DNA from: a virus
Length of the DNA stretch: 29,909 bases
Strand: one strand, 5' to 3'
IMG/VR virus record: IMGVR_UViG_3300044617_000594
Coordinates: 1-29,909 of that record
Shown: piece after piece, positions 1 through 29,909 of the stretch
How the letters are laid out: the number at the start of each line of letters is the position of its first letter
Numbering within the stretch: the stretch's first letter is position 1
Made by a program: the position numbers and the translations under genes
The notes under the pieces: model-generated
What the model saw: the letters and a program-made list of their open reading frames with translations, nothing else
Databases searched by the model: none
What the model was told of the DNA's origin: nothing

Positions 1-431
1 GTTGAACAGGTGCGCGGTATCACTTCGTCAAAGTCTTCGTCGGCCTCTGGTTCAGGCCCGCGAATCTCAGAGCCGTGGCCCTTGTCGTTTCGCTCTATTG
101 CTGCAGCGTTGGAATATGAAAGCGATTTATACCGCAACGAAAGCTTCGCCACATTCTCGGCTGTCACTTCCTCGATGTTGCTCCCGATGCTGTTGAGCAT
201 TCCCGTGATGTAGAAAAGCAAGTCCCCGCACTCTTCCTTCACATTCTCTATGTCGAGCGGCTTCCTGTAAATCACGGCCTTTTTGATTGCGTCCAATAGT
301 TCCCCTGCCTCTCCACTAATTCCCGCAGCCATGTGGAGTCTGTGGCAATCTTCGGGAGTCAGTTCGGACTGGATCGCAGCCCCGGGCTTACATAGTGCGC
401 TAACGAATTCGGCATGCGTTGGATATTTCAT
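1..431 (-). CDS. MazG-like nucleotide pyrophosphohydrolase (partial, runs off left edge)
   Basis: Reading leftward from the ATG at 431, the frame stays open to the window edge, giving at least 143 residues. Residues 40-71 carry the all-alpha NTP-PPase signature: G40-E41-A-G-E44-L-L-D, then about 20 residues later E66-E67-C-G-D70-L-L, the metal-binding ExxE...ExxD pattern of MazG/dCTPase-type enzymes. Family members hydrolyse (d)NTPs to the monophosphate and pyrophosphate. In phages they may clean the nucleotide pool, remove a noncanonical dNTP, or blunt host alarmone signalling; the sequence does not say which. The last 30 residues before the edge are acidic and low in complexity. The start lies 13 bases after the upstream gene, with a C7 run instead of a Shine-Dalgarno. 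The true C-terminus is not visible. Confidence 0.85.
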   Translation of the reverse strand, partial: MKYPTHAEFVSALCKPGAAIQSELTPEDCHRLHMAAGISGEAGELLDAIKKAVIYRKPLDIENVKEECGDLLFYITGMLNSIGSNIEEVTAENVAKLSLRYKSLSYSNAAAIERNDKGHGSEIRGPEPEADEDFDEVIPRTCS

Positions 432-443
432 GGGGGGGAACGA

Positions 444-650
444 TTAAACACCCTTTCTCTGCGCGCAAGCGTTTTCAGATAGGAATATTTCCAGCTTGCG
501 AATGTCCTTTTCCAACCTGCGCCGATCCTTCTCGGATGCGTCGAGTGCTTCGCGGAGTGTGCTGATTAGCTTTGCCGCATTCTCGGCGCTTGCCTGTGAT
601 TCATAAGAGGAAATTAAAATGTGAAGTTCGGTGCTGGTTTTTTTAGACAT
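444..650 (-). CDS. Small coiled-coil protein, unknown function
   Basis: This encodes 68 residues and no family is recognised. Residues 20-58 are a charged amphipathic helix rich in Glu, Lys, Arg and Leu with heptad-like spacing, so a short coiled coil is likely. It lies between the small terminase and the MazG-like gene on the same strand, so it probably belongs to the same leftward transcript. Small coiled-coil proteins are common next to terminase genes, but nothing here shows a direct packaging role. Moderately confident it is real, because it fills the gap tightly (12 nt to the next gene) and has a composition typical of protein. Confidence 0.6.
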   Translation of the reverse strand: MSKKTSTELHILISSYESQASAENAAKLISTLREALDASEKDRRRLEKDIRKLEIFLSENACAQRKGV

Positions 651-783
651 AGGACGGGAAATGATGCGCGAAAATTGCGGCGCGTCAATCGTGGCGGCGC
701 AATAGTTGCAAAGCTATACCATGGCGAAAAATAGCATTGCGGCGCAATTGCAAGTTTATTGCGCCAGAATAAATCTCGGTGTT
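651..783. repeat. Cluster of ATTGCGGCGCAAT-type boxes beside the small terminase
   Basis: This 133-nt gap contains four related boxes. They are ATTGCGGCGC at 674-683, GCGGCGCAAT at 694-703, the full palindrome ATTGCGGCGCAAT at 736-748, and an inverted TATTGCGCC at 757-765. The second and third boxes are also both followed by TGCAA. The spacing is irregular. A cluster of short palindromic boxes directly downstream of a small terminase gene could be a terminase recognition (pac) site or an operator; that is inference. No open reading frame is evident in the gap. Confidence 0.55.
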
Positions 784-1311
784 TTATACCTTATCGGGTG
801 CGATCTCGCTTGAATCGTTAGAGTCGGCCTGTTCGGGTATAGCCTCGGGCGTTACCTCAATAAGCTGAGGCGATGGCGATGGAAGCTCAATAGACTTCAA
901 ACTGTTTAGAGTGTCGCGCTCTGGAACGCTGAAAGAAATCTTAAAGTTCTGTTGAGAATTGGTCTCAACCTCAACCTTGTCGCCGTAGCGTTTCGGGGCA
1001 AGTTTAGAAGCGAACCATTTTAGAGCATCCATGCGAAGCCGTCCAATTTGGGCATCATGCGAGGAAAAAGCCTCATCTAATACCCGTTCAGCTAATGTGT
1101 CAGCCTGCTTCGCCCTCGCGCGAGTGTAGGCTGCAGAGAATTCGGGATTTTCATCCATCCACCTATATATGGTCGGGATGCTTGGAATGTCTGGAAGTTG
1201 GGTAATGTTGGAGAGCGTAAGTCCCTGTTCGAGTAGTTCGCAAATGTGGTTTGCGGTATCTTGGCAAAATGGGATTTGTGGTCGGCCTGCTTTTTTTTCG
1301 GTTGTTTGCAT
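784..1311 (-). CDS. terS: Terminase small subunit, Sf6 gp1-like
   Basis: This 175-residue protein matches the layout of Sf6-type small terminases. A short basic start contains GRP (about residue 9). A helix-turn-helix follows, with LEQGLTLSNI and a recognition helix ending in TIYRWMDENPEF (residues 47-58). Next comes a helical oligomerisation segment (YTRARAKQADTLAERVLDEA), then the family-typical RLRMDALKWFASKLAPKRYGDK (about residues 90-111). The tail is Pro/Ser/Glu-rich and acidic. The protein would bind pac DNA and present it to the large terminase, which is not in this window. Its position at the head of a leftward unit is usual for phages. The start is ATG at 1311. Confidence in family is high; the DNA site is unknown. 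Confidence 0.88.
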   Translation of the reverse strand: MQTTEKKAGRPQIPFCQDTANHICELLEQGLTLSNITQLPDIPSIPTIYRWMDENPEFSAAYTRARAKQADTLAERVLDEAFSSHDAQIGRLRMDALKWFASKLAPKRYGDKVEVETNSQQNFKISFSVPERDTLNSLKSIELPSPSPQLIEVTPEAIPEQADSNDSSEIAPDKV

Positions 1312-1318
1312 TTTGTGA

Positions 1319-1348
1319 TTGACAGGATTTTTTTGGTATGGTTAGAAT
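1319..1348 (+). promoter_or_regulatory. Sigma70-type promoter for the rightward early operon
   Basis: A perfect -35 hexamer TTGACA (1319-1324) is followed 18 nt later by TAGAAT (1343-1348), five of six matches to the -10 consensus. It points right, toward the first early gene at 1732, and would give a leader of about 375 nt. Such a long leader leaves room for regulation. This is the best promoter match noticed by eye. It implies use of the host housekeeping sigma factor. Confidence 0.6.
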
Positions 1349-1360
1349 ACGCCTGTGGCT

Positions 1361-1378
1361 ATTAGATTAGCATCTAAT
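1361..1378. promoter_or_regulatory. Palindrome ATTAGA-N6-TCTAAT near the transcription start
   Basis: ATTAGA (1361-1366) and TCTAAT (1373-1378) form a perfect 6-bp inverted repeat with a 6-nt spacer. It begins about 12 nt after the -10 box, where a repressor operator is often found. No repressor gene is visible in the window, so the operator role is inference. Confidence 0.35.
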
Positions 1379-1399
1379 GTCCATCGGCGAAAGTTAAAT

Positions 1400-1442
1400 G
1401 TTGGCATGGTTTCTGAATGGTGGTTTTCGATAGTTGGCATGG
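1400..1442 (+). repeat. Pair of direct repeats GTTGGCATGG
   Basis: GTTGGCATGG occurs exactly at 1400-1409 and 1433-1442. The copies start 33 bp apart, about three helical turns, so proteins bound there would lie on the same DNA face. The pair sits between the promoter and the first early gene. Function unknown. Confidence 0.4.
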
Positions 1443-1564
1443 AATTTGATTCGGTAGGAATTGGAGACCCCTCCCCGCTATCGCGTGGCCCCTCCCCAAT
1501 CTTCTCTCTTTAAAATTTTGATGGAGGAAAGAATCTGCGCAAATGTTTTTTGGAATTATTTTCT

Positions 1565-1664
1565 GGGTGCGCGAGGCTCGCGAACCCGCATGAATAAAGG
1601 ATCTGCGGGGAAGTAAAGAAAAAAGTGCAGTCTCGCGAAAGATTTTTTTCTTGGTGTTCGCGAG
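1565..1664. repeat. CTCGCGAA boxes forming two hairpins
   Basis: CTCGCGAA occurs at 1578-1585 and 1632-1639, and its exact reverse complement TTCGCGAG at 1657-1664. The last two form an 8-bp stem with a 17-nt T-rich loop. The first sits inside an imperfect hairpin (GGGT/ACCC plus CGCG/CGCG, 1565-1587). The boxes could be operators, iterons or leader RNA structures of the early transcript. Confidence 0.45.
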
Positions 1665-1731
1665 GTTTGAGCGATGATTTCCACAGCAACCGAGACAACC
1701 TTGGGAGCGAGAAACCAAAAGAAGAAACAAC

Positions 1732-2100
1732 ATGAACATAGCACTCAAAGCAGGAACGCAAACAGGCTCACTTGTGAACCACATCATTAGCGGATGCCGC
1801 ATGGCAACGCCAGAAGTCGGAATGGGGGCAACCATTCTTGGATGGACTGACCGCCGCGCTTGCACAATCACCGAAGTGAGCAAAAGCGGCAAACGAGTCG
1901 GCATCGTTGAGGACATTGCAACCCGCATTGATGAAAACGGCATGAGCGATTCACAGCAATACTCTTTTGAGCGCGGCACAGGATCACCCTCCTTTTTTAC
2001 CCTTCGCAATAATGGCGCATGGGTGCGGCAGGGTGAATCTATGCGCGGCCAGCGTCTCGCAATCGGCAATCGCGATCACTATTACGATTATTCCTTCTAA
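1732..2100 (+). CDS. First early protein, unknown function
   Basis: This encodes 122 residues and no family is recognised. It is compact, with beta-prone segments (residues 28-60: GMGATILGWTDRR..., ITEVSKSGKRVGIVED) and an aromatic C-terminus ending YYDYSF. No signal peptide or membrane segment is seen. It is the first gene after the early promoter, a position often used by phages for host-takeover or anti-defence proteins, but the sequence gives no direct evidence. The ATG at 1732 follows an A-rich leader without a clear Shine-Dalgarno. Confidence 0.7.
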   Translation: MNIALKAGTQTGSLVNHIISGCRMATPEVGMGATILGWTDRRACTITEVSKSGKRVGIVEDIATRIDENGMSDSQQYSFERGTGSPSFFTLRNNGAWVRQGESMRGQRLAIGNRDHYYDYSF

Positions 2101-2108
2101 TCCACTCC

Positions 2109-2131
2109 GGCGCGGGTTCCATTCCCTCGCC
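2109..2131 (+). promoter_or_regulatory. Leader hairpin before the second early gene
   Basis: GGCG (2109-2112) pairs with CGCC (2128-2131) and GGG (2114-2116) with CCC (2124-2126) around a 7-nt loop, with one internal mismatch. It is followed by an A/C-rich, G-poor stretch to the ATG at 2163. The same design recurs in other early leaders of this window (see 2833-2846, 4476-4489 and 11643-11655). Confidence 0.4.
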
Positions 2132-2162
2132 ACTACCCACAAACACCAAACACTAAAACAGC

Positions 2163-2558
2163 ATGAAAAATTATGTCTTCAATGTGATCAAACCGCTTTC
2201 AAAAGATAAGCGGCAAAAAGTCAGCGTCAACATGTCGTTCGTTCTGGCGGACTCGCAAGAGGAAGCCGAGCGAGCCGTTGCAAGGGAACACCGCCGCGAT
2301 TGCTTTGGACAATGCCGCATTGCATTCCGAAATGTGTGGGAGCAGGGCGAGGTCATCAATTGGGGCTTTCAAACATGGGAGCGTGATGAATTTGATCCTT
2401 CAATCAAGACCGCCCGCGAGATTCTTGGGGATGAATACCAAGCGCACCTTGACCAGTTCGTTATCAAATCCCTTAGGGAGGCGGGCAAGACCGATGCGGA
2501 AATCCGCCGCCTTGCCTTTGAACATGAGGCAAATATGATCGCCGAAATGAACTACTGA
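2163..2558 (+). CDS. Early protein, unknown function
   Basis: This encodes 131 residues. Residues 1-65 look like a mixed alpha/beta domain starting KNYVFNVIKPLS, with an alternating strand and a Glu/Ala-rich helix (QEEAERAVAREH). The second half is mostly helical (KTAREILGDEYQAHLDQFVIKSLREAG). No catalytic motif was recognised. It sits 60 nt after the previous gene behind an A/C-rich leader and 3 nt before the next gene, so it is part of the rightward operon. Confidence 0.7.
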   Translation: MKNYVFNVIKPLSKDKRQKVSVNMSFVLADSQEEAERAVAREHRRDCFGQCRIAFRNVWEQGEVINWGFQTWERDEFDPSIKTAREILGDEYQAHLDQFVIKSLREAGKTDAEIRRLAFEHEANMIAEMNY

Positions 2559-2561
2559 ACC

Positions 2562-2747
2562 ATGCGCACTTTCACCATCCACAATCAAAGGCCAATTTCC
2601 ATGCGGTCCTCTTATCACAAGCTCGTTTCCAATGGGATCGTGTGCGCGGAGGGTTCAAAGCGGGACATGGTTCGTCTAATGAAAAAAACGCCGGGATCGT
2701 TTCTGGCTTATTCGCACACCTTAAAGCTTGGAGACACTTGGAAATGA
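2562..2747 (+). CDS. Small basic early protein, unknown function
   Basis: This encodes 61 residues, is basic, and no family is recognised. The pattern TFTIHNQRP...SSYHKLVSNGIVCAEGSKRDMVRLMKK suggests a small beta-beta-alpha fold. It begins 3 nt after the preceding stop, and its stop codon overlaps the next start (ATGA), which supports it as a translated member of the operon. Confidence 0.6.
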   Translation: MRTFTIHNQRPISMRSSYHKLVSNGIVCAEGSKRDMVRLMKKTPGSFLAYSHTLKLGDTWK

Positions 2748-2827
2748 AACTTGAAACCGCTTTTATGGCCTTCCTCGCATTCCACATTTGGGCGGTCCTC
2801 GCTGCCTATTGGCTTGCCATCCTTTAA
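2744..2827 (+). CDS. 27-residue membrane mini-protein
   Basis: The ATG at 2744 overlaps the preceding stop as ATGA. The product is almost entirely one hydrophobic helix (FMAFLAFHIWAVLAAYWLAIL), so it should insert in the inner membrane. Phage early operons often carry such single-span peptides, some of which affect host membrane processes. No function can be assigned. The translational coupling and clear membrane character support it despite its size. Confidence 0.45.
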   Translation: MKLETAFMAFLAFHIWAVLAAYWLAIL

Positions 2828-2828
2828 C

Positions 2829-2884
2829 CTTTGTTCCCCCCGGAACGATAAACAACACAAACACAAACACAAACACGATACAAA
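2829..2884 (+). promoter_or_regulatory. Hairpin plus A/C-rich leader, copy 1 of CTTTGTTCCCCCCGGA
   Basis: GTTCC (2833-2837) pairs with GGAAC (2842-2846) around a CCCC loop. The 16-mer CTTTGTTCCCCCCGGA (2829-2844) is repeated exactly at 4472-4487. After the hairpin come about four CAAACA-type hexamers up to the ATG at 2885, with no Shine-Dalgarno. This fits an mRNA 5' stabiliser or processing site followed by an unstructured ribosome-loading region. Confidence 0.5.
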
Positions 2885-3328
2885 ATGACAACACAAACAG
2901 AAAACGAAAAGCTGAACGCGCTTGCTTCCTTCCTTGGATGCGATGCGAGCGAATTGACAGAAACAAACTACGGGCATTATTCCCTCGCCTCCTTTGAATA
3001 TGGGGCGCGAGAGTATGCCATCGGCACGGATGGAGAATGCGACGAGGCTTGCAAGGACTATATTCGTGACAGCATTTGGGCGTTCAATTCCGATTTTATC
3101 CTTTCGGAATGCGCTCTTCCATATCAACTCGCCGATGCTATTGGTTCCTATAAGCAAACGGAATGCGAGGGCGCGAATGATGCCTTGCTTGCCTTAGTGG
3201 AAAAGACTTGCGGGCTTGAATCGTTCGTTGAATCGGCAATTTCCGCCGATGGGCGCGGGCACTTCCTCGCGTCTTATGATGGTGAAGAAAGTGAGGAAGG
3301 AGAGTTCTTCATTTACCGGATAAACTAA
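2885..3328 (+). CDS. Conserved phage/plasmid-type protein of unknown function
   Basis: This encodes a 147-residue acidic protein. The order of features resembles an uncharacterised family seen in mobile elements: a central RDSIWAFNSDFILSE (about residues 60-74), then a helix with ECEGANDALLALVEK, and a C-terminal ISADGRGHFLASYDGEE (about residues 119-135). I recognise the pattern but know no tested function. The high acidic content could suit a DNA mimic, but that is only a thought. It follows a hairpin leader and so may be strongly translated. The start at ATG 2885 is the first available. Confidence 0.7.
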   Translation: MTTQTENEKLNALASFLGCDASELTETNYGHYSLASFEYGAREYAIGTDGECDEACKDYIRDSIWAFNSDFILSECALPYQLADAIGSYKQTECEGANDALLALVEKTCGLESFVESAISADGRGHFLASYDGEESEEGEFFIYRIN

Positions 3329-3344
3329 ACCCCACGGGGCGCTG

Positions 3345-3363
3345 TTTCTGCCCTCCGCAGAAA
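3345..3363 (+). promoter_or_regulatory. Intergenic hairpin TTTCTGC/GCAGAAA
   Basis: A perfect 7-bp stem (3345-3351 with 3357-3363) with a 5-nt loop lies 17 nt after the stop of the preceding gene. No U-run follows, so it is not a typical intrinsic terminator; an RNA processing or stability element is more likely. The adjacent CCCCACGGGG is also self-complementary. Confidence 0.4.
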
Positions 3364-3432
3364 AGGTGACTCAAAGTTCAGAGTAATAACCCAAAAACCA
3401 GATGCCCAACTGTAAAGCGGGCAAAACAAAAA

Positions 3433-3600
3433 ATGCAATACACAATCACAATGACAATCAACATTCACACAAAAGCGGATTCGCTTGAACAAGCGCAAGA
3501 TATAGCGCAAGAAATGGATATAAAGTTCCTGCACCCAGAAACAGACGAGCCAATGTCGAACGACATAATTGACTGGGAAATAAAAGAGGCAAAAGCATGA
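3433..3600 (+). CDS. Small acidic protein, unknown function
   Basis: This encodes 55 residues (MQYTITMTINIH...). The ATG at 3433 is chosen because it is the first in frame; an alternative in-frame ATG lies 18 nt downstream. The N-terminus looks like a beta strand and the rest an acidic helix (DSLEQAQDIAQEMD). The stop overlaps the next start as ATGA, supporting translation. No family recognised. Confidence 0.55.
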   Translation: MQYTITMTINIHTKADSLEQAQDIAQEMDIKFLHPETDEPMSNDIIDWEIKEAKA

Positions 3601-3908
3601 AAAACACAGCACAACACACTCCCGGCCCTTGGCTTCGCACTAAGTCTGGCAACACATTCCAGATCGTCGCCGGGGCGGATGGAAACGGTGATCCAAACCA
3701 ATTGGTCGCAACCGTTCATCCTGCCGCAATAACGATTGACCACGAACCATGCGACGAAACCCGCGCAAACGCCCGCTTAATCTCAGCCGCACCAGATATG
3801 TTCAACGCCTTGCAAGCCGTCTGCGATGCTTACGGTGAACGCGACACTCTGCTTATGGCGCAAGTCAAAGCGGCACTTGCCAAGGCGAAAGGGGAATCCG
3901 ATGAATAA
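3597..3908 (+). CDS. HTPGPW-type conserved phage protein
   Basis: This 103-residue protein belongs to a very widespread but uncharacterised phage/prophage family. It has the typical N-terminal QHTPGPW (residues 6-12), a middle with VATVHPA, the hallmark ANARLISAAPDMFNAL (about residues 57-72), and a helical alanine/lysine-rich end. These proteins are usually found in early or replication-proximal clusters, as here. Function unknown. It overlaps its neighbours at both ends, indicating translational coupling. Confidence 0.8.
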   Translation: MKNTAQHTPGPWLRTKSGNTFQIVAGADGNGDPNQLVATVHPAAITIDHEPCDETRANARLISAAPDMFNALQAVCDAYGERDTLLMAQVKAALAKAKGESDE

Positions 3909-4077
3909 AAAAATTGACATTTACACCCGCCGATTTTTGCAGGGATTAGTTAATTCTGGTTGGGTTTACGAATGCTCCACAACATGGGCGAAAACCTGCA
4001 AGGAGGCCAAGGAAAGATTCCTTTCAGACAAGCCATACATTTCAACGCATCAAGTTAAAGCACAATTTTCTAAGTGA
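3901..4077 (+). CDS. Small basic protein, unknown function
   Basis: This encodes 58 residues from the ATG at 3901, overlapping the previous gene by 8 nt. A longer in-frame reading from further upstream would overlap the previous gene heavily and is disfavoured. The sequence is basic with two cysteines and aromatic residues (RRFLQGLVNSGWVYECSTTWAK). No family recognised. Confidence 0.6.
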   Translation: MNKKIDIYTRRFLQGLVNSGWVYECSTTWAKTCKEAKERFLSDKPYISTHQVKAQFSK

Positions 4078-4078
4078 T

Positions 4079-4444
4079 ATGATCCAATTGCTTCAAGAGA
4101 TTAGCGGACATTTTCAACCAAGGGAAAAGAAAATGAGATTTCCAATCGGAACAAAGTTTATTCCAAGAGGATTAGATTCTATCCATGAGGTTATCGATTA
4201 CCATATAACGAAAAACTCAAAAGATGAAATCGTGAAACAAAAATATGTATCAAGGCATTTATTTATGGGGCAGGAAATAAAAACTTCAGACATTGCAGAA
4301 ACTACCATCGCAAGGGGCATTCTGCCTCCATGCCATCAAGATTCCGCAAGGCATCAAGAATGGCTTGCAAGAGTAGAGCAATTGGAAAGCGAAGGATTAG
4401 ATAGAAGTGATGCCCAAGGCATAGCGGACATAGAAATTAAATAA
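4079..4444 (+). CDS. Conserved mobile-element protein of unknown function
   Basis: The frame encodes 121 residues from the ATG at 4079, or 103 from an internal ATG at 4133. The internal start has AGGGAAAAG before it and begins MRFPIGTKFIPRG, which looks more like a natural N-terminus. The core (VIDYHITKNSKDEIV...RYVSRHLFMGQEI...ETTIARGI style) resembles small proteins found on phages and plasmids, with no known role. The C-terminal 35 residues are a charged helix. It stands alone, with gaps on both sides, and ends before the second CTTTGTTCCCCCCGGA leader. Confidence 0.65.
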   Translation: MIQLLQEISGHFQPREKKMRFPIGTKFIPRGLDSIHEVIDYHITKNSKDEIVKQKYVSRHLFMGQEIKTSDIAETTIARGILPPCHQDSARHQEWLARVEQLESEGLDRSDAQGIADIEIK

Positions 4445-4471
4445 AACTTATCCTAAGGCAAACCGACTAAA

Positions 4472-4514
4472 CTTTGTTCCCCCCGGAGCATTAAAATAAA
4501 CAATAAAAATAAAT
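4472..4514 (+). promoter_or_regulatory. Hairpin plus A-rich leader, copy 2 of CTTTGTTCCCCCCGGA
   Basis: GTTCC (4476-4480) pairs with GGAGC (4485-4489) around CCCC. Compared with copy 1 at 2833-2846, an A has become G, turning a U-A pair into U-G and keeping the stem. That is mild evidence for an RNA-level function. An A/T-rich, G-free stretch leads to the recT-like start at 4515, again without a Shine-Dalgarno. Confidence 0.5.
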
Positions 4515-5345
4515 ATGACAAACCAATTAGTAGTTCACAACCAGTCAGTTCAAGACATAACAACTATGGCGCAAGCCATCACCAAATCGGGGCTTTTTGG
4601 CATCAAGACGCCGGAACAAGCCGTTGCCCTTATGCTCGTAGCGCAAAGCGAAGGCAGGCATCCCGCATCTGTTGCAAGTGAGTTTGATATTATCCAAGGC
4701 AGGCCCGCGCTTAAAAGCCAAGCAGCCCTTGCAAGGTTCCAAGCTGCAGGGGGAAAGATTCAATGGACAAGTCGAGGCCCAACAAAATGCGCCGCGAAGT
4801 TTTCGCACCCCCAAGGCGGGGAGTTGGAAATCACTTGGACGATGGAGCGCGCAAACGCTGCGGGGCTAACAGGAAAGGCAACATGGAAACAATATCCCGA
4901 TCAAATGCTTTCGGCGCGAGTAGTTGCTGAGGGAGTCCGCGCAGTTTTCCCTGCCTGCCTAAATGGCGTTTATCTTGCCGAGGAGGTGCAGGACTTCGAC
5001 ACCAAGCCAAGGCCCGCCAAGGAACCCGTGGAGATCGTCCTTGAGGCTCCTGAAGCAAAAGAAACCCCAGCCTTGCCAGAACCTCCCAAGGAAGCCCCTA
5101 ATAATGATGAAAGACCCGCCCAAGGCGAGGTTGTAGAGGCTGAGATTGAATGGGAAGGCAACTGGTGGACTCCAGAGGTCGAGGCGGCGCTTGATCCCAT
5201 CGCAGACAAGGTGGCCACGTTCCTTGTGGGTCGGGATAAAATCAAGGCAGGCCAAGGGTGGCGGGATATATCTGAAGAGGCATACCGCCGAAACATCTGC
5301 TCAGGGCTTCCAAGGTTCCTAAAAGCTGTGGAGGGAAATAAATAA
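4515..5345 (+). CDS. recT: RecT-family single-strand annealing protein
   Basis: This encodes 276 residues. The N-terminal 165 residues match the short RecT-type annealing proteins of many phages: SGLFGIKTPEQAVALMLVAQSEG (about 25-47), the FDIIQGRPALKSQAALARFQAAGG core (about 57-80), LEITWTMERANAAGL (about 103-117), and TWKQYPDQMLSARVVAEGVRAVFP (about 122-145). Family members coat ssDNA and pair complementary strands in phage recombination and replication. The C-terminal third (about 165-225) is a Pro/Glu-rich acidic linker followed by a small helical end, longer than in minimal relatives. A nuclease gene lies 400 nt downstream, giving the usual annealase-exonuclease pair. Confidence 0.8.
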   Translation: MTNQLVVHNQSVQDITTMAQAITKSGLFGIKTPEQAVALMLVAQSEGRHPASVASEFDIIQGRPALKSQAALARFQAAGGKIQWTSRGPTKCAAKFSHPQGGELEITWTMERANAAGLTGKATWKQYPDQMLSARVVAEGVRAVFPACLNGVYLAEEVQDFDTKPRPAKEPVEIVLEAPEAKETPALPEPPKEAPNNDERPAQGEVVEAEIEWEGNWWTPEVEAALDPIADKVATFLVGRDKIKAGQGWRDISEEAYRRNICSGLPRFLKAVEGNK

Positions 5346-5425
5346 TGGAAGAATATCGCGCCCCGTATCGTCACATGGAAGATCAACCACAAGACAACCC
5401 ACAAGAACCACACAATGAGAATTAG
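5345..5425 (+). CDS. 26-residue proline/glutamine-rich peptide (uncertain)
   Basis: The ATG at 5345 overlaps the preceding stop as TAATG, and the stop at 5425 overlaps the next gene's start region. The product is hydrophilic (MEEYRAPYRHMEDQPQDNPQ...) with no recognised domain. It is included because this phage links many genes by TAATG overlaps, but the peptide is short enough to be chance. Confidence 0.3.
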   Translation: MEEYRAPYRHMEDQPQDNPQEPHNEN

Positions 5426-5645
5426 CAACACAATCACATTCAAGGGGGAACGAACATTTCTCTCTGAATCTGGCAACAAGGAGAAGTTTAAATTCCAAAT
5501 CGCATCCAAGAACTTCCTCACAAGGAACGCATTGGAATCGATTGCAGGAATCCATGGGATGCTGGGTCAAGATGTATCATTCAAGACCGAAAACCGAGAT
5601 GGAATGTATGTATATCAAGGCGAGTCAACATCATATTCAGACTAA
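5415..5645 (+). CDS. Small protein, unknown function
   Basis: This encodes 76 residues. The pattern of alternating strands (ISNTITFKGERTFLSESGNKEKFKFQIAS) followed by a helix and a hairpin (VSFKTENRDGMYVYQGES) suggests a small beta-rich fold. It lies between the RecT-like and nuclease genes and might assist recombination, but no motif supports that. Confidence 0.6.
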   Translation: MRISNTITFKGERTFLSESGNKEKFKFQIASKNFLTRNALESIAGIHGMLGQDVSFKTENRDGMYVYQGESTSYSD

Positions 5646-5646
5646 A

Positions 5647-5754
5647 ATGACACACGACGAAATTATTTTCCTAATTGTAGCAGGATTTCAAGGCTTAAAA
5701 CTTGCCATTCCTGTTGTGGCACTTGGGTTTATATCAATCAAACTAATGCAATGA
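5647..5754 (+). CDS. 35-residue single-span membrane protein
   Basis: The start is taken at ATG 5647, one nt after the previous stop; a longer in-frame reading from 5542 overlaps the previous gene and is disfavoured. Residues 5-33 are hydrophobic (IIFLIVAGFQGLKLAIPVVALGFISIKLM). The stop overlaps the next start as ATGA. It is odd to find a membrane peptide between recombination genes; function unknown. Confidence 0.5.
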   Translation: MTHDEIIFLIVAGFQGLKLAIPVVALGFISIKLMQ

Positions 5755-6758
5755 GACATTCATTATTACCAAAGCTTGCTGAGTGCGCTTGCTATGAAAG
5801 CAAGCAAGGCGAGGCGGGGCCAGCAGCACAAAGGGGAACCAAGCTTGATGGTCGATTTCGTCAAGCTTTACAAACAGGAACCCTTGATGAGACAGAACTC
5901 GACAAGGACGAGATCAAGGGGTTGAAGTGGGCCTTAAAGCAAGTCAAAAATATTGCTGGCAAGAATCCCATCATTTCAGACGAGGCATTGCTCAAGGTTC
6001 AGACTCCCGGCATCGATCACATAGGAACTGAAGATGTTAGAGTTCCCGATATTCAAGCTTCCTGTGACCTAAAAACAGGAGCCTTGCGTTCCTACTACGA
6101 GCAAATGGCGGCTTATGCCTATGGCAACATGGAATCGCACTTTTGCGAGGAATGGACTTGTTACCTTGTGTTCTGCGATCAAAAGGAACTCGTTGAACAC
6201 AAGTTCACGCTCGAGCAAGCCAAGCGCATCGTCCAAGGCGTTGTTTCCGCATACAACGATCCGAACAAGGAGCCAAGCCAATGCGCTTATTGTTCATGGT
6301 GCGCTAAGAGGGACACTTGTGTTGCTCTAATCAAACCAGTCAAAGAAGTGCAAGCCATAATGGAGGCAGACCAGAACCTTGCTGTGCTGCGTGAGGAGAT
6401 AGCATCTGATCCAGCGCGTCTGGGTAGATTCCTTCAACTGAACAAGGTGTTTGAATCAGAACTAGTTAAGCCTCTCAAGGATACTGCCAAGGCACAGATG
6501 GAATCTGGTCAAGAACTGCTTGGCTGGAGACTGTCAGAGGTCAAGGGCAGCGAGTATTTTGACAAGGTTGCCATTGTGTCTGCTGCCATCGCTGGCAAGT
6601 GGGGCATTGATGACCTTGTTGAAGGCATGGGAGGGACAATGAAGGGAGAAGTATTCAGAGAATTATGCGATAAATACCGAACGCCTGTTCAAGAAAATCA
6701 AGCAAAACGCAAGGATGGATTCACGAAACTTATTGAGGACAAAAGGAAAACAAAATGA
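5751..6758 (+). CDS. Cas4/RecB-like PD-(D/E)xK exonuclease with cysteine cluster
   Basis: This encodes 335 residues. The nuclease core shows GID (87-89), then D100...D106-L-K108-T-G, the metal-binding and catalytic lysine motif of RecB/Cas4/lambda-exonuclease folds, and QMAAYAYG (118-125), the QxxxY motif. Three closely spaced cysteines C178, C181 and C184 plus C190, with C12/C14 near the N-terminus, match the Fe-S arrangement of Cas4 and AddB-type nucleases. The C-terminal 130 residues are a helical extension seen in phage DUF2800-type relatives. It would resect DNA ends to make ssDNA for the RecT-like partner upstream. The gene begins ATGA-overlapped with the membrane peptide and ends ATGA-overlapped with the next gene. 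Confidence 0.78.
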   Translation: MRHSLLPKLAECACYESKQGEAGPAAQRGTKLDGRFRQALQTGTLDETELDKDEIKGLKWALKQVKNIAGKNPIISDEALLKVQTPGIDHIGTEDVRVPDIQASCDLKTGALRSYYEQMAAYAYGNMESHFCEEWTCYLVFCDQKELVEHKFTLEQAKRIVQGVVSAYNDPNKEPSQCAYCSWCAKRDTCVALIKPVKEVQAIMEADQNLAVLREEIASDPARLGRFLQLNKVFESELVKPLKDTAKAQMESGQELLGWRLSEVKGSEYFDKVAIVSAAIAGKWGIDDLVEGMGGTMKGEVFRELCDKYRTPVQENQAKRKDGFTKLIEDKRKTK

Positions 6759-7099
6759 AGTTGCGAGTTAAATACAGAAAGAAGAATGGTAAACAATTAA
6801 GTTCCATGGAGCAAAAAGAAATATTGCATTGGCGAAGCCTTGCAGAGTTGCCTCCTGAAGAATGGGTAAGGCGAGTTGATGCATTGCCTGTAAAGGCAAG
6901 GCCACAGATCGCCAGAATGATATGGTGGGACTTCTGGAGCGAGCGCACAGTTGCAGAACGCTGGCCTCACTTTGATGCATACTTGCAATTCGATCACGAC
7001 GAGGATCAAAACCCATTGCCAAGATCAACTGTTGCAAGCTGCCTCAAGACAGTTGGGTATCCAAAATATCGCATTAAACTTCGTCTTATATCCTCTTAA
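6755..7099 (+). CDS. Small basic protein, unknown function
   Basis: This encodes 114 residues, basic and tryptophan-rich (WWDFWSERTVAERWPHFDAYL, about residues 56-76). It is coupled to the nuclease by an ATGA overlap, so the two are likely co-produced. The layout hints at a helical DNA-binding protein but no known motif was identified. Confidence 0.6.
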   Translation: MKLRVKYRKKNGKQLSSMEQKEILHWRSLAELPPEEWVRRVDALPVKARPQIARMIWWDFWSERTVAERWPHFDAYLQFDHDEDQNPLPRSTVASCLKTVGYPKYRIKLRLISS

Positions 7100-7103
7100 A
7101 AAT

Positions 7104-7334
7104 ATGAAAAAACAAGAATTGTGGGAAATCTATTGCAGGAAGAACCCATCATTTGAGAAAGATGGCAATGTCACCATGTCAGCAAAAGGACTGAAAAAGT
7201 TGTTCGATACTACATGGGATACAGCATATTATGATGGAGAACCAGAAGAAAACTTTGTTGAAAACTCTGCTCCAAATTTTCAACAACAATCAGCAAGTGT
7301 GGAGCTTTTAAAATCAATATTCAGAATGAAATAA
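7104..7334 (+). CDS. Small protein, unknown function
   Basis: This encodes 76 residues from the ATG at 7104, 4 nt after the upstream stop; longer in-frame versions would overlap the preceding gene by about 150 nt and are disfavoured. The segment LWEIYCRKNPSFEK...TMSAKGLKKLFDTTWDTAY resembles small early proteins found near phage recombination genes. Function unknown. The C-terminus is hydrophilic and probably disordered. Confidence 0.6.
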   Translation: MKKQELWEIYCRKNPSFEKDGNVTMSAKGLKKLFDTTWDTAYYDGEPEENFVENSAPNFQQQSASVELLKSIFRMK

Positions 7335-7344
7335 ATAAACAAAT

Positions 7345-7527
7345 ATGAGTGCAATAAATACATACAAAGAATTAACAGATACAATTGAATCGTTGGAACG
7401 CAGGGTTCAGAAACATGATGAGATACTTAAAAAGATAGAAAAGTTGGTAAAAGACTGCACAGGCAAAAGAATCTCTCAAGAGGTTTCTCAAGTCCTTCAA
7501 GAAACAATCAAGCAAGCATATAAATAA
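7345..7527 (+). CDS. Short coiled-coil protein, unknown function
   Basis: This encodes 60 residues, almost entirely helical with heptad-like Leu/Ile spacing (residues 8-36: LTDTIESLERRVQKHDEILKKIEKL). It would form a dimeric or trimeric coiled coil. It sits one nt before the winged-helix gene and may be its partner, but only position suggests this. Confidence 0.55.
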   Translation: MSAINTYKELTDTIESLERRVQKHDEILKKIEKLVKDCTGKRISQEVSQVLQETIKQAYK

Positions 7528-7528
7528 A

Positions 7529-7837
7529 ATGACAAATATATTTTTAGAAGACCTCTTTGGATGGGGCAAAAAAACACAAATGCAAAGCACTTCAATTCAA
7601 GCATACAGCGAAATTATGTATGATGGAACTCTTCAAAGGCAAGAAAAGCAAATTGTTGATAGCATGAAAAGGGGAGTAAACTATTCCCTGCAAGAGTTGT
7701 CGCAAATTACAGGCATAGGGATCAATGCAATATCTGGCAGGTGTAATGGATTGAAGAAAAAAGGAGTATTGGAGTGTTGTGAAAAGCGCAAGTGCAGCAT
7801 TACCAACAAAACAATCAAGCCATTGATACTCAAGTGA
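7529..7837 (+). CDS. Winged helix-turn-helix protein
   Basis: This encodes 102 residues. After a 35-residue hydrophilic start, residues 37-90 look like a winged HTH: QIVDSMKRGVNYSLQELSQITGIGINAISGRCNGLKKKG followed by wing strands VLECCEKRKCSITNKTIKPLI. MarR-like and phage replication-associated HTH proteins share this plan. It directly precedes, and overlaps by 4 nt (GTGA), the probable replication initiator, so a role in replication or control of this operon is likely. Confidence 0.6.
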   Translation: MTNIFLEDLFGWGKKTQMQSTSIQAYSEIMYDGTLQRQEKQIVDSMKRGVNYSLQELSQITGIGINAISGRCNGLKKKGVLECCEKRKCSITNKTIKPLILK

Positions 7838-8484
7838 GCAAAAACATATTTCGCCAAAAGCGTTCAAGTAACTTTACTGTAGTTCCTAATGAGTTTCTAC
7901 ACTCATGTGAACTGTCATTTAAGGCCAAAGGGCTGCTGTCATACCTTTTGTCGCTGCCGTCAGATTGGGAGGTTCACATCTCGCATTTGGCAACTGCATC
8001 CAAGGATGGTCAGGATAGCGTTTCAAGCGGCATGGCAGAGCTTATAGAGGCAAAGTATGTGTGGAGGCGACCTCGCTGTGGCTCAGAGCCGGGCGGCTGG
8101 GAATACTTCATCTACGACTGCCAACAGGAAGAATCCCCATTCGGGGAATCTCCGACTCGGGAAATTCCCAATGCCGAAAATCCCGATTCGGGAAAAACGG
8201 CAACTACTAAGAACTATAAGAATGAACAAAGAACTAAAGAGAGTAAAGACACAAGGACAACAGAAGAGTTTGTTGAAGACCTGAAGCGAATCTACGACTA
8301 CATTGACATTGATACGGAGCTAAAGCGAATTGATGCTTGGCTTTTAACCCGTCCAGATAGAAGGAAGACACGCCGATTCGTCACCAACTGGCTAAACAGA
8401 GTTGAGAAACCCATGGAAAAACAACAACATGTTCCCGGCAACATGCTTGGAGTTTACCAAGGGCCACATCGTTCTTGCCTTTAA
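7834..8484 (+). CDS. Replication initiator-like protein with winged helix
   Basis: This encodes 216 residues from the GTG at 7834, which overlaps the previous stop as GTGA; an in-frame ATG at 7792 would add 14 residues. The N-terminus (SSNFTVVPNEFLH...LSFKAKGLLSYLLSLPSDWEVHISHLATASKDGQDSVSSGMAELIEAKYVWR style) is the typical winged-helix domain of phage replication proteins of the DnaD/gpO type. A Pro/Ser-rich linker and a helical C-terminal domain with NWLNR follow. In such phages this protein binds the origin and loads the DnaB helicase, whose gene lies 1.2 kb downstream. The linker contains a short duplication of the element GESPTREIPNAENPDSGK-like repeats. The origin may lie inside this gene, as in lambda. 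Confidence 0.72.
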   Translation: MSKNIFRQKRSSNFTVVPNEFLHSCELSFKAKGLLSYLLSLPSDWEVHISHLATASKDGQDSVSSGMAELIEAKYVWRRPRCGSEPGGWEYFIYDCQQEESPFGESPTREIPNAENPDSGKTATTKNYKNEQRTKESKDTRTTEEFVEDLKRIYDYIDIDTELKRIDAWLLTRPDRRKTRRFVTNWLNRVEKPMEKQQHVPGNMLGVYQGPHRSCL

Positions 8485-8508
8485 ACAGACAACTTAAAAT
8501 ATCTTTAT

Positions 8509-8907
8509 ATGAAACAGATTAATTTATTTGGGCAGGAGTTTAACCCAATCAAAGAAGATCAAAAGTATTCATCAAAAATACAAGCTCCAGTTTACGAGCC
8601 AAAAGGTAAAAAGCCTCATGTTTTTGAGCTATGCGACAAATCAAAATCACTTTCCTTGATTAGAGACATAGAAAGCTCATTACTTCCAGAAGAAGAAAAA
8701 AAGTTCCTGATAGATGCAGCAAGAAGGCACAATGTCTTTAATTATGAAAAGATTGCAGACTATTACGCACATTCATCGAAAGAAATGCAGGAATTGATGG
8801 AAAAATCAGCACTTGTTATTATTGATTTCAACAAGGCTATTGAATTTGGGTTCGTTAAGGTTTGTGAAGAAATAACAAACAGATACCTTGAAGAATATGA
8901 AATCTGA
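8509..8907 (+). CDS. Conserved phage protein next to the glycosyltransferase
   Basis: This encodes 132 residues. After a variable start (INLFGQEFNP), a helical domain runs KPHVFELCDKSKSLSLIRDIESS, LPEEEKKFLIDAARRH, VFNYEKIADYYAHSSKEMQELMEKSALVIIDFNKAIEFGFV. I recall this last part as a conserved unit in phage proteins but cannot name a tested function. Its stop overlaps the glycosyltransferase start by 11 nt, a close coupling that suggests a shared DNA-modification role. That link is inference. Confidence 0.65.
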   Translation: MKQINLFGQEFNPIKEDQKYSSKIQAPVYEPKGKKPHVFELCDKSKSLSLIRDIESSLLPEEEKKFLIDAARRHNVFNYEKIADYYAHSSKEMQELMEKSALVIIDFNKAIEFGFVKVCEEITNRYLEEYEI

Positions 8908-9742
8908 CTTCTGTGTTTTTATATTAACGCATGGCAGGCCAGACAATGTTTATACATCCAAAATGTTGCTGAAACGAGGATATACTGGAAAAATATTTTA
9001 TGTTCTTGATGATGAAGATAAGTCTGTAGATCAATACAAGCAACGATTTGGAGAAGAAAATATATTTGTGTTCAACAAAAAAGAAATGGCAGACAGTATT
9101 GATGAGGGCAACAATTTCGACAACAGAAGCGCAGCAGTTCATGCAAGAAATGCAACATACAAAATTGCTGAAAAGATTGGATTTGAATTTTTTATACTAC
9201 TTGAAGATGATTATGTTGAAATCGAATACAAACTAACGAATGTAAAGGCAGGGCAGTATCCCAAAAGTCTTGATTTTGTTTTTTCTACAGTTATGAATTA
9301 TTATAAATCCATTGATGCTGCAAGCGTTGCATTGGCCCAAAATGGAGACTTCATAGGTGGAATAGATAATGGTGTGCAGGCATACAGGTTCAGTAAGCGT
9401 AAGTGTATGAACACCTTCTTTTGTTCAACCAAAAGACCTATTCAATTTATTGGTCAGTTTAATGATGATGTAAATACATACACAACACTTGGAAACAGAG
9501 GAAAATTGTTTCTAACGATCCCAGTAGTTTCAATCAGACAAGTTTCTACTCAAAAAACAAAGGGAGGAATGACAGAATTGTATCTCCAATATGGAACTTA
9601 TTGTAAATCATTCACAAGCGTAATGATGCACCCAAGTGGTGTATGTGTGAAAATGTTGAATTCAACCAACAAGAGAATCCACCATTCCATCAATTGGAAA
9701 GCGACAACCCCAATGATAATTAGTGATATATACAAAAAATAA
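8897..9742 (+). CDS. TET-associated glycosyltransferase (TAGT) for DNA base glycosylation
   Basis: This encodes 281 residues from the ATG at 8897; a TTG at 8888 would add three. It matches the TAGT family defined beside phage TET/JBP oxygenases. It has FILTHGRPDN (8-17), VLDDEDK (36-42), FDNRSAAVHARN (74-85), the acidic metal/nucleotide-sugar motif LLEDDY (101-106), GQFNDDVNTYTTLGNRGKLFL (about 190-210), and a C-terminal GTYCKSF...HHSINW. The fold is GT-A-like. Family members are proposed to attach sugars to hydroxymethylated pyrimidines in phage DNA, protecting it from restriction. No TET dioxygenase or pyrimidine hydroxymethylase is visible in this window, so the acceptor base is unknown. 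Confidence 0.82.
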   Translation: MKSDFCVFILTHGRPDNVYTSKMLLKRGYTGKIFYVLDDEDKSVDQYKQRFGEENIFVFNKKEMADSIDEGNNFDNRSAAVHARNATYKIAEKIGFEFFILLEDDYVEIEYKLTNVKAGQYPKSLDFVFSTVMNYYKSIDAASVALAQNGDFIGGIDNGVQAYRFSKRKCMNTFFCSTKRPIQFIGQFNDDVNTYTTLGNRGKLFLTIPVVSIRQVSTQKTKGGMTELYLQYGTYCKSFTSVMMHPSGVCVKMLNSTNKRIHHSINWKATTPMIISDIYKK

Positions 9743-9746
9743 ATAA

Positions 9747-11000
9747 ATGAAAATACCAATAGCAAACACAGCAGAGAGAGCAGCCATATCGCTTCTTGTA
9801 TCTGACCAGAATGTTTATTCACAACTCCATTGGGATGCCTCGTATTTCTTCCAAAATGGCACAAGAATGGTTTTTGAGGCCATAGAGGCAGTCCATAGCA
9901 GAACAGGGGTCATAAGCGCAGTAGCAGTCATTTCAGAGCTTGAGACTACTGGAAAGCTATCAAAGGTGGGGGGGCAGAATGAAGTCATGGATATGATTGG
10001 AACCATCTTTATTGCGCCCGGCCCAGTTTCCGTGGATGTGGCTGATGAATATCGCCAGCAACTCATAAAGGCCAAAAACTACAGGGATGCCATATCAGTC
10101 ATTGAGGAATCAAATCAAGACATTCGGGAAATGCGAATGGACTTGGGTGAGCTTTCAGAGAAGATCGCTGGATGTGTCATCAACGATTCTGCAACCAAAA
10201 CCATGGTTCAGCACATCACAGAACTTGTCGATGACCTTGAGAACAAAAACAAGCTGGATGTATTCAAATCTGGACTCTACGACCTCGACATGAATTTTGC
10301 TGGTGGATTCCATCGTGGCGAAATGGTTGTGGTTGGGGCGCAGACTTCAGGTGGTAAGTCAATCCTTCTCTACCAAATCGCACTTGAGGCATTGATTGCT
10401 GGAAAGTCTGTGGCAATCTTCTCGCTTGAAATGCCAAGCAAGGCGATCATTAGGCGCATGGCTGCGAACATGGTTGGAAAGAAGATCGTCAATGCTGGAG
10501 ATTTTGGAGATGGCACAGCATATGTGGCATCATTCAAGGAAATCGCATCTGCATTGCAAACCATCGTGAAGCTGCCTCTCACGCTGCGCGATGATCTTTC
10601 AGAAGTGGGAGCGATTGACGCCGAGGCGCAGCGGCTTGCGGCACTGAACAAAGCAGATGTAATTGTTGTGGACTACCTGCAAATTGTATCCATGCCAAAA
10701 GCAGACAATCGTGAGCAGGCGATTTCAGAATTGACACGGAGGCTAAAACTGTCTGCACTCAAGACACAATCCCTTGTTCTCACAGCAAGCCAACTCAATG
10801 ATGATGGCAAGCTGCGCGAGTCGCGGGCAATCGGCCACCATGCAGACCATGTGCTGAACATCATCCATGACAAAACAGGGTCATCAATATTCGTTGAGAA
10901 GAACAGGCGCGGGCAACGCGGGATTTCATTTCCAGTTGTGATGCGCGGGGAAATTTCAAGGTTTGAAGAAGGCGAAAAGCAAGAGAAAAAGAAAAAATGA
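9747..11000 (+). CDS. dnaB: Replicative DNA helicase, DnaB family
   Basis: This encodes 417 residues, close to the usual DnaB length. The N-terminal helical domain (about 1-105) with AERAAISLLVSD is followed by a linker helix and the RecA-like ATPase. Walker A is G197-AQTSGG-K204-S205, SLEMP is at 226-230, Walker B is VIVVDYLQIV with D309, ASQLN is at 347-351, and the arginine-finger region KNRRG is at 385-389. It should unwind DNA at the phage fork as a hexamer, loaded by the initiator-like protein upstream. No phage primase domain is fused or adjacent, and no phage polymerase is in the window. The tail is lysine-rich (EKKKK). Its stop overlaps the next start by 4 nt. Confidence 0.93.
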   Translation: MKIPIANTAERAAISLLVSDQNVYSQLHWDASYFFQNGTRMVFEAIEAVHSRTGVISAVAVISELETTGKLSKVGGQNEVMDMIGTIFIAPGPVSVDVADEYRQQLIKAKNYRDAISVIEESNQDIREMRMDLGELSEKIAGCVINDSATKTMVQHITELVDDLENKNKLDVFKSGLYDLDMNFAGGFHRGEMVVVGAQTSGGKSILLYQIALEALIAGKSVAIFSLEMPSKAIIRRMAANMVGKKIVNAGDFGDGTAYVASFKEIASALQTIVKLPLTLRDDLSEVGAIDAEAQRLAALNKADVIVVDYLQIVSMPKADNREQAISELTRRLKLSALKTQSLVLTASQLNDDGKLRESRAIGHHADHVLNIIHDKTGSSIFVEKNRRGQRGISFPVVMRGEISRFEEGEKQEKKKK

Positions 11001-11452
11001 GCGACACACTAGAAACAGATGCTGTTTGGAAAGGAAACGACATTGTTAAGCAAGTAATGACAAGCCGCCGCTTGGAGCGCGAGCGCGACGACTTGCGTGA
11101 ACGCTACGAATCCACGTTAAAAGAACGCGACAGTTGGAGGATGCGGGCTGAAGAAAAGTGGGCGATGCGTCGAGAATTGGAAGAGTTGCTTGATGTAAAT
11201 CAAGCGGCAGCATCTGACGAACAATTCAAGAAAGGATTGAATAGCCTAAAAGAAATCATCCGCGAGCGGGACGAGGCGAGGCATGAAATTGAAGGCTGGC
11301 GCAACAAATGGAATTGGGCCATTGAGATGGCTGCACGGGCAGAGATGGAACGCGACGATGCGCTTGCCATGTGTGAGCTTTTGCGAGAGGACATCAGGGA
11401 ACTGCTTTATGAGCCTCCCCTCAAAATCAAGCTGAGAAAACAACGCGCATGA
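10997..11452 (+). CDS. Long coiled-coil protein, unknown function
   Basis: This encodes 151 residues, nearly all charged helix rich in Arg, Glu and Leu (residues 22-135), predicting a long coiled coil. The ATGA overlap with the helicase gene suggests coordinated synthesis. Coiled-coil proteins in this place are common in phages and sometimes annotated as nuclease- or SSB-associated, but nothing here shows a function. The C-terminus is basic (KIKLRKQRA). Confidence 0.65.
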   Translation: MSDTLETDAVWKGNDIVKQVMTSRRLERERDDLRERYESTLKERDSWRMRAEEKWAMRRELEELLDVNQAAASDEQFKKGLNSLKEIIRERDEARHEIEGWRNKWNWAIEMAARAEMERDDALAMCELLREDIRELLYEPPLKIKLRKQRA

Positions 11453-11634
11453 GTAGCACAGACGCAGCCTTTATCGAAGCATCAAATTGCTTTGACTTTG
11501 CCAACCACATCTGGCTTTCCAGACAGAAGGAACGCTACGAGGATGCGAAGCGGGCATTCGACTTGGGCATGAAAATCTACAACGAACATTTCGCAGAAAA
11601 AAATACTTGCGAGGATAAGGAATTTGAGTTCTGA
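11449..11634 (+). CDS. Small helical protein, unknown function
   Basis: This encodes 61 residues, coupled to the previous gene by an ATGA overlap. It is helical and charged (IWLSRQKERYEDAKRAFDLGMKIYNEHFAEK) with an acidic end. No family recognised. Confidence 0.6.
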   Translation: MSSTDAAFIEASNCFDFANHIWLSRQKERYEDAKRAFDLGMKIYNEHFAEKNTCEDKEFEF

Positions 11635-11642
11635 TCTCTCGC

Positions 11643-11655
11643 GTAGCAACGCTAC
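11643..11655 (+). promoter_or_regulatory. Leader hairpin before the SSB-like gene
   Basis: GTAGC (11643-11647) and GCTAC (11651-11655) form a 5-bp stem with an AAC loop, followed by an A/C-rich stretch to the ATG at 11671 with no Shine-Dalgarno. It has the same design as the leaders at 2833-2846 and 4476-4489. Confidence 0.4.
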
Positions 11656-11670
11656 CAACCAATAAATACT

Positions 11671-12168
11671 ATGGATAAACAATACATCAGCAAAGCAGGC
11701 AAATATGTCTGCAAGGTCGTTGAACCTAGCAAGGGATGGCTAGATCAACCAGAAGGGAAAGCCCCATTCATTCGCATTCCTTGCATCGTTGACATGCCAG
11801 AAAGCGATCAGCATGGGCGCGAGGCAGTCTGGTATGGATACCTGACAGAGAAAAGCCGAAAGCGCACAGAGGAAACCTTGCACAAGGTTTTTGGCTGGGA
11901 TGGCAACTGGGACGATGAAGCAGGACTTGATTCCTTCGCAGGCAAGAAGGTTCGATTGCAATGCGACGAATCAGAATGGCAGGGCAAGTCTCAAATCAAG
12001 GCCAGATGGCTAAATCCACTGTCCACAAAGAGCGAGAAGAACAAGGCTGAATATAGCTCAAAGCGCAAAGCAGTCCTTGAGCAGCTTAAAAAAGATTACC
12101 CACACATGAAATTTGCGGAACCATATTCCAAAACAAAAGATGACAACGGCGAGGACATTCCGTTCTGA
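11671..12168 (+). CDS. SSB-like single-stranded DNA-binding protein with acidic tip
   Basis: This encodes 165 residues. The C-terminus ends DDNGEDIPF (157-165), closely matching the acidic DDDIPF tip by which bacterial SSBs recruit partner proteins. The preceding region (about 128-156) is lysine-rich. Residues 5-115 look like a beta-rich OB-type domain: GKYVCKVVEPSKGW...APFIRIPCIVDMPESD...EAVWYGYLT...GKKVRLQCDESEWQGKSQIKARWL. The fold is not a standard SSB by eye, but similar phage proteins serve as SSB replacements. The position next to helicase and recombination genes agrees. It probably binds ssDNA for the RecT-like and helicase proteins. Confidence 0.68.
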   Translation: MDKQYISKAGKYVCKVVEPSKGWLDQPEGKAPFIRIPCIVDMPESDQHGREAVWYGYLTEKSRKRTEETLHKVFGWDGNWDDEAGLDSFAGKKVRLQCDESEWQGKSQIKARWLNPLSTKSEKNKAEYSSKRKAVLEQLKKDYPHMKFAEPYSKTKDDNGEDIPF

Positions 12169-12274
12169 TCTTTGAGAGAAACAGGGATTGTGGCGGACAG
12201 TTATGGTCTGGTTATCATGTTGCCCTGATTCGTAACCACATAAAACGGATCACTCTCAACTTATAAATAAATAT
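12169..12274 (+). other. Non-coding gap with nested complementary segments
   Basis: No gene is seen. TTGAGAG (12172-12178) pairs with CTCTCAA (12253-12259). Inside, TGTGG (12189-12193) can pair with CCACA (12236-12240), and GTTGC (12219-12223) with GTAAC (12232-12236, one G-U), so the stems nest around an 8-nt loop. Part of it resembles a tRNA D arm and anticodon arm, but no T arm or CCA context is present. An A/T-rich leader to 12275 follows. It may be a structured leader or a decayed tRNA. Confidence 0.35.
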
Positions 12275-12427
12275 ATGAAAACAACAGCAATCATTGCAAC
12301 CTCGCTTGTGATCATGGGATATGCAACCATGTGTGCATCATGGGAGCGTTTTATCAAAAAACCAAACTTTGCATTGTGTCCATTGTGTGGGCAAGAAGTT
12401 AAAAACATTCCAATAGAAAACAAATAA
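12275..12427 (+). CDS. 50-residue membrane-anchored CxxC mini-protein
   Basis: The ATG at 12275 is preceded by an A/T-rich leader. Residues 1-20 (MKTTAIIATSLVIMGYATMC) look like a signal anchor or possibly a lipoprotein signal ending near Cys20. A CPLCG knuckle (about 37-41) that could bind zinc or act in redox follows. The stop overlaps the next ATG as TAATG. No known family; the function is unclear. Confidence 0.5.
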   Translation: MKTTAIIATSLVIMGYATMCASWERFIKKPNFALCPLCGQEVKNIPIENK

Positions 12428-12627
12428 TGGATCAGCCTTTTATGATGTGGTCTGGTCGGCGTGTTGAGTGGCAAATGCTACACCCAGAGTTCAAGTCTAT
12501 ATTTGGGTTTATAGTCCATGGAGCAGATGTTTGCAGAATGCTGGACATCCACCCAATGTTTCCTGTTTCTGGTGAAATAGAACAGGTTAGGAACGAAATA
12601 GAATCCAGAGAAAGCGCACTGTTCTAA
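12427..12627 (+). CDS. Small protein, unknown function
   Basis: This encodes 66 residues linked to both neighbours by TAATG overlaps. The first half has aromatic strands (MMWSGRRVEWQMLHPEFKSIFGFI) and the second a charged helix. No family recognised. Confidence 0.55.
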   Translation: MDQPFMMWSGRRVEWQMLHPEFKSIFGFIVHGADVCRMLDIHPMFPVSGEIEQVRNEIESRESALF

Positions 12628-12782
12628 TGGAATCATTAACAAGGGAAGAAGAACAAAAAAGGATTAATGATTTATACGCTTATGGAAAGATCACAAAAGA
12701 AGATTGGAGCGCAAAATTTGACGAACTATCATCATCAAGATGGACAGCAAAAGGAAAAGTAATCGAATCAAAAAAGAATTAA
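12627..12782 (+). CDS. Small charged protein, unknown function
   Basis: This encodes 51 residues, with the start overlapping the previous stop as TAATG. It resembles SHOCT-like short helices (REEEQKRINDLYAYGKITKEDWSAKFDEL), where a hydrophobic pattern around YAYGKITKEDW is typical of small two-helix oligomerising tails. The similarity is weak. It overlaps the next gene by 43 nt. Confidence 0.5.
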   Translation: MESLTREEEQKRINDLYAYGKITKEDWSAKFDELSSSRWTAKGKVIESKKN

Positions 12783-12943
12783 AGGAATATCCTGTATGGT
12801 CTTGTTTACCATGTGGACTCAAACATGGTTCCAAACAAAAAGAAGTATCATGCTGGCATTATGGAAAATGTGATGTCTGTGGTAAAAATGCAGAAGTTAC
12901 ACAACCAAGGGATTTCGGGCATTTCGTAAACTGGTTTAAATAA
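12740..12943 (+). CDS. Zinc-ribbon mini-protein
   Basis: This encodes 67 residues. Two cysteine knuckles, CLPCG (about 22-26) and C-D-VCGK with a preceding CWHYGKC (about 38-48), form a likely zinc ribbon, followed by TQPRDFGH. Small zinc-ribbon proteins of this style occur in phage replication regions. The ATG at 12740 lies inside the preceding gene (43-nt overlap); the clear Cys pattern supports the frame. The stop overlaps the next ATG as TAATG. Confidence 0.62.
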   Translation: MDSKRKSNRIKKELKEYPVWSCLPCGLKHGSKQKEVSCWHYGKCDVCGKNAEVTQPRDFGHFVNWFK

Positions 12944-13317
12944 TGAACTTCACTCATTCCATTCTCCAGCAGATGGGATACAAAATTGACTCTGATGGAA
13001 ACTATTCAAGAACTGAAACTAACTCTCCACGGGTATCTGACTCCAAGCCTAAACAGGCTATTAGGGAAGCACTTCAGAATCCTAATGAAAGAAAAAAAAA
13101 TAGCAAGAAACGCTCTTTTGTTAGCATTACGAGATATAGTTGTAGACCCCTTGATACCGACAACTACGCAGGTGGTTGTAAGCCAATTATTGACCAATTA
13201 CGATACGCTAAAATTATCAGAGACGATGACCCAGAAAGCGTCCAGATTGAGTTCATCCAAGTCAAAGTCTCGCAAAAAAACCAAGAACGCACAGAAATAA
13301 GCATCAAGGAGTTGTAA
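12943..13317 (+). CDS. RusA-like Holliday junction resolvase (last gene of rightward block)
   Basis: This encodes 124 residues from the TAATG-coupled ATG at 12943. Residues 65-120 carry the RusA-type signature: ITRYSCRPLDTDNYAGGCKPIIDQLRYAKIIRDDD-like, with the DxDN acid cluster, a conserved Lys, a second Asp and the late DDD that bind metal. The end (IEFIQVKVSQKNQERTEISI) forms the usual final strands. RusA cuts Holliday junctions and would resolve recombination or packaging intermediates. The first 60 residues are not typical of RusA. A typical RusA N-terminal segment lies instead in the +1 shifted overlapping frame (see 12995-13300), with an A9 run at 13092-13100 between them. Confidence 0.68.
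   Translation: MNFTHSILQQMGYKIDSDGNYSRTETNSPRVSDSKPKQAIREALQNPNERKKNSKKRSFVSITRYSCRPLDTDNYAGGCKPIIDQLRYAKIIRDDDPESVQIEFIQVKVSQKNQERTEISIKEL
12995..13300 (+). CDS. Overlapping frame with RusA N-terminal features
   Basis: Read in the frame of the ATG at 12995 (or the TTG at 12986), the product contains LTLHGYLTPSLNRLLGKHF and a following KEKK-rich helix. This is the substrate-binding N-terminal pattern of RusA-type resolvases that the main frame lacks. At A9 (13092-13100) a -1 slip on A-AAA-AAA would pass into the main frame and join this segment to the catalytic half. Beyond the A9 run this frame looks unlike protein (TTTQVVVSQ). It could be a programmed frameshift, a recent indel, or chance overlap. 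Confidence 0.4.
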   Translation: METIQELKLTLHGYLTPSLNRLLGKHFRILMKEKKIARNALLLALRDIVVDPLIPTTTQVVVSQLLTNYDTLKLSETMTQKASRLSSSKSKSRKKTKNAQK

Positions 13318-13325
13318 AAAATAAA

Positions 13326-13379
13326 ACCTACTATCTCGCCTAATTCACAAAAATTCCCTGATAGTAGGTCGTTTTTTTT
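13326..13379. terminator. Bidirectional intrinsic terminator between converging operons
   Basis: ACCTACTATC (13326-13335) and GATAGTAGGT (13360-13369) form a perfect 10-bp stem with a 24-nt loop. On the + strand it is followed by CG and T8 (13372-13379). On the - strand the same stem is followed by TTTATTTTTT (13325-13316). It lies 9 nt after the last rightward gene and 105 nt from the end of the last leftward gene, so it can stop transcription from both sides. Confidence 0.85.
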
Positions 13380-13398
13380 GATAAATACATCAATCTTA

Positions 13399-13434
13399 CT
13401 TGCTTATATTATCATATTTGATAAATTAAGCAAG
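13399..13434. repeat. 15-bp imperfect palindrome
   Basis: CTTGCTTATATTATC (13399-13413) and GATAAATTAAGCAAG (13420-13434) are complementary except for two central positions, with a 6-nt spacer. It sits between the terminator and the last late gene. It may be a second terminator stem without a U-run, a protein-binding site, or a recombination site. Confidence 0.45.
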
Positions 13435-13484
13435 AAGGTCGAGATGCCCGACGAAGAGTATGCCTCGCAAGATTGGGGAGAGGA

Positions 13485-13901
13485 TTAGAGCAGGCTGAAC
13501 GCCTCTGCCACTGTATCGTTAAACGAGAATGGTGCGGCTCCCCAATCTTCTTTCGGCGCTGGTGACTGCACATACTCCGCGAGGATCGTGTTCGTCCACG
13601 CTTTCACGGCGTTCAGTTTCTCGCTGACTTTGCCTGCCGCTTGGAGTTGCGCGGCGAGGTCGAGGAGTGTGACCAACTGGGTCGGGCCATAACCTTCTTT
13701 CTCCAGCCAAGCATTCGCTGTGTATGTAGGAGCGGGTGGAATGATCCAATATCCCGGCCCCCATGTGGCATTCTCCGATGGTTTAGCGGGAGTCAGCGCA
13801 TACTCGTCCAGCTTGGGGTTGCTCGTCTCCGTCCAAAGATCAATCGTCTCTTGGGCGATGTCCTTCCGTTCAAAGTTTGTTTTGTTGTAATAGTTAGGCA
13901 T
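13485..13901 (-). CDS. Tail-fibre-associated protein, unknown function
   Basis: This encodes 138 residues and is the last leftward gene. The N-terminal half is Tyr/Trp/Pro-rich (YYNKTNFERKDI..., ATWGPGYWIIPPAPTY) and the second half is helical (LVTLLDLAAQLQAAGKVSEKLNAVKAWTNTIL). It follows the LamG-domain fibre gene with an 8-nt overlap, so a fibre chaperone or tip accessory role is possible. No family recognised. Confidence 0.6.
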   Translation of the reverse strand: MPNYYNKTNFERKDIAQETIDLWTETSNPKLDEYALTPAKPSENATWGPGYWIIPPAPTYTANAWLEKEGYGPTQLVTLLDLAAQLQAAGKVSEKLNAVKAWTNTILAEYVQSPAPKEDWGAAPFSFNDTVAEAFSLL

Positions 13902-14520
13902 AGACTCTTGGGTGGGTTGCTACTGTTGCGGTGTTGTTGTTGGTGATGGTCAAACCGCCCTTGGCGTCGATGAGGTCGCGGACGAGCGGGGCGTAGAAGA
14001 CGAGGTTCTGCGGGCGCACCTTGTCGCAGGTCATTCCTTTGGCGAGGGAGGCAATTTCTTCGGCGGTGAGGGCTGCTGACCAAATTCCGACTTCACACAT
14101 TCTTCCATTGATCGGGTTATTGCTCGTTGAATTAGAATATCCAGAGCCAATAGATAACGTATCTATGTCTGTTACATTTACTGTTGTTGTGTTTGCTCCT
14201 CCCGAGACTGCATTTACATAGGAAGTTCTGCTGTTGTTTGCTGAAAAAACGCTTGCGCCATGATACCAAGCATTAGAACTTGGTATTGAACGGTTTGATT
14301 GTCCGCTTGTTCCAGATTGGTAACTATTTGTCCATAAATTTCCAATATTATGATACATTGTATGCCACTTGTCTCCAGCTCCAAATCCCAAATGCATCAA
14401 TCCACCCAAATTTTGCACATTTGTAAGATTAAACCAACACGCCATCGTTAATGGAACGGATGTTATCGGCGCTGTTGTGCTTAAATATTGACCGCTTGCG
14501 GATGCAAAATTTAAGGCCAT
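13894..14520 (-). CDS. LamG/concanavalin-type jellyroll tail protein
   Basis: This encodes 208 residues with the classic laminin-G-like pattern: ALNFASASGQYLSTTAP at the start, MACWFNL (about 26-32), then repeated short strands with Gly/Asn/Ser, and the late GRMCEVGIWSAALTAEEIASLAKGM (about 139-163) found in phage and bacterial LamG_3 jellyrolls. Such domains bind sugars and are common in receptor-binding proteins. It sits downstream of the fibre-shaft-like gene, so it is probably a receptor-recognition module. The final 40 residues (APLVRDLIDAKGGLTITNN) look like a repeat tail found in related proteins. Confidence 0.78.
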   Translation of the reverse strand: MALNFASASGQYLSTTAPITSVPLTMACWFNLTNVQNLGGLMHLGFGAGDKWHTMYHNIGNLWTNSYQSGTSGQSNRSIPSSNAWYHGASVFSANNSRTSYVNAVSGGANTTTVNVTDIDTLSIGSGYSNSTSNNPINGRMCEVGIWSAALTAEEIASLAKGMTCDKVRPQNLVFYAPLVRDLIDAKGGLTITNNNTATVATHPRVYA

Positions 14521-14521
14521 A

Positions 14522-15157
14522 TCAAGCCGCGCTCCTTACTTCGACGGCGATCAACTCGGCATCGCCAGTCATGGTGTCGCTTCCGTTGTTGGCATCGCGG
14601 TTGATCTTGAGGCGGAATCCGTCTCCAGCAGTCACAGAGTCGATGGTGGTCAGCGTGATTTCCGAGTAGTTTGGCACTCCGCTAGTTCCGTTTGTGGTAG
14701 TGGTCACGCTGGCGGCGGTATCGAAGGAGTCCGAATCAATATCGGTGGTCATGCGCTCCAGCGAGGCGTCCCACACGCAGGCTCCAGAGGTGGCGGTGGC
14801 GGCAGTCCAGATGATTCGAATCTTGAGTCCGCTTCCCAACACGGCGGCTTCGGGGATGATGCCGAGGAAGATTGCGCTTTCGTCAGTAGCATCGTCAAAG
14901 TCGAGGATTGCGATGCTGTTACGGGTATCCAGCGTGGCGAAGTTGGTGGCTGGGGGTTGGTTGTCTTGCGCGTTGAAGACTGCGTAGGTCTTTGTTCCTC
15001 CACCGCCTCCCACTGCTGCCTCTGTGCCAGTAGAGTCTTTAATGTAGGCTTTATTATCACTCTTGATGTAGAGGGCTGCGTCTCCACTGTTCGGGGTAAT
15101 CCCGGTGCTGTGCGTGAAGATCGCGGCGTTTGCGAAATGTCGGTCTGGTGAAGGCAT
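14522..15157 (-). CDS. Tail-fibre-type structural protein with beta-sandwich C-terminus
   Basis: This encodes 211 residues. Residues 1-55 (FANAAIFTHSTGITPNSGDAALYIKSDNKAYIKDSTGTEAAVGGGGG) look like a short fibre shaft unit typical of small podovirus fibres. Residues 58-211 form a beta-sandwich pattern: DNQPPATNFATLDTRN, AILDFDD...DESAIFLGIIPEAA, IIWTAATATSGACVWDASLERM, and a final GDGFRLKINRDANNGSDTMTGDAELIAVEVR. I recognise this layout from structural proteins of aquatic phages. The likely location is the tail tip. The next gene begins immediately after its stop. Confidence 0.7.
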   Translation of the reverse strand: MPSPDRHFANAAIFTHSTGITPNSGDAALYIKSDNKAYIKDSTGTEAAVGGGGGTKTYAVFNAQDNQPPATNFATLDTRNSIAILDFDDATDESAIFLGIIPEAAVLGSGLKIRIIWTAATATSGACVWDASLERMTTDIDSDSFDTAASVTTTTNGTSGVPNYSEITLTTIDSVTAGDGFRLKINRDANNGSDTMTGDAELIAVEVRSAA

Positions 15158-15266
15158 GATTTACTAATAATCACATCGAGACTTAAAATGCAAGGGGTTT
15201 TATTTGTGACAATAAAAGGCGCGCGGCAGGGACGGATCGCGTTTCCTTTTCAGTAGCCGTTTCCCG

Positions 15267-15503
15267 TCACGCCGCAAGGTCGGATAGGGGAGTTAGCGGA
15301 TTACATACTGCCTGCCGCAAATTAGGTGCGGTGGAGTTCAGGTCGCTCGGTTTCTTGATGCGCTTCCCCGAATCTATTTCAGTCAGGTAAGAGATTATAG
15401 TCGCCCATACGGACGCTTCATCCCGCCAAAAGATACGCCTTAGTGGCGAACCGCCCTCAATGCTCCACCGCAAATCTTTTCCACGCCGCCGATCAAAATA
15501 CAA
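15267..15503 (-). CDS. Weak 78-residue frame with TTG start (doubtful)
   Basis: An open frame starts at a TTG and contains several CGG arginine codons. Its product (RRRGKDLRWSIEGG...WATIISYLTEIDSG) matches no family I know, and the frame coincides with inverted repeats that suit an RNA better. It is listed for completeness because the gap is otherwise empty. Confidence 0.2.
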   Translation of the reverse strand: MYFDRRRGKDLRWSIEGGSPLRRIFWRDEASVWATIISYLTEIDSGKRIKKPSDLNSTAPNLRQAVCNPLTPLSDLAA

Positions 15504-15582
15504 GCTGGACTAGGGTAAGCCTTTGTCGTTTCCATGGAACTTACAGGACGAGGCATGGAGCCTCTTTTCCCCTAGTCTAGCT
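15503..15582 (+). ncRNA. Candidate structured RNA: three-way junction with complementary loops
   Basis: A 13-bp closing helix pairs 15503-15515 with 15570-15582 (one G-U on the + strand, which becomes A-C on the - strand). Inside are two hairpins. The first is 15515-15519/15540-15544 (GTAAG/CTTAC) with a 20-nt loop holding the palindrome TTCCATGGAA. The second is 15550-15554/15560-15564 (GAGGC/GCCTC) with a 5-nt loop ATGGA. TCCAT (15531-15535) of the first loop is exactly complementary to ATGGA (15555-15559) of the second, allowing an intra- or intermolecular kissing contact. The strand assignment is weak: the G-U favours +, but the late genes are read on the - strand. No known RNA class was identified. 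Confidence 0.45.
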
Positions 15583-15598
15583 AAATTTGTTTCAAAGA

Positions 15599-15760
15599 TC
15601 AATCTTCTTCCTGATCACGCTCGCGTTTTTGTTTCTTTTTCTTGCGATGCTCTGACCAGTCAATCTCATCGTAATTGTCTTGCCAAGCCTTTTCCCATGT
15701 TTTTGTGCGAGGCTTGTCACCTTTTCCGTTACGATTCCAGTCACTATCCTTCATTTTCAT
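15599..15760 (-). CDS. Small charged conserved phage protein
   Basis: This encodes 53 residues, starting at the ATG at 15760 that overlaps the previous stop as ATGA. The pattern KDSDWNRNGKGDKPRTK...NYDEIDWSEHRKKKKQKRER matches a small family found in many phages with GKGDxPR followed by a Y/NYD-I-W segment. Function unknown; the lysine/arginine tail could contact DNA or RNA. It ends 16 nt from the RNA candidate. Confidence 0.65.
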   Translation of the reverse strand: MKMKDSDWNRNGKGDKPRTKTWEKAWQDNYDEIDWSEHRKKKKQKRERDQEED

Positions 15761-15942
15761 TTGCGAGTAGTCAATTCGTGTCGTTTCAATAAAAATGCTT
15801 TTCTCAAGCCAGAATTAACTGATCCAGTTTCGCCAGAGGCATAAGAGGGGGCTTTGCTCCCCGCGTGTTGCCTTGCGCCTGCTATCCTGTCTGATTGTGT
15901 TTGCGAGGAACTATTCCGCTTTAGGTTGTTCTTCGGCTTCAT
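15757..15942 (-). CDS. Small basic protein, unknown function
   Basis: The frame from the ATG at 15942 encodes 61 residues, is basic and low in complexity (QHAGSKAPSYASGETGSVNSGLRKAFLLKRHE). It overlaps the end of the upstream gene by 32 nt and its own stop overlaps the next start as ATGA. These overlaps support translation, but the frame could also be a shadow in part. Confidence 0.4.
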   Translation of the reverse strand: MKPKNNLKRNSSSQTQSDRIAGARQHAGSKAPSYASGETGSVNSGLRKAFLLKRHELTTRK

Positions 15943-16159
15943 TTCCTTCAGACTTTTCCTTGATCTCAATCTTCTCCAGCAAGCGCAAGGCAACCATTCC
16001 TTCAAAATTAAAGCGGCGTAGTCGCCCAATAAAATCAAGGAATACATCTTCCTTCTTCACTGAAGAAAGGTCGATTTGCGAAATTACATGATCCAATGCC
16101 TTGGAATGGTCTTCGCTGATTTGTTCTGGCTGTGTGTTTGTTTCGTTGGTTTCTGACAT
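15911..16159 (-). CDS. Small acidic protein, unknown function
   Basis: This encodes 82 residues. Both ends are acidic and disordered (NETNTQPEQISED, KSEGNEAEEQPKAE) around a central helical part (VISQIDLSSVKKEDVFLDFIGRLRRFNFEGMVALRLLEKIEI). The length and composition suit a structural accessory or scaffolding-type partner. It follows a basic mini-protein gene on the same strand. Confidence 0.6.
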   Translation of the reverse strand: MSETNETNTQPEQISEDHSKALDHVISQIDLSSVKKEDVFLDFIGRLRRFNFEGMVALRLLEKIEIKEKSEGNEAEEQPKAE

Positions 16160-16160
16160 A

Positions 16161-16307
16161 CTATTTCTTTCTTTTAATGATATTTATTTTTGACTTCTTC
16201 GGCTTCATCATCGAAACGCGAATATTTGTTTTCTTCGGCTTTGTGACTGCTGAAGTTGTAATGGTTGGTGTCTCGTATTTGAGGCTTGCCGACGATTGTT
16301 TTTTCAT
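16161..16307 (-). CDS. 48-residue very basic protein
   Basis: It starts at the ATG at 16307, overlapping the previous stop as ATGA, and ends 1 nt before the next gene's start. About a third of residues are Lys or Arg, with a KRKK end. No recognised domain; nucleic-acid binding is plausible from charge alone. Confidence 0.5.
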   Translation of the reverse strand: MKKQSSASLKYETPTITTSAVTKPKKTNIRVSMMKPKKSKINIIKRKK

Positions 16308-16552
16308 ACTCTTTCCCTTCTTTCAAGCATGGCATTTGCAATTTGAAAAGAAAAATCTGCTATTTCTTTAGGGGGTGCAGTCTCTCCAAATTCCTCTGGG
16401 TTCGACAAGATTCCCTCCATTGCCTTGGCTGCAAAATAATCCCTGATGCTCATTCCAGTATTTGGGCGCACTTTTGGATTAGACGCATCGCCAGCATATG
16501 CCTGCACAGGAAACGCAGGATGGTTATTGTTTAATATTGATTTAGAAACCAT
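16304..16552 (-). CDS. Conserved small phage protein (GMSIRDYFAAKAM type)
   Basis: This encodes 82 residues. The segment HPAFPVQAYAGD...GMSIRDYFAAKAMEGIL...ADFSFQIANAMLERR is a pattern seen in many phage late or packaging-region proteins. No function is established. GAGGG 10 nt before the ATG at 16552 is one of the few clear Shine-Dalgarno matches in the late genes. Confidence 0.7.
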   Translation of the reverse strand: MVSKSILNNNHPAFPVQAYAGDASNPKVRPNTGMSIRDYFAAKAMEGILSNPEEFGETAPPKEIADFSFQIANAMLERRERV

Positions 16553-16742
16553 ATCTATCTACCCTCAATTTATAATAAATTTCGTTTAATCTAACCCGCT
16601 CCTGTGTTTTTGTCCAGAATTTGTCACAGGCAATGTTGACCATCCTGCAAGTTTCATAGAACCAAGGGTCATAGTCCTTGCCGTCATATCCAGACCGCTT
16701 GTGGTCGTTTGCGGAATCTTTTACAATAGTCTTTTTGTCCAT
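16542..16742 (-). CDS. Small protein, unknown function
   Basis: This encodes 66 residues, hydrophilic and aromatic (GYDGKDYDPWFYETCRMVNIACDKFWTKTQERVRLNEIYYKLRVDRYGF). It overlaps the next gene by 11 nt and the previous one by 22 nt. No family recognised; it lies directly downstream of the ERV-like fusion gene and may be co-translated. Confidence 0.55.
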   Translation of the reverse strand: MDKKTIVKDSANDHKRSGYDGKDYDPWFYETCRMVNIACDKFWTKTQERVRLNEIYYKLRVDRYGF

Positions 16743-17416
16743 AGTTGCTCTGCTTCTGAAAGTGAAATTGTTGGTTTCCCGATTCTTTGATTGACATTGT
16801 TGTGCAAGTCAACTCCCCATTTCCATAGATCATAATAATTGGGTGGAAATTGATTGCAATAATCTTCAAAATGTTGTTGGCAAGGGCAACCATTCCAAGG
16901 AATCGATTCAACCCAATTGTCAAACCAGTTCTTTATGAATTCATGGTCTTTGCAGTTTTTATTCCTCAAGGAAAATAAGTGAAGCTCTGTCCATAGCCTT
17001 GGCCCATCACGAAGTATGACAGACTGCGATAGCTGTTGGCTTCGCTCAACCTCGTCGCCTGCTCGCTGCACCCAAGCGTTGTGTTCATCCCAATCGATGC
17101 CCATGGCCTCGCAGACGATGCGCTCAACTTGTGTGGCAACCATGTGTTGTTTGTGATAGGGGGCGCTTGGATGATCGCCGGGTTCCTCCAATTCTGGATG
17201 CTCAACATCAAACTTGGTTACGCTCTCTTCTGATACCCCATCCTTTAAGCAGAGGAAACTTTCCACCAGTTCATGCAATGCCACAAGGAATGCGTTATCA
17301 TCTTTCATCCCATAATCAACAACAGGCATTATCACATGATCTCCCACTTTCTCCCAATCGCCTGTAGTGACATACCGCATAAGCGATGGGTCGACAGACT
17401 TTGCCTCAAATTTCAT
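16721..17416 (-). CDS. Fusion of HExxE-motif domain and ERV/ALR-like sulfhydryl oxidase-type domain
   Basis: This encodes 231 residues. Residues 1-115 hold H48-E49-L-V-E52 in a helix after VDYGMKDDNAFLVAL, and further His/Asp residues (HPSAPYHKQH, 82-91), a possible metal site. Residues 138-215 resemble the ERV/ALR fold: GPRLWTELH (138-146), W164-W168, a CxC pair at C177/C179, Y186, PP, and LHNNVNQRIGKP (204-215), matching the HNxVNxxxGK flavin-binding end. ERV/ALR enzymes use FAD to oxidise thiols to disulfides through a CxxC; here the pair is CxC, so catalysis is uncertain. The gene lies just downstream of the ATP-grasp gene, separated by two mini-frames. No reported fusion of this kind is known to me. 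Confidence 0.62.
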   Translation of the reverse strand: MKFEAKSVDPSLMRYVTTGDWEKVGDHVIMPVVDYGMKDDNAFLVALHELVESFLCLKDGVSEESVTKFDVEHPELEEPGDHPSAPYHKQHMVATQVERIVCEAMGIDWDEHNAWVQRAGDEVERSQQLSQSVILRDGPRLWTELHLFSLRNKNCKDHEFIKNWFDNWVESIPWNGCPCQQHFEDYCNQFPPNYYDLWKWGVDLHNNVNQRIGKPTISLSEAEQLWTKRLL

Positions 17417-17499
17417 TTCTTTGGTTTGCTGTCTGTATCGTCTGGATCGAATGGCTTACATATCGTCCCACCATAGCGCCGCTGCAATTGCCAATCCAC
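17413..17499 (-). CDS. 28-residue mini-frame with GTG start (uncertain)
   Basis: A GTG at 17499 starts a frame VDWQLQRRYGGTICKPFDPDD... whose stop overlaps the start of the ERV-like gene as ATGA. It overlaps the membrane mini-protein out of frame over 44 nt. The overlap with the next start is the only strong support; it may be real or chance. Confidence 0.3.
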   Translation of the reverse strand: MDWQLQRRYGGTICKPFDPDDTDSKPKK

Positions 17500-17554
17500 C
17501 TCCAAAAAAAGTAGAAACAACAAGAATAAGATAAACCCAAGAATCATGTGTCAT
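17456..17554 (-). CDS. 32-residue single-span membrane protein
   Basis: It starts at the ATG at 17554, overlapping the ATP-grasp stop as ATGA. Residues 6-27 are a hydrophobic helix (WVYLILVVSTFFGGGLAIAAAL), then WWDDM. The single span with short ends suggests an inner-membrane peptide. It is out of frame with, and overlaps, the 17413-17499 frame, a nested arrangement that recalls spanin-type pairs but with no signal or lipobox seen. Confidence 0.5.
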   Translation of the reverse strand: MTHDSWVYLILVVSTFFGGGLAIAAALWWDDM

Positions 17555-18837
17555 GCGAAATAGTTCAGCCCAAGCCGATCCATTTTTTCAATTGCCTCTA
17601 TTGCCTTGTCAGTGGCTGCTGTTGGCATTTCCAGATAATATCCAGAAACACCATCACAATGCTTGATGGCAACCTCAATGGCATCCTCTACCGATTCATC
17701 ACTCAAACCGATTACTGCGCCAATCTCAGGCAATCCATCGCCCATTGGGGAGATGTATTCGCGCCCATTGATCTTCATTGAATTCCGCAGTTTCACCCAT
17801 TGGCGAATCGCAGGGTCAATGTCTACTGGTTGCCAGTTGCCAGATGCCCATGAAGAGTGAATCAAAACTTCTGCGCCATATTTTGCCTTTGGTTCTGGAT
17901 CAACAACGATGCCATTTGCTCCATACCAGACAATCTCTGCAAAGTTGCTGTAGAGTTCCTGCCAAAGTTCGTTGGGCGGCGATGGGCTGCGCATGCATCC
18001 ATCGATCATGTAGGGGCGATGGTCTTTGCCAATACGAACCTCAGTGGACATCCAACCACGATAGTTGTATGCCTTGAAAACATTCTTCATCCTATCATTG
18101 AAGCGGCGAATAGGCTCTGGAATCTCCTCATATTTCGTGAAAATACCAACATACGCCAAATCCTTGATCTCAAGCCCTGACATAAGCTGCGATGGGTATT
18201 CCCCATCAATCACAAATCCATCAGTCCCACCTTCAAACATATTAGGCTCTTCAATCTGCTCTTCGACTGTGAACTCAATAATGTGCTTTAGGGGGCCAAT
18301 CTTGTATTCAATCTCGTCCAGCTTTGGTTCCACCATCTGGTAGTTCTTGCTGTGGAATGTTTCAAATGTCCCACGCCACTTGTTGATCTTGACATAGACA
18401 TTCTTCTTTTGCTTGAGATATGAACGAAGGTTATCAAGACCTTTGATATGCTCGTATTTGCCAACAGGAAGGTCGAGTAGCTTCAGGATGTCCTTCATGC
18501 CCTCACGATCAAGCTCTAGACACTCTCCAAGCCGTGATCCCCAGACCACCTTGCCTTGGTCAACCAAGTATTGTTGAAGAGGGCCATGGTTAATGTCAGG
18601 GAAGACAAACAAATCAATCTCTTCAAAATGTGGGCCAAATATGGAATCCACAACCTCAATTTCATCGTAGCCATACCCAATCATGCTGGTCATCTTGGGG
18701 AATGCAGTCTCCCAAGGCGTGTAGGAATAGACCTTCTTGAATGTCTGCGCCAAGCGAAGTGCCTGCGAGATAAACAGCCCATGGTCGATGAACAGTGCCG
18801 TCACTTCTGACGGGTCTTTAAGACTGGATTTATCCAT
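17551..18837 (-). CDS. ATP-grasp ligase-like protein (PurD-type fold)
   Basis: This encodes 428 residues. The first 120 residues form a Rossmann-like preATP domain (ALFIDHGLFISQALRLAQTF, DLFVFPDINHGPLQQYLVDQGKVVWG). The ATP-grasp core follows: VYVKINKW (lysine), IEFTVEEQIEEPNMFEGGTDGFVIDGEYP, then STEVRIGKDHRPYMIDGCMRSPSPPNELW (about 278-306), which resembles the metal-binding Glu/Asn part of PurD and carboxylate-amine ligases. A C-terminal domain with SDESVEDAIEVAIKHCDGVSGYYLEM follows. ATP-grasp enzymes join a carboxylate to an amine or thiol via an acyl phosphate. The substrate is not evident. It begins 1 nt into the previous stop (TAATG). Confidence 0.72.
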   Translation of the reverse strand: MDKSSLKDPSEVTALFIDHGLFISQALRLAQTFKKVYSYTPWETAFPKMTSMIGYGYDEIEVVDSIFGPHFEEIDLFVFPDINHGPLQQYLVDQGKVVWGSRLGECLELDREGMKDILKLLDLPVGKYEHIKGLDNLRSYLKQKKNVYVKINKWRGTFETFHSKNYQMVEPKLDEIEYKIGPLKHIIEFTVEEQIEEPNMFEGGTDGFVIDGEYPSQLMSGLEIKDLAYVGIFTKYEEIPEPIRRFNDRMKNVFKAYNYRGWMSTEVRIGKDHRPYMIDGCMRSPSPPNELWQELYSNFAEIVWYGANGIVVDPEPKAKYGAEVLIHSSWASGNWQPVDIDPAIRQWVKLRNSMKINGREYISPMGDGLPEIGAVIGLSDESVEDAIEVAIKHCDGVSGYYLEMPTAATDKAIEAIEKMDRLGLNYFA

Positions 18838-19004
18838 TACTTGCTATGCTTTCGGGCGCGAGTGCGGGCGGCTTTCTCTGCGCGAGCTTTGCGCTGAACA
18901 CTGTATGCGATCGCAACCGCCTGAGCAGGTTTTTTTCCTGAACGGATTTCTGCTGCTACATTGCGTTTGAAACAATTCTGTGAAGCACATTTACGGATAG
19001 GCAT
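18837..19004 (-). CDS. Small basic protein (KKPAQAVAIAYSVQRKA type)
   Basis: This encodes 55 residues, from the ATG at 19004 to a stop at 18837 that overlaps the ATP-grasp start (TAATG). It is strongly basic and contains RSGKKPAQAVAIAYSVQRKAR, a pattern seen in small late proteins of many tailed phages, of unknown role. Two cysteines near the start (KCASQNCF) could bind a metal. Confidence 0.65.
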   Translation of the reverse strand: MPIRKCASQNCFKRNVAAEIRSGKKPAQAVAIAYSVQRKARAEKAARTRARKHSK

Positions 19005-19005
19005 A

Positions 19006-19323
19006 TTATTTCTTTCTATTTTTTTTTAGGTTGCTTGTATGTAAAATTTTGTTCGATTGCAATGACTTTAATTGATCTGCCTTCTTCGCAATACCATAAG
19101 CCTCTTTGCGACTCACGATGCGACCAGATGATGTCTTGAACCCATACTCTGGAGTCTCCCTGTCTTTTTTGTTTTTGGGTGCATTCGGGTATGCTTTCTG
19201 GTGATCTTCTCCTTCGCTTACCTTCTTTGTCTTTGGGTCAGTATATGTCGCAGAAACAATCCTTTCTTCATCCTTTGCTTTTGGGCTGGAATAAATGCGG
19301 CCAACTGTGACAATGCTTGCCAT
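19006..19323 (-). CDS. Small conserved phage protein (GFKTSSGR...EAY type)
   Basis: This encodes 105 residues. The C-terminal half (PEYGFKTSSGRIVSRKEAYGIAKKADQLKS) belongs to a small family found in diverse phages, with a G-F-x-T-S-x-G-R core and a helix. The first half (GRIYSSPKAKDEERIVSATYTDPKTKK) is hydrophilic. No function is known. It follows the large ejection-type protein gene with a TAATG overlap. Confidence 0.65.
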   Translation of the reverse strand: MASIVTVGRIYSSPKAKDEERIVSATYTDPKTKKVSEGEDHQKAYPNAPKNKKDRETPEYGFKTSSGRIVSRKEAYGIAKKADQLKSLQSNKILHTSNLKKNRKK

Positions 19324-22307
19324 TATTCTTCCTCAAACGAAATGCCTGCAGGCTCTTCTTCGGGAGTTGGTTCTTCTGTTCTCAAACCAAAATCAGATGC
19401 TTTAAGGTTCTTGATTCCATATGTGGCAAATGCCCTCTGAATTGCAGGGAAGTTTTCTTCATTCACCTTGAGCAGCAATGTTCTGGCAAGCTCGGGATCA
19501 GTCATTGAGTCAATCATCATATTCTTGAATATCTCAATAACCTCTCTGTTATATTGTTTTTGAACCTTCTTAACAAGGTCAGTTGATTTCCAAGCAATAT
19601 ATCCCTTGATTCCAGCAAGACCAATTCCAGCAAGCTCAAGAATAGTGTCCTTGATGTCTTGGGCCTTGTCTTCTGGTCTTTCAAATCCAGAAACCTTTAG
19701 CTTGGAGCGACGAGACATCATATCAAGTTGCTGGCGAACCTTGTCCATCGCCTCAAGTTCTGGAGAATCCTTTCCAAAAACCATCTCAAGAGAATTCCTT
19801 GTAGGAGAACCTTTTTGCATGATGTCATTCATGCTTTTTAGGTCTACTTGGAAGTCAGCAAGATTCGCTTGATGGGCAGCAATTCCTTTTCCAACGCTTT
19901 CTTTTGAGGTTGTCCTTGCTTGACTATTCAGCCATCCCCTAAATGCATTTTTAAGACCTTCTGCTGCTTTCCCTGTTTGGTCTTTGGAAACTTGATCCAA
20001 TAAGTTTTGCACCTGCTGTTCTGCATTTACCTTGTTGGACATGATTTTATTCACAACCTCGTATGGGTTGCCTCCAACAAATCTTGCCGCAGGATTAGAA
20101 TTTGGATTGGTTGCAAGCTTTATTTCATTATCAAGACGAGCAACTTGTTCTTTGTATTTTTTATCAATTTCTTTAGCAGCAGCGTTAGCTTGAGCCTCAA
20201 CAGTTGAAGCATTCTGACCTTCAGCAATCTTCTGCTTTTTAAATTGATTTAGTGCTTTCTTTGCTTCATCAACTTGAACTTCAAGATTTTTAAATTCGTT
20301 CTGAATTGAAGCAATCCTCCCACGAGCTTCTGGAAATATCTCAAGAATCCTATTTCCTTTTGTCTGCAACCAATTGTCTATTGATTTGGATGTTTTTGTT
20401 CCCTTAACCTCTCCAGCCATTTTTGTTAAAACCCAGTCAGATATGTCACGAACAGCAGTAGCACTATCTTCATCCATTTTAGCTGCCTCGTCTTGAGTAA
20501 TGTTTGGAATGTCTTTCTTACCAATTGTGGCGCTGCGAAGCCTTTGAATTTCTTCTGGAGATGCCTGTGCTTCGCTTCTACCAATAAATTCATCAATTGT
20601 TTTTGAAACCAATGCCTTCGGTTTGAATGCTTCTCCAGATGCGCCCTCTTTAAATCTTTGAGCGTATTCGTAATATGCTCTGTTAGCTGTTTTAAGATTT
20701 TCGCTTACTCCTTCAAGAGACTCAATGTCTTTATTAAGTGCTTCTTTAAATTTAATCAAAGCAGGAACTTCTGCTTGCCTTGCTGCACTTGACTGTGCTG
20801 CACGAATTTCAGCATTAATAGCACGAATGTCTGCCCGAAGTTGCCCAAGATTCCTTAATTTAAGTTTTCCTTTTGCATCCTGAATGTCTCCAAGAATCTT
20901 CTGAACCTCTGTTGGCAACCTTCTTTCTTCTCCAAATTCTTTTACAAGCGCATTTTTTGCTTCTGCTGTATTCTTTTGATAAAATTTAGGAACTTCTTTT
21001 TCAGCGGCATCATAAAGTTGGTTGATGTAAACTTTTTCCCTATTCTTTTGTCTTTCAAGAACACCAAACACTCTTTCACTCAACAAATCTTTGGCAGTGG
21101 ACTCCTTCAAGGATGAAAGGTCTGTAAACAAATTTTGATAGTCACCCTTAATCTGCTCAAAGGCATCTTGTGCAGAAAGAACTCCTTGATCTGCTTTTGC
21201 GCGAATGTCTGCTGCCTTTGCTGCGGCTTGCTCAATCAATTGTGCAGCCTCTGCGTCACCTTGAGCGATAGCTGACTGTTTGTTCTTTTCTGTCTGCTCA
21301 ACAATGTTATCAATTACAGACTTGAAGTATTGTTGGGTTTCCTCTGGGCCAGCACCAACTGGCGCAAGTCCTTCTCCAAGCTTTCTGGACATTCCAGCAA
21401 TGTTTTCAAGTTTTCTGCTGGCAAGAACATTGGATTCGCGTTCCAGCATGTCTTGCATGGCAAGAAGGCCGGGGTCACCAGTAATGTCACCAGTCATCAT
21501 TTTAACCTGTGCATCGCTTACCTCTTTTGAGCGAGCCAAATCTTCCAATGCTTGGTTCTTGTCATTAACCATCCTCTGGTATGCTGCAGAGGCAAGTTCT
21601 TCTGCTTGCCTTGTTTTTTGAGCAGTAGTTGGTGGCAACAACCTCAATGCACCTCTTCCAAGTCCCATTGCAGTTGGAACAGCTACACCTGCAGCAAGAC
21701 CCCCAAGAAGCTGCCCGCCAGCACCAACATCGCTTTGCCTCAATGCTTCCATTGTTCCACCAGCAGCGGCTCCAGCAAGCGCCTGCTCAACTGGTCTTTC
21801 GCTCATCAATTTTGTAAACTTTCTTACTCCCTCTGCGCTGATTCTTTCACTCATCGGAAGAATCGTTTCTGGCTTGATTGCTTTGCTTATAGTTCCAAGT
21901 GCGGTTGCTCCACCACCCATTTGCGATGTGCCTGTAGTAACTGCTTCAACAATCTTCTCGCCAGAAGACCTTGGCTCTGGAACACCAATTTTATCCAATA
22001 AATGAGTAACAGCATCTTTTGTATTGGAGTAGTTTGTTCCAAAATTGGAATTAACAAGGTCAATTGTTAGGTCTGCAAGTTGTCCAACAGCAACTCCTCC
22101 AGCAGCACCAACAGCCATTCCAGCAGGGCCAAATGGAATTCCCAATGCCGCTCCAGCGAGTGCCTGTGCTGCAGTTGGAGAAACACCACGAACAACAGCG
22201 CCAGCTACTCCCTTTCCTGTCATCGAAGGCTCTTCTTCAGATTGGTCTTCTGGAACAAAACCAACCTTTTTATCTTCCTCCTCATCTGCAACAAAAGAAA
22301 CAGCCAT
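19323..22307 (-). CDS. Large internal virion / DNA-ejection-type protein
   Basis: This encodes 994 residues. The N-terminal 250 residues are Gly/Ala-rich with several hydrophobic stretches that could cross a membrane (AAQALAGAALGIPFGPAGMAVGAAGGVAVG, about 47-76; LAGAAAGGTM; LLGGLAAGVAVPTAMGLG). The rest is long charged helix with coiled-coil regions. This layout is typical of podovirus internal core or ejection proteins, which leave the capsid with the DNA and form a channel across the cell envelope. No lytic transglycosylase motif was noticed. An acidic tail ends the protein. It sits in a run of virion-like genes. Confidence 0.68.
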   Translation of the reverse strand: MAVSFVADEEEDKKVGFVPEDQSEEEPSMTGKGVAGAVVRGVSPTAAQALAGAALGIPFGPAGMAVGAAGGVAVGQLADLTIDLVNSNFGTNYSNTKDAVTHLLDKIGVPEPRSSGEKIVEAVTTGTSQMGGGATALGTISKAIKPETILPMSERISAEGVRKFTKLMSERPVEQALAGAAAGGTMEALRQSDVGAGGQLLGGLAAGVAVPTAMGLGRGALRLLPPTTAQKTRQAEELASAAYQRMVNDKNQALEDLARSKEVSDAQVKMMTGDITGDPGLLAMQDMLERESNVLASRKLENIAGMSRKLGEGLAPVGAGPEETQQYFKSVIDNIVEQTEKNKQSAIAQGDAEAAQLIEQAAAKAADIRAKADQGVLSAQDAFEQIKGDYQNLFTDLSSLKESTAKDLLSERVFGVLERQKNREKVYINQLYDAAEKEVPKFYQKNTAEAKNALVKEFGEERRLPTEVQKILGDIQDAKGKLKLRNLGQLRADIRAINAEIRAAQSSAARQAEVPALIKFKEALNKDIESLEGVSENLKTANRAYYEYAQRFKEGASGEAFKPKALVSKTIDEFIGRSEAQASPEEIQRLRSATIGKKDIPNITQDEAAKMDEDSATAVRDISDWVLTKMAGEVKGTKTSKSIDNWLQTKGNRILEIFPEARGRIASIQNEFKNLEVQVDEAKKALNQFKKQKIAEGQNASTVEAQANAAAKEIDKKYKEQVARLDNEIKLATNPNSNPAARFVGGNPYEVVNKIMSNKVNAEQQVQNLLDQVSKDQTGKAAEGLKNAFRGWLNSQARTTSKESVGKGIAAHQANLADFQVDLKSMNDIMQKGSPTRNSLEMVFGKDSPELEAMDKVRQQLDMMSRRSKLKVSGFERPEDKAQDIKDTILELAGIGLAGIKGYIAWKSTDLVKKVQKQYNREVIEIFKNMMIDSMTDPELARTLLLKVNEENFPAIQRAFATYGIKNLKASDFGLRTEEPTPEEEPAGISFEEE

Positions 22308-22311
22308 ATGT

Positions 22312-23847
22312 TTATTTTAACTTGTATCCTTCTGCTATAGCCTGATCCACTTGGGAGTTTGGTATTCTTCCAGATTTTCCATCTGGAGAAACAACAGAAA
22401 CCATTTCATCTGATTTATTTTTTGTTTTCTTTTCTTGTGGAGTATATTTAATTTCTGGAGGCGTATAACCGGGATTATTTTCTTGTAGCTTATTTACAGA
22501 ATCATTGTAAATATCAAGCCTTTTGCGGTATATATTTCTTAAAACAGGAAGAAGGTCTTCAGCCTTCAAATTATCTGGATCAATCGGCCCTTCTGTTGCT
22601 CTAAAAAGACCCATTTCTTTATCTGAAGTATTTCCAACGGCTGCTCCAGTAGGAGATGCTCTTCTCATTGCTGTAATAGCATTTATAGCAATATCGCTTC
22701 CAACTGTTTCTAGTCGTGATCTAACTCTGCTTGCAACTGTATCAATCATTGGAGTAGCGGCAACTAATACGCTCATTTTTCCAACAGACCACGGATTTTT
22801 TTCAATCATCGAAATCACTTCGTTTAGCTCACGAAGCGATGTGGCTGCAGTTTCAACATGGTCAGCAAGAACCTTATTTTCGTCTTTTACTTTTTGCTGA
22901 CGAATTTCCATTTGCTGTTGAGACTCAGCTTTTTTTCTTTCTGCTTCTTCTTTTTTAAGAGCAAGCTCTTCTTCTTGCCTAGCTTCTGCCCTTTCTTCCC
23001 TCTTTTGTTTTTTAACATCAGCAGTTGTTTCTTCTGCCACCAAATACGCACCATCAGTCCTTGGATTTGTTTTTACAACAACTTTCCAAAATGGAGATGT
23101 CGCATCAATTTGCGATGCAATTTGTTCTGCTTGTGAGATGTCTGCAAATTCTTGAGTTGGAACATTGCGGGGGGCCGCAGGGTCTGCAGGTTGTGCTGGG
23201 ACAAGTCCACCCAATGGAGATGGCTGTGGTTTTGCCAATGGCTCTGGAACTGCAATTTCACCTAATGGTGCAGCTTGAATGGGGGGCTGTGTAACAACAG
23301 AAGGTTCACCACGAACAACAGCAGCAACCTCTGGTTGATCTGAAACAAAATCTTGCTTTGTTGGAAGAGCAACTTCAACAGTTTCTATTGGAGGTGGCGC
23401 TGTTTCTTTTTTTTTCTTTGGGGTTACATCTGGAACCCGATCAGCAAATCCAGAATAAGCATCATCGAATGCTTTTAGCTTTTCTGGAAAATCAATTTTT
23501 TGACTATTTTCAGCAATGAATGCAGCCCTTTGTCTTTCAAAAAACTCTTTGTTCTCTGATTGTTTTTTAGCCCCGTAAATTTCAAGTGCGCGTTGATGCT
23601 CCCGCTCTTCTTTTTCTAGTGCCTTTTCCTCTGCATACTTCGCAGAAATTCCACCAAACAACCCCTCAGAAATGCTTTGAAGTGCATTTGCCATTCCTTG
23701 TCCAACGAGTTCTGGTCTGGCAGACGGGACTTCAATCGCACCCAATGGCTGGAATTGCAATTCTCCACCACGAGTAACATCAATCGCAGTTAGAGGAGCC
23801 AACCCAGACAGATTGGCAAATTGAGGGGTGAATGAATATTCAGCCAT
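22312..23847 (-). CDS. Virion structural / internal protein
   Basis: This encodes 511 residues with three parts: an N-terminal helical region with a coiled coil (about 60-115), a Pro/Val-rich linker (about 140-230), and a helical C-terminal domain (about 310-450) followed by a short module VVSPDGKSGRIPNSQVDQAIAEGYKLK. This last module (PDGKxGxIPxxQ...AxxxGYKL) recurs at the ends of many phage structural proteins. The location next to the ejection-type protein suggests an internal core component. The SD for its start is encoded by the final codons of the preceding gene (TTTGGAGGCGCG). Confidence 0.62.
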   Translation of the reverse strand: MAEYSFTPQFANLSGLAPLTAIDVTRGGELQFQPLGAIEVPSARPELVGQGMANALQSISEGLFGGISAKYAEEKALEKEEREHQRALEIYGAKKQSENKEFFERQRAAFIAENSQKIDFPEKLKAFDDAYSGFADRVPDVTPKKKKETAPPPIETVEVALPTKQDFVSDQPEVAAVVRGEPSVVTQPPIQAAPLGEIAVPEPLAKPQPSPLGGLVPAQPADPAAPRNVPTQEFADISQAEQIASQIDATSPFWKVVVKTNPRTDGAYLVAEETTADVKKQKREERAEARQEEELALKKEEAERKKAESQQQMEIRQQKVKDENKVLADHVETAATSLRELNEVISMIEKNPWSVGKMSVLVAATPMIDTVASRVRSRLETVGSDIAINAITAMRRASPTGAAVGNTSDKEMGLFRATEGPIDPDNLKAEDLLPVLRNIYRKRLDIYNDSVNKLQENNPGYTPPEIKYTPQEKKTKNKSDEMVSVVSPDGKSGRIPNSQVDQAIAEGYKLK

Positions 23848-24419
23848 TACGCGCCTCCAAATTGAATGCCAGAATAAGATGGAAGCGTGAATAGATTTGC
23901 GCGCCTTGCTCCTTGTGGAGTTGTGGTTGATGGAAGCGCAGTCATGGGAGACCTCGACGGCAACATCGCTCCTGCAACTGCAGCGCCAAGGTTTGCCAAA
24001 GACTCTTCACGCGCACGATTAATATCAAACCCTCCACCAGTAGCCTGTTGACCAGCGAATGTCTGGGCTCGCCTTGCAGCAGCAAGTGCATTCGCATCAC
24101 GAATAGCTTGCATAGAGCCAAATTGAGAGAGTTGTCTTTGTGCAGCCTCTTCGCCCATTTGCTGGGATTGTTCTCCAGCGATTACCTGTTGTTGAATGAG
24201 TGCTTGGCGTTGAGCTTCAGCAGCAGCTTTAGCTTGTTCAGCTTGCTGCTTTTGCATATCCTTCATAAGCTCAATCATGGGATCGCGCGCAGTCTTGCCT
24301 CTGCCGCCTTTTGCGCCACCTCCTCCGCCACCCCAATATCCTTTTTCCCAAACTGCCTTGCCTCCAGTCAACCCAAGCGGGTCAACAGTTTTTCTTAAAA
24401 AACTTTGATTGCCTCCCAT
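23847..24419 (-). CDS. Gln/Ala-rich virion protein
   Basis: This encodes 190 residues. The start is MGGNQSF, a Gly-rich loop follows (GYWGGGGGGAKGGRG, about 28-42), then a Gln/Ala coiled-coil helix (about 48-135) and a Ser/Thr/Pro tail ending FGGA. The MGG start and FGGA end are shared with neighbours, and the FGGA codons supply the Shine-Dalgarno for the next gene. A structural role is inferred from composition and position. Confidence 0.6.
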   Translation of the reverse strand: MGGNQSFLRKTVDPLGLTGGKAVWEKGYWGGGGGGAKGGRGKTARDPMIELMKDMQKQQAEQAKAAAEAQRQALIQQQVIAGEQSQQMGEEAAQRQLSQFGSMQAIRDANALAAARRAQTFAGQQATGGGFDINRAREESLANLGAAVAGAMLPSRSPMTALPSTTTPQGARRANLFTLPSYSGIQFGGA

Positions 24420-24421
24420 AA

Positions 24422-24847
24422 TTATGCTCCTCCAAATGCTAGTCCTGCAGTTGACGGAAGTTTGAATTGATTAGCTGCCTGTTGAGTTCCCCCTGCTCCT
24501 TGGTTCGCTACCTGTTGTGCCATACTGCCAATGACAGGCATTCCTGTTGCTTGTTGTGGCGTTGGCGTTTTTGTTTGTTGTGCGCCATATCCACTCGTCA
24601 TTGTAGGTTGTGTTGATTGAGCCTGTTGCTGTTGTGCTTGTGGTTGTTGTGCCTGTGAAGGAACTGAAATTGGAGTTTGCTGTGCTGTGCGCTGTGCAAC
24701 CTTAAATTCTTCAGACTGTGGAGCTTCAATAATAGCCTGTTGTTCTCGAAGCCTTGCAAGCTCAGCAGACCTTTTTTGTGCTTGCTGCTGGCGTGCTTGC
24801 TGTTTTCTTGCCATTTCCAATGTGTTTTGTCTAGTTCTACCACCCAT
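24422..24847 (-). CDS. Gln-rich low-complexity virion protein
   Basis: This encodes 141 residues. It starts MGGRTRQ, followed by a basic Gln/Arg helix (8-45), a long Gln/Pro/Ala-rich disordered part (about 55-105) and a tail ending AFGGA. Low-complexity proteins of this sort occur among ejection or head-tail proteins. The GGAGGAG before the next ATG at 24419 overlaps the last codons. Confidence 0.55.
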   Translation of the reverse strand: MGGRTRQNTLEMARKQQARQQQAQKRSAELARLREQQAIIEAPQSEEFKVAQRTAQQTPISVPSQAQQPQAQQQQAQSTQPTMTSGYGAQQTKTPTPQQATGMPVIGSMAQQVANQGAGGTQQAANQFKLPSTAGLAFGGA

Positions 24848-24851
24848 AATA

Positions 24852-25157
24852 TTAGATAATTTGATTTTTTATATTTAGTTTTTTTCTTGCTTCAAGGCAT
24901 AATTCACTATTGGGTGCAAAATATCTACAAGAATCTGGTCTGTCAAAATAAATTGAGCATGACACGCAGCTTCCTACGATGCCCTGAAGTGCCACACATC
25001 TATTGTTTTCTGTTTTCATTAGTGGATAGTCTGTTCTTTGCATTTCAATAGGTATTCTTGTTGCATCTGATCTGTCTTTTTTAAGAACGGGCCAAGACCA
25101 CTTGTAAGCACAGCAAGCACCACATGAAATGCAATCTTCACTTGTTACTTCTTCCAT
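24852..25157 (-). CDS. YkgJ-family CxxCxxCC cysteine-cluster protein
   Basis: This encodes 101 residues. It has the YkgJ/UPF0153 signature: C9-I-S-C12-G-A-C15-C16 near the start, then RCVALQGIVGSCVSCSIYFDRPDSCRYF (about 58-85) with the conserved C-x-A-L-x-G...V-x-C-x-I-Y-x-x-R-P-x-x-C. These proteins bind a metal or Fe-S centre and are thought to act in redox or metal chemistry, without a defined reaction. The gene overlaps the PP-loop ATPase gene by 13 nt, so both are made together. It is unusual among virion genes. Confidence 0.82.
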   Translation of the reverse strand: MEEVTSEDCISCGACCAYKWSWPVLKKDRSDATRIPIEMQRTDYPLMKTENNRCVALQGIVGSCVSCSIYFDRPDSCRYFAPNSELCLEARKKLNIKNQII

Positions 25158-25981
25158 TCTACAGGACGAAACCCAAGGTCAGGAATAACAATATCTTCGT
25201 ATGGAACCATGTCGCTTATGTTGGTTATTGTGGCATTAAGTTTAGGACAATTCACATGGCGACCAAGATGCCGATTAACACAATTAAAACAAGTTGGGTA
25301 AAAGTCTGCATTCAGTGACTTATCTGGATTGTTTATCCACTTTCCATTAACCTTGATATATCTTGTTGGGTCTGGCTGAATCTTGTTTTCTTCTAAATAC
25401 TCAAATATGTCATCATCGCTCCAATCACGCATTGGATACAAGGATACTGGCGCGCCATCGACAATTCTGATGTCTTGAGCAAGTGGAACATGACCTTTGA
25501 TTAGGTCTGTGTCTTCGTATTTTGTTCCAATATACACCGCTCCCCAATGCCAATTAAAAGTTCCTGTAGGGCGCTGTAGGAAGTCTGTAACGCCACACAG
25601 ATACTTTTCTCCATCTTTTGGAGCTTCTGTTCCAAGTGACAATACAATGCAATTTTTGCCCCATTGAAAATAGTGGAGCATATCAAAGCGAACCTCCCCA
25701 GTATTGACATCAGGCCCATCTGCCAATGCCACCTTCATGGGGGGATACTCATATACCTCCAAATCCCACTCCTTGATTAGTCGATCAGAATACGCATATC
25801 GCTCACGAAATTTAGGTTGGCGAAACTGAATGACAGGAAGATCAATTTCTGCTCCATATCGAATCAAATGAAGCAGTGCTGTTGAATCTTTTCCTCCACT
25901 CCAAAAAACAACTGCTCTAGGCCACCTTTTATTCCACTCTTTTATTCTATTTATTGTTTTATTTATTATGTCGTTTTTCAT
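25145..25981 (-). CDS. PP-loop ATPase of the PAPS-reductase-like (CysH/DndC) superfamily
   Basis: This encodes 278 residues. Its PP-loop motif is S28-G-G-K-D-S33-TALLHL in a Rossmann-type alpha/beta core. DMLHYFQWGKNC, YLCGVTDFLQRPTGTF and YPMRDWSDDDIFEYLEENKI (W-DDDIFEY pattern of CysH relatives) follow. The C-terminus has cysteines (TCFNCVNRH...NC) but not the ECGIH motif of true PAPS reductases, so sulfate reduction is unlikely. Related enzymes activate a substrate with ATP for sulfur transfer, as in DndC or tRNA thiolation. The partner YkgJ-type gene overlaps it. The start overlaps the upstream stop as TAATG. Confidence 0.8.
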   Translation of the reverse strand: MKNDIINKTINRIKEWNKRWPRAVVFWSGGKDSTALLHLIRYGAEIDLPVIQFRQPKFRERYAYSDRLIKEWDLEVYEYPPMKVALADGPDVNTGEVRFDMLHYFQWGKNCIVLSLGTEAPKDGEKYLCGVTDFLQRPTGTFNWHWGAVYIGTKYEDTDLIKGHVPLAQDIRIVDGAPVSLYPMRDWSDDDIFEYLEENKIQPDPTRYIKVNGKWINNPDKSLNADFYPTCFNCVNRHLGRHVNCPKLNATITNISDMVPYEDIVIPDLGFRPVEWKK

Positions 25982-26790
25982 TAAATCATAACACCAATAG
26001 CTGTGCCAGTAATCGCTCCTCCTGCTCCGATCATTGATCCAGTTAGTGCGTTTTGTGAAGCTGCATTCTGAACGGCAGCATTATACATAGCCTCTTCATA
26101 TGCCCTCTTGTTTTGTGCAGCAACATCATTTGCTTTAGCCAAGTCGCCAAGATTCTGATTGATCCAGTCAGATGTGGATTGTTGCAGTTGCTGCCCTCCA
26201 GCAAGAACATTTTGCTGGAATTGTTGCATTGCTTGTAGATTTACAGCTTTAGCAGCCATTTCAGCTTGTATTGCAGTGGCAGGGTCAAGCCCACCAACTG
26301 GCGCTGGAGTTTGCGCCAAATATCCCTGTTGAAGTGCAAGATTGCGAAGCCTTGCCTGTCTTCCAGCTTCAGTCGATGCGTCATACATTGCAGATCGCCC
26401 AATAACACTTCCACCAAGTCCAGTATATCCAGATGTGATCCCCTGCTTTTTAGCCCATTCATCCATGGTGCGCTGCGTGGCCTCCATGCTTGTCAACTCT
26501 GCAACGCGACTTCCCATTTCATGCCGCATTCTTGCGGCCTCTGGGTCTGTTAGCCTCTCAATTTCCCTTGAGCGAATTGTGTTCTCTACACCAAGTTCAG
26601 CAGCTTCTTTTGAAACCCTGCCAGTGTCGAATGTTTGCATTGCTGGAGGCAATTGCGATGACATCCTAAGAAGGTTGCCTTGATTCTGTAAGTATGTTTG
26701 ACCAGCACCCTGCTTTGCAGCAAGAATTTGATACATAAATGAATCGTCTGGTCTTTTGATTCCACTTGTATCTACTTTGGCTCCTCCCAT
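25981..26790 (-). CDS. Virion protein, second copy of a tandem MGGAK pair
   Basis: This encodes 269 residues. It begins MGGAKVDTS and shares blocks with the next protein upstream: QTFDTGRVSKEAAELG, REIERLTDPEAA.MR, GYTGLGGSVIGRSAMYD, YLAQTPAPVGGLDPA and a Gln/Ala-rich coiled helix. The ending is Gly/Ala-rich and hydrophobic (GSMIGAGGAITGTAIGVMI), possibly membrane-active. Together with its paralogue it probably belongs to the internal virion or head-tail structure. No enzymatic motif is seen. Confidence 0.62.
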   Translation of the reverse strand: MGGAKVDTSGIKRPDDSFMYQILAAKQGAGQTYLQNQGNLLRMSSQLPPAMQTFDTGRVSKEAAELGVENTIRSREIERLTDPEAARMRHEMGSRVAELTSMEATQRTMDEWAKKQGITSGYTGLGGSVIGRSAMYDASTEAGRQARLRNLALQQGYLAQTPAPVGGLDPATAIQAEMAAKAVNLQAMQQFQQNVLAGGQQLQQSTSDWINQNLGDLAKANDVAAQNKRAYEEAMYNAAVQNAASQNALTGSMIGAGGAITGTAIGVMI

Positions 26791-26796
26791 ATAATA

Positions 26797-27807
26797 TTAT
26801 CTTCCGTAAGGACCGCTAGGATTGTAATACCAACCACCTTGTTGACCTATGCCCATGAATCCTCCAAAGCCAGTTGGTTTTTGATAAGACAACGCACTAG
26901 TTGGCATATTGAATGCAGACGATGCTTGAGAGGGATCGCGGTAAAATCCTTGAGAGGTCATCCCAGACCCGCCGCCTCTCGACAACGCCCCTCCAGCAGC
27001 ACCCAATGCAGAAGATGCTACCTGTCCACCAGCTTGAATCCATGCCCCAGTCATTGCATTTTGTGCTGCAGCATTTTGTGCTGCGCTATCAATCATTGCC
27101 TGCTGCCTAGCAAGTTCAGATTGTTGCTGGGCGTATTGCATCCTTGAAAGATTTGCAAACTGCTGACCAGCAATGTCTGCTCCAGATTGACCAAGCAACC
27201 CAGCAGACTGGAGAACATTTTGTTTGTATAATTCTTGAGCAGCAAGATTCTGTGCCTCAAGTTGGTTTTGTGCATTATTAAGTGCTGCTGGAGAAATACC
27301 ACCAACAGGTTCAGCTGTTTGCGCCAAGTATGCCTGCTGCTGTGCTGCAAGATTTTCCTCGTATGCTTTCTTTGCAGCCAATGCACGATCATACATTGCT
27401 GCTCGACCAATGGTGGAATCTCCAAGTCCAGTCACATATTGCGCTGGCAAGCCTTGCGTCCGCATGTATTCATTTATGTATTGCCTAACATTTTCTGGAG
27501 AAGTAAGTTTTTCAACTTCTTTTGACTGGGCAAGTCGCATCTCTGCTGCCTCTGGAGCAGTTAGCTTTTCAAGTTCACGCTGTTTGGCAATATTTGCAGC
27601 GCCAAGCTCTGCTGCCCTTCTTGAAATTTCCCTTGGGTCAAATGTTTGGACTTGTGGAGCCAACGCAGCATATTGTTGGAGCATCTTTTCCTGCTCGGCT
27701 TGCTGACGAGCCTGTGCCTCCATCATCATTGTCATAACAGCTACATCCCTCGCTGTGTCGCGTGGTTTTATGTAGTCGCTTGCGTTTACTGTTTTTGCTC
27801 CACCCAT
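26797..27807 (-). CDS. Virion protein, first copy of a tandem MGGAK pair
   Basis: This encodes 336 residues. It starts MGGAKTVNASDYI and shares the order of motifs with the 25981-26790 product (QTFDPREISRRAAELG, LEKLTAPEAAEMR, YVTGLGDSTIGRAAMYD, YLAQTAEPVGGISPA). It is longer, with an extra Gly-rich end (GAAGGALSRGGGSGM...) and a C-terminal GFGGFMGIGQQGGWYY segment. Most of it is Gln/Ala helix. A tandem duplication with divergence is the simplest origin. Confidence 0.62.
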   Translation of the reverse strand: MGGAKTVNASDYIKPRDTARDVAVMTMMMEAQARQQAEQEKMLQQYAALAPQVQTFDPREISRRAAELGAANIAKQRELEKLTAPEAAEMRLAQSKEVEKLTSPENVRQYINEYMRTQGLPAQYVTGLGDSTIGRAAMYDRALAAKKAYEENLAAQQQAYLAQTAEPVGGISPAALNNAQNQLEAQNLAAQELYKQNVLQSAGLLGQSGADIAGQQFANLSRMQYAQQQSELARQQAMIDSAAQNAAAQNAMTGAWIQAGGQVASSALGAAGGALSRGGGSGMTSQGFYRDPSQASSAFNMPTSALSYQKPTGFGGFMGIGQQGGWYYNPSGPYGR

Positions 27808-27808
27808 G

Positions 27809-28198
27809 TTAAGTCAATGAATCGTAACTATAAATTTCCCTATCCATTTTAGTCAATCCTAATTTATTCATAACTTCGTTTGTGAACATAGGTCTGTCGT
27901 TAACCAATGGAACACCGATATATCCAAGACCTCCAGAAAGTTGAGCGTGCGCCCTCCAGTCACGCATTACTTGGATTACATCTTGCGGACGAGTATAAGC
28001 CGGGTGAAAAGCTGGATATACAACAGGAAGAAAAACATGGTCAGAATAACCAAAAAGCTCACCATTCCTGTAATGAGCGTAAACATTGACATTCGGATGT
28101 TCGATAATCTTGTGATCAAACGATTCAGCAAAGTCTTGAAGCTCATAAAATTCGTTTGTTCCTTGTCTGATGCACTTATAGTCTATTACTGGTTTCAT
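27809..28198 (-). CDS. Small virion-region protein, weakly GNAT-like
   Basis: This encodes 129 residues of mixed alpha/beta. The stretch VNVYAHYRNGELFGYSDHVFLPVVYPAFHPAYTRPQDVIQVMRDWRAHAQLSGG then YIGVPLVNDRPMFTNEVMNKLGLTKMDREIYS resembles small proteins next to podovirus internal virion genes, some with an acetyltransferase-like fold. No catalytic residue can be confirmed, so the GNAT idea is weak. Confidence 0.5.
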   Translation of the reverse strand: MKPVIDYKCIRQGTNEFYELQDFAESFDHKIIEHPNVNVYAHYRNGELFGYSDHVFLPVVYPAFHPAYTRPQDVIQVMRDWRAHAQLSGGLGYIGVPLVNDRPMFTNEVMNKLGLTKMDREIYSYDSLT

Positions 28199-28200
28199 AT

Positions 28201-28458
28201 TTATTCAGTTAATCCAACGAATGTTTCATTTCCAAGAATTTCTGTTGGAACATAATCCTTAAACTTTTCTGCCTGCTGCTGAATAACCTTATTTCTTGTT
28301 GCGTAGTTGCCACACACAACACATGGGAGGCAGTTTTGAGAATCAACAAAAACAGGGGTGGAAGAGTAAAGAGGAACAACAGGATCATCTCCAAATGGAG
28401 ATATAAACCTATTCGGGAATTCTGTAACAGTCACAGATGCGTCAACAATAGATGGCAT
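28201..28458 (-). CDS. Small cysteine-containing protein, unknown function
   Basis: This encodes 85 residues from the ATG at 28458, which begins 1 nt after the preceding stop (TAATATG); a longer in-frame reading would overlap the tail gene by about 145 nt and is disfavoured. It has a CLPCVVC cluster (about 43-49) in a hydrophobic setting, then a charged helix. The cysteines could bind zinc or take part in folding. Function unknown. Confidence 0.55.
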   Translation of the reverse strand: MPSIVDASVTVTEFPNRFISPFGDDPVVPLYSSTPVFVDSQNCLPCVVCGNYATRNKVIQQQAEKFKDYVPTEILGNETFVGLTE

Positions 28459-28459
28459 A

Positions 28460-29909
28460 TTAGCAGGGGTTTTGTTTTCTATATTGTTGCGCTGCGGCAT
28501 TCGCGGCTTGTTCTGCAAGAATTCCAGCCTGCTCCTCTGCATGCGTGAATGAAACGCTTGAAAGGAACGATGCTGCTGCTGTGGCAGAAATAAAAAATAA
28601 TCCACTTGGGCAGGGAACAGTCACAGTTTTGTATACTTTGGCAAACCAACTTTGTTGATCTGTTTTTGGAGCTTCGTATGGACTTGGCAGAAGATCAAGA
28701 GTCAATGTTGTTCCATCTTGTGCAAGCAAGCAAGACTTTGTTTCGTCAGATTGTGGAATGCCTGTTGACCTCTCACTCCATGGGTCTTGGAACATTCTTA
28801 TTGCCTCAACTCCCATTTCACCACACCACTCGACCAAAAGAGAAAATCCCTTGTCAATATCTGATGTCAAGTGTGACTCGCAAGTTTCAGACGATGCATT
28901 GCGTGTTGCTGACTCAGTAATAAGCCTTCTGTATTGGCTATTCAGAAAGCCCAACTTTTTAATCTCATTTTCGTATGGAGTATTTTGCCATTGGTAGTCC
29001 TCTGTGACAGCAAGAATTCTTTTGTCCAAAACTTTTTGATATTGCCCCTTGCTGCCGCGATACGAAACTTGCACATCAACTGTTCCACCAATCTCGCTGC
29101 ATTCAAGTTCAGAGTAGACAAACTGCTTGTAGTCGAACCCATCTCCTAAAAGTGCAGTTTCAACTTGCGCGTAAATCCTGTTGAAAATGTCTGTTGTTGT
29201 CCCGTCGGCATTGATGCTCAAATAAGAATCAACCTTGTTTGGCATGAATGATTCCCAAAGAGAAATATATGAACCATCGTTTGTGGCTGAATAATCAACA
29301 GAGAAATGAAAGCACCTTGGTTGACCACCAACAATTCCAGTAGTCCACTCAACTGGTCGCGTTCCCGTCCACACACCACACCACGCTGGTTGCCTTTGTG
29401 AACCCATTTCTGCTGCAATGGCCCAATCCATGACCATGGTCGCAGAGTTTAGAGGCTCAAGATATGGGATGCTGTAAAGAAGGTAGTTCTCAAACGAAAC
29501 TGCACATATTCCAGTTTGGTTTCCTGCCATGTATGATTTCGCACGAACCATCTCGACATCTTTGTAGAGAACCTGTGAAGATAGGTAGGCATTGCCAGCA
29601 ACATCAGCAGACACAAGCCCACCCTGCGAGAACCACCACATTTGACCAGCTTGAAAGGCAATCGACTTACCAGCTATACAACCAATGTTTGGAAAAAGAA
29701 TAGTCAGAAAGTTCGCTGTGCTTGCCCAAGTGGCTCTATCGTAGATTCCGCTTGATAGCGCATAGGTTTCCCTGTCTGTGAAAACATACAATTTCACATC
29801 GTTGTTCTGTCCTACATAATTGACAAGTGCTGTAACTGGTCTGGTGAACGAAAAGTCTCCACGCCCCTCTCCTGTCGTTCGTTCTTGCCAGCTTGTAGGA
29901 TCGCCCAAG
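28460..29909 (-). CDS. Tail protein with beta-propeller-like pattern (N-terminus beyond right edge)
   Basis: At least 482 residues are visible, and the frame enters from the right edge, so the true start lies outside. The first 240 residues alternate short strands with Trp/Tyr and Gly (DVKLYVFTDRETYALS, MWWFSQGGLVSADVAGNAYLSSQVL, ENYLLYSIPYL), like the tail nozzle/hub propellers of podoviruses (T7 gp12, P22 gp10 type). A central domain (about 245-380) has strands such as VDVQVSYRGSKGQYQKV, and the C-terminus is an Ala/Gln helix ending NPC. It is likely a tail tube or nozzle component, upstream of the ejection-like genes. Confidence 0.65.
   Translation of the reverse strand, partial: LGDPTSWQERTTGEGRGDFSFTRPVTALVNYVGQNNDVKLYVFTDRETYALSSGIYDRATWASTANFLTILFPNIGCIAGKSIAFQAGQMWWFSQGGLVSADVAGNAYLSSQVLYKDVEMVRAKSYMAGNQTGICAVSFENYLLYSIPYLEPLNSATMVMDWAIAAEMGSQRQPAWCGVWTGTRPVEWTTGIVGGQPRCFHFSVDYSATNDGSYISLWESFMPNKVDSYLSINADGTTTDIFNRIYAQVETALLGDGFDYKQFVYSELECSEIGGTVDVQVSYRGSKGQYQKVLDKRILAVTEDYQWQNTPYENEIKKLGFLNSQYRRLITESATRNASSETCESHLTSDIDKGFSLLVEWCGEMGVEAIRMFQDPWSERSTGIPQSDETKSCLLAQDGTTLTLDLLPSPYEAPKTDQQSWFAKVYKTVTVPCPSGLFFISATAAASFLSSVSFTHAEEQAGILAEQAANAAAQQYRKQNPC

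Follow-up and report, generated by a model that had tools for sequence, protein, structure and literature searches.

Comparison across environmental phage contigs leads us to recognise, judged from sequence, a conserved pair made up of a PurD-like ATP-grasp ligase and a small domain carrying an HExxE motif, with the ERV/ALR sulfhydryl oxidase-type domain fused to the latter being a separable add-on. The comparison establishes that the HExxE domain is coupled to the ligase, that loss of the ligase gene goes together with loss of the HExxE site, and that the ERV domain is independent of the ligase. An earlier note on this DNA had taken ligase and oxidase as the pair; instead, ERV persists without the ligase, the ligase occurs without ERV, and it is the HExxE domain that tracks the ligase. 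The stretch analysed (‘the window’) is a single 29,909-base IMG/VR virus record from an uncultivated phage, in which the following features make up the module and its links:

17551..18837, minus strand: PurD-like ATP-grasp ligase, 428 aa (family profile against the PDB; remote members against GARS_A/GARS_C)
17974..18003, minus strand: DGCMRSPSPP, the counterpart of EFNCRFGDPE in E. coli PurD (alignment)
17456..17554, minus strand: 32-aa membrane-type peptide MTHDSWVYLILVVSTFFGGGLAIAAALWWDDM, with a 4-nt overlap with the ligase stop codon
17413..17547, minus strand: 44-aa overlapping frame, a doubtful gene, open only in close relatives
16721..17416, minus strand: HExxE + ERV/ALR fusion protein, 231 aa (Pfam, phmmer, AF2, Foldseek)
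17042..17416, minus strand: HExxE domain at the N-terminus (residues 1-125), which also occurs by itself as a phage protein of ~130 aa
17261..17275, minus strand: HELVE motif, residues 48-52; at 95% clustering, all 25 fusions with a ligase and 2 of the 18 without one have it intact
16724..17017, minus strand: ERV/ALR domain, residues 134-231, with conserved W142, H146, H205, N206 and N209 (Pfam, profile, fold)
16880..16891, minus strand: GCPC, a CxC where ERV has CxxC; CPC is invariant across the fusion family alignment

Both the 428-aa and the 231-aa reading frames run on the minus strand from ATG starts with zero internal stops and occupy the positions previously assigned to them. The 428-aa product, for which a PurD-like ATP-grasp layout had been proposed, is predicted with good support to be a PurD-like ATP-grasp protein, that is, a member of a class of enzymes which form amide or related bonds: (i) a family profile built from 53 relatives finds PurD as its best PDB match (1vkz, E 3.9e-5), with PurD accounting for 5 of the 6 top matches, (ii) remote, HExxE-adjacent family members exceed the Pfam cut-offs of GARS_A or GARS_C, and (iii) the ATP-grasp and C-terminal regions of PurD and the ligase family are collinear. 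It is the family profile and the remote members that carry this assignment; the window protein by itself has no notable Pfam or PHROG match and stays below the cut-off of every Pfam ATP-grasp model. An hhalign comparison of the family with the single E. coli PurD sequence (E 9e-4 but a probability of 23%) was not relied on, and the AF2 model of the ligase, made from a shallow alignment of 6 sequences, reached a pLDDT of 44.

Across the 53 ligase sequences, K150, E192, E223, K225, E266, R268, D279, R283 and SPP286-288 are invariant, so that the ATP-site lysine and acidic residues (K150, E192, E266, D279) are kept. The PurD signature EFNxRFGDPE is rewritten to DxCxRxxSPP, in which D279 and R283 are invariant, and the position of the PurD asparagine is mostly cysteine and sometimes threonine. 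The E-x-N metal ligands are thus absent from window-type ligases, which have D-x-C, while the more PurD-like phage members mostly have E-x-T. With the usual asparagine metal ligand replaced by cysteine or threonine, the ligase could have lost textbook ATP-grasp chemistry. As side observations, in one ligase gene (L008:8001-10352) the Cys281 position of DxC is the insertion site of an in-frame intein that includes a LAGLIDADG-like domain, and an HNH-endonuclease-type gene (family f24, ~200-236 aa, assigned by a Pfam run on the L063 copy only) lies between the ligase and HExxE genes in L020, L021, L022, L063 and L066 and is another selfish element at the ligase site. Two further ligase relatives (L142, L143) come from MAGs, one of Acidobacteriaceae and one of Methanoregulaceae, where they are on short contigs; they may be hints to hosts or viral contamination.

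ERV/ALR enzymes oxidise thiols, and the C-terminal part of the 231-aa protein has the ERV/ALR fold. PF04777 (Evr1_Alr) matches residues 141-226 with 34.2 bits against a cut-off of 27.6, and African swine fever virus (ASFV) pB119L (3gwl) is matched at 2.2e-8 by phmmer and at 7e-13 by profile. An AF2 model of the whole fusion protein, computed with 47 relatives aligned, has a pLDDT of 95 and a pTM of 0.84; its best 24 Foldseek matches in the PDB are all ERV/ALR proteins (TM-score 0.73 for 3gwl, by target length), and among viral matches the sulfhydryl oxidases from ASFV and giant viruses rank best. The residues of the FAD site, i.e. the aligned W, H and HNxVN (205-209) positions, are invariant in the fusion family. 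Both Pfam and the predicted fold hence bear out the ERV/ALR domain that the earlier note had read from the letters, though not its description of CxC as the ERV pattern: the motif of that family is CxxC, and all fusion relatives have CPC (177-179) in its place. Since distant ERV-like proteins on other viral contigs carry either CxxC (L308, L311-L316) or CxC (L304, L305, L307, L309, L310), CxC is a recurrent ERV variant. In two of the latter (L304:3794-4909 and L309:3698-5056), the ERV-like domain is followed by a long C-terminal part that looks glycosyltransferase-like by eye.

The HELVE helix of metal-site type, likewise noticed earlier, is confirmed in so far as H48, E49 and E52 are present in the window protein and conserved. 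In ligase-associated members of the HExxE family, H48, E52, D70, E78, P79, P86, Y87, H91 and E98 are invariant. The motif is HExxE rather than the HExxH of zincins, the family profile found no match among PDB sequences, and a Foldseek search of the PDB gave no significant structural match, with zincins (abylysin, ZMPSTE24) appearing only at E ~1 or worse. Searches of Pfam returned a weak partial match to the metal-binding domain of DtxR for 6 of 20 members (best 9e-4). The domain is probably a small zincin-like metal-dependent hydrolase. In one locus (L003:9417-10097, the same as L016) the HExxE-ERV gene is stopped after residue 61 though the ligase is present, which reflects either a recent nonsense mutation or an assembly error.

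Which genes pair was assessed from both sides. The patterns used retrieved at least 175 ligase relatives from IMG/VR, where HExxE relatives number 232, and 72 distinct ligase loci, many of the surveyed loci being on possibly incomplete contigs, divide into 25 with an HExxE-ERV fusion, 11 with HExxE alone, 23 with a SpeD-like gene, 4 with HExxE and a SpeD-like gene, and 9 with none of these near, although 2 of these 9 encode HExxE elsewhere in the same record. The ligase is thus without ERV at 11 of the 36 loci where HExxE occurs by itself or in the ERV fusion, and at every SpeD-type locus. Conversely, ERV without the ligase was found in 23 records and in L258, L260, L265, L275 and L303. A search seeded with the HExxE domain yielded 80 phage loci, 44 of which have a same-strand ligase no more than 200 nt away, while neither ERV (0/80) nor a SpeD-like protein (0/80) was found nearby. 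The neighbourhood survey that had been proposed as a check therefore upholds a linked partner of the ligase, but this partner is the HExxE domain and not ERV. After iteration, HExxE stood without a ligase in 33 of the 80 loci, pointing to other uses of the domain or to unrecognised partners.

The strongest evidence for the coupling comes from fusion proteins whose loci have lost the ligase. At 95% clustering, every one of the 25 fusions from ligase-bearing loci has an intact HExxE motif, whereas among the 18 from ligase-free loci it is degraded in 16 (Fisher 6e-10); at 70% clustering the motif is intact in 12/12 versus 1/8 (Fisher 1e-4). Because clustered proteins are not independent points, ligase status was also traced on a tree of the ERV domain, which requires 11 changes, at least 5 of them forced by well-supported branches. 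The decayed motifs (GKLVE, RNLVQ, HKMVE, HQMVE, REVVE, SKLVE and RELVE) vary between lineages, which argues for independent decay. H48, E49, D70, the D/E at position 81 and H91 are mostly lost along with the ligase; E52 and E98 mostly stay in decayed copies, and the CPC of the ERV domain is intact throughout, whether the ligase is present or absent. With the exception of L072, all mapped ligase-free loci show a clean empty site, at which the ligase alone is missing and the flanking sequences continue, and whole-record searches, one of them run with a positive control, found no ligase elsewhere in the ligase-free records that they covered. The two exceptions that keep HExxE without a ligase (L015, L037) may represent recent ligase losses. 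Since HExxE decays without the ligase while CPC stays, and since 11 loci have HExxE and ligase without ERV, we conclude that within the fusion family HExxE, unlike ERV, is dependent on the ligase.

The module appears to lie in a late operon, as had been suggested: virion-type genes flank it on both sides and on the same strand, and the early-type genes of the window (RecT, exonuclease, DnaD-like, DnaB-like) are encoded on the plus strand. The flanking matches are:

13894-14520, minus strand: match to a virion structural protein (phrog_8510)
28460-29908, minus strand: match to an internal virion protein (phrog_511, E 0.0016)

In several lineages, L044 and L046 among them, the reading frames of ligase and fusion protein share 11 nt. 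Of the two overlapping mini-frames described between the two genes in the window, both exist, but they fare differently: the 32-aa peptide is kept across the sub-lineages of the window, whether these have the ligase or lack it, whereas the 44-aa frame, being open only in close relatives, is rejected as a conserved gene. Elsewhere, the window encodes an Sf6-type terminase small subunit (784-1311, minus strand), a PAPS reductase-like protein (25145-25981, minus strand; PF01507 above cut-off) that the nearest relatives keep whether or not they have the ligase, and a TET-associated glycosyltransferase, TAGT (8888-9742, plus strand; PF20691, 109 bits). The last suggests DNA base glycosylation in the window phage; as TAGT is absent from all 29 relatives searched, DNA modification by the ligase module together with TAGT was discarded.

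In our view the best explanation, to which we assign a probability of roughly 0.6, is a two-part module consisting of the PurD-like ATP-grasp ligase and the HExxE metal-site protein, with ERV chemistry being separate. By analogy with PurD, the ligase would spend ATP on turning a carboxylate into an acyl phosphate and join it to an amine, yielding an amide, and the HExxE domain would take a step of that pathway, by releasing the carboxylate or amine for the ligase or by cleaving its product. The phage lineage of the window would have gained ERV/ALR as an addition to HExxE, and the ERV/ALR domain would do work of its own, independent of the ligase, most likely FAD-dependent disulfide formation through CPC. 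The module may serve particle assembly or host takeover, the former being suggested by gene position only.

What the substrates might be is hinted at by another large branch of the ligase family, in which a SpeD-like protein (pyruvoyl decarboxylase family) takes the place of HExxE as neighbour, and which also has terminase and portal genes in the region. All 9 of the SpeD-like neighbours tested match PF02675, 4 of them above the cut-off. In the family located upstream of the ligase (L106-L140), a serine and a cysteine are invariant, and most members have aspartate in place of the processing histidine (H68 in T. maritima SpeD; PMC10407285); in 13 of 15 neighbours that position holds Asp or Glu, so that these proteins could have lost the textbook chemistry. 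The occurrence of a SpeD-like alternative neighbour suggests, and would fit, a small amine as ligase substrate. A specific form of the two-part module, possible although the odds are against it, is then that the amine is a diamine (putrescine, agmatine or a relative), which the ligase would couple to a carboxylate in every branch, with HExxE being an amidase that reverses conjugation or releases the amine, as in glutathionylspermidine synthetase/amidase pairs. SpeD-like neighbours at 27 of the 72 ligase loci speak for such chemistry, as do phage SpeD homologues, some of which are decarboxylases of ornithine or arginine (PMC9992855, PMC10407285); against it stand the mostly missing processing histidine and a search, run without a positive control, that found no SpeD-like gene elsewhere in 30 HExxE-type or partnerless records. 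More tentatively, the module might be an as yet unrecognised phage conjugation system, expressed among the virion genes, in which the carboxylate that a PurD-derived ligase joins to an amino acid or small amine belongs to a protein (of phage or host) or to a nucleotide. Its helpers would be interchangeable, a metal-dependent HExxE hydrolase in one set of phages and a pyruvoyl decarboxylase-like protein in another.

It is also conceivable, if rather doubtful, that the HExxE domain is no enzyme and serves as a metal-dependent scaffold or regulator of the ligase. The weak similarity of the HExxE helix to DtxR and the survival of E52 and E98 in most decayed copies are in keeping with this; the joint loss, in most cases, of H48, E49, D70, the D/E at position 81 and H91 with the ligase is what one expects of an active site.

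Two further proposals fit the survey poorly. That ligase and HExxE-ERV form one pathway, with amide formation and thiol oxidation making or crosslinking a peptide or a virion protein, draws on their adjacency at 25 of 72 ligase loci, at times with overlapping reading frames, and on the virion-type genes on both flanks, but is rejected by the repeated double dissociation (ERV with its CPC without ligase, ligase without ERV) and is thus quite unlikely. It is similarly improbable that the ligase is PurD proper, an auxiliary gene of purine synthesis making glycinamide ribonucleotide: PurD is the closest solved family and remote members pass the GARS_A or GARS_C cut-offs, but the signature is rewritten, the genes that recur around the ligase include no recognised purine gene, and coupling with HExxE or SpeD-like proteins would be unexpected for PurD.

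Among known systems, PurD (phosphoribosylamine-glycine ligase, GARS_A/GARS_C) resembles the ligase in its collinear regions and as best structural relative, and differs by its signature and by the ligase's pairing with HExxE or SpeD-like proteins. The fusion protein shares its fold and the FAD-region W, H and HNxVN with the ERV/ALR oxidases pB119L of ASFV and R596 of mimivirus, but has CPC for CxxC and belongs to a tailed-phage lineage; R596 is likewise an ERV protein with an extra, unclassified domain (PMC3509050), which is C-terminal there, whereas the HExxE domain is N-terminal. In the LUZ24-like phage UFV-P2, a cluster of COOH-NH2_lig, Amidoligase_2, glutamine amidotransferase, ATP-grasp and AIG2/GGCT-like genes similarly places phage amide chemistry beside a possible hydrolase, but lies in the early region, and the available portion of that report names no HExxE, SpeD-like or ERV genes (PMC3890496). 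The R2K ATP-grasp peptide ligases of phages and giant viruses, predicted protein modifiers, share phage-encoded ATP-grasp with the ligase but form a separate divergent clade for which the accessible parts of the reports describe no such partners, and are set apart here by description only (PMC4431377, PMC7824862). Phage SpeD-derived ornithine and arginine decarboxylases have PF02675 in common with our SpeD-like neighbours (PMC9992855); they differ in that no ATP-grasp protein is mentioned with them (PMC9992855, PMC10407285) and that the neighbours' processing histidine is mostly Asp, and no SpeD-like protein was found in the window.

A tblastn search of 50,697 GenBank phages gave zero matches for three HExxE proteins and for four ligases that are window-clade or HExxE-adjacent. 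A remote PurD-like ligase member alone finds GenBank phage relatives, of which a Manatee Spring phage is best at 43% identity, with no HExxE gene in the parts of its record examined. PHROGs holds no family of its own for the window-type ligase or for HExxE. Neither the ligase with HExxE, SpeD-like or ERV partners nor the HExxE-ERV fusion, presumed undescribed in phages by the earlier note as well, was found in a literature search that covered few subscription papers or preprints, such that an earlier description is possible. The ligase-HExxE pair is widespread in environmental phages and appears to be undescribed.

The module would belong with the known ATP-grasp amide chemistry of phages. Window-type ligase and HExxE are families without a Pfam or PHROG entry of their own, present on hundreds of environmental phage contigs, and as a conserved operon pair they offer a testable biochemical class. 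A further point is the phage ERV-type domain, whose CPC is invariant and whose fusion partner is an unrelated, enzyme-like domain. The SpeD-like alternative provides candidate amine substrates of the ligase. Finally, the lineages in which ligase gene and HExxE site have gone together amount to a series of mutants made in nature.
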